Positions 1-52,951 of a stretch of DNA of 52,951 nt are shown here, in pieces. The notes below the pieces were generated by a model. That model made no database searches. It worked only from the letters and a program-made list of their open reading frames with translations, and was not told the DNA's origin. The stretch covers positions 1 to 52,951 of the forward strand of contig JAGPCO010000045.1 of the NCBI GenBank assembly GCA_018058095.1, written 5' to 3'. The DNA is from Kofleriaceae bacterium. Its GTDB lineage: Bacteria > Myxococcota_A > Polyangia > Haliangiales > Haliangiaceae. The position numbers and the translations under genes are program-made. Each line of letters starts with the position of its first letter. The stretch's first letter is position 1.

Positions 1-2382
<2,382 letters not shown>

Positions 2383-2471
2383 GGCCTTCCAGCCTAACGC
2401 GCTCGCCGGGAAGATTCCCGACCCGCCCCGTCACATCGGCGCCGGTGCCGCTCTACCCCGGTGGAGGACAG

Positions 2472-3692
2472 ATGAACGGATACGTGCAGACCCAGTGCCC
2501 CCGGTGCGGTAACCCTGCGTGGGGCCACGCCCAGACCGCGGTCGCGTGTACGACCTGTGGGACGGCGGTACCGCCGCTCGCCGCGGCAGGTCCGGCGGCC
2601 GGGCCCACCCCGGCGCCGACGCCACCTGGCGGTGGACCGGCCCGGACCATCCTGGCCTGGGGCACCCAGCCGGTGGCCGGGGCCGCCCGCGCCGCCGCGC
2701 CCGCGCCCATGCCGGCGGCCACGCCGATGCCGATGCCGATGCCGATGCCGATGCCGATGCCGGCGCCCGCGCCCGCGCCGGCCGCGGCAGCCGCACCGGC
2801 CTACCAGGCCTCGCCCATGGCGCCGACCATGATGGCCGACCCGCGGCAGCAGGCGCAGTACGCGCCGCAGGCACCGCAGGCGGCGTACGCCGCACCCGCG
2901 GCGCAGCCGATGCCAGGCGGCCAGGCGCCGATGATGAACTACGGCGGCGGACCGGCCGGACCGGGCATGCCCGCGCCCGCGTACTCTGCAGCGCCCGCGC
3001 CCGCCTACCCCGGCGCAGCGCCGGCGGCCGCCGCGGGCCACCAGGTCCAGTTCCAGCTCCCCGGCGGCATCAAGCTGCCCATCAACGTCGGTGGCCCCGG
3101 CGCCAAGCTCAAGATCATCGGCGCCGTCATCCTCGCCATCCTGCTCGCCGTCGGTGGCGTGCTGTTCAAGAAGATGCGGACGCCCAAGGGCCAGATCAGC
3201 TACGCCGCGCTCGGCGTCGACAAGGGCAAGCCTGGCGCCGACGACCTGTACAAGGCGCTGGCCAAGAACGCGACCAAGTGGAAGAAGGACGCGATCTTCT
3301 GGTCGCTCAACTACCAGGCGGTCCGACCCGACGGCACCGTCGACGTGAGCAAGGGCGCGGAGATCGTCTACGTCTCGCCCGGCAACTCGGCGTCGAAGAG
3401 CAAGCGGACGCGGTCCGACTCCGTGCGCAAGTACGGCGCCAGCGCCACCGCCGTCAAGCCGAAGAAGTACGGCTGGAATGATCCAGTCGAGGGCCTCGAG
3501 GCGCACCCGGCGGCGGTGTGCACCATCAAGGACCTCATGAACAAGCTCAGCGCCGAGGGCGTGATCAAGGACAAGCCGGTGCGGGTCACGTTCGACCCCA
3601 AGTTCGCCGACTTCTACGCCTGGCACGTCATCAGCTCCGAGCCCAAGCTCGACGCCCTGTACAGCTGGGACAACTGCGCGGTGATCAAGTAG
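2472..3692 (+). CDS. Zinc-ribbon, Pro/Met-rich linker, single-TM protein of unknown function
   Basis: About 406 aa. The ATG at 2472 was chosen because GGAGG lies 4 nt upstream at 2463-2467 and the zinc ribbon begins just after it; a longer frame upstream has no support. The N-terminus has CPRCG...CTTCG, a rubredoxin-like zinc knuckle pair at about residues 9-30. A long Ala/Pro/Met/Gln linker follows, including an MP dipeptide run encoded by a hexanucleotide repeat. One transmembrane helix (LKIIGAVILAILLAVGGVLF) lies near residue 215, and a C-terminal domain of about 170 aa with Lys-rich, otherwise unrecognised sequence follows. This is a common layout for myxobacterial membrane proteins with a cytosolic zinc ribbon; the C-terminal domain is probably extracytoplasmic. 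Function unknown. Confidence 0.88.
   Translation: MNGYVQTQCPRCGNPAWGHAQTAVACTTCGTAVPPLAAAGPAAGPTPAPTPPGGGPARTILAWGTQPVAGAARAAAPAPMPAATPMPMPMPMPMPMPAPAPAPAAAAAPAYQASPMAPTMMADPRQQAQYAPQAPQAAYAAPAAQPMPGGQAPMMNYGGGPAGPGMPAPAYSAAPAPAYPGAAPAAAAGHQVQFQLPGGIKLPINVGGPGAKLKIIGAVILAILLAVGGVLFKKMRTPKGQISYAALGVDKGKPGADDLYKALAKNATKWKKDAIFWSLNYQAVRPDGTVDVSKGAEIVYVSPGNSASKSKRTRSDSVRKYGASATAVKPKKYGWNDPVEGLEAHPAAVCTIKDLMNKLSAEGVIKDKPVRVTFDPKFADFYAWHVISSEPKLDALYSWDNCAVIK
2724..2759 (+). repeat. CCGATG hexanucleotide tandem repeat (6 perfect units)
   Basis: Six exact in-frame CCGATG units encode alternating Met and Pro in the linker of the zinc-ribbon protein. Because the unit is a multiple of three, slippage would change linker length without a frameshift. 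Confidence 0.9.
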
Positions 3693-3842
3693 ACCGGGGC
3701 GCGGCAGCGCTGGGCCCGCGCAGCGCTTGCTGGTCCGCGCCCGCGCCTCGCAGGCGATGCCGGCTTGGCCGCCTGGGCGGGGCCGGGTTGAAGGGCCCAT
3801 CGCGGGCGGCGTGGAGGTACGAGGTATGCATGGGCGGCGGGC

Positions 3843-4982
3843 ATGACGTCCCGACGCGGCTTCGCTCTGACCTCGGCCCTGACCCTCATTCTCGGCGGGC
3901 CCCTGCTGGCCTGCGGTCGCAAGGACAGCGACGGCCCGGCCGGCAAGCCCGGCGTGGCACCGCCCGCCACCCCGACGACGACCACCTCCCCGGGCGCGCC
4001 GCCGTCGGCGCCCGCCCCGCGCCCGATCGAGGAGCTGCTCGGGGCCTTCGCGCCGCTGCCCGCGGTGATGGCGGCCGACCCGGCCCAGCTGACCGACGCC
4101 AAGGTCGACCTCGGTCGGATGCTCTACTTTGAAACGCGCCTTTCACGAAACCACGACCTGTCCTGCAACAGCTGCCACGACCTGGCCCGTTTCGGGGTCG
4201 ATGGCCAGCCCACCTCGCCCGGCCACAAGGGTCAGCGCGGCGGTCGCAACTCGCCGACCTCGTACAACGCCGCCGGCCACCTGGCCCAGTTCTGGGACGG
4301 CCGCGCCGCCGACGTCGAGGCCCAGGCCCTGGGCCCCATCCTCAACCCGATCGAGATGGCGGCGCCGAGCGAGGCCCACGTCGTCGCCGTGCTGGCCTCG
4401 ATCCCCGAGTACGTCACCCGGTTCACGGCGGCCTGGCCCGACGACAAGGCGGCGCTGAGCTACCAGCACGTGGGTGACGCCATCGGCGCGTTCGAGCGCA
4501 AGCTGGTCACGCCGGGCCGGTGGGACCGCTTCCTCGCCGGCGATCGCGCCGCGCTCACCGCGGCCGAGCAGGACGGCCTGCGCGTGTTCGTGAGCAGCGG
4601 CTGCGGTGCCTGCCACGGCGGGGCCTACGTCGGTGGCGCGATGTACCAGAAGGTCGGCGCGGTCAAACCGTGGCCGAGCAGCAAGGACCTCGGCCGCTTC
4701 GAGGTCAGCAAGAACGAGGCCGACAAGTACTTCTTCAAGGTGCCGAGCCTGCGCAACATCGCCGAGACCGCGCCGTACTTCCACGACGGCTCCGTCGCCG
4801 ACCTGCCCACCGCGGTGCGCATGATGGCCGAGCACCAGCTCGGCAAGGTGCTGACCGACGGTGAGGTCGCCTCCGTCGTCGCCTTCCTGCGCGCGCTCAC
4901 CGGCGAGGTGCCGACCGCGTACGTCACCGCGCCGACGCTGCCGCCGTCAGGCAAGAAGACCCCGAAGCCGGATCCGAGCTGA
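3843..4982 (+). CDS. Di-haem cytochrome c peroxidase / MauG-family lipoprotein
   Basis: A 379-aa exported protein with two c-type haem sites, CNSCH at residues 108-112 and CGACH at 254-258, spaced as in the CcpA/MauG family. The signal peptide ends in a lipobox (GGPLLAC), so it is probably a periplasm-facing lipoprotein. Family hallmarks include an early LGRMLYFETRLSRNHDLSCNSCH segment, FWDGRA, and KVPSLRNIAETAPYFHDGS after haem 2. The family reduces peroxide or performs long-range oxidation using electrons from small cytochromes; the substrate here cannot be told. It is followed after 2 nt by the penta-haem cytochrome gene, so the two are almost certainly cotranscribed and may exchange electrons. 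Confidence 0.93.
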   Translation: MTSRRGFALTSALTLILGGPLLACGRKDSDGPAGKPGVAPPATPTTTTSPGAPPSAPAPRPIEELLGAFAPLPAVMAADPAQLTDAKVDLGRMLYFETRLSRNHDLSCNSCHDLARFGVDGQPTSPGHKGQRGGRNSPTSYNAAGHLAQFWDGRAADVEAQALGPILNPIEMAAPSEAHVVAVLASIPEYVTRFTAAWPDDKAALSYQHVGDAIGAFERKLVTPGRWDRFLAGDRAALTAAEQDGLRVFVSSGCGACHGGAYVGGAMYQKVGAVKPWPSSKDLGRFEVSKNEADKYFFKVPSLRNIAETAPYFHDGSVADLPTAVRMMAEHQLGKVLTDGEVASVVAFLRALTGEVPTAYVTAPTLPPSGKKTPKPDPS

Positions 4983-4984
4983 CC

Positions 4985-6709
4985 ATGTCCGACCGATCGT
5001 TCTCCACCTCGAGTGGGCTCGCGCTCGCGCTCGGCCTCGGCCTGGCCGTGGCGTGTGGTGGTGGCCGACCGGCGTCGGACGGGGGCGCGACCCCGGCCAT
5101 CGACGGCGCCGGCTCGGGCGCCGGCCTGGCGCCGGCCCTCCCGGCCGCGGTCAGCGCCGAGACCACCCGCTTCATGACGGCCGACCGCTGCGCGATGTGC
5201 CACAACACGTCCGGGGCGGCGATGCGCGACAGCGCGGGCCGCGACGTCGCACAGCTCCCGCTGTGGCGCAGCTCGATGATGGCCATGTCGGCGCGCGACC
5301 CGTACTGGCTCGCGGTGCTGGCCGAGGAGCGTGCCGAGCACCCCCAGCCGGCGGCGGCGGCGTTCATAGACGAGCTGTGCACCCGCTGTCACGCCCCCGG
5401 TGGCGCGCGGGAGCGCGCGGCTGCCGGCGCCGCTTTCGGGCTGGCCGACGTGCTCACCAGCGATTCGGTCGAGGCCGCGCTCGGACGCGACGGCGTGACC
5501 TGCAGCGTCTGCCATCAGATCACCCCGGACGGGCTGGGCCAGCCCGCGTCGTTCAACGCCGGGTTCACCATCGGCGACACCCGCGCCATCTTCGGCCCGC
5601 ACGCCAACCCGTTCGCGATGCCGATGCTGCGCAACACCGGCTACACGCCGACCCAGGCCGACCACATGGCCAGCGCCGAGCTGTGCGCGACCTGCCACAC
5701 GGTGGTGACTCGCGCCCTCGACGACGTCGGCGCGCCGACCGGGCCCGAGGTGGTCGAGCAGGCGCCGTACCTCGAGTGGCGTAACTCCGAGTTCGCGACC
5801 GGCGGGCCGCGCGCGGCCACCTGCGTCGGCTGCCACGCGCCCACCATCGACCTCGACGGCGCGGCCATCGCCACCCAGATCTCGTCGATGCCGCCCTGGC
5901 TCGAGCCGCGCCAGCCGGTCGCGCGCCACGTGTTCACCGGGGCCAACGCGACCATGCTGCGGGTGTTCGCGGCCGCGGCCGACTGGACCGGCTCGGCGGT
6001 GGTGGCCGACGAGTTCGAGGCGGCGGCGGCGCTGGCCGAGACCACGCTGCGCGGCGGGCTGCAGCTGGCCATCACCGAGGTGGCGCGGCAGGGCGAACGA
6101 GTCGCGTTCACCGTCGCGCTGCGAAACCTGGCCGGGCACAAGTTCCCGACCGGCTATCCCAACCGCCGCCTGTGGCTCCACGTCCGCGTCCTCGACGCCG
6201 GCGGCGCGACCCTGTTCGAGTCGGGGCGCACCGACGCCGCCGGCCGGCTGGTCGATCCGGCTGGCCGGGTGCTGGAGTCCGCGGAGCGGATCCTGCCCCA
6301 CCTCGACCGCCTGACCTCGGCCGATCAGGTCGCGGCCTGGGAAGCGGTGCTGGTCGACGGCTCGGGGCGTCCCCAGCACCTGGTCCTCGACGCCGTCGGT
6401 TACGGCAAGGACAACCGGCTCCTGCCGGTCGGGTGGACCGCGGATCACCCGGACGCGGCGCGCACAGGGTCCGTCGGCGTGTCCGCGGACCCTGACTTCG
6501 TGGCCGGAGGTGATGTGGTCCACGTCGACGTGGTCGCGCCCGGGGCGGCCCGGGTCGAGGTCGTCGCGCGCTTCCAGTCGGTCACCGGCAGCACGGTGGA
6601 GCGCTTCGTTCGAGGCGCGACGCCGATGGCCGCGCGGTTCGTCGAGCTGGTCGGGCGCGCCCCGCGTGCCGGCTCGACCGTGGCGACCGCGACGGCGGTG
6701 GTCCCGTAG
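4985..6709 (+). CDS. Penta-haem cytochrome c lipoprotein
   Basis: A 574-aa predicted lipoprotein (signal peptide ending LGLAVAC) with five CxxCH motifs: CAMCH at residue 69, CTRCH at 132, CSVCH at 173, CATCH at 234 and CVGCH at 280. All five lie in the first half. The second half has no haem motif and looks beta-rich (for example GHKFPTGYPNRRLWLHVRVLDA), like the C-terminal domain of some multihaem proteins of the cytochrome c554/NapC-NrfB-like groups. The ATG starts 2 nt after the stop of the di-haem peroxidase gene. Role inferred as periplasmic or outer-membrane electron transfer. It faces the next gene on the minus strand with a 67-nt convergent gap. Confidence 0.9.
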   Translation: MSDRSFSTSSGLALALGLGLAVACGGGRPASDGGATPAIDGAGSGAGLAPALPAAVSAETTRFMTADRCAMCHNTSGAAMRDSAGRDVAQLPLWRSSMMAMSARDPYWLAVLAEERAEHPQPAAAAFIDELCTRCHAPGGARERAAAGAAFGLADVLTSDSVEAALGRDGVTCSVCHQITPDGLGQPASFNAGFTIGDTRAIFGPHANPFAMPMLRNTGYTPTQADHMASAELCATCHTVVTRALDDVGAPTGPEVVEQAPYLEWRNSEFATGGPRAATCVGCHAPTIDLDGAAIATQISSMPPWLEPRQPVARHVFTGANATMLRVFAAAADWTGSAVVADEFEAAAALAETTLRGGLQLAITEVARQGERVAFTVALRNLAGHKFPTGYPNRRLWLHVRVLDAGGATLFESGRTDAAGRLVDPAGRVLESAERILPHLDRLTSADQVAAWEAVLVDGSGRPQHLVLDAVGYGKDNRLLPVGWTADHPDAARTGSVGVSADPDFVAGGDVVHVDVVAPGAARVEVVARFQSVTGSTVERFVRGATPMAARFVELVGRAPRAGSTVATATAVVP

Positions 6710-6776
6710 CCGGCCGCAGCACACCACCAGGTCGACCCACTCGGTCTTGATCCGAGCTGAGGCCGACCGATCCCGC

Positions 6777-8027
6777 TCAGGGGCAGCGCGGCGGCGCGGC
6801 GCGGGCGCGCTGCCGCAGCCGCGCATCGATCCACGACAGCTCGCCGTCGCCCCACGCCACCAGCAGGTCGCCGCCCGGCTGCAGCGCGACCACGCGCGCA
6901 CCCATGGCCCCCTCGCCCGGGTGATCCGGGCGCAGGTCCCGGGTGGGGAGCCGACGGCCGGATCGGGTGTCGAACCCGGTCAGCACCCCACCCGAGCTCA
7001 GGACCCAGCGGCCGTCGCCCAGGTCGTGCCAGGTGGCGGGCGTCGCGTCGTCGCCCGCGAAGGGCAGGGTGCTCAGCCGGCGCCCGTCGGTGTCGTGCAG
7101 GAAGTAGTCGCCTGGCCATTCGCAGTCTGACTCCTGGACCAGGAGCCCTGGCCCGAGCCAGCGCGCGGGCCGCGTACACTGGCCACCGGCCGACACCGGC
7201 GACAGCGCGCGCGCGCGACTCGACAGCACCGCGATCCGCCGGCCCGAGGGCAGCTCGTACAGCTCGGCCACGGTTCGCCCGGCGCGCGGGGAGCCGCGGG
7301 TGATCGCGACCCGAGCGCCGTCGCCGGCGACGTGTACTCCCTGAACGTGCCCGGCCAGCCCGGCCTGCTGCGGTCGCAGCGGCGCCAGCGTGAGCTGCGC
7401 ACATCCGCCCGGCCGGCACAGCTCGATGGCGCCGATCGGCGGCGGTTCGTCGTCGCGGTCGCGCGGCGTGGCCGACGTCGGCGCGAGCACCCGCGTGGTC
7501 CACCCGGCCGGCAGCTCGACCTCGTCCGGACCCTCGGGCGGAGGGTCAGTTACCCAGGTCGGGCCGGTCGGCGCCGGCGCGGAGGGCGCGCGGGCGCCAC
7601 CCAGCGCGGCCGGCCAGTCCGGCCCGGCCAGCGGGTCGATCCGTGGTGCGCTGGCGTCGAGGCTGGCACGCCAGCACTCGGGCACGTCGTTGAAGCACAC
7701 GGCGACGTGGTCGCTCCGGCGCTCCAGCACCCGCACGACGCGCGCGCCGTCGGAGCAGGGGCGTGGCCGTGGAGGCGGCGCGGTCGCCGCGGCGTCGAGT
7801 CCCGGCACGCGCGCGCCGTCTGCGCTCGGCGCGGCGGCGTCACGTGTCGTGGGCGCGCCCGCACCCGTGGTGCGGCTCGATCCTGGCTCGTCGTCGCGTG
7901 GTCGGCCGCAGGTCGTCGTCAGCAGGGCGCTCGTGGTGAGCAGCAAACGCCAGGTGTGGATGCGCCAGCAGGTCCTCACCACGAGGAGGGTCGCCCGGAG
8001 CCGGGTGCCCGTCCAGGCGGTTGGCAC
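6777..8027 (-). CDS. Lipoprotein of unknown function, beta-propeller-like
   Basis: 416 aa from the GTG at 8027, which has GAGGGG about 9 nt upstream. A hydrophobic stretch ending LLTTTC about 38 residues in could be a lipoprotein signal, though the N-region is long; GTG codons at 7982 or 7979 would give a more typical signal peptide. The body contains repeated short strands with Asp-Gly turns and phrases such as WVLSSGGVLTGFDTRSGR and VVALQPGGDLLVAWGDGELSWID, typical of WD/PQQ-like propeller blades. It starts 12 nt after the TetR gene stop on the same strand, so the two are probably cotranscribed. No enzymatic motif seen. Confidence 0.78.
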   Translation of the reverse strand: MPTAWTGTRLRATLLVVRTCWRIHTWRLLLTTSALLTTTCGRPRDDEPGSSRTTGAGAPTTRDAAAPSADGARVPGLDAAATAPPPRPRPCSDGARVVRVLERRSDHVAVCFNDVPECWRASLDASAPRIDPLAGPDWPAALGGARAPSAPAPTGPTWVTDPPPEGPDEVELPAGWTTRVLAPTSATPRDRDDEPPPIGAIELCRPGGCAQLTLAPLRPQQAGLAGHVQGVHVAGDGARVAITRGSPRAGRTVAELYELPSGRRIAVLSSRARALSPVSAGGQCTRPARWLGPGLLVQESDCEWPGDYFLHDTDGRRLSTLPFAGDDATPATWHDLGDGRWVLSSGGVLTGFDTRSGRRLPTRDLRPDHPGEGAMGARVVALQPGGDLLVAWGDGELSWIDARLRQRARAAPPRCP

Positions 8028-8039
8028 CGGCGCGACCCC

Positions 8040-8774
8040 TCACGCCTCGGCGCCGATGCCGCGCACCACCAGGTCGACCAGCTCGGTCGTGACCCGGGCG
8101 ACGGCGGCGGCCGGGATGCGGCGCCGGCGCAGGTGGGCGAACAGCACCGCCTCGACGGTGCCGAGCACGGCCTGCGCGGTGAGGTCGGGGTCGACCGCGC
8201 GGATGAGGCCGTGGGCGTGGGCCAGGCGGGTCAGCTCGACCGTGCGCGCCTCGAGCTCGGTCGCGAGGGCGGCCAGCGCCGGCGCGGCGGTGGCGCGAGG
8301 CGCGCGCGCCTCCTGCAGGTACAGCAGCACCCGGGGTGGATCACGCGTCACCACCGTCGCCAGCGCGCGCGCCACCTCGAGGTAGGTCATCAGCAGCGCG
8401 CTCCGTTGCGCCGGCGCGATCGTGCGCAACCCGGCCGCGCAGGCGTCGAGTGCGGCGACGGTGTCGGCGATGACCGGGGCCATGATCTGCCCGACCAGAT
8501 CGGCCTTGTCGGCGGCGTAGCGGTAGAAGCTGCCCTTGGCCATGCCGGCCCGGGCCGCGATCTGCTCGATGGTGACCGCGGCCACCCCGTGCTCGAGGAA
8601 CAGGGCCAGCCCGGCCTCACCCAGGCGGGCGGCGTTGGCCCGTCGGTTGCGGTCGCGCGCGCCCCCGGCTGGGCCCGGCCGCAGCGCCGGGGCCGGTCGC
8701 CCCGCCCCTGGTTTCCCGCGTGCTGGCGCGGGGTTGCGACGGCGGCGTGGCTGGCGCGATTTTGGGCTCGACAC
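8040..8774 (-). CDS. TetR/AcrR-family transcriptional repressor
   Basis: About 244 aa from GTG 8774; an in-frame ATG at 8804 is possible but would place the operator inside the gene. The N-terminal helix-turn-helix domain is typical of TetR regulators (LFLEHGVAAVTIEQIAARAGMAKGSFYRYAADKADLV), preceded by a basic Arg-rich tail. The C-terminal ligand-binding domain is all-helical, and its ligand cannot be inferred. The gene is divergent from the fatty-acid-hydroxylase-like gene at 8826. A perfect 6-bp inverted repeat sits on the promoter between them, so this protein probably represses that enzyme and perhaps itself. Confidence 0.92.
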   Translation of the reverse strand: MSSPKSRQPRRRRNPAPARGKPGAGRPAPALRPGPAGGARDRNRRANAARLGEAGLALFLEHGVAAVTIEQIAARAGMAKGSFYRYAADKADLVGQIMAPVIADTVAALDACAAGLRTIAPAQRSALLMTYLEVARALATVVTRDPPRVLLYLQEARAPRATAAPALAALATELEARTVELTRLAHAHGLIRAVDPDLTAQAVLGTVEAVLFAHLRRRRIPAAAVARVTTELVDLVVRGIGAEA

Positions 8775-8803
8775 GGAGTCGATATATTGTGACCATGTGG
8801 TCA
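8760..8803 (+). promoter_or_regulatory. Promoter and TetR operator for the hydroxylase-like gene
   Basis: A -10-like TATATT at 8783-8788 is preceded 17 nt upstream by TTTTGG (8760-8765), or 15 nt upstream by TTGGGC, as a weak -35. Immediately downstream, TGACCA-TG-TGGTCA at 8790-8803 is a perfect inverted repeat with a 2-nt spacer, covering the expected start of transcription. The half-site is of the TGACCn type seen for several TetR regulators. This AT-rich patch stands out in GC-rich surroundings. The strong Shine-Dalgarno AGAGGAG follows before ATG 8826. Confidence 0.72.
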
Positions 8804-8825
8804 TGTTTTCAAGAGGAGCGCACCG

Positions 8826-9371
8826 ATGATCGGCATCCCGCTCGGCCTCATCGCCGCCAACGCCACCGAATGGGCGTTTCACAGGTACGTGCTGCACGGC
8901 CTGGGCCGCAACAAGGACAGCTTCTGGGCCTTCCACTGGCACGACCACCACCGCAACACGCGCAAGCACGACCACGTCGACCCGGACTACCAGCAGCCGC
9001 TGCACCGGCGCTGGAACGGGCAGAGCAAGGAGGCGGTGGTGCTGGCCGCGGCCACGCTGGCGACCCTGCCGCTCCTGCCCATCGCCCCGTTCTTCGTCGG
9101 CACCGTCACCTACAGCGCGGTCAACTACTACCGCCGGCACAAGCGCGCGCACCTCGACCCGGCCTGGGCCAAGGTGCACCTGCCGTGGCACTACGACCAT
9201 CACATGGGCCCGGATCAGCACGCCAACTGGTGCGTGACCCGGCCGTGGTTCGATCAGCTCCTCGGCACGCGCCAGCCGTACCTCGGCACCGAGCGGGCCG
9301 CGCGCGACGCCGCGCGCCGCGCCGGTCGAGCCGCGGGGCCGGTCGACGCGGCGATGGCCAGCGTGGCGTGA
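8826..9371 (+). CDS. Fatty acid hydroxylase / sterol desaturase superfamily membrane enzyme
   Basis: About 181 aa. It carries the histidine clusters of the di-iron fatty acid hydroxylase superfamily: HRYVLH near residue 19, HWHDHHR near residue 40, and HLPWHYDHHMG near residue 118. Two hydrophobic segments (residues 1-12 and about 64-85) suggest membrane insertion. The length is short but usual for the compact, CrtZ-like members of this group. The family inserts oxygen into lipids or carotenoids using a di-iron centre; the substrate is unknown. An excellent Shine-Dalgarno AGAGGAG supports the ATG. It is divergent from, and probably repressed by, the adjacent TetR protein. Confidence 0.88.
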   Translation: MIGIPLGLIAANATEWAFHRYVLHGLGRNKDSFWAFHWHDHHRNTRKHDHVDPDYQQPLHRRWNGQSKEAVVLAAATLATLPLLPIAPFFVGTVTYSAVNYYRRHKRAHLDPAWAKVHLPWHYDHHMGPDQHANWCVTRPWFDQLLGTRQPYLGTERAARDAARRAGRAAGPVDAAMASVA

Positions 9372-9435
9372 GCGCGGGGTCACACCGCCTCCCCGGCGGC
9401 CGGCCCGTGCGGGTCGTTCGTAGTAGCGTCCCGGG

Positions 9436-10581
9436 GTGCCCGCCCGCCTCACGCGCTCCTTGATCCTCGCTGGCCTCGTCGGCAGCGGCTGCGGCACCGC
9501 GCCCCGGTCGCCCGAGCCATCGGTGACGAACGGCCCGGCCGGCGATGACCCACGCCGTGGCGCCGATGCTGCAACCGGCGCGGTGGTGGCGCCCGCCCTC
9601 GACGCCGGGCCGGTTGGTGGGCCTGGCCCCGATGGGGCCGGGCCGGTAGGCCGCGTCAGCCCCGAGCTCTCGATCGGCAATGCCGAGCTGAGCCTGTCTC
9701 GCTTCGAGCCGTCGCTCGCCATCCGCGCCGACGGCCGCCGGGTCGTGCTGCTGGTGCACGGCAGCAACGACGGCGGCGTCGCCGTGCTGTTCGACCCGGC
9801 CACCGGCGCCGAGCTGACGCGGTGGGTGCCGGCCAGCGGCACGGGCTACGCGCGCGGCTACCACACCGCGCAGTTTCTGCCCGACGGGCGGATCCTGGCG
9901 ACCGACCGCAGTCAGCTCTTCGTGCTGGCGGAGGACGGCACCGCCACGGCGCTGTGGCCGGTCGACGGCACGGTGCTGGCCTCGCCCGACGGCGCGTGGG
10001 TCGCCAGCCAGCACCGGGACCAGCTCACCATCCGCGCGCTCGCGGCCGGGTCGCGTGGACCCGGCAAGCCAGCGGTGGTGCTGCGCGGCGTGCGCACGGT
10101 CCAGAGCCTCGCCTTCACCCACGACGGCACCCGCCTGGTGGTGGTGCGCAACCAGGCCAGCGGCGACCTCCCGACCGGCGACACCGAGGTGGTGTGGTTC
10201 GACCGGCGCGGCGTGGCCTGGCGGCGGGCCGGCGCGGCGACGTTGCCCGGGGCCAGGCAGGAGAACGACGCGGCCTTCCTGTCCCGCGATCGCCTGCTCG
10301 TCGACGACCTCGTGCTCGACCTCCCCACTGGCGCCGCGACGCCGTCGGGTGCGCCCGGGCTGCGGGCGCTGTCCGCCGACGCCACCGCCGTGCTGCTGCA
10401 CACCGCCGACGGCAGCGAGCCGCAGTGGGCTCGCGTCGTCGACGGCCAGCTCGGCCCACGCGGGCCGACGGTCCGTCCGCCGGCGTTCGCCGACCGTGGC
10501 CACGCCATGGCCATCTCGCCGCGCGGCGAGGTGCTGTGGTGTACCGGCACCCGCTGCATCCTCGGCCCGCCGCCGCCGTAA
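9436..10581 (+). CDS. Lipoprotein, WD40/PD40-like beta-propeller
   Basis: 381 aa from a GTG start. The signal peptide ends VGSGC, a lipobox-like site. After a Pro/Ala/Gly linker, the protein has repeating blades with phrases such as LAFTHDGTRLVVVRNQ, LASPDGAWVASQHRDQ and AISPRGEVLWCTG, typical of WD40/PD40 propellers that bind proteins at the cell surface. No catalytic residues recognised. It ends 21 nt before the convergent gene at 10603. Confidence 0.82.
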   Translation: MPARLTRSLILAGLVGSGCGTAPRSPEPSVTNGPAGDDPRRGADAATGAVVAPALDAGPVGGPGPDGAGPVGRVSPELSIGNAELSLSRFEPSLAIRADGRRVVLLVHGSNDGGVAVLFDPATGAELTRWVPASGTGYARGYHTAQFLPDGRILATDRSQLFVLAEDGTATALWPVDGTVLASPDGAWVASQHRDQLTIRALAAGSRGPGKPAVVLRGVRTVQSLAFTHDGTRLVVVRNQASGDLPTGDTEVVWFDRRGVAWRRAGAATLPGARQENDAAFLSRDRLLVDDLVLDLPTGAATPSGAPGLRALSADATAVLLHTADGSEPQWARVVDGQLGPRGPTVRPPAFADRGHAMAISPRGEVLWCTGTRCILGPPPP

Positions 10582-10602
10582 AGCGCGGCACCACCGGGCG
10601 CG

Positions 10603-11736
10603 CTACTGCTCGGCCGGGCCGGTGTCGTCGGTCTCGTAGACCCGGCCCAGGCCCGGCCGGCCCAGCCGCGCCCGCGCCCGCGCCAGCAGCTGGTCGTCGC
10701 TCTCGTGGCCGAGCGCGACCTCCGTCGGCGAGCGCACGCCGAACATCCAGATCATGCGCGCCTCCTGCGGAGGGGGCCCGGCCTGGTCGCGCAGTCGCGT
10801 CAGCGCCTCGTCGAACGCCTCCTCGGCGACCGGGTTACGCAGGGTCGGGCGCCGGGCCTGCAGCACGGCGGCGCTGGCCTTGTCGTCGAGATCGGCCACC
10901 GCCGCCGCGACGAAGGCCAGGCCGCGCGTGTTGGCCGGATCGGCCAGGAAGGCCCGCGCGCCCGCGCCGTCGCCGGCGCGCAGCCACGCCGCGTAGCGCA
11001 CCTCCATCACGAACCGGTGCCCCGCGTAGGTGTCGGCCCAGCGCTCGAGGAACGCCTGCATGGCGGCGTCGCCGTCGGCGCGGCCGGTCGCGGCCAGCGC
11101 GATCGCCACCGTCCCGGCCTGCTGCTTGGCCTCGTAGTGGCACTTCTTGCCGATGCAGAAGTCCAGGGTCTGCGCCAGCACGTCGGCCGTCTCGGGCGCA
11201 GCCAGCACGGCGAGCGCGCGGGCCAGCCCGCCCAGCGCCACGCTGTTGATCAGCTCGCCGCCGGCCAGGCGGGCCTCGACCAGGCCGCGCAGGGCCGGAC
11301 CGAGGAAGGCCAGGGCCTGGCTCCGGCGCGCCGGGGTGGTGGCCAGCGCGGCCACGGCGCTCAACCAGCCCGAGTTGGTCTTGTAGTAGGGCAGGGCGAC
11401 GTGCGCCGCGGCCTGCTCCAGCGCCGCCGCCAGCGCGGCGTCGGTGCCGACCCGGGCCACCACGTCGGGGCGTCCTGCGGCGACGGCGGCGGCGACGGGG
11501 TCCGGCTCGGCCAGCAGCAGCGCGGCCTCGGCGCCTCGCCGGGCCTGGTTCCAGCGGGCCCAGACCTCGTCGGCGCTGGGGCCGGCCACGCGCGCTGGGT
11601 CGGCGGCGCCGTCGTCGCCATCGTCGTCGGTCAGCTCGGCCCTCATCCGCTTCGACAGAGCGTCGAGCTGTGCCAGCGGCGGCGTCGGGCCAAGGGCCAC
11701 GATCGCGTCGAGCAGCGCCTGGTTCTTCTCGCTCAT
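10603..11736 (-). CDS. Hypothetical helical-repeat protein
   Basis: About 377 aa. The ATG at 11736 (MSEKNQALLDAIVALGP) was chosen because it starts a clean soluble N-terminus; the frame continues upstream through the promoter and lipoprotein gene on the other strand, which is shadow. The sequence is Ala/Leu/Arg-rich, entirely helical in appearance, with acidic residues near 40-50 (TDDDGDDGA) and no signal peptide. Repeated helix pairs suggest a HEAT/TPR-like solenoid scaffold. It is divergent from the lipoprotein at 11815, whose sigma-like promoter lies in the 78-nt interval. Function unknown. Confidence 0.78.
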   Translation of the reverse strand: MSEKNQALLDAIVALGPTPPLAQLDALSKRMRAELTDDDGDDGAADPARVAGPSADEVWARWNQARRGAEAALLLAEPDPVAAAVAAGRPDVVARVGTDAALAAALEQAAAHVALPYYKTNSGWLSAVAALATTPARRSQALAFLGPALRGLVEARLAGGELINSVALGGLARALAVLAAPETADVLAQTLDFCIGKKCHYEAKQQAGTVAIALAATGRADGDAAMQAFLERWADTYAGHRFVMEVRYAAWLRAGDGAGARAFLADPANTRGLAFVAAAVADLDDKASAAVLQARRPTLRNPVAEEAFDEALTRLRDQAGPPPQEARMIWMFGVRSPTEVALGHESDDQLLARARARLGRPGLGRVYETDDTGPAEQ

Positions 11737-11778
11737 CCCCGCGACCGTACCAGGCGCGCCCGGGGGAGCCGGGCGCGA

Positions 11779-11809
11779 TGCGACGGTTCTGGCCGACCGC
11801 TCGTCCGGA
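11779..11809 (+). promoter_or_regulatory. Candidate ECF-type promoter, copy A
   Basis: TGCGACG at 11779-11785, a 14-nt spacer, then CTCGTCCGGA at 11800-11809, ending 5 nt before ATG 11815. The same two boxes with exactly the same spacing stand before the lipoprotein genes at 16851 and 17673. The CGTC core in the downstream box is typical of ECF sigma -10 elements. The short distance to ATG implies a leaderless or near-leaderless transcript, and no Shine-Dalgarno is present. Confidence 0.7.
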
Positions 11810-11814
11810 CCAGC

Positions 11815-12387
11815 ATGAACACCAAGACCCTCTCCCTCCTGTCCCTGTCCCTCCTGTCCACCGTCGGCTGCGCCGCGCTGCTCAAGTCCGGCCTGGTCAA
11901 GGACGGCACCAACTACGCCGAGAACCCCATCGCCAGCGGCAAGCCGCTCGAGCTGCGGCAGAAGGGCGACACCGGGATCGTGGCCGAGCCCGACTGCGAG
12001 ACCTGGCCGTTCGAGGACGTGGTCACCGTGACCGCGACCGAGGCCGAGATCTGCATCGAGTTCAACCGCCACGGCGACTTCGAGATGGGCCCGCGTGATC
12101 CGGCGGAGTCGCTGCCCATGCGCGTCGACGCCGACGGGGGCGCCGGCCCGACCCAGCTCGAGGCGACCAAGGTGCGCCACGCCAAGATCAGCCAGTGCTT
12201 CAACAAGGGCTACGGCAAGAGCGTCAACATCTGGAACACCACCTACCGCGGCTGTACCGCCAACGCCGGTCACCTCACCGCCAGCGCGACCTACCTCACC
12301 ATCGGCGACCACCGCTGGAGCTTCCAGAACAAGGACGCCGCCGCGCCCGCTGGCGCGACCACCGCCTCGGCCAGCCCGACCCCGTAG
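11815..12387 (+). CDS. Small secreted lipoprotein, putative target of the adjacent sigma factor
   Basis: 190 aa. The signal peptide (MNTKTLSLLSLSLLSTVGC) ends in a lipobox at Cys19. The mature part of about 170 aa has four cysteines (CETWPF, EICIEF, QCFNKG, GCTANAG) and a Thr/Ala/Ser/Pro tail; no known domain recognised. There is no Shine-Dalgarno. Instead the promoter-like motif ends 5 nt before ATG, the same arrangement as the two lipoproteins at 16851 and 17673, although the protein is not an obvious paralogue of them. It lies one intergenic space (289 nt, no other gene seen) upstream of the sigma factor gene. Confidence 0.85.
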   Translation: MNTKTLSLLSLSLLSTVGCAALLKSGLVKDGTNYAENPIASGKPLELRQKGDTGIVAEPDCETWPFEDVVTVTATEAEICIEFNRHGDFEMGPRDPAESLPMRVDADGGAGPTQLEATKVRHAKISQCFNKGYGKSVNIWNTTYRGCTANAGHLTASATYLTIGDHRWSFQNKDAAAPAGATTASASPTP

Positions 12388-12676
12388 CGAGGGGTCGCGG
12401 CGGTGCTGTCGCAGCGCCTCGGCGCCCGGCACCGCCGCGATCCCGACGCCTTGTGCAGCCGTAGCGCCCCTGGTGCCCTGCACAACCGCAGCGTCCCTCC
12501 CTCGAGCTCCCGCCCGCCCGATGCCCATCCTCCCGCCAACGCAAGGCCACGGCCGCGCCGCCACCCCGCTCGCCCGGTCGTGGGCGCGGGGCCTCGCGCT
12601 GTCGGCACGCGGCGGCGCCGCGCCGGGTGGTCGACTTCACCCGTCGAGCGGCCCGCCCGCGTGGCATGCTCGCGCC

Positions 12677-13633
12677 GTGGCCACGCCCGCCTTCGCCGAG
12701 GACGTCCTCGCCCGCATGGCGATCCACGGCGCCGGCGTCGCGCTCGACGACGAGCTGGCGCGGGCGCTGACCAACGCCCTCGATGCCGGCTGGTGCGCCA
12801 CCGTGGCCCGGTTCCCCGACGCCGCGGCCACCGTCGCCGCCGGCGCCGGCGCCGAGCGGCTCGGCTTCGTCGATCACACCGCCGCCGTCCTGGCCGGCGC
12901 GGCCGACCTCGGGCGCCGCCTCGGCCAGCTCCGCGTCGATGATCTGTACCTGGCCTGGTGGGCCGGCCAGGGTGGCGCCGCCGGCATCGCCGCCTTCGAG
13001 CGCACCTTCGCGCCCGACCTCGACCGCCTCTTGGCGCGGTTTCATCGCCTGCCGTCGGACGACCTGCGCCAGCAGCTGCGGGTGCGCCTGTTCGTTGGCA
13101 CGGCGACCACGCCGCCGCGGGTCCTGGCCTACGCCGGCCTCGGCCACCTGCAGAACTGGCTGCGGGTGACCGCGTCGCGCCTGTTCGTCGACACCGCCCG
13201 CGCCAGCCGGGGCAAGGACCGTGAGGTCGACGACGAGCCGCTGCTGATGGCGCTGCCGGCGGCCGACGACCCCGAGCTGGGCCAGCTGCGCGCGCAGCTG
13301 CACGAGGCCATCAAGCCGGCGCTGGCGGCGGCGGCGGCGGCGCTCGCTCCGCGCGCGCGCACCTTCCTGCGCCACGTCTACGTCGACGAGCTGACGCTCG
13401 ACCAGATCGCCGCGCTGCACGACGTGCATCGCGCCACCGTGGCCCGCACCCTGGCCAGCGCCCGCGCCGACCTGTGGGCGGCGACCCGGGCCGAGGTGGC
13501 CGAGCGGCTGGGCGTCGGCGCCGAGCAGCTCGCCAGCGTGGTGCGCTACCTCGGCTCGCAGTTCGACCTGTCGCTGTCGCGGGTGTTCGCCAGCGTCAGC
13601 GAGGGCGCGGCCGGCGCCGACGGGCGGCCGTGA
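12677..13633 (+). CDS. ECF-like RNA polymerase sigma factor (myxobacterial type)
   Basis: 318 aa from GTG 12677 (VATPAFAEDVLARM); ATG 12716 is an alternative. The N-terminal 110 residues are a variable helical region. Region 2 follows at about 120-185 (ERTFAPDLDRLLARF, and YAGLGHLQNWLRVTASRLFVD with a conserved Trp). Region 4 carries a helix-turn-helix at about 239-264 (LTLDQIAALHDVHRATVARTLASAR). There is no region 3, as in ECF factors. From memory it resembles the TIGR03001 sigma subfamily abundant in Myxococcus and Gemmata; this was not checked. Its stop overlaps the kinase start as GTGA, so production is coupled to a protein with an anti-sigma-like motif. No copy of the TGCGACG/CTCGTCCGGA motif lies in front of it. 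Confidence 0.88.
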   Translation: MATPAFAEDVLARMAIHGAGVALDDELARALTNALDAGWCATVARFPDAAATVAAGAGAERLGFVDHTAAVLAGAADLGRRLGQLRVDDLYLAWWAGQGGAAGIAAFERTFAPDLDRLLARFHRLPSDDLRQQLRVRLFVGTATTPPRVLAYAGLGHLQNWLRVTASRLFVDTARASRGKDREVDDEPLLMALPAADDPELGQLRAQLHEAIKPALAAAAAALAPRARTFLRHVYVDELTLDQIAALHDVHRATVARTLASARADLWAATRAEVAERLGVGAEQLASVVRYLGSQFDLSLSRVFASVSEGAAGADGRP

Positions 13634-15639
13634 ATCCGCTCGGCGGTGCGGAGCCGGCGCACGGCGACGCCGGCGCGCCGGGTCCGTGCCCGAGCGAGGA
13701 CGAGCTGGTCGCGCTGCTCGACGCCGGGCCGCTCCCCGCTGGTGAACGTCCGGCACTGGCCGCCCACCTCGACGCCTGCGCCCGCTGCCGCGAGACCGTC
13801 GCCGCGGTGGTCGCGCTCGAGCCGCACCAGGGCAACGACCAGCTGGGCCGCTATCGGCTCGAGCAGCCGCTCGGGGCCGGCGCGATGGGCCTGGTGTGGG
13901 CGGCGTGGGATCCCGAGCTCGAGCGCCGGGTCGCCATCAAGCTGCTGCGCACCGACAGCGCCGACGCCGACGCCCGCACGCGCCTGCTGCGCGAGGCGCG
14001 CGCGCTGGCCCGGCTGCAGCACCCCAACGTGCTGGCCGTGCACGACGTCGGCGAGGCGATGGGCGAGGTGTTCGTCGCCACCGAGCTGGTCGACGGCGAG
14101 CCGATCGGCGCGTGGCAGGTCGGCCGACCGTGGCGGCAGATCGTCGACGCCTACCTGCAGGCCGCGCGCGGGGTCGCCGCCGCCCACGCCGCCGGGCTCA
14201 TCCACCGCGACATCAAGCCGGCCAACATCTTCGTCGGCCGCGACGGTCGCGTCCGCGTCGGTGACTTCGGCCTCGCCGTCGGCGAGGGCGCGCCGCCACC
14301 GCCGCCGTCACCAGGCGCCACGCCGGCCCGCCCGAGCCAGCGCCTGGCGCTCGGCAGCGGCCCGGATCGGCTCGCGCTCGGCAGCGCGCCCGACGCCGGC
14401 ACCGGCGCGGACGGCCACGCCCCGCTGGTGGCGGCGGTGAGCTGCATCGCCGGCACGCCGGAGTACATGGCGCCCGAGCAGCTCGAGAGCGTGGTCATCG
14501 ACGCCCGCATCGATCAGTTCGCGCTGGCGCTGGCGCTGACCGAGGCGCTCGGCGGGGAGCGGGTCCCGGCCGGCACCAGCGCGGCCGAGGTGTCGGCGCT
14601 CGTGCCGGCCGAGGCGCCGGCCGCGCTGGCCCAGGCCCTGGCCACCGCGCTGGCGGTTCGGCCCGACGACCGCTTCGCCAGCGTCGAGGTGTTCGTCGTC
14701 GCGATCGAGCGGGCGCTGGCGCCGGCGCCGTCGGCCGCGGTCGACCCCGCCGTCGGCGTGACCCCAGGACGCCGGCGGCGGGCGTGGTGGCCGGCGCTGG
14801 CCTTGGTCGCCGTCGTCGGCGGGGTACTCGGCGCTGGCTGGTGGGCGACGCGCCCGTCCGGTGAGCGCGGCGGCCCGGCGCCCACGCAGGTCGCTGGAGG
14901 TGGGCCCGGCAGCGACGTAGGCAGCAGCGGCGATCGCGGCCTCGGCAAGGTCGGTGGCGTCGGCGTCGGCGTCGGCAGCGGCAGCGGCACCGGCGCCGGT
15001 CTCGGCAGCGCCGGCAGGGGCGCGGTCAGCGCCGGCTCCGCGGCCCAGGTTCGCACCGCGACCGGCGGCAAGCGGCGGGCCGGCCCTGGCACCGTCGTCG
15101 CTGCCACCCCCGCTGCACCGATCAGCCCGACCGCGCCGCCCGACTTCAAGGCCGTGCTCGACGCCAACAGCGAGGCCAACCGGCACTTCGGCAACTTCGA
15201 CGGGGTCCGCTGCCTGCACGCGCTCGATCGTGTGCCCGAGCAGTCGGCGACCGACTCGCTCCGCTCCATGTGCGAGATGCTGGCCGGCCGCTGCGACGAT
15301 GGCATCACCCGCCTGCGCAAGTACGGCGCCACCGCCGAGCAGGCCGGCCTCGTCGCCGAGGCCTGGTGCCCGGTCGACCAGGGGCCGACCGCGACCCGGG
15401 TCGCGCGGATGGTCGCGCAGCAGCCCCACATCCCGCGCGCCTGCGCCCGCTACGACCGGCTGCTGCGTGGCCTGGCCAGCCGGTCCGACCTGTCCGACCC
15501 CGACCGCCAGGCCCTGGCCAAACCCGCCACCGCCGTGGCCACCTGCCTCGGCAAGCGCGACTGCGTCGCCGCGCGCGACCTCGCCACCGCCCTGGCTGGC
15601 GACGGCATCACCGCCACGCTGCCGGTCGACTGCGAGTAG
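13630..15639 (+). CDS. Ser/Thr kinase with N-terminal anti-sigma-like zinc motif
   Basis: 669 aa from GTG 13630, overlapping the sigma factor stop by 4 nt (GTGA). Residues 1-65 contain H46-x3-C50-x2-C53 (HLDACARC), the signature of ZAS/zf-HC2 anti-sigma domains. The kinase domain runs from about 77 to 360: GAGAMG at 82, VAIK, HRDIKPAN with H192, DFG at 212-214, and TPEYMAPEQ. A transmembrane helix lies at about 386-407. A Gly/Val/Ser/Thr-rich low-complexity linker follows, then an extracytoplasmic C-terminal domain of about 170 aa with eight or so cysteines. This suggests a sensor kinase that holds or releases the sigma factor. That role is inferred from the overlap, the zinc motif and known ECF-kinase pairs. 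Confidence 0.9.
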   Translation: MNPLGGAEPAHGDAGAPGPCPSEDELVALLDAGPLPAGERPALAAHLDACARCRETVAAVVALEPHQGNDQLGRYRLEQPLGAGAMGLVWAAWDPELERRVAIKLLRTDSADADARTRLLREARALARLQHPNVLAVHDVGEAMGEVFVATELVDGEPIGAWQVGRPWRQIVDAYLQAARGVAAAHAAGLIHRDIKPANIFVGRDGRVRVGDFGLAVGEGAPPPPPSPGATPARPSQRLALGSGPDRLALGSAPDAGTGADGHAPLVAAVSCIAGTPEYMAPEQLESVVIDARIDQFALALALTEALGGERVPAGTSAAEVSALVPAEAPAALAQALATALAVRPDDRFASVEVFVVAIERALAPAPSAAVDPAVGVTPGRRRRAWWPALALVAVVGGVLGAGWWATRPSGERGGPAPTQVAGGGPGSDVGSSGDRGLGKVGGVGVGVGSGSGTGAGLGSAGRGAVSAGSAAQVRTATGGKRRAGPGTVVAATPAAPISPTAPPDFKAVLDANSEANRHFGNFDGVRCLHALDRVPEQSATDSLRSMCEMLAGRCDDGITRLRKYGATAEQAGLVAEAWCPVDQGPTATRVARMVAQQPHIPRACARYDRLLRGLASRSDLSDPDRQALAKPATAVATCLGKRDCVAARDLATALAGDGITATLPVDCE

Positions 15640-15736
15640 CCCGGGGGGCCGAGGCGCGTGGTCTGACCAACTGCCGCGTCGGGCACGGCGGATTTCGGTG
15701 ATCACTTCTCGGCGACCCACGACTCCTGGGGTGCCG

Positions 15737-16804
15737 ATGTCGTGTTGCCCTGACGAGGACCAGCTGGTCGACCTGCTCGACCTCGAGCGCGCCGCGCCGC
15801 GGACCACCCTCGCCGGCCACCTCGATCGCTGCGCGCGCTGCCGCGAGACCGTCGCCGCCGTGGTCGCGCTCGAGCCACACCAGGGCCACGACCCGCTCGG
15901 GCGCTACCAGCTCGAGCGCCCACTCGGGGCCGGCGCGATGGGCCTGGTGTGGGCGGCGTGGGACCCCGAGCTCGAGCGGCGGGTCGCCATCAAGCTGGTG
16001 CGGGCCGAGCGGGATGACGCGACCGCGCGCGCCTGGCTGCTGCGCGAGGCGCGCGCGCTGGCCCGGCTCCAGCACCCGAACGTGCTGGCGGTGTATGACC
16101 TCGGCCGCGCCGGCGGCGAGCTGTTCATCGTCACCGAGCTGGTCGACGGCGACACCATCGGCGCCTGGCAGATCGGACGGCCCTGGCAGCAGGTGGTCGA
16201 GGCGTACCTGCAGGCGGCGCGTGGCGTGGCTGCCGCCCACGCGGCCGGGCTCATCCACCGCGACCTCAAGCCCGATAACATCCTGGTCGGCCGCGACGGC
16301 CGCGTCCGCGTCGGCGACTTCGGCCTGGCCATCGGCACCGCCACCGACGAAGGCGCCACCACCGTCGAACGCCCGCGGCTGCCCTTGGACCGGCCACGGC
16401 GCGCCGCGCGTGGGACCGAGCCCGGTACGGTCGTCGCCGCGGCCAGCCGCATCGCCGGGACTCCGGCGTACATGGCGCCGGAGCAGCACACCAGCACGGT
16501 CATCGACGCACGCGCCGACCAGTACGGCCTCGCCCTGGCCCTGACCGAGGCCTTGCTCGGTCGGCGGGTCCCGGCCGGGGTCAGCGCGGGGGCGATCAGC
16601 GCGGGTTCGACCGAGTGGATTCCGCGCCCGCTCGCCGTCGCCCTCGCCCGCGCGCTGGAGACCGAGCCGGAGGCGCGCTTCGCCAGCGTCGACGCCTTCA
16701 TCACCGCGGTCGAAGCCAGCCTGGCCGCGGCCCCGGCGCGCCCGAGCCTCCTCGCTGGAGTCGTGTCGACACCCCTGCGGCCGCCGGCCGCGCTCGCCTG
16801 CTGA
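15737..16804 (+). CDS. Soluble Ser/Thr kinase paralogue with anti-sigma-like zinc motif
   Basis: 355 aa from ATG 15737 (a GTG two codons earlier is possible). It is closely similar to the preceding kinase over the zinc motif (H28-x3-C32-x2-C35, HLDRCARC) and the kinase domain (GAGAMG, VAIKLV, HRDLKPDN, DFGLAI, APEQ), including long identical stretches. Unlike its neighbour it ends soon after the kinase C-lobe, with no transmembrane helix and no extracytoplasmic domain, so it should be cytosolic. It probably arose by tandem duplication. All catalytic residues are kept. It lies 97 nt after the first kinase gene and just before the two lipoproteins. Confidence 0.9.
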   Translation: MSCCPDEDQLVDLLDLERAAPRTTLAGHLDRCARCRETVAAVVALEPHQGHDPLGRYQLERPLGAGAMGLVWAAWDPELERRVAIKLVRAERDDATARAWLLREARALARLQHPNVLAVYDLGRAGGELFIVTELVDGDTIGAWQIGRPWQQVVEAYLQAARGVAAAHAAGLIHRDLKPDNILVGRDGRVRVGDFGLAIGTATDEGATTVERPRLPLDRPRRAARGTEPGTVVAAASRIAGTPAYMAPEQHTSTVIDARADQYGLALALTEALLGRRVPAGVSAGAISAGSTEWIPRPLAVALARALETEPEARFASVDAFITAVEASLAAAPARPSLLAGVVSTPLRPPAALAC

Positions 16805-16812
16805 CCCATCGA

Positions 16813-16843
16813 TGCGACGCCCACGGCCGGCCTCTCGTCCGGA
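16813..16843 (+). promoter_or_regulatory. Candidate ECF-type promoter, copy B
   Basis: TGCGACG at 16813-16819, a 14-nt spacer, CTCGTCCGGA at 16834-16843, then 7 nt to ATG 16851. Boxes and spacing are identical to copies A (11779) and C (17637), while the spacer sequence differs. That is what selection on two contact boxes would produce. Confidence 0.72.
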
Positions 16844-16850
16844 TCCGCAT

Positions 16851-17600
16851 ATGCAGTCGCACCCCGTCGCCTCGACCATCTGTCCCCGTTCGCGCGCCCT
16901 CCTCACCGTCACGATGGGATGGGCCCTCGCCGTCGCCGGGTGCGGCGGCCCCGACGACACGGGTGGCCCCGGCGGCCCCGCCAGCCCCGACGCTGGCCCG
17001 GTTGCCAGCGATCCGGCCGCGCCGCGGTTCCTCTCCTTCGGCACCAACGTCACCTCGCTGACCGAGGACGAGTCGGTCATCTTCACCGCGGTGCTGACCG
17101 ACCCCGACGGCATCGACGACCTCATCGGCGGCTCGCTGACCAGCCCCGATGGCCAGGTCCAGTACGGCGCCTTCGCCACCTCCGGCCAGGAGGGCTCGTA
17201 CACCATCACCCTGAGCTGGGAGGCCATGCACCAGGCCCAGGACATCACCTTCGCCACCGGCGAGCCGCGCCAGTTCCGCGCCGAGTTCTTCGACGTCGCC
17301 GGCCACGCCGTCACGCGGATGGTGACGATCGGCCTGACCTGCGACGGCCAGTACGCGTGCGGCGGCGCGTGCCGCGACATGTGTTACGTCAGCGTCGAGC
17401 AGCGGGCGACGTGCGCCGCCGCCTGCGAGGAGGCCGGCATGACCTGCTACCTCGAGGACACCGATCGCCTCGCTGGCTACCGCTACAACAGCACGACCGT
17501 GAACTACCGCAGCCTGGCCACCTGCGCGACCGTGCCCGCCGCGACCTACAACGGCGACCCCTTCGCGTTCGTGTCATGCCACTGCCACGCCCTCGACTGA
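16851..17600 (+). CDS. Lipoprotein paralogue 1, putative sigma-factor target
   Basis: 249 aa. ATG 16851 was chosen because the promoter motif ends 7 nt before it; the signal peptide then has an extended n-region and ends LAVAGC. After an Asp/Gly/Pro linker comes a beta-sandwich-like domain (FGTNVTSLTEDESVIFTAVL, DPDGIDDLIGGSLTSPDG, YGAFATSGQEGSYT) and a C-terminal cysteine-rich module beginning CDGQYACGGACRDMC. The first domain is nearly identical to that of the next gene, whereas the cysteine module has diverged. Function unknown; it is surface-exposed by prediction. Located directly after the second anti-sigma-like kinase. Confidence 0.88.
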   Translation: MQSHPVASTICPRSRALLTVTMGWALAVAGCGGPDDTGGPGGPASPDAGPVASDPAAPRFLSFGTNVTSLTEDESVIFTAVLTDPDGIDDLIGGSLTSPDGQVQYGAFATSGQEGSYTITLSWEAMHQAQDITFATGEPRQFRAEFFDVAGHAVTRMVTIGLTCDGQYACGGACRDMCYVSVEQRATCAAACEEAGMTCYLEDTDRLAGYRYNSTTVNYRSLATCATVPAATYNGDPFAFVSCHCHALD

Positions 17601-17636
17601 GGGCATGAGGCGCCGTCACCCGGCGAAGCACGCCGG

Positions 17637-17667
17637 TGCGACGGTCTCGCCGCCCCGCTCGTCCGGA
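17637..17667 (+). promoter_or_regulatory. Candidate ECF-type promoter, copy C
   Basis: TGCGACG at 17637-17643, a 14-nt spacer, CTCGTCCGGA at 17658-17667, then 5 nt to ATG 17673. The preceding lipoprotein gene ends at 17600, so the second paralogue has its own promoter rather than depending on read-through. Confidence 0.72.
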
Positions 17668-17672
17668 CCGGC

Positions 17673-18428
17673 ATGCGCTCATGCACCCGTCACCTCGCCT
17701 ACCTTGCCTCGCTCTTCCTTCTCGCCGCCTGTGGCGAGCCGTCCGACCCGGGCCCGGCCAGCCCCGACGCCAGCCCGGCCAGCCTCGACGCCGGCGTGGG
17801 CGGCCCCGACGCCACCACCAACCCGCCCGATCCGTCGGCGCCGCGGTTCCTCACCTTCGGCACCAACGTCACCTCCATCGGCTGGGGAGGCGCGGTCACC
17901 TTCACCGCCGTCTTGACCGACCCCGACGGCATCGATGACCTCATCGGCGGCTCGCTCACCAGCCCCGACGGCGCCATCCAGTACGGCGCCTTCGCCACCT
18001 CGGGCCAGGAGGGCTCCTACACCCTGACCCTGGACTGGAACTCCATGAACCGGTCCGAGCCCATCACCTTCGCCACCCACGAAGATCGCCAGTTCCGCGC
18101 CGCCTTCTTCGACGTCGCCGGCCACCTGGCCGAGCGCCTCATCGCCATCGAGCTCACCTGCGGCGGCCGCTACGCCTGTGGTGGAACCTGCCTCGACATG
18201 TGCGGCGCCACCTCGCAGCAGCGCCAGTCGTGTGACCAGGTCTGCACCGCGCAAGGCATGGTGTGCGCCGGCGGCACGTTCGGCCGCGAGGCTAACTACT
18301 CGGCAGGCGGTCTCGACGGCCGCCGCCTCGACCTCGAGACCTGCGCCACCATCCCGCCGCCCACGTACCCGGGCCTGGACCGCGACTTCGACTACGTCGA
18401 GTGCGACTGCATCCCGCTCGACCCATGA
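17673..18428 (+). CDS. Lipoprotein paralogue 2, putative sigma-factor target
   Basis: 251 aa, with a clean lipoprotein signal (HLAYLASLFLLAAC). The body repeats that of the preceding gene: Asp/Ala/Pro linker, FGTNVTSIGWGGAVTFTAVL, DPDGIDDLIGGSLTSPDG, YGAFATSGQEGSYT, and a cysteine module (CGGRYACGGTCLDMCG...). The beta domain is highly conserved, while the linker and C-terminal cysteine part vary, as expected for a duplicated surface or ligand-binding protein. It has its own copy of the two-box promoter. Function unknown. Confidence 0.88.
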   Translation: MRSCTRHLAYLASLFLLAACGEPSDPGPASPDASPASLDAGVGGPDATTNPPDPSAPRFLTFGTNVTSIGWGGAVTFTAVLTDPDGIDDLIGGSLTSPDGAIQYGAFATSGQEGSYTLTLDWNSMNRSEPITFATHEDRQFRAAFFDVAGHLAERLIAIELTCGGRYACGGTCLDMCGATSQQRQSCDQVCTAQGMVCAGGTFGREANYSAGGLDGRRLDLETCATIPPPTYPGLDRDFDYVECDCIPLDP

Positions 18429-18459
18429 TCGCTGCGCCGCGCCAGCGTCACGCCTGCCG

Positions 18460-19884
18460 TCAGGGTCGAGTCACCACCCGCGCCTGCCGCGCCAGGTGAC
18501 GGGCGAACGACGCCATCACCCAGGCGTGGACCCGGGCCTGGGTGGCCCGGTACAGCCACCACGGCAGGCTGGGCGCGAAGTCGAAGACGGCCGTGAGCAG
18601 CGTGCCGCCGCCGAGCACCTGGCGCAGCTCGAACCGGCCGCGTGAGCCGCGCGCCACCAGCGTGCCGGCGGTGACGAAGAACAGCTGGCGGCCCGGCGTG
18701 CTGCGCTCGGCGGCGTGGGTCAGCACCAGCAGCGGCGCGCGTACGCCGCGCAGGTAGAAGCGGGCGCTGCCGTCGTCGTCACGCTCGGCCCGCAGCAGGC
18801 CCGACAGCCGGCGCGGCAGCCAGCGTACGTACTCGCGCGCCGCCCACGCCGCGTCGGCCTCGGCCGGCAGCCGCATGCGCTGGACCGAGCGCACCAGCGA
18901 GGCCGGCCGGGCCCGCGCGCGCCGCTTCGGCGCGGCCGTCGCCGTCGCCGTCGCCGTCGTGGGCGTCGTCGTCGCCAGCGCCTGCGCCAGCGCCTGCCGC
19001 GTCGACATCGGCGTCACCCCGGCCAGCGCGGCCAGGCGCAGGTCGCGCGCCACCATCTCGTGGCGCAGGCTCTCGACCAGCGGCCCGACCAGCTCGGCCG
19101 GCGCGCCGCTGAACAGCGACACCCACAGCCGCGACAGCCGTGGTGAGAACAGCGGCACCGAAAGCATGCGCCGCCGCAGGCCGAGCGCCGCCGCCGTCTG
19201 CTCCATCAGGTCGCGATAGGTGATGACCTCGGGTGAGCCGAGGTCGTAGGTCTGGCCCTCGCACTCGGGCCGGCCCACCACGTAGGCGAGCTGCGCCACC
19301 AGGTCGTCGAGCGCGACCGGCTGGGTCCGGGTGCTGGTCCAGCGCGGGCACAACATCACCGGCAGCCGGCGCACCAGGTTGACCAGCATGTCGAACGACG
19401 AGCCGCCGGCGCCGATGACCAGGCCCGCTCGCAGCACCGTGACCGCCGCGCCGTGCCCGCGCAGCGCGTCCTCGACCTCGAGCCGGCTGCGCAGGTGCGG
19501 CGAAAGCGGCCCGTCCGGGGTCAGCCCGCCCAGGTACACGATCTGCCGCACCCCGGCGCGGGCCGCGGCGCGCGCGAAGTTGTCGGCGCACAGCAGGTCG
19601 AAGTCGGCGAACCCGCCCTGGGTCAGCCGCGCCGACGGCATCATGCTGTGCACCAGGTACAGCGCGACGTCGGCCCCCTCCAGCGCGTGCTCGGCCTCGC
19701 GCAGGTTGAACAGGTCGGCCGCCCGGAACGCGGCCGGGTCGGCGTCGGCCGGCACCGAGCGGGCGATGCCCACCACCTCGAACCGCCCGGCCAGCGCCCG
19801 CGCCACCGCCCGGCCGATGAAGCCGCTGGCCCCGGCGATCGCCACCCGCCGCCGCCTCGCCACCTCGAGCTCACCCACCTGCAT
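18460..19884 (-). CDS. NAD(P)-binding SDR/NmrA-like protein with C-terminal extension
   Basis: 474 aa. The N-terminal Rossmann fold shows GASGFIGRAV (GxxGxxG) at about residues 18-27, followed by YLVHSM and IVYLGGL, as in atypical short-chain dehydrogenase / NmrA-like proteins that act on quinones, lipids or as redox sensors. The segment at about 300-330 is a Thr/Ala linker encoded by a GCCGTC repeat. The C-terminal 140 residues (ending QARVHAWVMASFARHLARQARV) resemble the START/SRPBCC-like domain fused to such proteins in many bacteria. The full length matches two-domain family members (about 480-500 aa). Convergent with lipoprotein paralogue 2; substrate unknown. Confidence 0.82.
   Translation of the reverse strand: MQVGELEVARRRRVAIAGASGFIGRAVARALAGRFEVVGIARSVPADADPAAFRAADLFNLREAEHALEGADVALYLVHSMMPSARLTQGGFADFDLLCADNFARAAARAGVRQIVYLGGLTPDGPLSPHLRSRLEVEDALRGHGAAVTVLRAGLVIGAGGSSFDMLVNLVRRLPVMLCPRWTSTRTQPVALDDLVAQLAYVVGRPECEGQTYDLGSPEVITYRDLMEQTAAALGLRRRMLSVPLFSPRLSRLWVSLFSGAPAELVGPLVESLRHEMVARDLRLAALAGVTPMSTRQALAQALATTTPTTATATATAAPKRRARARPASLVRSVQRMRLPAEADAAWAAREYVRWLPRRLSGLLRAERDDDGSARFYLRGVRAPLLVLTHAAERSTPGRQLFFVTAGTLVARGSRGRFELRQVLGGGTLLTAVFDFAPSLPWWLYRATQARVHAWVMASFARHLARQARVVTRP
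18935..18958 (-). repeat. GCCGTC hexanucleotide tandem repeat (4 units)
   Basis: Four perfect units in the linker of the SDR-like gene encode alternating Thr and Ala on the minus strand. The unit preserves reading frame. Confidence 0.8.
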
Positions 19885-19970
19885 CGCCCAGCCTTAGCGC
19901 CCCGCGCCGCCGCGGCAAGCGCGCCGCCGGCGCATTCGCCGCGGCGTACAATCGCGCCGTCGCGCCAACG

Positions 19971-21071
19971 TCACGGCGCGCGTTCGAGCAGCGGCGCGCA
20001 GGTCGACACCCCGGCGCCGAGGATCGGGACCGGCAGCCCAGACCGGACCAGGCGCGACGCCCGGGTCTTGCGGTCGACCGCGTACACCCGGGTGTCCTCG
20101 TCGAGCGTGAGGAACACGTAGAACGTGCCGCCCCAGTGCGCGAGCGCCCACGCCCTGGCCGATCCGGCCTCGCCGCCGGTTGCGATCTTCATGGCACGGC
20201 TCACCGGCTTGCCGGTCCGGGGCGACAGCTCCTGCACCAGCCCGGCGTCCCCTGGGGTCGACACCGCAGGTGGGACGTAGGCGAACAGCCGCCCGTCCGC
20301 CGTGGTGGTCAGGTCGGGCGTGTAGATCCAGCCGGCCGGTAGTGGGCCGATCGCGCGCCAGCTCGCCGGTGTGCGCGCCAGGTCGAGCGCGCCCAGGCGC
20401 GAGGACGGCCTGTCGTCGTTGACCGAGATCATCAGCACCTCCTGCGGCGGCGACGCGGCGACGTCGCGGACGAAGGCCTGGCCAAACATCATCGGCACGG
20501 AGTCCTCGAAGGCCACCTCGCCAAGGCACGCGCCGGTGACGACCGAGACCCGGAACATTCGCCCGCTGTGGAACAGCACCCAGCCCACGCCGCGCCGGTC
20601 GACCGTCATCGAGAACGGGCTGTCGCCGGCGGCGCAGGTCAACGTGCCGATGCGGCGGAACTCCTCCCCGGGCAGCGCGCGCGGATCGAAGGCGTGCAGC
20701 GTGTTCGCCTTGTCGATCACGTACACCAGCTCCACGCCCTGGGCCTCGCAGGTCTGCGTGCACCTCCCGTGCGCGCACCCATCGGGACACTGCTCGACCT
20801 CCGCGCCCAGGCTGCCGTCGGCCCGGCACGCCGTCACGTTGCCGGCGAAGCACACCCGCGCGCCGGCGCCGGCCTCGCAGCCCGGGGCCACGTTGACCTG
20901 GACGCGCGGCAACGGCGCGGCGTCGCTGACGGCGGTGGTCGGCGCCGGCGTCGGCGCCGGGGCCTGGTCGGTCTTGCCCTCGCAGGCCGCAGTCGCCCAG
21001 ACCAAGGCCAGGGACAGGGCCCACGCCGCGCCCTGGCCCTCGCGGCGCTTCGCTCGAGTTCGCTTCGTCAT
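19971..21071 (-). CDS. Lipoprotein of paralogous pair, propeller-like (copy 2)
   Basis: 366 aa from ATG 21071, which overlaps the stop of the upstream paralogue as ATGA. The signal peptide ends ATAAC (lipobox). A Pro/Ala linker is followed by a cysteine-rich segment (CEAGAGARVCFAGNVTAC...CPDGCAHGRCTQTC). A domain of about 260 aa follows that reads like a surface beta-propeller: VELVYVIDKANTLHAFDPRALPGEEFRRIG, SMTVDRRGVGWVLFHSG, WALAHWGGTFYVF. It ends AGVSTCAPLLE like its neighbour. Unknown function, presumably surface exposed. Confidence 0.86.
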   Translation of the reverse strand: MTKRTRAKRREGQGAAWALSLALVWATAACEGKTDQAPAPTPAPTTAVSDAAPLPRVQVNVAPGCEAGAGARVCFAGNVTACRADGSLGAEVEQCPDGCAHGRCTQTCEAQGVELVYVIDKANTLHAFDPRALPGEEFRRIGTLTCAAGDSPFSMTVDRRGVGWVLFHSGRMFRVSVVTGACLGEVAFEDSVPMMFGQAFVRDVAASPPQEVLMISVNDDRPSSRLGALDLARTPASWRAIGPLPAGWIYTPDLTTTADGRLFAYVPPAVSTPGDAGLVQELSPRTGKPVSRAMKIATGGEAGSARAWALAHWGGTFYVFLTLDEDTRVYAVDRKTRASRLVRSGLPVPILGAGVSTCAPLLERAP

Positions 21072-22093
21072 GGCACCTGCTCCAGCAGTGGCGCGCAGGT
21101 CGACACCCCGGCGCCGACGATCCGCATCGGCAGCTCCGACCGCACCAGGCGCGACCTGCCGGACTTGCCGTCGACCTCGTACACCCGCGAGTCGGACCCG
21201 AGGGTGACGAACACGTAGAACGACCCGCCCCAGTGCGCGACCGCCCACGAGCGCACCAGCTCGTTCTCCGACGTCCGGTCCACCACCAGCGGCCGCCCGA
21301 CCAGCGCGCCGGTGTCGCGGTCGATCTGCTGCACCCGGCCCGCGCCGACCGCGCCGGGCGTGTACGCGTACACCTTGCCGTCGCCGGTCCCGGTCAGCTC
21401 GGCGTTGCGGGCCGCGCCGCGCGGCTGCGCGCCGAGCCGCTGCCAGCGCAGCGGCACCACGTTGGTGTCCATCCAGCCCAGCTCGCGCGGCTCGTCGTGG
21501 CCAGAGGCGTACAGCCGCTCGGTCTCGGCGCCCGGCCCGTCGCTGACGAAGCCCATGCCGAACCGGCGCGGCACCCCCGGCAACGTCGCGACCGAACCCA
21601 GGCAACGACCGTCGACGATCGACACCCGGTGCAGGCTGCCGCCGTCGTACAGCACCCACGCCACCCCGCGCCGGTCGACCGCCATCGAGAACGGCCACTC
21701 CCCGCCCGCACACGCCACCTGCCCGACCTCACGGAACTCCTCGCCCGGCACCGCCCGCGGGTTGAAGCTGTGCAGCCGCTGCCGCTCGTCGACGCCGTAG
21801 ATCAGCTCGACCCCTTGCGCCGCGCACGTGTCGAGGCACGCCCCCGCCGCACACCCATCGCGGCACGTCCGATCCACCGCCCCCAGCTCGCCCCCCACAC
21901 ACGCCACCAGGTCGTTGCCCACACACGTCCGCGCCCCCACGCACCGCGGCGCCGCGTCCACCGTCGGCGCCGGCGCCTCCGCCTCCACCCGCGGCCGCAC
22001 CTGCTCGTCTGGCTCCCGCTCGACCTTGCCCTTGCACCCCCCGCCCGCCGCGACCGCGGCTGCGACGCCCCCCAGCACCAGCCGCCAGCTCAT
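21068..22093 (-). CDS. Lipoprotein of paralogous pair, propeller-like (copy 1)
   Basis: 341 aa with a short lipoprotein signal (MSWRLVLGGVAAAVAAGGGC). It has the same layout as the following gene: acidic/Pro linker, cysteine-rich region (CVGARTCVGNDLVAC...CRDGCAAGACLDTC), then a propeller-like domain (VELIYGVDERQRLHSFNPRAVPGEEFREVG, SMAVDRRGVAWVLYDGG, WAVAHWGGSFYVF, GVSTCAPLLEQ). It overlaps the next gene by 4 nt (ATGA), indicating translational coupling. Likely a tandem duplication. It is divergent from the tRNA gene promoter. Confidence 0.88.
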   Translation of the reverse strand: MSWRLVLGGVAAAVAAGGGCKGKVEREPDEQVRPRVEAEAPAPTVDAAPRCVGARTCVGNDLVACVGGELGAVDRTCRDGCAAGACLDTCAAQGVELIYGVDERQRLHSFNPRAVPGEEFREVGQVACAGGEWPFSMAVDRRGVAWVLYDGGSLHRVSIVDGRCLGSVATLPGVPRRFGMGFVSDGPGAETERLYASGHDEPRELGWMDTNVVPLRWQRLGAQPRGAARNAELTGTGDGKVYAYTPGAVGAGRVQQIDRDTGALVGRPLVVDRTSENELVRSWAVAHWGGSFYVFVTLGSDSRVYEVDGKSGRSRLVRSELPMRIVGAGVSTCAPLLEQVP

Positions 22094-22138
22094 GGCCCGT
22101 TATCGCCCACGGGCCGGCACCTCGCCAGCGGCCTCCCC

Positions 22139-22166
22139 TTGATCTCCCGTCGCCGTGCGGTAGGAT
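22139..22166 (+). promoter_or_regulatory. Sigma-70-type promoter of tRNA-Gly
   Basis: TTGATC at 22139-22144 and TAGGAT at 22161-22166 with a 16-nt spacer, 12 nt before the mature tRNA 5' end. This is a reasonable housekeeping promoter. Confidence 0.6.
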
Positions 22167-22178
22167 GCGCGCAGCTCT

Positions 22179-22250
<72 letters not shown>

Positions 22251-22334
22251 CGATAGTTACGACGTTCGCGACGGCGCTGGGTACGGTCCTGGCTTTCGTC
22301 GGATCTTCTTCGTCGGAGGCTTCTTCTGGGCCTT

Positions 22335-22604
22335 TCAACGGCGATGAGCCTCGACAGTAGCCGGACCGATCGCCGGGGCGAAGTTGACGACGTTCCGAGC
22401 ACGGGCGAGGTGGCCCGGGAGCATGTGCTTGTACAATCCGGTCACCTGCGACTCGCTGTGGCCGAGCACCTCGGCAAGCAGGACGAGGTCGGGCTGATGC
22501 GCGAGGAAGTGGCTCGCGAAGGTATGACGAAGCTGGTGAACGCCCCCGTTGAGCCCGGCCGCGTCACGCACGAGCTGCCACCTCTTGCCAGCCCCAAACG
22601 TTGT
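22335..22604 (-). pseudogene. Tyrosine recombinase (phage integrase) C-terminal remnant
   Basis: A 90-codon open stretch bounded upstream by TAG (complement of 22605-22607) encodes the end of a tyrosine recombinase. HQLRHTFASH contains the H-x-x-R box, LAEVLGHSESQV the conserved LGH, and GLYKHM the nucleophilic Tyr. The N-terminal DNA-binding domains and first catalytic Arg are missing, while an intact integrase has about 300-400 aa. It sits 85 nt after tRNA-Gly, the classic position for the integrase of a tRNA-borne element. A GTG at 22571 could start a short protein, but it would not be active. Confidence 0.85.
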
Positions 22605-22626
22605 CTAGCCCGAATCGGAGGCGCAC

Positions 22627-24840
22627 GTGATTGAAGTCGATCCATACCTTTCCTATTCGTTCCGTCCGTTTCGGATCGGCTTCTGCTGCGAGAACCCATC
22701 CGCTGCAGACATCTACGAGATGGCCTCCCTGAATTGCACCCTTTGGGGCGGTACCTACAACCCCATCATCGACGTCAGCAACATCGACGAGGCGCGCATG
22801 CTCGTCCGTCAGTACGGCTGCGATCTCCTATACGCATTTCACGCATCGTCACAGGCTGTCACTGGATTCGTTTCGTCGTTCCCGGAGCTCAGCTGGATGG
22901 ACTTCAAGCAGGCTCTTTACGACACCGACGACGATGTCAACGTCCCGGTCTTCTTCGACCTGATGTCGTGCTGCATGAACTTCATCAGAATGCCGGACGC
23001 AGTGAACACGTTGCGGGTTCCTCCAGAGCACCCCGCATTCCCTTTCCTCGCCCTGGCGTTCGGAACGCTACCGACGCCGAGTTCACGACTCCCCATCGAC
23101 TACGTCGCGCTGATGGCGCAGAGCGCGCACCCTGTTGTCGATCTTGTTGGGGAAGCGCTGCCAGAGCCGTCGGTGTTGGTGCTCTCCGAACTTGTTCGCC
23201 GTGGGATACGGCACCTTCCCATACGGCGCGAGACAGGCGTCGTCGTCGGCGACACGGCTGACCCGGTCACGCTGCGATCATACTGGAACCTTCGAGCTGC
23301 CGGATTCCGGGCCACGCTCTTCGACCCAAGCAAGCCCGAGGCCTTTGTGCCATGGGTCAAGGCTGAGCTTGAGCGCATCCAAGCGGTGGGAGGCGCATCT
23401 GACTACCAACTGTGGCTAACGTCCGACCTTTCCGAGGTGCCTACCGCTCTCCGCGACACGTTGTCGTCGTTGAACGGAAGTCTTGTTCTTTCGACTACAC
23501 AGAAGGCCTTTTCTCCGACTCTGTCGAGCTACCTCAGTCGTATCCATGGCCTCGATTCTAGGACCGCTCTGCCGCATGTCCGGGTGAGCGGATCACGTCC
23601 GCTGTTCCAGTTCATCCCAGACATGCCGAAGCGGCGATGGCGTTCCTCCATCGCTGGCCACTTCATGCTCGAACTTCGAAGTTCTACGCACACTGACCAG
23701 CCACGCAGTCTGAGTTTTCGGCTTCCGTATATGCCAGACGCCAACCAACTCTTTGCTCGAACCGTAGGCATTCTATCCAAGGACCAGGTGCGCACGCAGA
23801 TCGACGGATTCGGCATCATCTCTGACCAAAGCCAGCGCACCGTCGGCGTACGTGGCGGCTTTGGTGACGAGTTGGTTTCCAACATGTTCGGCGCGATAGA
23901 GATCGAGGCAGCACTGAGCGACGCCGGGCGCTACACGGATCGATTGGTCCGCCACATGGGTGGGCTGCAGAAGTGCAGAGCATTCAAGATCCCTGGAGTT
24001 CGCGAGCTTATTCATGAAACGGCCGGCAACGGTGCAATCACCGCGCCATACGCAACACAACGGATCCGTGGCGCTGTTGCGGGTCAAGCCGCTGACCTGG
24101 ATCGGTTCGATGACCTCGTCCTTCGCGCTGGGCAACGACGCCCCCTGACCGGTGCGATGGTTTGGGACTACCTTCTGCGAAAGCGGGTCTTCCTTCCGGG
24201 CTCCGAGCTGAAGTGTGAAGAGTGCTCGCTTACCTTCTGGGTTTCGATCGACGATCTCCGATCTACGGTCACCTGCACATATTGCGGTGCTGGGCTCGTG
24301 ACAGGTCCGCTGCTCAAGTCGAACCTGGACTGGAAGTACCGGCGGAGCCCGCTGTTCTCCGTCGATGAGAGCTTGCGTGGTTCGGTGTCAGTGCTGCTGA
24401 CCTTGCTCCAGATCCACGCGTGCTTGTTCTCGCACGTGGTAGCGTGGACAACTTCGATGGATCTGGTGTTCTCAGACGGCACACGTTGCGAAACGGACTT
24501 CGCCGTTGCCACGGCGAACACCCTAGAGCCGAGCTGCTTGGTGATCGGGGAGTGCAAGACGAATAGCGAGTTCAACCAGAACGACATCACCAATCTCGTG
24601 AGAGTGAGAAATCATTTTCACGATGCCGAGGTCGACGTCTACATTGTCTTCGCGAAGCTTGCGAAGTTCACAGATGCGGAGCTGAAGCTGATCCGTGACC
24701 AGCCTCCCGAGGCACGCAGCAAGATCGTCTTGTTTGATGCCGAGGCTCTTGAATCGGAGGAGCCATTCAGGGCCACCAAGGTTATGATCCTCGACATGGC
24801 GCGACTAGCTCGCGCCAGCGCTGCGCATTTCGCGTACTGA
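22627..24840 (+). CDS. Zinc-ribbon / PD-(D/E)XK nuclease-like protein, putative defence protein
   Basis: 737 aa from GTG 22627, with a strong GGAGG at 22617-22621. The N-terminal 500 residues match no family I can name; a striking conserved-looking segment is CTLWGGTYNPIIDV near residue 40. A zinc ribbon follows (C530-x2-C533, C550-x2-C553). Then a nuclease-like core: ETDF with D624, and IGECK with E642 and K644, followed by YIVFAKL, which fits the PD-(D/E)XK fold of restriction and repair nucleases. There is no signal peptide or transmembrane helix. Codon use is clearly less GC-biased than in flanking genes, consistent with transfer. It is the first gene of a two-gene operon in the island. 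Anti-phage function is inferred from context only. Confidence 0.82.
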   Translation: MIEVDPYLSYSFRPFRIGFCCENPSAADIYEMASLNCTLWGGTYNPIIDVSNIDEARMLVRQYGCDLLYAFHASSQAVTGFVSSFPELSWMDFKQALYDTDDDVNVPVFFDLMSCCMNFIRMPDAVNTLRVPPEHPAFPFLALAFGTLPTPSSRLPIDYVALMAQSAHPVVDLVGEALPEPSVLVLSELVRRGIRHLPIRRETGVVVGDTADPVTLRSYWNLRAAGFRATLFDPSKPEAFVPWVKAELERIQAVGGASDYQLWLTSDLSEVPTALRDTLSSLNGSLVLSTTQKAFSPTLSSYLSRIHGLDSRTALPHVRVSGSRPLFQFIPDMPKRRWRSSIAGHFMLELRSSTHTDQPRSLSFRLPYMPDANQLFARTVGILSKDQVRTQIDGFGIISDQSQRTVGVRGGFGDELVSNMFGAIEIEAALSDAGRYTDRLVRHMGGLQKCRAFKIPGVRELIHETAGNGAITAPYATQRIRGAVAGQAADLDRFDDLVLRAGQRRPLTGAMVWDYLLRKRVFLPGSELKCEECSLTFWVSIDDLRSTVTCTYCGAGLVTGPLLKSNLDWKYRRSPLFSVDESLRGSVSVLLTLLQIHACLFSHVVAWTTSMDLVFSDGTRCETDFAVATANTLEPSCLVIGECKTNSEFNQNDITNLVRVRNHFHDAEVDVYIVFAKLAKFTDAELKLIRDQPPEARSKIVLFDAEALESEEPFRATKVMILDMARLARASAAHFAY

Positions 24841-24853
24841 GAACTCGCTATTC

Positions 24854-26152
24854 ATGTTTTCTCGTCGAGACATTCAGAAGTCGGTCGAACAGCTGGCAAC
24901 CGTGTTGTCCAAGAAGCAGCTCGTTCTACTGGTGCAAAAACTGAACTCGTCGTCGTTTGAGCAAGTGAGCGCCGAATGGGAGGTTGTGGTCTTAGCGGCG
25001 ATCTCGCGAATCGCGTTGCTGAAGCACGAACACGACAGCGGTGGATCTTCACGACCTGATGTTCGCGCAACGGTCTGCGACCTAGGACTTGAGTTCGTGG
25101 CCGATGTCTGCGCGGTGTCCGACGCAACGATGGAGGACGAGAACCCGGTGGACTTCTTCCGCGACGAGATGTTTGCCGTTGCTCGTGAACTAGGAATTGC
25201 AGGCGCTGGGCTCTTCTTGCATGTGGAGCCGTTGGAGAAGACAGAGCCAAAACAGCGTCGGCTTCTCGCGTTACCGCCGAAGGGCGAGATCCAGCGCTTC
25301 ATTCGGGTCCATGTGCGTCCCTTTTTGCAACAGCTCGCTGCGGAGCCAGCTCTTGACCGCGTCCTTGAGCATTCAGAGGACACCGTTGCTCTTAAGGTCC
25401 GGTACGACGCGAGTGAGCGAAGGATCTCTGGCGGTGGCTGGCCGAACTACACTTGGCCGAGGACGTCAAGGCACAATCCGATGTACAGGATTCTGCAACA
25501 GAAGTCCGACCAACTTCGAGCCTCAGGATTCGATGGCTTGAAAGGGGTCATTGTATGCGACGCTGGTTGCGAGACGCTTGGGAGTCGCAGCGAATCCATC
25601 ACCAATGGCTTCTTCGCGCAGCACCGGAAAACCGTCTCATTCGTCGCGACCCTCAAGATTCCGGACGCGAACACCAGCGTTGGCGGTCGTCCTCGGCTTG
25701 AGACGAAGTGGGATCTATTCTGGAATCCGCACCACGAGGTCACAGATCGCCCGCTGGTCGAAGAGACGTTCGCTCGCGTCGTGGCGCTGTTGCCGCCGGC
25801 CCTCCGAGCTTCCCAATATGCCCGGAACAGATCGTTTGCCCCCGATCTTCGGTACCACCAGTCGTTTGAAGGAGCCTATATGATCGACGGTAGCGGTTCG
25901 CGTGAACGCATTCGTGTCTCCGCCCGAGCTGTGCTCCAGACCTTGGCCGGTAACCTACGATTTCGTGAGTCGTGGGGCTACTCGATCCCCGTGCAAGTGT
26001 TCCAGGCCCAGATCAACGAGGGCCGCATGATCAAGTCGGTCCAGTTGGAACGCTCCGAGCACGACGACGATGACTGGCTCGTGATCGAGTTCGACGATCC
26101 CGATCCGGCGGTGTCCCCCTATCGTGTACCTGACGAATGTGCTCAGGTGTGA
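24854..26152 (+). CDS. Unknown protein, partner of the island nuclease-like protein
   Basis: 432 aa, starting 13 nt after the stop of the nuclease-like gene, so very likely cotranscribed. It is a soluble protein with no known domain that I recognise. The N-terminal half is helical (for example EWEVVVLAAISRIALLKHEHD, SRPDVRATVCDLGLEFVADVCAVSD), a layout that loosely recalls small nuclease cores but lacks an obvious (D/E)xK. The middle contains GLKGVIVCDAGCETLG, and the C-terminus is acidic (EHDDDDWLVIEFDDPDP). Base composition matches its neighbour rather than the chromosome. No good Shine-Dalgarno; translation may be coupled. The two proteins probably form one functional module. Confidence 0.8.
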   Translation: MFSRRDIQKSVEQLATVLSKKQLVLLVQKLNSSSFEQVSAEWEVVVLAAISRIALLKHEHDSGGSSRPDVRATVCDLGLEFVADVCAVSDATMEDENPVDFFRDEMFAVARELGIAGAGLFLHVEPLEKTEPKQRRLLALPPKGEIQRFIRVHVRPFLQQLAAEPALDRVLEHSEDTVALKVRYDASERRISGGGWPNYTWPRTSRHNPMYRILQQKSDQLRASGFDGLKGVIVCDAGCETLGSRSESITNGFFAQHRKTVSFVATLKIPDANTSVGGRPRLETKWDLFWNPHHEVTDRPLVEETFARVVALLPPALRASQYARNRSFAPDLRYHQSFEGAYMIDGSGSRERIRVSARAVLQTLAGNLRFRESWGYSIPVQVFQAQINEGRMIKSVQLERSEHDDDDWLVIEFDDPDPAVSPYRVPDECAQV

Positions 26153-26201
26153 TTTCTGAAGACCGACTACCGCGGGGTTCGCTGTCGACCACTTCAAGCC
26201 T

Positions 26202-26255
26202 TGCGCGAGATTGCCAATCCGAAGGTTGATGGTTCGAATCCCATGTCGCGCTCCA
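26202..26255 (+). pseudogene. tRNA 3' fragment (probable attachment-site scar)
   Basis: The sequence reads like the 3' half of a tRNA: an anticodon-loop-like TTGCCAA at 26211-26217, a T arm GATGG-TTCGAAT-CCCAT at 26228-26244, an acceptor strand GTCGCGC (26245-26251), discriminator T and encoded CCA (26253-26255). No pairing 5' acceptor (GCGCGAC) is found upstream, so it cannot be a working tRNA. It shares GGTTCGAATCCC with tRNA-Gly at 22179. GCC in the loop would also suit a Gly tRNA. It is interpreted as the far attachment site left by integration. Confidence 0.65.
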
Positions 26256-26257
26256 GT

Positions 26258-26443
26258 TCGCGGTCCGACGACGTACTCGACATCTACGGCGACTTTCGGC
26301 GCGGGCTAGTGCTCTGGGACACCGAATCCTTGCGCCCCGCGGCGCTCTGGGCCTAGCGCTTCCACCTCGAGGCCCACTGGGGCGACCACGCGGTCGATGC
26401 GCTCCGTGCGTTGCACCGCGCATGCAAGACGTCTGGCGGGTGA
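26258..26443 (+). pseudogene. DUF5063-like protein remnant with internal stop
   Basis: Translation gives SDDVLDIYGDFRRGLVLW, then a TAG at 26354-26356, then RFHLEAHWGDHAVDALRALHRACK and a TGA. From memory this matches the DUF5063 signature (D-Y-D-L-RG-L, then W-W-RF...HWG.HAVDALR). The TAG falls where the family has Trp, so a TGG-to-TAG change plausibly killed the gene. The 5' end is cut at the tRNA fragment, suggesting the island's insertion truncated it. The following 200 nt (26444-26648) show no gene. Confidence 0.65.
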
Positions 26444-26648
26444 CACCGTCACCAGCCCTCGGACGCATGGCACCTGGTCCGCCGCTGTCCTTGTCAGCGT
26501 TGACGCCGTCGCCGACCTCGACGAACGTCGCCTGACGGCCTCGCCAGCGGCGGCGCGGAGTGTCGCTGGTCGCGCAGACGCTCGGGAGGCTGGCGAAGTC
26601 TCCGCGGGCGGCTCGTGAGCGAGTCTCCAATGTGGGTACCATCGGCGA

Positions 26649-27857
26649 ATGGTTCTGGGGACCATCACCGCGTTCTCGGAGACGCAGCACGCGGGTCATA
26701 TCCTCCTGGATGACGGCACCGGAGTGCAGTTCAGCACGACCGCGGTCAACGGCTTGGCGCCTGCAATCGGCAAGCGGGTGAGGGTCACGGGGGTCGTGCC
26801 GTACGGGCCCGGCGTGCTGCGGGCGGTGGCCGTGGAGCCTGCCGATGCAGCGGCTGCCGAGCCCGCGCAGTACATGGACTGGTCCGACGTCGAGGTCGAG
26901 CCGCTGAGCACCGGGCAACGCAGCGCGTTCGAAACGCGGCTCGCCGACGGGGAGGCGAGGTGGCACCGTCAGGAAGCGCTCGATGCCGAGGCGCGCCGGA
27001 AGGCCGAACAGGCACGCCTGGCGCGCGCGGGGCAGGAACCTGCGAAGGTCTGGGGACCGGTCCTTCGGGCTGCGGGGGTGCCGAACCGCGTGGTGCGCGA
27101 CGTCCTGGCGAGCGGTCGCGCGACCGCGGGGATGTGTCTTGCCGAAGGTCCGCGCAGCTCGATCAGCTCACGACATGGTGGCCTGCCCGATGTGCCTCGG
27201 ACCTTCTGCTGGCCTCGGTTCGAGGATCGGCCGCTCGCCTTCGTCTTCCAGCTGCGGATCTGCGAGGTGCCGCTGCTGGTGCGCCGCGACCTTCTCCTGC
27301 CGCCGGATGGCGTCCTGAGCTTCTTCTTCGACGCGGTCACGCAGCCGTGCGGCCTCGAACCCGCGCACCGCGGCGGCGCGCGGGTGTTTCTCTTCGCGGA
27401 CGTCGATCGACTCGTTCGCGCTGCGGTTCCCGAGGACCTGGACGACGACGTGTTCGAGGAGCGCAACGTCGACTTCCTCGAGGAGTTCGCGCTGCCGTCG
27501 CCGGGGTCTCCCGCGGGTGCGGTCCTCGCGTTGTCCGCCGGCGTCGCGGCCGCGTACGCGTCGGCGCTCGAGGCCGAGTGCGGGATGCGCGGCGCCCTGG
27601 CCAAGGTCGGTGGCTACGCTGACGAGGTCCAGGGTGCCATGGAGATCGAGTGCGCCGGCGTGACGCACGGGCTTTCGTTTGCCGACGGCACGCCCGTACT
27701 CAGCCGAGAGATCCGGGCAGAGGCGTCGCGCTGGCGCCTGCTCCTCCAGGTCGATTCGATGGAATGGGTCTCCGGCACCTTGTACTACTGGATCCGCGAG
27801 GACCACCTGCTGGCGAATGCGTTCGATCACACGTGGTGCATCGCGCAGTGCTCCTGA
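26649..27857 (+). CDS. DUF1963 (YwqG-like) protein with N-terminal OB-fold-like domain
   Basis: 402 aa from ATG 26649. Residues 1-65 resemble a small beta-barrel / cold-shock-like fold (MVLGTITAFSETQHAGHILLDDGTGVQFS...GKRVRVTGV). A charged helical linker follows (RWHRQEALDAEARRKAEQARLARAG). The C-terminal 250 residues match the DUF1963/YwqG family in style: GLPDVPRTFCWPRFEDRPLAFVFQL, GYADEVQGAMEIEC, and the closing WRLLLQVDSMEW...GTLYYWIREDHLLANAFDHTWCIAQC. The family's role is not well known; members often occur among polymorphic-toxin immunity and stress genes. High GC and host-like codon use place it outside the island. Confidence 0.82.
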   Translation: MVLGTITAFSETQHAGHILLDDGTGVQFSTTAVNGLAPAIGKRVRVTGVVPYGPGVLRAVAVEPADAAAAEPAQYMDWSDVEVEPLSTGQRSAFETRLADGEARWHRQEALDAEARRKAEQARLARAGQEPAKVWGPVLRAAGVPNRVVRDVLASGRATAGMCLAEGPRSSISSRHGGLPDVPRTFCWPRFEDRPLAFVFQLRICEVPLLVRRDLLLPPDGVLSFFFDAVTQPCGLEPAHRGGARVFLFADVDRLVRAAVPEDLDDDVFEERNVDFLEEFALPSPGSPAGAVLALSAGVAAAYASALEAECGMRGALAKVGGYADEVQGAMEIECAGVTHGLSFADGTPVLSREIRAEASRWRLLLQVDSMEWVSGTLYYWIREDHLLANAFDHTWCIAQCS

Positions 27858-27922
27858 CTTCCACTCAGCTCCGGTCACGGCCGAAGCGGTGGGACCGCTT
27901 AGCTGGCGCGCAGGCGCAAGCC

Positions 27923-29272
27923 CTACGCGCTGGCGCGCAGGTGCTCGGCCAGGCGGTAGGTCAGGGCGACCAGGGTGAGGCCGCTGTTGGCGATGCCGGC
28001 CGCGCGCAGGAGCGAGCCGTCGCACACGTAGGCGCCGGGCAGGCCGGTGACGGCGAAGAAGTCGCGGCTGGTGTCGCCCGGCATCGGCACGAACGAGGTG
28101 GCCGTGCCCGAGTGGTGGGCGGCGTTGCGGAACTCCCAGCGCGGGGTCGGGATGACCTTGGTGTCGAGGATGTCGGTGGCGTGTTCGGCGAAGAACTTGC
28201 CCAGGCTGCCCTCGTACGAGGCCAGCTCGGCCGGGGTGACGTGCCAGTTGAGCGACGGCCGTCGACCCCGGGCCATGTGCAGGCCACGGGTGGGCAGTGG
28301 GGTCTGCTCGCCGAGGATGAGGACCGAGTAGTACTCGCCGCGGAAGCCGAGGCGGGTCTTGAACAGCACCGCCTCGCGCACCGCCTCGAGGTTGCCCAGC
28401 AGCAGCAGGATCTTCTTGGGCGAGAAGGGGTCGTTGCGCAGGTCGGACAGGATGTAACGGGCCGGCCCCGAGATCGAGCCGAGCCGCATGTCGACGGCGG
28501 GCCGCAGGTACACCACGGTCTTGAGGTCGTCGGTCGTGTACACCAGGCCGGCCCGCACGTCGGCGGCGAAGGTCGCCGTGCTCGACACCCGCTTGAGCCG
28601 GCTGTCGGGCTGGAGCCGGATCTTGGCCACGTAGGCCATCGGGTGGTCGTGGTAGCCGGGCACCAGGCCGTCGTCACGACCGAGCGAGCGCGCCAGCAAG
28701 ATCGGCGTGCCGATGCCGCCGGCGCAGGCGATCACGTGGTCGGCGTCGAGGCGGCGGCCGCCGTCGAGCTCGACGCCACCGTCGACGATGCGGGTGGCGC
28801 GGCCGTACACCACGTCGATCGGGTCACCCGGGTAGCGCCGGTTGGCGAGCTCCCACACGTTGTGCCGGGTCTGCGGCAGCACCATGTGCGCGATCGTGGC
28901 GGCGCCGCCGGCCAGGCTGGCGGCGTTGGCGTCGCGTGCCCGGTTGCAGGCGTCGAGCTCGGTCCGCGACAGGAAGAACTCCCAGGCCTGCTGGTAGTAG
29001 CGGGCGAACCCGCCTGGCTCGATGCCGGCCTTGTGCAGGTCGACGTCGTCGAGCTCGATCAGCGCGTTGTGCCAGTAGTTGGTGGTGCCGCCCAGGCCCT
29101 CGGCCCGGTTGATCGAGGTGTTGACCTCACCCGAGTCACAGTCGATGTCGGAGAACAGCGGCCGCTTCGTCTTGCCCTGCTCGACCACCGTGACCTGGAA
29201 GTCGTTGCGCAGGAGGGTGCTGGCGACGGATCCGCACAGCCCGGCGCCGATGACGACCACACGCTTCTTCAT
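27923..29272 (-). CDS. GMC-family FAD-dependent oxidoreductase
   Basis: 449 aa from ATG 29272 (MKKRVVVIGAGLCGS); an upstream extension in frame is shadow. The N-terminal FAD-binding motif is VVIGAGLCGSVASTLL, with GLGGTTNYWHNALIELD as the second flavin contact. The C-terminal GMC signature is HHSGTATSFVPMPGD and DGSLLRAAGIANSGLTLVALTYRLAEHL, with the active-site His and Asn. Family members oxidise alcohols, sugars or sterols; the substrate is unknown. No secretion signal. It is 55 nt downstream of a GH39-like lipoprotein gene on the same strand, so the two may act on a related carbohydrate. Confidence 0.88.
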   Translation of the reverse strand: MKKRVVVIGAGLCGSVASTLLRNDFQVTVVEQGKTKRPLFSDIDCDSGEVNTSINRAEGLGGTTNYWHNALIELDDVDLHKAGIEPGGFARYYQQAWEFFLSRTELDACNRARDANAASLAGGAATIAHMVLPQTRHNVWELANRRYPGDPIDVVYGRATRIVDGGVELDGGRRLDADHVIACAGGIGTPILLARSLGRDDGLVPGYHDHPMAYVAKIRLQPDSRLKRVSSTATFAADVRAGLVYTTDDLKTVVYLRPAVDMRLGSISGPARYILSDLRNDPFSPKKILLLLGNLEAVREAVLFKTRLGFRGEYYSVLILGEQTPLPTRGLHMARGRRPSLNWHVTPAELASYEGSLGKFFAEHATDILDTKVIPTPRWEFRNAAHHSGTATSFVPMPGDTSRDFFAVTGLPGAYVCDGSLLRAAGIANSGLTLVALTYRLAEHLRASA

Positions 29273-29327
29273 TTGCCGCCATGAGACCACGTCCGCGCCG
29301 CGCTGGCGCGCACCCGGCACGCCAAGG

Positions 29328-31571
29328 TCACGGCAGGTCGACGCGGTAGATCGCGTTGGCCTCGGCGCCCGTGACGAAGACGCCGAGCACGGCGTCGCCG
29401 AGCCAGCCCGACGGGGCGTGGGCGGCGAGGTCGAGGTCGATCACGCTGCCGTCGCCACCGGGGCAACCGCCCCCGCACAGCAGGGTGACCCACTCGGTGG
29501 TGCTCGGGCTGGTCGGCCAGTCGAGGCTGGCCCACGGCACGGTCGCCGCGCGCCAGCGATCGTCGCGGAACACGGCGGTGCCGAGCACGGCGCCGCTGGG
29601 GTCGAGGTAGTCGACGCGGACGCCAGCGGCGACCCGGTCGGACGGCCCCAGGCCGGCGCCGGCGACGCGGGTCCGCACCGCCAGCCGGGCCGGCGTGCGC
29701 GCCAGCTGGATGCGGCCGGCGCCGACCCCACCGGCCTGCACGCCGACGGTGAGGCTGCCGGTGTGCGGGTCGAAGTGGGCCGCACCTCGCGGCGCCGCGG
29801 TGGTGCCGTCGCGCTGGACGTGCTGGCCCGAGCGCACGAAGTGGTCGGCGAAGATCTGCGAGCCGGCCGGGCCACGCTCGCCGGCCAGCACCATGATCAC
29901 CTCGCCGACGCCGACCGGCAGCTCGCCGGTGTTGAGGTCGGCCGCGAGCGGCATCGGCGCCACCACGTCCTCCCAGCAGGTGATGGTGTGGGCGCTGTCC
30001 ATCACGTCGGCACCCGGGCAGCGGGCGTCGCGGATGGCCTTGCTGATGCGCTTGATCAACAGCGACTTGCCGACGAGCTGCGCCGGCACGTTGACCAGCG
30101 ACAGCGGCAGGCTCATGGGCGCGTCGGTCTCGTTCCAGGCGATGATGCTGATCTGGTCGGCGTCGCCCGAGGCCAGGATGGGCAACCCGGGCTGCTCCAC
30201 GCTGACCGGGCGCCGGAACTCGCTCATGGTCGCCAGGAACAGGATTGGCACCTGGGTCCACGGGAAGGTGACGGCGTCGCCCTCGACGTCGCGCAGGATC
30301 TTCTCGCGCACCAGCACGTGCGACACGTCGGGTCGGGTGATCGAGTCGGCCAGGTAATGCAGCGCGTTCCACGCCAGCGCGCTCTCGTAGCGCCGGTGCT
30401 CGAGCTCGGGCGTGCAGCCGTCGCCGGCGCGGAAGTTGACGCAGTAGTCCCACTCGTTCATCAGCACCGGGGTCCAGGCGGAGTCGGTGCCGAGCGCGAC
30501 GCGGGCGTTGGCCATCACGTTGTCGTTCCACTGCGCGGCGTAGTTCTGGATGGTGAAGTAGTCGAGCGGGATCGACGCGGCCGGGTTGGCGGCCCGCTGG
30601 GCCCGCAGCGCGTCCATGAACATGCGGTAGCGGTAGCCGTCGGCCGGCTCGACGTCGCCGTCGTTGGCGTTGAGCTGCGCGCCGCCGAGCGGGCAACGCC
30701 CGGCCGGGCACTGCGCCGCGAACTCCTGGCCGATGCCGGCGTACAGGCGGGTGTACTTCTCGATGGAGTTCTGCGCGTTCATCGACTCGCTCAGCGTGTG
30801 GCTGGGCTCCTGCCAGAAGCCGTAGATCGTGCGCGTCTCGTACCCGAGCGCGCCCGGCAGGGTGCCGAACGCGTGCGCCAGCGCCGGCAGGTCGGCGTTG
30901 CTCGGCACCGGGTACCAGTTGCCGCCGGTGGTCGGGGTGCCGACCAGGGTGAACAGCCCGTTGTCGTAGCTGTCGCTGGTCGGGAACCGGTTGCCCGGCA
31001 GCGGGGTGCCCGGCGTGCCGGCGATCTGCAGGAAGTTGACCAGGCCGTGGCGGTCGGCCACCGCCCGGATCGCCATCAGGTCGGTGTCCGTCGGGATCCG
31101 CGCCACCACGCCCTCGGCGGTGCGCTGAAACAGCGGGACGTTGACGCCGCCGATGTCGTCCCACAACGCCGGGTGATCCCGGTCGAGGCCGGCGGCGCGG
31201 GTCCGGTCCGACAGCTCGACGTATTCGTCGACGTAGCCGAGCACGTCGACCAGGCTCTTGGGCTCGATCAGGCCGGCGATCATCGGCGCCCGAAACGCCG
31301 CGCTACGGGTGATGGTGAAGGCGTCGTGGTCGTCGTCGTTGCGGGTCGCGTTCCACACGCTGTTGAAGCCGATCTTGTTGACCGTCGGCGGGAACGCCGC
31401 GCTGGCCACGCCGAAGTCGATGATGGCGCCGGTCGGCGTGAACGGCGCGGCGTCGGCGCCGGCCCCGCCGCCATCGGGGGCGCTTGGCATGGGTGAGTCC
31501 GGCATGCAGCCGGCCACCGCGGCGGTCAGCGAGAGCAGGGTGAGGCGATCGAGCAGGGGCCGGGGCGTCAT
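29328..31571 (-). CDS. Large lipoprotein resembling a clan GH-A glycoside hydrolase (GH39-like)
   Basis: 747 aa with a lipoprotein signal ending LTAAVAGC. After an acidic Ala/Gly linker, the first 500 residues look like a TIM barrel of GH39 type. FWQEPSHT has the Glu expected of the acid/base position (NEP-like), and VLMNEWDY the expected nucleophile Glu. The C-terminal 200 residues form a beta-sandwich-like domain (ADHFVRSGQHVQRDG...RIQLARTPARLAVRTRVAG) of the kind that binds carbohydrates or surfaces. Both Glu residues are present, but the family assignment is from pattern only. It is followed by the GMC oxidoreductase gene. Confidence 0.72.
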   Translation of the reverse strand: MTPRPLLDRLTLLSLTAAVAGCMPDSPMPSAPDGGGAGADAAPFTPTGAIIDFGVASAAFPPTVNKIGFNSVWNATRNDDDHDAFTITRSAAFRAPMIAGLIEPKSLVDVLGYVDEYVELSDRTRAAGLDRDHPALWDDIGGVNVPLFQRTAEGVVARIPTDTDLMAIRAVADRHGLVNFLQIAGTPGTPLPGNRFPTSDSYDNGLFTLVGTPTTGGNWYPVPSNADLPALAHAFGTLPGALGYETRTIYGFWQEPSHTLSESMNAQNSIEKYTRLYAGIGQEFAAQCPAGRCPLGGAQLNANDGDVEPADGYRYRMFMDALRAQRAANPAASIPLDYFTIQNYAAQWNDNVMANARVALGTDSAWTPVLMNEWDYCVNFRAGDGCTPELEHRRYESALAWNALHYLADSITRPDVSHVLVREKILRDVEGDAVTFPWTQVPILFLATMSEFRRPVSVEQPGLPILASGDADQISIIAWNETDAPMSLPLSLVNVPAQLVGKSLLIKRISKAIRDARCPGADVMDSAHTITCWEDVVAPMPLAADLNTGELPVGVGEVIMVLAGERGPAGSQIFADHFVRSGQHVQRDGTTAAPRGAAHFDPHTGSLTVGVQAGGVGAGRIQLARTPARLAVRTRVAGAGLGPSDRVAAGVRVDYLDPSGAVLGTAVFRDDRWRAATVPWASLDWPTSPSTTEWVTLLCGGGCPGGDGSVIDLDLAAHAPSGWLGDAVLGVFVTGAEANAIYRVDLP

Positions 31572-31732
31572 GGGACCTCCGTGGGTGGAAGCGGGCCTGC
31601 TGCCCCAGTGCAGCGCCGATGCCGCTTCGCTCCCCCAGGGTGATCAACCACCTGGCCGAGGTGGCCGACCCAGGCTGCCTGCTCCAGCAGGCGGGTGTGG
31701 GCTCGACCCTGCAGGGTGGTAGCGTTGCGGTC

Positions 31733-32494
31733 ATGCGCTCCTGGCCCCTGCTCGTCGCCCTGGCCGCCTGCTCGGGGTCTTCGCCAGGTCGCGAGCGGCG
31801 GCCTCCGGCGGCGCGCGCGCAGGTGCCTGACCCGGTCGTCGACGCGGATTGCCTCACCCGGGCCAGGGCCGGCACGCTCAACGAGGGCCTCGTCACCGAG
31901 GCTGCGGGGTTCATGGTGACCGCCGTCGCCCACACCGGGGCGCACCTGCACCGGGCCGGTCGCCCCCTCACCGACGCCGAGTCGGAGCAGCTCTGGTCGG
32001 TCATGAGCAAGGAGGTGTTCGCGGCCGGCGGCCTGGCGTCCGGCAGCAGCGGGCGCTCGTCCATCTACACCTGCGACGACGTACCCAAGCTGTCGTGCTT
32101 CAAGCTGAGCGTCTACACGTGCCAGGTCAGCGCGACCGAGCTCGCGGCGCGGCTCGACCGGGCGGTGACGGCGGCCGGCGTCGCAGGCGCCGAGCTGAGC
32201 GTCGACCTCGGGTACATGGAGCGTGGCCCGCGCTGCAAGCAAGGCGCCGCGTGTAACCCGGCGCCGCACTACTCGACCAAGGCGGTGGCGTACGACCCGC
32301 GCGAGCCGCGCCGCGGCGACGGCTGGGGCCGCGGCGCGTGCGTGGACGACGGCGACTGCGAGGGCGCGGAGTCGAACCACTGCGTCGCCTGGTACCTCGC
32401 TGGCGGCGCCGAGACCAGCCAGTACGAGGTCCGCAGCGGCCCCACGTTCTGCGGCTGCGTGCGTGCGCGCTGCAGCTGGTTCGCGCAGGACTGA
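31733..32494 (+). CDS. Cysteine-containing lipoprotein of unknown function
   Basis: 253 aa from ATG 31733, a short lipoprotein signal (MRSWPLLVALAAC). The mature protein has about twelve cysteines, several paired by spacing (TCDDVPKLSCFKLSVYTC; CVDDGDCEGAESNHC; FCGCVRARCSWF), suggesting a disulfide-rich periplasmic or surface domain. No family recognised. It is divergent from the GH39-like gene (161 nt apart) and convergent with the DUF389 gene. Confidence 0.83.
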   Translation: MRSWPLLVALAACSGSSPGRERRPPAARAQVPDPVVDADCLTRARAGTLNEGLVTEAAGFMVTAVAHTGAHLHRAGRPLTDAESEQLWSVMSKEVFAAGGLASGSSGRSSIYTCDDVPKLSCFKLSVYTCQVSATELAARLDRAVTAAGVAGAELSVDLGYMERGPRCKQGAACNPAPHYSTKAVAYDPREPRRGDGWGRGACVDDGDCEGAESNHCVAWYLAGGAETSQYEVRSGPTFCGCVRARCSWFAQD

Positions 32495-32518
32495 GCGCGG
32501 CCCTCGCCGCGGCGCCCG

Positions 32519-33487
32519 TCAGCGCCGCGGTCGCGTCACCAGGTGCGGCAGGCGCTCGACGAAACGCGCCACCCGCTGCGAGAAGCGCAACCGCTGCACC
32601 GCCAGCGTGACCACGCCGGTGAGGACGATCATGCCGAGGTTGAGGACGAGCTGGAGGATGGCGCCCCAGGCCTGGCCTGGTTCGCCATAGGCAGCGGCCA
32701 TGCCGACGTTGCCGGCGGCCGGGATGGTCGTGACCGAGATGAACACGCCGACCAGCGCCCCGGTCTGGCCGGTGGTGAGCGACAGCATGCCGGCCACGCC
32801 GGCGAGGCCGGCGACGATGACGGTGTAGGCGTCGGGCCGGGCCACGAAGGCGGTGAACGGGTGGGTCGCCGGGTCCCACGCGCTGGCGGCCAGGCCGGTC
32901 TGGACCAGCGCCATCACCGTGACCAGCGACGCGGCGATGGCCAGGGCGAACCCGAGCCCGAGGATGATCGCGGCGCGCCCGGCCAGTCGACCGCGTCGGC
33001 GCACCAGCGCGACGCACAACCCGGCCAGCGCGCCGTACTCGGGCCCGACCACCATGGCGCCGATGATCAGCACCGTCGAGTCGGTCAGGAGGGCGATGCT
33101 GGCCAGCACGCCGGCGATGATCATCAGCAGCAGGAAGGTGACCGACAGCTCGGTCGCCCGCTCGACCTCGCTCTCGACCGCTTCCCACACCACCGCGTCG
33201 GCCGCCGCCCCTTCGGCCAGGTGCGAGGCCGCGTCGGCGTGAGCCGACAGCACCGTGTCGACCGGGACCACGGCGATGGCCCCGCGCTCGGCCACGCCGA
33301 GCGCGGTCAGGCCGTGGATGACCTCGCTCGCCGCCTCGCGCGGCAGGGTGCAGGTGATGACGTCGCCGGCCGGGCGGGCCGACGCGCCCGGCCACGACGC
33401 CAGCTCGGTCAGGACCACGAGCGGACGCAGCTGGTCGAGCACGGCCGGGGCGAGATCGGACGGCACGGAGATGCGGAGCTGGAGCAC
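32519..33487 (-). CDS. DUF389-family integral membrane protein
   Basis: 322 aa from GTG 33487 (VLQLRISVPSDLAP); the frame runs on upstream but nothing supports a longer protein. A cytosolic ACT-like N-terminal domain of about 110 residues precedes six or so hydrophobic helices (SVTFLLLMIIAGVLASIALL, STVLIIGAMVVGPEYGALAGLCVALVRR, IILGLGFALAIAASLVTVMAL, and so on). The GAMVVGP-E motif and overall length fit the DUF389 family, conserved membrane proteins of unknown transport function. Divergent from the small lipoprotein at 33549 (61 nt apart). Confidence 0.87.
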   Translation of the reverse strand: MLQLRISVPSDLAPAVLDQLRPLVVLTELASWPGASARPAGDVITCTLPREAASEVIHGLTALGVAERGAIAVVPVDTVLSAHADAASHLAEGAAADAVVWEAVESEVERATELSVTFLLLMIIAGVLASIALLTDSTVLIIGAMVVGPEYGALAGLCVALVRRRGRLAGRAAIILGLGFALAIAASLVTVMALVQTGLAASAWDPATHPFTAFVARPDAYTVIVAGLAGVAGMLSLTTGQTGALVGVFISVTTIPAAGNVGMAAAYGEPGQAWGAILQLVLNLGMIVLTGVVTLAVQRLRFSQRVARFVERLPHLVTRPRR

Positions 33488-33548
33488 GCCGCACTGTACG
33501 ACCGGCCAGCCCCCGTCGCGCGGCGGCCGCGCGCTACAGTCACCGGCG

Positions 33549-33917
33549 ATGCCGCACGCGCCCCGGCCCATCCTCGCCACGATCGCCTCGCTGCTGCTGT
33601 GGAGCTGCGGCACCACCCCGGCGCCCGCGCCGGGACCCGGCACCACGCCGGCGACCACCAGCGCGGGTGACACCTGCGCCGTCGACGCCGACTGCGTCGT
33701 CACCAACTTCGCCGGCTGCTGCGCCTGCCCGCAGTGCGCCGTCGTCGACCCGCGCCCGCGCAGCCGGGCCGCGCTCGCCGCCGCGCAGGCCGCTTGCCCT
33801 TCGCCGTGCCCGTTCTCCATGGTCTGCGCCACCGGCGGTATGTGTCCTCCCGGTGAGCCATCCGACCACTTCGTCGCCCGCTGCCAGGCCGGCGTGTGCG
33901 CCGCCGTGCGCCCCTGA
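33549..33917 (+). CDS. Small cysteine-rich lipoprotein
   Basis: 122 aa; signal peptide PILATIASLLLWSC with a lipobox-like Cys, then a Pro/Gly/Thr linker. The mature part carries CAVDADCVVTNFAGCCACPQC and further cysteines, about ten in total. The pattern resembles short disulfide-rich myxobacterial surface proteins (C-x5-C, CC-x-C-x2-C). Function unknown. The stop lies 5 nt before the convergent hydrolase gene. Confidence 0.82.
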   Translation: MPHAPRPILATIASLLLWSCGTTPAPAPGPGTTPATTSAGDTCAVDADCVVTNFAGCCACPQCAVVDPRPRSRAALAAAQAACPSPCPFSMVCATGGMCPPGEPSDHFVARCQAGVCAAVRP

Positions 33918-33922
33918 GCCGC

Positions 33923-34993
33923 TCAGCGCCCGGCCCGCGCCGCCGACGCCGGCGTCGGCGTGGCCACCCCCATCAGCTCGAGCACCGCCGCCGCCACCAC
34001 CTCGGGATGGTCGAGCACCACGAAGTGGCCGGCGTCGTCGAGGCGGCGGACCCGGGCCGCCGGCACCCGCAGGTCGCGCGCGAACGCGGTCGCGGTGTCG
34101 TCGAAGCGCAGGATGCGGTCGCGCCCGCCCCACACGATCGAGGTCGGCCCGTCGAAGCCGCGTAGCGCGGTCTGGTAGCGGGTGAACTCGCGCTTGACCA
34201 GGTCGAAGCTGCGCGCCATCTGCCGCATCGGCCGTGTCGTGCCCTCCCGCAGCGACCACCACACGCCGTCGATGGTCGTCCAGTCGGCCCGGGCCGGGTC
34301 ACCGGTGTTGTCGCGGATGAACGCCGCCGTCAGGTCCTGCCCGACCAGCCAGCTGGTCATCATGGTCATCATCGGCCGCCCCATCCAGCCGGCCAGCTGC
34401 TTCATCTCCTTGGGCGGATCGAACGTCGGATACGCCGTGGTGTTGAGCACCAGCAGCCGCGCGACCCGGCTGGGGTCGGCGTCGAGCAGCTCCCATCCGA
34501 CCAGGCCGCCGATGTCGTGCACCACCAGCGTGACCCGGGCGACGCCGAGCTGGTCGAGCCAGGCGCGCAGGCGGACCGCCTGTTGCTTCATGTCGTAGGC
34601 CGCGCCCGGGCCTGGCTTGCTGCTGGCGCCATAACCGATGAGGTCGGGCGCCAGCACCCGGTAGCCGGCGTCGACCAGGTCGGGGATGACCTGGCGGTAC
34701 AGCTGCGAGCTGGTCGGCAGGCCGTGCAAGAGCAGGATGACCTCGCCGTCACGACGACCACGGTCGACGTAGGCGAGCTGGTGGCCGTCGACGGTGGTGG
34801 CGTGGCGCAGGCCGCCGCGCCAGGCCCGGACGCTGTCGGGCATCGACGCACACGCGGCGGCGAGCCCCAGCGTCAGGGTCAGGCCGATCGCCCGCGTGCC
34901 CAGCCTGGCCAGGCGGGCGGCGGGGTGGCGCGGTGGCGACGGCGCGAGCGGCGGCAAGACAGGGGACAGGGCGTGGACGGTGGAGCTGGTCAT
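33923..34993 (-). CDS. Alpha/beta-hydrolase of haloalkane-dehalogenase/epoxide-hydrolase type, lipoprotein
   Basis: 356 aa from ATG 34993, preferred over ATG 35002 because AGGA lies 8 nt upstream. The signal region ends LTLGLAAAC, suggesting a membrane-anchored exported enzyme. Family motifs are HGLPTSS (oxyanion region), VVHDIGGLVGWEL with an Asp at the nucleophile position, WGGRDRIL (acid) and DDAGHFVVLDHP (catalytic His). Asp at the elbow points to hydrolases of halides, epoxides or similar rather than serine esterases. It is divergent from a LysR regulator, which probably controls it. Confidence 0.83.
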   Translation of the reverse strand: MTSSTVHALSPVLPPLAPSPPRHPAARLARLGTRAIGLTLTLGLAAACASMPDSVRAWRGGLRHATTVDGHQLAYVDRGRRDGEVILLLHGLPTSSQLYRQVIPDLVDAGYRVLAPDLIGYGASSKPGPGAAYDMKQQAVRLRAWLDQLGVARVTLVVHDIGGLVGWELLDADPSRVARLLVLNTTAYPTFDPPKEMKQLAGWMGRPMMTMMTSWLVGQDLTAAFIRDNTGDPARADWTTIDGVWWSLREGTTRPMRQMARSFDLVKREFTRYQTALRGFDGPTSIVWGGRDRILRFDDTATAFARDLRVPAARVRRLDDAGHFVVLDHPEVVAAAVLELMGVATPTPASAARAGR

Positions 34994-35058
34994 GGCCGCC
35001 ATCCTGGCGTCGGCGGGCCGCCGCGTGAATCGCTGGAATCGAGCTAGACTCATCACGG

Positions 35059-35988
35059 ATGCCGATGAATGAACCCGCCGCCGCCCCCCGGTCGACGGCC
35101 AACCTCGATGAGCTGCGGACGCTGGTCGCCATCGTCGAGGGCGGCAGCCTGGCCGCGGCGGCGCGGGAGCTCGGCTTGACCCCGCACGCCATCAGCCGCC
35201 GCCTGGCCGCGCTCGAGGCCCGGCTGGGCCGCGTGCTCATCCACCGCACCACCCGCCGGCTGTCGGTCACCGCCGAGGGCCAGCGCTTCGCCGCGCGCAG
35301 CCAGCGGGTGCTGGCCGAGCTGGCCGAGGCCGAGGCCGAGCTGGTCGGCGCCGACGGCCTGTCGGGGCCGGTCCGCATCATCCTCCACCCCGACCTGGTG
35401 AGCCCCGGCCTGATGACCGCGCTGGCCGCGCTTCGGGCGCGCGCGCCGGCGCTCGAGCTCACCGTCCGCGTGACCAAGGCCTTCGTCGATCCCATCGCCG
35501 CCGGCGTCGATCTGTCGATCCACGTCGGCCGTCCGCCCGCCAGCTCGCTGGTCGCCGTGCCGCTCAGCAACGGCGCATGGGTGCTGGCGGCCGCACCGTC
35601 GTACCTCGCGCGCCACGGCCGGCCGCGCACGCCACAGCAGCTGATCGAGCACCAGTGCCTGCGCATGATCCACGGCGCCGCCGAGACCCACTGGGACCTG
35701 TGCGAGGAGGGCAAGCGCCCGCGCCGCATCCCCGTCGGCGGCGGGTTCGCCACCGACGACGGCCCGACCCTCACCGCCGCCCTGTACGGCGGCCTCGGCA
35801 TCGGCGTCCGCCTGCGCGCCGAAGTCCAGGCCGCCGCCGCCACCGGCCAGCTCGAGCCCATCCTGCCGCGCTGGCGCTGGGCCCAGATCCCCGTCTTCGC
35901 CATGTTGCCGCAGGCCCGCACCCGCCACGCCGGCGTCCGCCTCGTCCTCGACGCCCTCCGCCACGCCACCGCCGAACGCGCCCGGTAG
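35059..35988 (+). CDS. LysR-family transcriptional regulator
   Basis: 309 aa. The N-terminal helix-turn-helix is typical (LDELRTLVAIVEGGSLAAAARELGLTPHAISRRLAALEARLGRVLIHRTTRRLSVTAEG). The C-terminal effector domain retains the DxSIHVGRPPASSL and WVLAAAPSYLARHG segments, most like the CrgA/AaeR-type group. It is divergent from the alpha/beta-hydrolase gene; the 65-nt interval contains a direct repeat GAATCG at 35027-35032 and 35036-35041 and a TAGACT (-10-like) at 35045-35050. By the usual LysR arrangement it should regulate the hydrolase; the effector is unknown. Confidence 0.93.
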   Translation: MPMNEPAAAPRSTANLDELRTLVAIVEGGSLAAAARELGLTPHAISRRLAALEARLGRVLIHRTTRRLSVTAEGQRFAARSQRVLAELAEAEAELVGADGLSGPVRIILHPDLVSPGLMTALAALRARAPALELTVRVTKAFVDPIAAGVDLSIHVGRPPASSLVAVPLSNGAWVLAAAPSYLARHGRPRTPQQLIEHQCLRMIHGAAETHWDLCEEGKRPRRIPVGGGFATDDGPTLTAALYGGLGIGVRLRAEVQAAAATGQLEPILPRWRWAQIPVFAMLPQARTRHAGVRLVLDALRHATAERAR

Positions 35989-36055
35989 CCTGGAGTGCCC
36001 CTCACCAGGCGTCGCTGCGGCATGATCGCGACATGCGAGGCGAGGACCGGTTCGA

Positions 36056-37120
36056 GTGACCATCGCAGGGGCAGCTCCGGCACGTTCCTTCGAGGCGGTC
36101 AGCCGGCTGGACGACGCGGCGCTCGAGGTGTTGCTGCGCGGCGAAGACGCGACGGCGCGGGTGTGGGCCGTGTGGGTGCTGGGCCTGCGGCGAGGCGGAA
36201 CCGATGCGGCGCTGACCAGCCGGCTCGCGCGCGAACCCAGCCCGGGTGTGCGACGTGCGTTGTGCGTGGTCCTGGCCGGTCATGGTCACGTCGACCTGGT
36301 GATCGCCATGGCTCGGTACGACACGGCCGGTGAGGTTCGAGCGGCGGCGACGACTCACCTGATGCGCCTGGCTCGGGCCGGGCGGGTGGACTGGGGCGTG
36401 CTGGCGGAGCGGCTCGGCGACGACGGCACGGTCCGCATGGCGTTGCTGCAGGAGCTCGGCCCCGAGGCGCCACCGGCGCTGCGCGAGGCTGCGGTCACCA
36501 ACCTCGACGATGTCGACGCCGCGGTCCGGGCCGAGGCCTTCGATGCCGCGACCCGGCTGCATGCTGCGGGCCTGGTCGCGGGGGGTGTCCTCGCCGGCTG
36601 GCTCGACGCAGCGGGCCCCGAGCTGGCACAGCCGCGGCGGTGGGACGAGGCGGAGCCCTCGATCATCGCCGAGCGGCGGTTCGCGCTGCTGCGCTGGCTG
36701 GTCGCGGGGCCAGTGGCGGCGGTCGCCGAGGTGCTCGCGACGTGTAGCCTCGAGGTGCGCGAGCTGGCGTTGCGGACGCGACCCGATCTGGCCACGACCG
36801 CGCTTGCGCCGCTGGCGCACACCGACGCGGCGCTGTTCGATCGCGTCGCGACCACGCTGGGACTGACGCTGGCAGCCGCGCCGACGGTCCTGGTCGAACA
36901 GCTCGCCATCCGCTGGCTCGAGGCGCTCGAGGCATCCGACGCAGGCATCGCCGGCGCCGGCGCCGGGCTGCTCGATCGCCTCGATGCCCGGCTCGCCCGG
37001 CTCGACACGGTCATGGACGCCGCACCGGGCGACGACGAAGACGAAGAGGTGGCGGTGGGCATCGAGCTGGCTGTGGTGGCGGGGCGCCGCCTGATGCTGG
37101 AGTTGCGGCGCCGCGGCTGA
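36056..37120 (+). CDS. HEAT-repeat-like helical protein
   Basis: 354 aa from GTG 36056. No signal peptide. The sequence is made of helix pairs of about 35 residues with Ala/Leu/Arg patterns (for example DDAALEVLLRGEDATARVWAVWVLGLRRGG, EVRAAATTHLMRLARAG, AAVRAEAFDAATRLHAAG), like HEAT/armadillo repeats. A short acidic run (GDDEDEE) is near the C-terminus. Probably a cytosolic scaffold; partner unknown. Confidence 0.78.
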   Translation: MTIAGAAPARSFEAVSRLDDAALEVLLRGEDATARVWAVWVLGLRRGGTDAALTSRLAREPSPGVRRALCVVLAGHGHVDLVIAMARYDTAGEVRAAATTHLMRLARAGRVDWGVLAERLGDDGTVRMALLQELGPEAPPALREAAVTNLDDVDAAVRAEAFDAATRLHAAGLVAGGVLAGWLDAAGPELAQPRRWDEAEPSIIAERRFALLRWLVAGPVAAVAEVLATCSLEVRELALRTRPDLATTALAPLAHTDAALFDRVATTLGLTLAAAPTVLVEQLAIRWLEALEASDAGIAGAGAGLLDRLDARLARLDTVMDAAPGDDEDEEVAVGIELAVVAGRRLMLELRRRG

Positions 37121-37392
37121 TCGCCGCGGCTGGCAGGCGCGCGTTCGAGGCTGAGCATCACCCGACGTGTCAGCCGATGGCGCGTGGGGCACAGTGGGTG
37201 CCCACGAACGTGCGCACCGAGGTGGTGGCGTGAAGGGGCAGAGGCGAGGTGACGCAGAAGCGACCACGTACGGGTGTGAACGACCGGCGACGAGGGCCCG
37301 GCAAGGACGGGCACAAGGGCGGGGAGGCAGGTCCGAGTCCGGCAAACCCGGTACCTTCGCGCCCTGGCCCGGGGCTTGCTGAGGCGGCGGGC

Positions 37393-37884
37393 ATGAACCA
37401 CAAGCTCGCACTGGCATCTCTTCTCCTCGCGCTCTCCTCGACGGTCGCCTGCGGCGGTGACGACGGCGGCGGTGGCGGCGACTACTCGGCGGCGGACATC
37501 GAGGCGGCGGCGCCGAGCGGCACCATCGAGGGCACGGCCTGGACCATGGCGGCGGCGCTGGTGCGCCTCGAGGACGACGGTGAGCTGTCGGTCGAGCTGT
37601 CGGGCACGGCGCAGACCGAGGCGTGCCCGTTCCTGCTCGAGGGTGACTCGCCCGGCGTGTTGTTCTCGGTGGCCGGGGCGGCCGGCGAGTACCCGCTGCA
37701 CTTCACCAGCTTCACCGACGCGCAGACGGTCACCATGTTCGTGCCGCCGGCGCAGAACTTCATCGCCACGTCGGGGATGATCGTGGTGTCGAACCTGACC
37801 GCGACCGAGGTCACCATCGGCCTCGTCGCCGACGCCGACACCAGCGTGGTCAACGGCACGTTCACGACCACGCTGTGCGAGTAG
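37393..37884 (+). CDS. Small lipoprotein of unknown function
   Basis: 163 aa from ATG 37393 (GAGGCGG just upstream). The lipoprotein signal LALASLLLALSSTVAC is followed by GGDDGGGGGDY. The mature part is beta-rich (GTIEGTAWTMAAALVRLEDDGELSVEL, EYPLHFTSFTDAQTVTMFV) with two cysteines likely forming one disulfide. No known family. The 272 nt upstream shows no gene. Confidence 0.85.
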   Translation: MNHKLALASLLLALSSTVACGGDDGGGGGDYSAADIEAAAPSGTIEGTAWTMAAALVRLEDDGELSVELSGTAQTEACPFLLEGDSPGVLFSVAGAAGEYPLHFTSFTDAQTVTMFVPPAQNFIATSGMIVVSNLTATEVTIGLVADADTSVVNGTFTTTLCE

Positions 37885-37888
37885 GCGG

Positions 37889-38245
37889 TCAGGCGCGACC
37901 GTCGCTCACGGCGCGACGCAGGTCGTAGGCGCACGCGGCCAGCCAGGCCCGGCACTCGGCGTCGGTCGCGAAGTAGCGGCGGGCGTGGTGCTGCACGTCG
38001 TCGGACGGGAAGTCGGGATCGTCGAGCAGCGTCTCGATCTGGCCGATGACCCGGTCCGCCTCGTCGGCGCCGCGGCTGGCGACGAAGGCAGCGGCGACGA
38101 CCTCGTCGGCGCTGGTGCCGTGTGCGTCGGCGAGCACCGCGGCCAGCGTCGGCGCCACCGCCAGCGGGCGGATCCAGTCGGTCAGGTACCGCCACAGCTC
38201 GTCGGGCAGGGTCAGGGCGGATGGGACAGGGGGCGGCATGGGCAT
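37889..38245 (-). CDS. Small soluble hypothetical protein
   Basis: 118 aa from ATG 38245 (MPMPPPVPSALTLPDELWRYL); upstream in-frame sequence looks non-coding. All-helical, with DDVQHHARRYFATDAECRAWLAAC near the end. No family recognised. It ends 4 nt from the convergent lipoprotein gene and is divergent from the gene at 38359. Confidence 0.72.
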   Translation of the reverse strand: MPMPPPVPSALTLPDELWRYLTDWIRPLAVAPTLAAVLADAHGTSADEVVAAAFVASRGADEADRVIGQIETLLDDPDFPSDDVQHHARRYFATDAECRAWLAACAYDLRRAVSDGRA

Positions 38246-38358
38246 GGGCCGTGGCTTTCGACGGCCCACCGGCCCGGTTGCGCCGGGTCCGGCAAGTGGC
38301 CGAGACCTATCAGGAAGACACCCGGCAACCAGCCCGGCCCGGGGCCGATAGCGGCGGC

Positions 38359-39219
38359 GTGACCCACAAGCTCGACGACGCGGGGGCCGGTCGACAGAAG
38401 CAACACCGGCAGGACCTCGCGCCGCGGCGTCATGCCGCGCCCGAGCCAGCGGTGACGTTCGGCGAGGGCCGCCGCGGCGGCACGCCGGGCAAGGACACGC
38501 TGGCCCCAACGTTCGCCGGTGAGCCGGTCGCCATCTGCGCCGCTTGCCTGCGTCAGGTCCTGGTCGGCGTGGTCGAGCTGCGCGGCACGCTGCCGGTGCT
38601 GGAGGCCGCGCTGCGTGACCGCCGCGCGCTCGCGCCCGACGCGGTCAAGCGCGTGCGTCTCGTGCTGCAGACGGGTGACCAGATGATGCGGGTCGCGCGC
38701 GAGCTCAAGGGCGTCACCATCTCGCCGGTCATCAACGTGCTGTGGGACCGCGCCGTGCGCGAGCGCGAGGTGGTGCGGCCGCGCGTGCTCGCGCTGCTCG
38801 CCGTGCAGGATCGCCTGCTCGGCAAGGGTGGCAGCTCGGCCGCCGCCCCGTCGGGCGCCGATCGCCGCTGGGTCCAGGCAGCCGACCGCCTGGCCGACCT
38901 CACCCTGCGCGGCGACAGCAGCGCCGCCAACCCGCACGTCGCCGCCGCTACCGCCGCCCGCGCCGACGCCGCCAGCAGCGACGACCTGCGCCGCGCCTAC
39001 GCCCCGCCCGACCTCGCAGTCCCCGGCGTCGCTGCCACCAGCGAGCGCAGCCCAAGCTCGGCCAAGCCGGTACCAGGCCGGGCAGGTCCCATGCAGCGTG
39101 CCGGCAGGGTGAGCCCCGACGCCCGCAAGAGTGCTGCTCCGCGGCCGGAGGCCGGGCCAACCTCGCCACTCGTCACCGAGGAGCCGGTCGGCGACGATCC
39201 TGGAGCCGACGAACCATGA
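38359..39219 (+). CDS. Hypothetical protein with Arg/Ala/Pro-rich tail
   Basis: About 286 aa if started at GTG 38359; the start is uncertain because the N-terminal 50 residues are low-complexity and basic. A folded core spans roughly residues 55-150 (ICAACLRQVLVGVVELRGTLPVLEAALRDRRALAPDAVKRVRLVLQTGDQMMRVARELKG), followed by an Ala/Ser/Pro/Arg tail. Its stop overlaps the next gene as ATGA, so the two are coupled. No family recognised. Confidence 0.6.
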   Translation: MTHKLDDAGAGRQKQHRQDLAPRRHAAPEPAVTFGEGRRGGTPGKDTLAPTFAGEPVAICAACLRQVLVGVVELRGTLPVLEAALRDRRALAPDAVKRVRLVLQTGDQMMRVARELKGVTISPVINVLWDRAVREREVVRPRVLALLAVQDRLLGKGGSSAAAPSGADRRWVQAADRLADLTLRGDSSAANPHVAAATAARADAASSDDLRRAYAPPDLAVPGVAATSERSPSSAKPVPGRAGPMQRAGRVSPDARKSAAPRPEAGPTSPLVTEEPVGDDPGADEP

Positions 39220-39449
39220 CGACCCGGCTCGACGAAGGCACCGCGATCGCGGGCGCCCGGGCGGTCGCGGCGGAGCGCGGCTGGCGGTGGGAGGCGCCCG
39301 TCAAGGCGCGCCGGAGCCGGACGTGGTGGCCGCTGGGTCGGCGTACCTGGGAGGTCCGCACCAACGCGGAGCACATCGGGTGCAATGTCCTGGTCGTCCT
39401 CGACGCGGCGACCGGCCGGGTGGTGCGAGCGGCCTGGTTGCCGCGCTGA
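39216..39449 (+). CDS. Small basic protein, coupled to upstream gene
   Basis: 77 aa starting in the ATGA overlap with the preceding gene. The sequence (ending WEVRTNAEHIGCNVLVVLDAATGRVVRAAWLPR) looks like a compact alpha/beta fold with Trp/Arg-rich middle, reminiscent of small PepSY-like or nuclear-transport-factor-like pieces, but not assignable. The coupling is the main evidence that it is real. Convergent with the E1 beta gene. Confidence 0.62.
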   Translation: MTTRLDEGTAIAGARAVAAERGWRWEAPVKARRSRTWWPLGRRTWEVRTNAEHIGCNVLVVLDAATGRVVRAAWLPR

Positions 39450-39460
39450 GGCGGCGACCG

Positions 39461-40522
39461 CTACGGCTGGTGCTGGGCCAGCTCGAGCAGCGCGGCCTTG
39501 ATGCCGGCGACCTGCGGCACCGACGCCATCTCCAGGCTGTCGGCCAGGCCGATGCCCGGCACGTGAGCGCCGGCCAGGAGGCGCGGCGGCGCGTGCAGCT
39601 CGTAGAACAGCTCCTCGACGATGCGGCGGATGAGGTGCTCGCCGAAGTTGGTGATCTCGGTGTCCTCGTTGAGGCACAACACGCGGTTGGTCTTGCGCAC
39701 GCTGGCGACGATGGCGTCCCAGTCGTACGGGTGCAGCGAGCGCAGGTCGATCACCTCGACGTCGACGCCCTGCTCGGCCAGCTCGCTCGCCGCCGCCAGC
39801 GCCATGTGGACGCTGCGACCGTAGGTGATGACGCTGACCGAGGTGCCGGCGCGGGCGACCGCGGCCTTGCCGATCGGGATGTACAGCTCCTCGAGCGGCG
39901 GCCAGTTCGCCTTCCAGCCCGAGCGATCGCCGAGCGGGGCGTCGATCATCTGCGCCAGCAGCTTCTCGTCGGCCGGCTCGCCCGGCAGCAGCTCGTCGGG
40001 CCGCGCCTTGTGCCGCAGCAGCGCCTTGGGCTCGAGGAACATGACCGGGTTGGGGTCGACGATGGCCGACAGCAGCAGGCCGTAGGCGTCGCGCGGGTTG
40101 GACGGCATCACGATCTTCCAGCCGGGCAGCCGGGTCGCGGTCGCGTCGAACGAGTGCGAGTGGTACAGCGAGCCGCGGATGCCGGCGCCGACGGGGGTGC
40201 GCAGCACCAGCGGCACGTTCCAGTCGCCGCCCGAGGCCCACAGCGTGTTGCCGGCGATCTTGAGCAGGTCGATCGTGTTGAAGGCGTAGTCGCAGAACTG
40301 GATCTCGGCGACCGGGCGCTGCCCGGCCAGGGCCAGGCCGATGGCCATGCCGACGATGCCGCGCTCGTCGAGCGGGGTGTTCCACGCGGTCTGCAGGCCC
40401 TGGGTGCCGGTGAACACGCCGCCCAGCGGCGGGCCGACGTCCTCGCCGAAGATGTCGGTCACGCCGAGCCGGGACTCGCCGACGTGCAGGGCCATACGAA
40501 TGGCCTGGATCATGGTCGCCAT
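39461..40522 (-). CDS. 2-oxoacid dehydrogenase E1 component, beta subunit
   Basis: 353 aa from ATG 40522 (MATMIQAIRMALH). It has the features of the pyruvate / branched-chain 2-oxoacid dehydrogenase E1 beta subunit: FGEDVGPPLGGVFTGTQGL, NTPLDERGIVGMAIGLAL, EIQFCDYAFNTIDLLKIAGN, HSHSFDATATRLPGWKIVMPS and VEVIDLRSLHPYDWDAIVASVRKTNRVLCLNED. With E1 alpha it decarboxylates a 2-oxoacid on thiamine diphosphate and passes the acyl group to a lipoyl E2. The ATG overlaps the E1 alpha stop (TGATG). No E2 or E3 gene is in the window; substrate cannot be decided between pyruvate and branched-chain acids. Confidence 0.93.
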   Translation of the reverse strand: MATMIQAIRMALHVGESRLGVTDIFGEDVGPPLGGVFTGTQGLQTAWNTPLDERGIVGMAIGLALAGQRPVAEIQFCDYAFNTIDLLKIAGNTLWASGGDWNVPLVLRTPVGAGIRGSLYHSHSFDATATRLPGWKIVMPSNPRDAYGLLLSAIVDPNPVMFLEPKALLRHKARPDELLPGEPADEKLLAQMIDAPLGDRSGWKANWPPLEELYIPIGKAAVARAGTSVSVITYGRSVHMALAAASELAEQGVDVEVIDLRSLHPYDWDAIVASVRKTNRVLCLNEDTEITNFGEHLIRRIVEELFYELHAPPRLLAGAHVPGIGLADSLEMASVPQVAGIKAALLELAQHQP

Positions 40523-41544
40523 CAGCGCGCTCCTCCGACCAGGTTGACGTCCGTGAACACGTGGTCCCAGATGGACTCGGGCGCCGGCGCCGGCTCTTCC
40601 CTCACGCGCTTGGCCGCCTCGCCCAGGGCCAGGGTCAGCGCCTCGCGCTTGGCGTCGATGTCGGCCCGGGTGAGCACGCCGCGGCCGATCAGGGTCGCCT
40701 CGTACCGGGCCAGGCAGTCGGTCTCCTCGCGCACCGGGTTGGCGCCGCTGGCCGACGAGTGGCCGCGCAGGCGCGACACCATGGCCTCGAGCAGGTACGG
40801 CTTGCGCTCGGTCCGCACGTAGTGGAGCGCGGTCTGCAGCGCGGCCCAGCTCGCCTCCGGGTCGTTGCCATCGACGACCACCGTCGGCATGTTGTGCGGC
40901 TTGCCGCGGTCCGACACGTGGTCGTAGCCGTGCTGGCCCTCGAACGGGGTCGAGATGCCGTAGCGGTTGTTGGTGACGATCATCAGCATGGGCAGCTCGT
41001 GGCCGCGGCGCGAGCTCCACACCAGCGCGGTCGCGAAGTCGCCCTCGGCCGAGCCGGCGTCGCCGCCCTGGACGATGGTGACGCCCTTGGCGCCGGTGCC
41101 GCGCCGCTGCGCGTGGGCGGTGCCGATGGCGATCGAGAACTGCACCTCGATGGGCGAGCTGACCGGCACCAGGTTCCACTCGCGCCGCGAGTAGTGGCCG
41201 GCGAAGTTGCGGCCCTTGCTGTACGGGTCGGTCGCGGTGTTCTTCATCTGCCGCAGCGAGTCGACCGGGTCGGCGCCCATGGCCAGCAGCGTCGCGCTCG
41301 AGCGGTAGTGCAGGTGCAGGTAGTCGTGGTCGACGCCGGCGCCCTTGTCGACCAGCAGGCCGAGCGGGACGTTGAACGCCTCCTCGCCCGGGCCGCCGAT
41401 CCAGAAGAACCCGTCGCCCTGCTTGTACATGGTGATCAGGCGCTCCTCGAGCACGCGGGCCCGGAGCATCAGATCGTGGATCTTGAGGCTGGTGTCGGCC
41501 GGCAGCGGCGGGGCGGCTGCGGCAGCGGTGGAGGTGCTGGTCAC
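40522..41544 (-). CDS. 2-oxoacid dehydrogenase E1 component, alpha subunit
   Basis: 340 aa from GTG 41544 (an in-frame GTG at 41571 is the alternative; neither has a clear Shine-Dalgarno). The thiamine-diphosphate motif GGDAGSAEGDF...NNRYGI is present. Other family marks are LEERLITMYKQGDGFFWIGGPGEEAFNV, HDYLHLHYRSSATLLAMG, GRNFAGHYSRREWNLVPVSSPIEVQFSIAIG and SRLRGHSSASGANPVREETD (phosphorylation-loop region). Translationally coupled to E1 beta by TGATG. Partner E2/E3 not seen nearby. Confidence 0.92.
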   Translation of the reverse strand: MTSTSTAAAAAPPLPADTSLKIHDLMLRARVLEERLITMYKQGDGFFWIGGPGEEAFNVPLGLLVDKGAGVDHDYLHLHYRSSATLLAMGADPVDSLRQMKNTATDPYSKGRNFAGHYSRREWNLVPVSSPIEVQFSIAIGTAHAQRRGTGAKGVTIVQGGDAGSAEGDFATALVWSSRRGHELPMLMIVTNNRYGISTPFEGQHGYDHVSDRGKPHNMPTVVVDGNDPEASWAALQTALHYVRTERKPYLLEAMVSRLRGHSSASGANPVREETDCLARYEATLIGRGVLTRADIDAKREALTLALGEAAKRVREEPAPAPESIWDHVFTDVNLVGGAR

Positions 41545-41642
41545 GGCCAGTTGGTACCGCAAACCGCGCACGTCGGCGACGGTCCGGGCGCGCCGAAATC
41601 GCCCCGGTCGATCGCCGCGGGGGCACCCGGCCCGCCCGGGAC

Positions 41643-43736
41643 CTACTCGATCGGCGTGCGCTCGGCGCAGCGGTTGTTGATGCAGGTGGTGCCCTCGAGC
41701 ACCCCGCAGCAGTCGCCGTCGGTCGCGCAGGTCTCGTCGGTGTTGGAGCAGCCGGCTGGCTGGTCGACGCAGGCCAGGACGGGCTCACCCTCGGGGGTGA
41801 AGTCGACCGGCCGACAGAAGCCGCCGCAGCAGTCGGCGCCCGACTCGCAGGTGGCGCCCAGGTCGCGGCACGGTTCCATCGCCGCGTAGGCGCGCATGTT
41901 GCCGGCGCCGAGCTCCTGCCCAGGCAGGTAGAAGGCCGGGTGGCTCGGGTCCTGGCCGGCCGCCATCTTGGTGGCGTAGTCGAGGTCGATGGCCGCGACC
42001 CACAGCTTCTTGCGCTTGCTGTTCTCGACGAACTCGTCGCTGGTGTTGGCGACGGTGCCGCCCGGGGCCAGGGTGTGGCCATAGGTGCGGCGGCTGGTGA
42101 ACATGATCCAGTAGTAGCCGCCGACCGGGATGGGCAGCACCGTGGCCTCGTACGAGCGGTTGTTGTCCTCGTCCTCGCCGCCGGGGAGGATGCTGGCGCC
42201 GGCGCCGTCGCGGCCGTTGGCGGCCGGCAGCGTGCTGAACAGGTTCTGCGCCGGGGTGGCGCCGAGCGCGACCAGGCGCAGCTCGGCGGTGTTGCCGTGC
42301 TCGGTGTCGAACGCGGTGCCGGCCTGGTACACCACGGCGCCGCTGTCGGGCAGGAAGCTGGGCCAGCCGACGATGCCGGAGCCCACGGTGACCGCGATCG
42401 CGGGCGGGCCGAACACCGGCGGGGCCTGCGTCAGGTCGACGCTGCTCACCGCCAGGTTGCGCGAGTTGCCCTGGTGCCAGGTGAAGGCCACCTTGTCGCC
42501 GGCCGGGGCGAACGCCGGCGTCAGCGCGTACTGCACCGCGTCGGTGAACGATGGCGCCGCCACCTCGAGGCCGGTCGCGGTGTCGTACAGGCGCGAGCGG
42601 AACGTGCCGGACAGGCCGCGGATGGGGCTGCCCGAGGCCGGGATGCCGTTGGACAGGGCCAGCGCGCCGTTGGGCGTGAGCGCCGCGAACGACCACATGC
42701 GGCCGTCGGTGTTGGTCAGGCGGGTGGTCGAGCTGCCGTCGGCGCCGAGGTCGAAGCTGCGGCTGTCGATCGGGTTGCTGCTGCTCCACGACACACCCGA
42801 CACCATCACGTTGCCCTGAGCGCTGACCGAGTGGCACACCGTGCAGCCGGCCTGCACCACCTCGGCGTTGCCGCCGGGCTTGACCCGCAACACGCCGCCA
42901 CCACCGGCCAGCGGCGAGTTGTACGAGTTGTAGTAGATGATGCCCTTGAGGTCGCCCTGGGCGATCCTGGCGGTGCGGGTGACCGGCCCGGTGACCTGCC
43001 CGCCGGCCAGCTTGGTCGCGGTGAGCGTGACCGTCTGGCCCGAGCCGGCCGAGGTGGTGAGCGCGTCCCAGATGGCCGGCGGCAGCGTCGCGCCCGGGCG
43101 GGCGGTGGCGCCGACGAAGCCCTCGTACTGGAAGTCGCCGACCTGGGCGGTGATACGCAGCGCGTCGGTGGCGCCACCGCCGTACTGCATGAACGGCGCG
43201 GCCAGGCCACGCGGGAACACGGTGGCCTCGTACGGGAACAGCCACGCGAAGGCCGGGTCGGCCGTGCCGCCGCCGCGCAGCAGATCCTGGTCGGCGGTGG
43301 AGATCGGGCCCGGGTCGACGATGTTGACCCGCACCGTGACCATGGTCGACACCGTGGTGCTGCCGTAGGTGGCGCTGACCTCGACCTGGCCGGCAACGTC
43401 GCCGCGTGCGCGGAAGCCGCCGGTCTGGTTGATGGTGCCGACGACGACGTCGGCCACGGTCCAGGTCGCGGTGACTGGCTGGCCGTCGACGCGGGCGGTG
43501 AACGGCAGCGTGACCGGCACGCCGGTCGCGTCGATCACCGGGGCGAGCGGCTCGATCGTCAGGAGCCGCGGCGCGGCGTCGAACCACGGCATGGCGTCGG
43601 CCGACGATCCACCGCCGCCGTCGCCACCTCCACCCCCGGCGTCGCCGCCGCCGCCGTTGCCACCGTTGCCGCCACACGCCGCCGCCGCCAGGATCCACGC
43701 GCTCAGCACCGTCTTCGTCGAGACAAACTTGGCCAT
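41643..43736 (-). CDS. Large lipoprotein with single haem-c motif and cysteine-knot-like tail
   Basis: 697 aa from ATG 43736. The signal peptide ends LAAAAC (lipobox), followed by a Gly-rich linker. An Ig-like domain comes at about 60-130 (LTIEPLAPVIDATGVPVTLPFTARVDGQPVTATW), then a domain with CTVCHSV (one CxxCH, at about residue 300), then propeller-like repeats (TWHQGNSRNLAVSSVDLTQ, GWPSFLPDSGAVVYQAG). Two C-terminal CC-containing modules follow (CRDLGATCESGADCCGGFC and CSNTDETCATDGDCCG...CINNRC), resembling dickkopf-like or knottin folds found on myxobacterial surface proteins. Probably a surface-exposed electron-transfer or binding protein; function unknown. Confidence 0.83.
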   Translation of the reverse strand: MAKFVSTKTVLSAWILAAAACGGNGGNGGGGDAGGGGGDGGGGSSADAMPWFDAAPRLLTIEPLAPVIDATGVPVTLPFTARVDGQPVTATWTVADVVVGTINQTGGFRARGDVAGQVEVSATYGSTTVSTMVTVRVNIVDPGPISTADQDLLRGGGTADPAFAWLFPYEATVFPRGLAAPFMQYGGGATDALRITAQVGDFQYEGFVGATARPGATLPPAIWDALTTSAGSGQTVTLTATKLAGGQVTGPVTRTARIAQGDLKGIIYYNSYNSPLAGGGGVLRVKPGGNAEVVQAGCTVCHSVSAQGNVMVSGVSWSSSNPIDSRSFDLGADGSSTTRLTNTDGRMWSFAALTPNGALALSNGIPASGSPIRGLSGTFRSRLYDTATGLEVAAPSFTDAVQYALTPAFAPAGDKVAFTWHQGNSRNLAVSSVDLTQAPPVFGPPAIAVTVGSGIVGWPSFLPDSGAVVYQAGTAFDTEHGNTAELRLVALGATPAQNLFSTLPAANGRDGAGASILPGGEDEDNNRSYEATVLPIPVGGYYWIMFTSRRTYGHTLAPGGTVANTSDEFVENSKRKKLWVAAIDLDYATKMAAGQDPSHPAFYLPGQELGAGNMRAYAAMEPCRDLGATCESGADCCGGFCRPVDFTPEGEPVLACVDQPAGCSNTDETCATDGDCCGVLEGTTCINNRCAERTPIE

Positions 43737-43892
43737 CGTCGACCACTGTAGAGAACCGCCGCCACCCGCCGCAAGGATGGCAATGTGCGCACGCGCGCCA
43801 GCGTGCCGTCGGTGACGGCGCGGTCTCGGAGGCGTGTGGGTGGTGTGCGCGGCTGTACGAACCGCGCCGCGATTTGGCGATACGCTCCCAGC

Positions 43893-44408
43893 ATGGTCCG
43901 CAAGGTCGCCGCCCGCTACCCCACCGCCATCGACCCGGCCAAGGTCGGCCGGTACCCGGCCCTGACCAAGTCGGGCGGAGGTTACGTCTGGGACGAGGTC
44001 CTCGAGTACCGGGTGTGGTGCCACCCCGAGCGGGGCGCGCCCGATCACCACGACGGCGACGACTACTTCCTGGCCTTCGCGACGTACCCGAGGGCGCTGG
44101 CGTTCGCGCGCCGGACGCGCGGGGCCGAGGCGCCGCTGGTGCTGGTGCGGCAGCGGCAGTCCATCGACGAGCCCACGCCGGGGGTGTACGTCCACGTCAA
44201 GAAGGTGCGGATCACCGAGTGGCGGGTCGAGTGGCTCAGCCAGAGCCGGCGGACGCCGGGCATGCTGCGCGCGTTCTTCGCGCCCGACGCGCCGGCCAAC
44301 CGCCTCGAGCTCCTCCGCGGTGGATCGCTCCACGTCGCGCCCGCGCCCGCGCCCGCCCGCGCCCGCCGCCCGCGCGCTCGCCTGGCCCGCCCGCGTGCCC
44401 GGGCGTAG
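43893..44408 (+). CDS. Conserved hypothetical protein
   Basis: 171 aa from ATG 43893. The first 125 residues form a plausible compact domain (GGYVWDEVLEYRVWCHPERG, HDGDDYFLAFATYPRALAFARR, LVLVRQRQSIDEP..VYVHVKKVRITEWRVEWL). The last 30 residues are Arg/Ala/Pro-rich low complexity. No catalytic motif recognised; homologues are sometimes labelled GCN5-like, which the sequence does not support. It ends 37 nt before the PEGA gene. Confidence 0.75.
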   Translation: MVRKVAARYPTAIDPAKVGRYPALTKSGGGYVWDEVLEYRVWCHPERGAPDHHDGDDYFLAFATYPRALAFARRTRGAEAPLVLVRQRQSIDEPTPGVYVHVKKVRITEWRVEWLSQSRRTPGMLRAFFAPDAPANRLELLRGGSLHVAPAPAPARARRPRARLARPRARA

Positions 44409-44430
44409 CCGGCGGCGGCCGCCGCTCGGT

Positions 44431-44436
44431 TATACT
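44431..44436 (+). promoter_or_regulatory. -10-like element of the PEGA/kinase operon
   Basis: TATACT stands out in GC-rich sequence 10 nt before ATG 44446, leaving a very short 5' leader. The corresponding -35 region is not recognisable. Confidence 0.4.
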
Positions 44437-44445
44437 GCCGCCGCG

Positions 44446-45420
44446 ATGCGCCTGGTGACCGCGATGGCCGTGGTGGTGGGCGTGCTCTTCCTGACGAGCA
44501 CGCCGGCCGGCGCGCAGGCCCCGGCTCCCGCGCCCGAGGCGGTGGCCCAGGCCAAGCGGCAGGCCGAGCAGCTCGCGCTCGACGCCTTCGCGCTCATCAA
44601 GGACCAGCCGGCCGGGGCCCTGCCGTACGAGAAGGCGGCCAAGCTGTTCGTCGCCGCCTACGAGCTCGATCGCGGCATCACCCACCTGATCAACGCCGCG
44701 GTCGCCCTGCGCAAGGGCGACCTGCCGCACCAGGCCATCGCCATCTACGAGCGGGTCCTGGCCGAGGGCTCGGGCACGCTGTCGCCCGACTTCGCCGACC
44801 GGGTCCGGGCCGACCTCGACACCATCCGCCGCACCTCGGTCCAGGCCCGGGTGCTGACCCAGGGTGGGCCGGTCGAGATCGAGCTCGACGGTCGCCCGGT
44901 CGGGGTCGCGACCGCGACCACGCCGCTGGTGGTGTGGGCCCCGGTCAGCGGCCGGCATGCCCTGGTGGCGCGCCGGGCCGGGCAGCGTGACGCCAGCCGC
45001 GAGCTGGTCGACCTGGCGCCGGGCGCGGCGGTCGACGTGGTGCTGGTGCCGACCGCGATCCCGACCACCGGGCGGGTGCTGGTCGAGTCGGTGCCGGCGC
45101 GGGCCGAGCTGTTCATCGACGATGGCGTGCCACATGGGCGAGCGCCGCGCTCGATCGAGCTGGTCCCTGGTGGGCACGAGCTGGTCGCCCGCCTGCCCGG
45201 CCACGTCGACCGACTCGAGCGCCTGACCGTGGTCGCCGGCGTCGACCAGCGCTTGACGCTGCGGCTCGAGCCGCTACCGCCGCCCTGGTATCGGCGTCGG
45301 AAGGTCCTGATCCCGGTCCTGATCGTCACGGCCGCGGTGGTGGGTGTGACCGGAGCGCTGGTCTACCGCCGCGCCAACCAGGACTCCATGCCCGACGGGG
45401 TGATCATTGTCCTGCCGTAG
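44446..45420 (+). CDS. PEGA-domain exported protein
   Basis: 324 aa with a cleavable signal peptide (VVVGVLFLTSTPAGAQA). An N-terminal TPR-like helical region (residues about 30-120, including NAAVALRKGDLPHQAIAIYERVLAEGSG) is followed by two PEGA-like repeats at about 139-181 and 207-253 (GRVLVESVPARAELFIDD...GGHELVARLPGH). A C-terminal transmembrane helix lies at about 287-308 with a short tail. This TPR-PEGA layout is frequent in myxobacteria, often beside protein kinases. First gene of a four-gene operon; it overlaps the next gene by 14 nt. Confidence 0.87.
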   Translation: MRLVTAMAVVVGVLFLTSTPAGAQAPAPAPEAVAQAKRQAEQLALDAFALIKDQPAGALPYEKAAKLFVAAYELDRGITHLINAAVALRKGDLPHQAIAIYERVLAEGSGTLSPDFADRVRADLDTIRRTSVQARVLTQGGPVEIELDGRPVGVATATTPLVVWAPVSGRHALVARRAGQRDASRELVDLAPGAAVDVVLVPTAIPTTGRVLVESVPARAELFIDDGVPHGRAPRSIELVPGGHELVARLPGHVDRLERLTVVAGVDQRLTLRLEPLPPPWYRRRKVLIPVLIVTAAVVGVTGALVYRRANQDSMPDGVIIVLP

Positions 45421-45819
45421 GATCCTGCTGCTGGTGCCGCTGGCCGCGCTCGTCGGCGGGTGCCCCGCCGCGTACGACCCACCCGACGTCGAGCTGAAGG
45501 TCACGCGTGACCCGGGCCGGGTGCTGCTGGTCAAGGCGTGTGATGTCGTCACCGGCACCTGCACCGCGTCGCAGGACGCGTTCTTCGACCAGGGCGACGC
45601 GCGCACGGCCACGGCCAACGTGTACGTCGAGGGTGGACGCCGCATGGCCCGGCTCAAGCTGAGTGACGGCGGCGTGAGCACGCTGTGCGTGGTGATGCCG
45701 ATCACCCCCGACGACGACGAAGACACCCTCACCCGTGAGGTAGCCGTCACCGCGGCTGGCGTGCGCTGGTGCCCGAGCGCGCCGGCGGCGTGCGAGACCC
45801 CCGAGCCGGCGTGTGACTT

Positions 45820-45823
<4 letters not shown>
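45407..45823 (+). CDS. Small lipoprotein in PEGA/kinase operon
   Basis: 138 aa from a TTG start at 45407, inside the end of the PEGA gene. TTG is accepted because it begins a textbook lipoprotein signal (MSCRRILLLVPLAALVGGC). The mature part has six cysteines and is beta-rich (VELKVTRDPGRVLLVKACDVVTGTC). Its stop codon overlaps the probable CTG start of the kinase (CTGA). Function unknown; its place suggests it works with the kinase or PEGA protein at the cell surface. Confidence 0.8.
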
Positions 45824-47238
<1,415 letters not shown>

Positions 47239-47280
47239 AACCAGGGCTGGGCCGCCCGGGCGGGCCCGAGGAGGTCGCCA

Positions 47281-50200
47281 ATGACGTGCGCGTATCGATG
47301 GATCGTGCTGGCCGTGCTGGCCCTTGGGCTGAGCAGCGGGTTGGCCGGGTGTGGGGCGTGTGGCACCCCCGACGAGACCGTGCAGGATCCGCTCGGCGAG
47401 CTGATCGGCCGCATCGTCCTCGACGACGACGTCGGTGCGTCCGGCTGCATGGTCACGCTCGAGGGCTCGCCGCGTGGCGCCCGCTGCGACCAGGCCGGCG
47501 AGTTCGCCATCCTCGCCGTCGACCCCGGCCGCTGGGTCCTGCGCGTCGTCGCCGATCGGGCGGCCCAGACCGGCGGGCTCATCCCCGACATGCTGGTCAC
47601 CACCGCCGCCAACGCCGGCATCATCACCCCGCTCGGCAACCTCCGCGTCGCCAAGCCCGGCTCGCTCGGCGGCCACGCCGTGGTCCCGGCCGGGCAGACC
47701 CCGCCGTTCACGATCCTGTCCATCCCCGGCTACGGCATCTCGACCGCGCTCGACCCGACCACGTTCGGCTACCTGTTCGAGCGGGTCCCGGCTGGCGTGC
47801 ACGACGTCGTCCTCACCAACGACAGCGGCAGCCTGGTGGTCGAGGACGTCCAGGTCCGCCCGGGCGTGCGCACGCTCGACGTCGACTTCGACCTGGCCGC
47901 GGTGACCAGCACGATGGTGGCGGTGATCGGTGAGGCCGCGGTCAGCCAGCGGACCGACCGGGCCGGCATCACCGTCGAGCTGGTCGACGCCGTCGACGGC
48001 ACGGTCGAGCAGACCGTCGTCACCGGCGACGACGGCACCTTCTCGCTGCCGGCCCGCGCTGGCGTGTACCTGGTGCGCGCGCGCCACCCCAGCGTCAACC
48101 GCACCGCGGTGGTGCCGTCGGTGCTGGTGTACGGCACGCGCGACCTGGTGCTGGCCAGCGCCCTGGTCATCCCGTCCGACCTCGACCTCGACGGCGACGG
48201 CCTGACCGATGACCTCGACGACGACGACGACGGCGACGGCGTGCTCGACGGCCAGGACGGCTTCCCGCAGGACCCGGCCGAGTCGCTCGACTCTGACGGC
48301 GACGGCGTCGGCGACAACGCCGACCTCGACCGCGACGGCAACGGCACGGTCGACCGCGCCGTGCCCACCCCCGACGGCGACGGCGACGGCCAGCTCGACT
48401 TCGAGGACAACTGCCCGGCCACGTCCAACCCCGACCAGGTCGACACCGATGGCGACGGCGTCGGCACGCTGTGTGACAACTGCCCCGGCGTGGTCAACCC
48501 CGACCAGGCCGACGGCGATAGCGACGGCCAGGGCGACGCGTGCGAGGCCTGCATCCCGGGCTCGCCCTGTGCCCCGGTCAACTCGTGCAACGTCGGCCTG
48601 CTGCTGTGCAGCGGCGCCACCCCGGTGTGCCAGGACACCGGCCAGCCGCGCCCCGACGGCTCGACCTGCGGCCTCGACCAGGTCTGCTTCGCCGGTGCGT
48701 GTGCCCCGTGTCAGAACGGCGGCAGCTGCTTCACCTCGAGCGCCGGCGCCTGCGTGGTCGGCGTGCAGAGCTGCGCCAGCGGGCAGGCCGAGTGCCTGCC
48801 GACAGCGGCCCAGGTCCCGAGCGGCAACACCTGCGGGCTCGATCAGGTGTGCGACGACGGCGCCTGCGTGGCCTGCACCGAGGGCGGCGCCTGCACCTAC
48901 GCGCCCAACGCGTGCCGGCAGGGCCGGCTGTCGTGTGACACCGGCCTGCCGCAGACCTGCGAGGACAGCGGCCTCAACGCCGCCGACGGCACCAACTGCG
49001 GCGGCGCCAACTTCTGCCGCAACGGCAGCTGCGAGCCGTGTAACCAGGGCCAGGCCTGCTCGCCGGCGTCGGCGCCGTGCCACGTCGGCGCCATCACCTG
49101 CGGCACCGGCAGCGCCACCTGCGAGGACCAGGGCAGCAACGCGCCCGACGGCTCGCCGTGCCTCGGCGCCGGCATGTACTGCTCGGCCGGCGCCTGTATC
49201 ACCTCGCCCAACACCTTGACCGTCACCGCCGGCGGCGGCCAGACCGCGCCGGTCGGCAGCCAGCTCGCGCCCATCACCGTGCGCCTGCGCGACGGCGGCG
49301 GCACCGCCCTGGTCGGCCGCGCGGTCACGGTGGTGCCAGCGCCGGGCGGGACCGTGGTGACCCCGGCCAGCACCACCGACGCCACCGGCGCGTCGAGCTT
49401 CGTGGTCCGCCTCGGCCCGACCGCGGGCGTGCAGACCTTCAGCGTGCAGACGCCGGTGTCGGCCCCGCTCGAGCTGCCGTTCAGCGCGACGGCGTCGCCG
49501 GCCGGCACCATCTTCACCGTGGTCAACGCCTCGCACACCTCCGGCTTCTCTGGCGTGCCCGGCCCGGCCAGCCAGGCCCGCATCGGCGACACCGGGGCGA
49601 TGGCCCTGGGGCCCGACGGCAGCGTGTACCTGGCCGAGCAGTTTGGCGGTCGCCTGTACCGGGTCGACCCCGCCGGCACCATCAGCCACATCGCCGGCCA
49701 GCTGGCGAGCCGGACCCCGCCGTGGAACCAGGGCGACCCCGCGCTGACGGCGTACTTCGGCAGCATCGACCGCCTCGCCTTCGACGCCAGCGGCCAGCTC
49801 TACGTGGTCACCTCCGATCGGATCGGCCGGCTCGACCTCGCCAGCGGCCGGGTCTTCACCTACGCCGGGGGCGGGCCGGCCGGGCCGCCCGGCTACGGCG
49901 ATGGTGGGCTGGCCACCGCGGCGCGGCTGCAGAGCCCGACCTCGCTGGCGTTCGGTCCGGGTGGGGTCGGCTACCTGTTCGAGCAGTTCAGCGGCGCGGT
50001 CCGGCGCATCGATGCCGCCGGGGTCATCACCACCATCCTCAGCCCGGGCACCAACTGTGTCGACGCGGTCTACGTGTCGGCCGGCTCGGGTGGCGCCCTG
50101 GTGGTCGGCCCGACCGGGGCGCTGTTCCTGGGGGCGTCGGTCTGTGTGCCGGTCACCCAGCAGATCTCGAATGGCCTGCTGCGGCGTGATCCGGACGGCA

Positions 50201-51876
50201 CGGTGCACCACATCGCGGGCGACCTGGCCGGCACCCTCGGCGAGGGCGCCCACGCGGCGGCGACGCAGTTCCTGACCATCACCGGCCTCGCGTTCGATCC
50301 GGCCGGCAACCTGTTCACGCTCGAGACCCAGGGGCACCGAGTGCGGCGGATCGACGCCCGCACCGGCCTGGTCAGCCGCATCGCCGGCACCGGCACCAGC
50401 GGCAGCGCTGGCGAGTACGTCACCGCCGCCACCGCGCCGCTGTCGGCGCCGGTCGACCTCGTGGTGCGGGGCGCCGACCTGTGGATCTCGGAGGGGACCG
50501 CGACCGTGCGTCAGGTCAGCGGCGTGACCGGCGCGGTGCCGGGTGACGTGGTGCTGTCGCTCCCGGTCAGCACCGCCTCGGTCGCCGTGCACCAGCAGGT
50601 CGCGTCGATCAACGCCCGGGTGGCCACCGCCGGCGGAACGCCGTACCTCGGCCTGCCGGTGACCTGGGCCAGCCCGCAGGTCATCACCCAGGTCGTGCCG
50701 GCGCGCTCGCTGACCAACACCGCTGGCCTGGCGCCGACGACCGCACGCACCGGCCTGGTCCCGGGCACGACGCAGGTCCTCGGCAGCTACCGCGACCTGC
50801 ACGGGACCCACGTCGCTGGTAGCCCCGCCACCTTCACCATCACCAACACCAGCCCGACCGGCACCGTGCTGACGGCGGTCAACCTGGTCGGGGCGTCCTC
50901 GGCCGCGGCCCACGTCGGCGTGCCCGCCGCGCTGGCCGGCGTACAGGCGGTGGCCGCGGTGGCGGTCGCGTCGACTGGCGCCGTGTACTTCGGCGACACC
51001 GCCCGGGTCCACCGGCTCGATCCGACCGGGCTGGTCACCACCGTCGCCGGCGGCGGCAACGCGCTGGGCGACTTCGGGCCGGCCGTCGGCGCCCAGCTCA
51101 GCAACGTCGTCGGCCTGGCGCTCGACGAGGCTGGTGGGCGCCTGTACATCAGCGAGCGCAACAGCGACCGCGTCCGGCGGGTCGACCTCGCCACCGGCAT
51201 CATCGTCACCCAGGCCGGTGGCGGCGCGGCCACGACCGCGCCGTGGGGCGACGGCGGCCTGGCCACCAACGCGGTGCTGGCCACGCCCGCCGCCATCTCG
51301 CTCGGGCCCGACGGCGCCCTGTACATCGCCGACACCCAGCACGCCCGGATCCGGCGGGTCGACCTGACCACCAACGTGATCACCACGGCGCTCGTCGCCG
51401 CCACCAGCTGCGACGGCCTCAGCGCGAACGTGGTCAACCTGCCGGCGACGGGCGGGGCGATGGTGTGGAGCGGGACCGACCTGTACGTCGGGGCGGTCCT
51501 GTGTCGGCCGGGCTCGACCACGTCCGCCAACGGGATCCTCCGACGCGACGCCGGCGGCACGCTGACCGTCGTCGCCGGCGGCCCCGCGACCGGGCCGACC
51601 GCCGACGGCACCCTCGCCACCGCCGCCGGGCTCGGGACCATCCAGGGCCTGACCCTGGTCGGCGGCGACCTGGTGTTCACCGACGGCAACCGCATCCGCC
51701 GCATCACCGGCGGTGTGCTCGCGACCCTGGCCGGCAGCGGCACGGCGGGTGTGGCCGGCGAGTACGGTCCACCGCTGGCGGCTCAGCTCGAGAACCCACG
51801 CGCGCTGGCGGCCACGCCGTCGGGCCGCATCTACTTCGGCGAGGCGAGCCGCAACACCTTGCGGGTGTTGTGGTAG
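47281..51876 (+). CDS. 1531-aa lipoprotein with TSP3 calcium-binding, Cys-rich, Ig-like and NHL domains
   Basis: Surface lipoprotein (signal ending LSSGLAGC) of 1531 aa. Domain order: carboxypeptidase-regulatory / CNA-B-like repeats at about 25-300; thrombospondin type-3 Asp-rich repeats at about 300-420 ([43 protein letters not shown]) that bind calcium; an EGF-like cysteine region at 420-640; an Ig-like domain at 640-740; an NHL/SMP-30-type beta-propeller at 740-1080; a second Ig-like domain at 1083-1190; and a second NHL propeller at 1194-1530. Likely an adhesin or surface receptor. It is last in the PEGA/lipoprotein/kinase operon, 42 nt after the kinase, with GAGG before ATG. Confidence 0.9.
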
Positions 51877-51889
51877 CGGTGGGCCGCCG

Positions 51890-52732
51890 TCACCGCAGCG
51901 CGGCGAGGGCGGCGGCGGCCGGGGCGGGGCTGCCGGTGAACATGACGGTCCAGTCGGCGCTGACGCGGGCCGGGCCGGGCTCGACGCGATCGACGGCCTG
52001 GCCGGGAGCGATCCCATCGGTGCGCGGCTCGGTGCCGCGCGCCGTCCAGCCAGCGGGCGTGCCCCACACGACGAGGCCGGGGTAGCCGGCACACTCGGTC
52101 GCGACGGCGACCAGCAGGGCGCCGCCGGCGTCGACGTCGAGCGCGCCGGTGCCGAGCGGCATGGGCGACGGCGCGGCCGCGACCGGGGTGGCCAGGCTGG
52201 CGCGCACCGTCGCCGCTGGCAGGCCATCGTACGCGGTGGCCAGCATGGTCATCTGCGGCGAGGGCGCGGCGCCGCTGGCCGTGAAGGTGACGGTGTGGCC
52301 ACCGCCGCCGGTGCCGACGTGGCCGACGTACATGCCCGCGGCGGCGGCGCCGCTCGAGCACTGCGGCGCGCTCAGCTCGACGGCGGCGGCCCGGCTGTAA
52401 ACGTTGCCGAGGCTGTCGGTCACCGCGTCGGGCGCGACCAGGGTGTCGCCGCCAGCCCACAGCCAGACCCACACGACGACGGTCTGGCCGGCCTGGGTTG
52501 GGCTGGTGAAGGTCACCGCGCCGGCGCCCGCACCGGCGCCGTCGATGCTCAGCAGCGGCGTGGTCTGGGCCGCGGTCACGGTCAGGCCGCCGGGGGCAGC
52601 GTCGCCGGCGGCGGCGTCGGCGCGACCGCTGCTGGCGCCATCGTCGGAGTCGAAGCCGAGGCGACACGCCGCGGCCGGCGCCAGCAGCAGCCCCAGCATG
52701 GCAAACCGACTCCGCCTCACGTCGACCAGCAT
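51890..52732 (-). CDS. Lipoprotein with Ig/jelly-roll-like domain
   Basis: 280 aa if started at ATG 52732; ATG 52699 is an alternative. The signal (RRSRFAMLGLLLAPAAAC) gives a lipoprotein. An Asp/Ala/Gly linker is followed by about 230 residues that look like a beta-sandwich (VTFTSPTQAGQTVVVWVWLWAGGDTLVAP, VTDSLGNVYSRAAAVEL, TASGAAPSPQMTMLATAYDGL), like secreted adhesion or sugar-binding modules of myxobacteria. Upstream in-frame codons to the window edge show no gene-like sequence. Convergent with the giant lipoprotein gene (13 nt apart). Confidence 0.78.
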   Translation of the reverse strand: MLVDVRRSRFAMLGLLLAPAAACRLGFDSDDGASSGRADAAAGDAAPGGLTVTAAQTTPLLSIDGAGAGAGAVTFTSPTQAGQTVVVWVWLWAGGDTLVAPDAVTDSLGNVYSRAAAVELSAPQCSSGAAAAGMYVGHVGTGGGGHTVTFTASGAAPSPQMTMLATAYDGLPAATVRASLATPVAAAPSPMPLGTGALDVDAGGALLVAVATECAGYPGLVVWGTPAGWTARGTEPRTDGIAPGQAVDRVEPGPARVSADWTVMFTGSPAPAAAALAALR

Positions 52733-52951
52733 ACCGGTCGCACCGGCCGGTCGAGTCGGCGTTTGCGCACCACCTGCAGGTGGGCGCATCAGGAGCGCTC
52801 GCTGGTCTCCACCTGGGTCGGGCGAGGTGACCACGGGACCCGACAGGAAGCTCGATCCGCCGCCCCGCCCGGAAGTAATCTCCTGTAAACCCTTATGGTT
52901 GGGAGGCCGTGTCCGTGGCTCGGACTTTTCTGAACGCGGCTGCATGTGCAC
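52733..52951. other. Intergenic region at right edge
   Basis: No gene is supported here. A relatively AT-rich patch near 52870-52935 (AGTAATCTCCTGTAAACCC and following) contrasts with its surroundings and may be a promoter or the end of a feature outside the window. Confidence 0.5.

Follow-up and report, generated by a model that had tools for sequence, protein, structure and literature searches.

What reads the repeated two-box element that precedes three lipoprotein genes around a sigma factor gene of a Kofleriaceae bacterium, and how many other genes stand behind the same signal? Within the window, by which we mean the whole stretch of 52,951 nucleotides that was analysed, the pattern TGCGACG-N14-CTCGTCCGGA occurs in three copies, all on the plus strand and with the 7-mer and the 10-mer separated by exactly 14 nt, against an expectation of 0 (0 in 100 dinucleotide shuffles). 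The final CGGA of the copies is followed after 5, 7 and 5 nt by the ATG codons at 11815, 16851 and 17673, without a Shine-Dalgarno sequence, and all three reading frames are lipoprotein-like. Between the first and the second site lie the sigma gene and two Ser/Thr kinase genes whose N-termini carry an anti-sigma-like HxxxCxxC motif (Table 1). These were the core observations of an earlier note on this DNA, and the exact spacing, the short distance to lipoprotein starts and the flanking of sigma and kinase genes were all reproduced.

Table 1. Candidate promoters and genes of the locus, in window coordinates.
Feature	Position	Strand	Remarks
Candidate promoter P1, before lipoprotein 1	11779..11809	+	exact match; -35-like TGCGACG, -10-like CGTCCGGA; ATG 5 nt downstream
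Lipoprotein 1, 190 aa	11815..12387	+	signal peptide and lipobox-like cysteine
Sigma factor, TIGR03001 Sig-70_gmx1, 318 aa, proposed reader of the sites	12677..13633	+	185.6 bits (cutoff 154.6), residues 64-304
Ser/Thr kinase 1	13630..15639	+	N-terminal HxxxCxxC (anti-sigma-like), kinase domain, one predicted membrane segment
Ser/Thr kinase 2	15737..16804	+	N-terminal HxxxCxxC and kinase domain
Candidate promoter P2, before lipoprotein 2	16813..16843	+	exact match; ATG 7 nt downstream
Lipoprotein 2, 249 aa, paralogue of lipoprotein 3	16851..17600	+	signal peptide and lipobox-like cysteine
Candidate promoter P3, before lipoprotein 3	17637..17667	+	exact match; ATG 5 nt downstream
Lipoprotein 3, 251 aa	17673..18428	+	signal peptide and lipobox-like cysteine

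We searched for the element in the rest of the source genome (G000), a draft of 7.57 Mb in 227 contigs. One extra exact copy of TGCGACG-N14-CTCGTCCGGA was found (C133:1520), together with a one-mismatch site carrying TGCGACT (C145:9303), and the wider T/G form adds C34:7778, bringing the source genome to six sites. At all six, an ATG or GTG lies 5-7 nt downstream, although the true start at the C133 site is possibly an ATG 34 codons further on. With 3 mismatches allowed, the pattern was no commoner in the source genome than its reversed control, so only near-perfect sites represent signal. The earlier note had described a local regulon; three sites do lie by the sigma gene, but the other three of the six lie elsewhere in the source genome, and relatives carry up to about 15-19 exact sites.

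A one-mismatch search of these relatives revealed a recurrent TGCGACT-...-CGTCCGGA form within the same genus, and the general form in congeneric Kofleriaceae is TGCGAC[T/G]-N16 (or N15)-CGTCCGGA. Exact TGCGACK-N16-CGTCCGRA sites number 15 in G003, 13 in G013, 12 in G008, 8 in G005 and 5 in G010, with none in the reversed control of these genomes, and the counts are lower bounds because the drafts are 59-97% complete. When spacers of 10-23 nt were scanned, the sigma-bearing genomes gave 56 sites with N16, 15 with N15 and 0-4 at every other length, and the other congeners among the 16 genomes gave one with N16 and four with N15. In a logo of 61 N16 sites the seventh base is T in 51 and G in 10, T is preferred two bases ahead of CGTC, and C or T follows CGGA, while the bases fixed by the search pattern are conserved of necessity. 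The CGTC-CGGA block is itself part of that pattern, but it was noticed first in the three window sites, and the bases flanking it vary where it recurs. Spacers and flanks are unconserved, and the 80 nt upstream show only a weak purine preference at -1. The 7-mer and 10-mer first described are thus exact in the window, but what is conserved is TGCGAC[T/G] and, after a gap of 16 nt, CGTCCGGA; the CT that opens the 10-mer is a mere preference.

The geometry of these sites is that of promoters for extracytoplasmic function (ECF) sigma factors. Promoters of Bacillus subtilis sigma-M and sigma-W read TGAAAC-N16-CGTC/A, and the transcription start of an ECF-type promoter lies some 8-9 nt beyond the -10 core. 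Our sites share with the ECF (group 4) class the two boxes, a GNNAC-type -35, a CGTC -10, a 17 bp spacer with 16 tolerated and a position just upstream of genes, which bears out the earlier reading of the CGTC core as an ECF -10 element. For Mycobacterium tuberculosis sigma-H, the -35 GGAACA lies at -34 to -29 and the -10 GTT at -11 to -9 with an optimum of 17 bp between them, and ECF sigma factors require such a rigid spacer (PMC6411747). In sigma-H numbering our site becomes GCGAC[T/G]-N17-GTC, so that the N16 and N15 spacers correspond to 17 and 16 bp. Two features differ from the known class, namely a -10 block, CGTCCGGA, that is invariant over a greater length, and start codons nearly fixed at 5-8 nt across the regulon, and this combination is unusual.

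The sigma factor scores above the cutoff of TIGR03001 Sig-70_gmx1 (Myxococcales family 1), but its subclade is restricted to the genus and has a recognition helix of its own. A protein search found close homologues (>190 bits; 48-61% identical) in only 9 of the 318 genomes of the class, all of them in its own genus, with the next best at 175 bits. Members of the clade share a nearly invariant predicted -35 recognition helix (HRATVART, with HRATVARI in G010), from which other gmx1 paralogues differ. The exact TGCGACT-N16-CGTCCGGA form is concentrated in the same genomes, with 47 sites in seven of the nine close-sigma genomes versus 2 sites in the other 309 (Fisher p 2e-11, genomes treated as independent). 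The earlier note had proposed looking for just such co-occurrence with the sigma subfamily, and 47 of the 49 exact T-form sites among the 318 genomes compared fall in close-sigma genomes. Shared ancestry may contribute: the nine sigma-bearing genomes did not form one clade in two weakly resolved marker trees (aspS and a paralogue; rpoB was matched in only 7 of the 16 draft genomes), but the motif-rich genomes look closely related. Two genomes, G001 and G009, have the sigma gene and few sites. One site occurs without a close sigma gene, a TGCGACG-N15-CGTCCGGA located 5 nt before a homologue of the C145 lipoprotein (L208, G002:C397); it is possibly a relic, or the sigma gene is missing from this 73% complete genome.

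We conclude that RNA polymerase bound to the product of the gene at 12677-13633, a gmx1-type sigma factor, very probably uses the two boxes as the -35 and -10 elements of its promoters, a recognition deduced from sequence comparison. In related bacteria the same signals precede dozens of genes that are unrelated to one another and mostly encode surface lipoproteins. The placement of near-perfect sites is not random, as the earlier note had anticipated, and most lie 5-8 nt before start codons. A start codon opening a frame of at least 60 aa occurs 3-12 nt downstream of 56 of the 76 fetched sites (74%), compared with 16% at random positions in the same loci, and ATG serves as the start in 64% versus 5%. 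Distances at these near sites are 5 nt (n=21), 6 nt (n=6), 7 nt (n=12) and 8 nt (n=10), with a mode of 5. Measured with the sigma-H ruler, they give computed leaders of 1, 2, 3 and 4 nt at 21, 6, 12 and 10 sites, that is, 49 of the 56 near sites, subject to normal start-site wobble. The +1 would lie about 5 nt past CGTCCGGA, which would place most targets' start codons at about +2 to +5. From this geometry the mRNAs are predicted to be leaderless or nearly so, with leaders of about 0-4 nt, which fits the absence of a Shine-Dalgarno sequence. Such a sequence seems commoner where the start is more distant (9 of 17 starts at 13-58 nt versus 6 of 56 near sites), a suggestive difference only, as several candidate starts were allowed in the far class. 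Tentatively, the entire sigma regulon might be designed around leaderless or near-leaderless mRNAs, in which case selecting a sigma factor would also determine how ribosomes enter. If this were true, one switch would alter both transcription and translation mode for dozens of envelope lipoproteins, and the nearly fixed distance between promoter and start makes regulon-wide leaderless translation directly testable.

The genes behind the sites are enriched for lipoproteins, as the earlier note had expected. A lipobox protein is opened at 33 of the 56 near sites (59%), versus 3% at random starts and 14% among long ORFs with a permissive choice of start, with lipobox calls made by regular expression. 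Orthologues across genomes retain the promoter while the spacer or the start distance changes (L133/L199; L144/L149/L176/L189). Homologues of lipoprotein 1 are neighbours of the sigma gene in G010 and G011 and occur also in G013, each with a site upstream, and homologues of lipoprotein 3 in G010 (L178, L179) have the site too. The proteins downstream, 72 in all, group into 48 families (BLAST E 1e-6), and most promoters were therefore not copied along with one gene. The idea that the promoters serve surface lipoproteins holds as a tendency but not as a rule, since the targets also include 63-67 aa proteins, an Hsp70-like protein and membrane proteins. The small proteins form a conserved family without a lipobox, 7-8 nt after the site, with one member each in G005, G008, G003 and G013 (L134, L138, L161, L169). 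At L143 (G008:C413:12997), an Hsp70/DnaK-like ORF with a GGAG Shine-Dalgarno sequence begins about 50 nt beyond an exact site, which suggests a cytoplasmic member of the regulon.

Several other readings of the sites were weighed. It is unlikely that these are ECF promoters read by a different sigma factor of the lineage, with the window's sigma linked to them only by ancestry. The source genome does encode a second close paralogue at C218:91151 (48% identity), which could be that reader, and the sigma-bearing genomes are relatives of one another; however, most sigma-bearing relatives have one close homologue each, and the paralogue's neighbourhood (L182) holds no site within 3 mismatches having a nearby start codon. 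Sites lie close to a sigma gene of the window's type in G000, G009, G010, G011 and G013, and in G001 with one mismatch, and the gene order in G009 is that of the window: site, lipoprotein, sigma, kinase. In the G-form, GACG and CGTC are complementary, so a transcription factor might bind the partial inverted repeat GACG-N-CGTC over an ordinary promoter. We regard this as very improbable, because T replaces the last G at most sites and breaks the symmetry, TGC and CGGA are asymmetric, start codons lie on one side only at a nearly fixed distance, and no other promoter-like conservation is seen in the 80 nt upstream, while the downstream side leaves no room for a promoter.

Slighter still is the chance of a role in RNA, with the element serving as a short translation signal in the 5'-UTR and transcription starting upstream of it. 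A start codon at a nearly constant distance would suit such a role, and GGA could pair weakly with the anti-Shine-Dalgarno sequence, but some starts lie 13-58 nt away and more often have a proper Shine-Dalgarno sequence, spacer length and start distance vary among orthologues, and the upstream region again lacks promoter-like conservation. That the sites arose by chance, or were spread by gene duplication or as a mobile repeat, is hardly credible: lipoproteins 2 and 3 are indeed tandem paralogues, but shuffled sequence gave no match and most reversed controls none, spacers and flanks are unconserved, and the 48 unrelated downstream families contradict spread by gene duplication.

Reading by the gmx1-type sigma factor, the explanation that we prefer, proposes a promoter code, a target list and a likely reader for a sigma family already named in a database. 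In the open-access literature, which omits most subscription papers, we found no description of a gmx1-family promoter or regulon, and around other gmx1 sigma genes, most with about 1.5 kb per side, a search for CGTC-N-ATG before lipoproteins gave no comparable repeated promoter. One genome alone encodes a divergent sigma homologue, G001b, with the altered recognition helix HRVTVARG (L187, G001:C83:5000-20000). The pattern TGYTAC-N17-CGTCCGKA has exactly two sites in the 16 genomes, and both flank G001b on its contig, one without a close start codon and the other 5 nt before a lipoprotein ATG. The case points to a sigma helix and a -35 box that changed together; two sites are few, which makes the match a lead, and such covariation would help decode ECF specificity.

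How the sigma factor is controlled may be read from its neighbours. The start of kinase 1 overlaps the sigma stop codon (GTGA), and each close sigma gene is followed by a related kinase gene on the same strand, or has one nearby. The HxxxCxxC motif occurs in both window kinases and at four related loci, that is, in only some of the clade's kinases; against zf-HC2, the profile of the zinc anti-sigma (ZAS) domain, kinase 1 scores below the cutoff (18.0 vs 22.2) and kinase 2 gives no match. The co-encoded kinases presumably hold the sigma factor through this anti-sigma-like N-terminal domain, the kinase acting as sensor or modulator. An envelope signal would then free the sigma factor and switch on dispersed genes, mostly for outer-envelope lipoproteins, and read-through from P1 could feed back positively on sigma. 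The arrangement recalls the ECF43 pairs EcfP-PknT and EcfK-PknS, in which the sigma gene likewise adjoins a Ser/Thr kinase gene and region 2.2 is without the acidic DAED motif (PMC8999054). In contrast, the clade of the window's sigma has an acidic DD or DE in the DELRQ segment of region 2.2, and the window kinases bear the HxxxCxxC domain. Phospho-activation of the ECF43 type is less likely, the acidic residues arguing against its strict form, and the HxxxCxxC domain makes release from sequestration the likelier route. The second close sigma homologue of the source genome (L182, G000:C218:84000-100000) is accompanied by an HxxxCxxC kinase that is separately placed. Beside the window's sigma gene, tandem duplication is seen for both the kinase (13630-16804) and the target lipoprotein (16851-18428).
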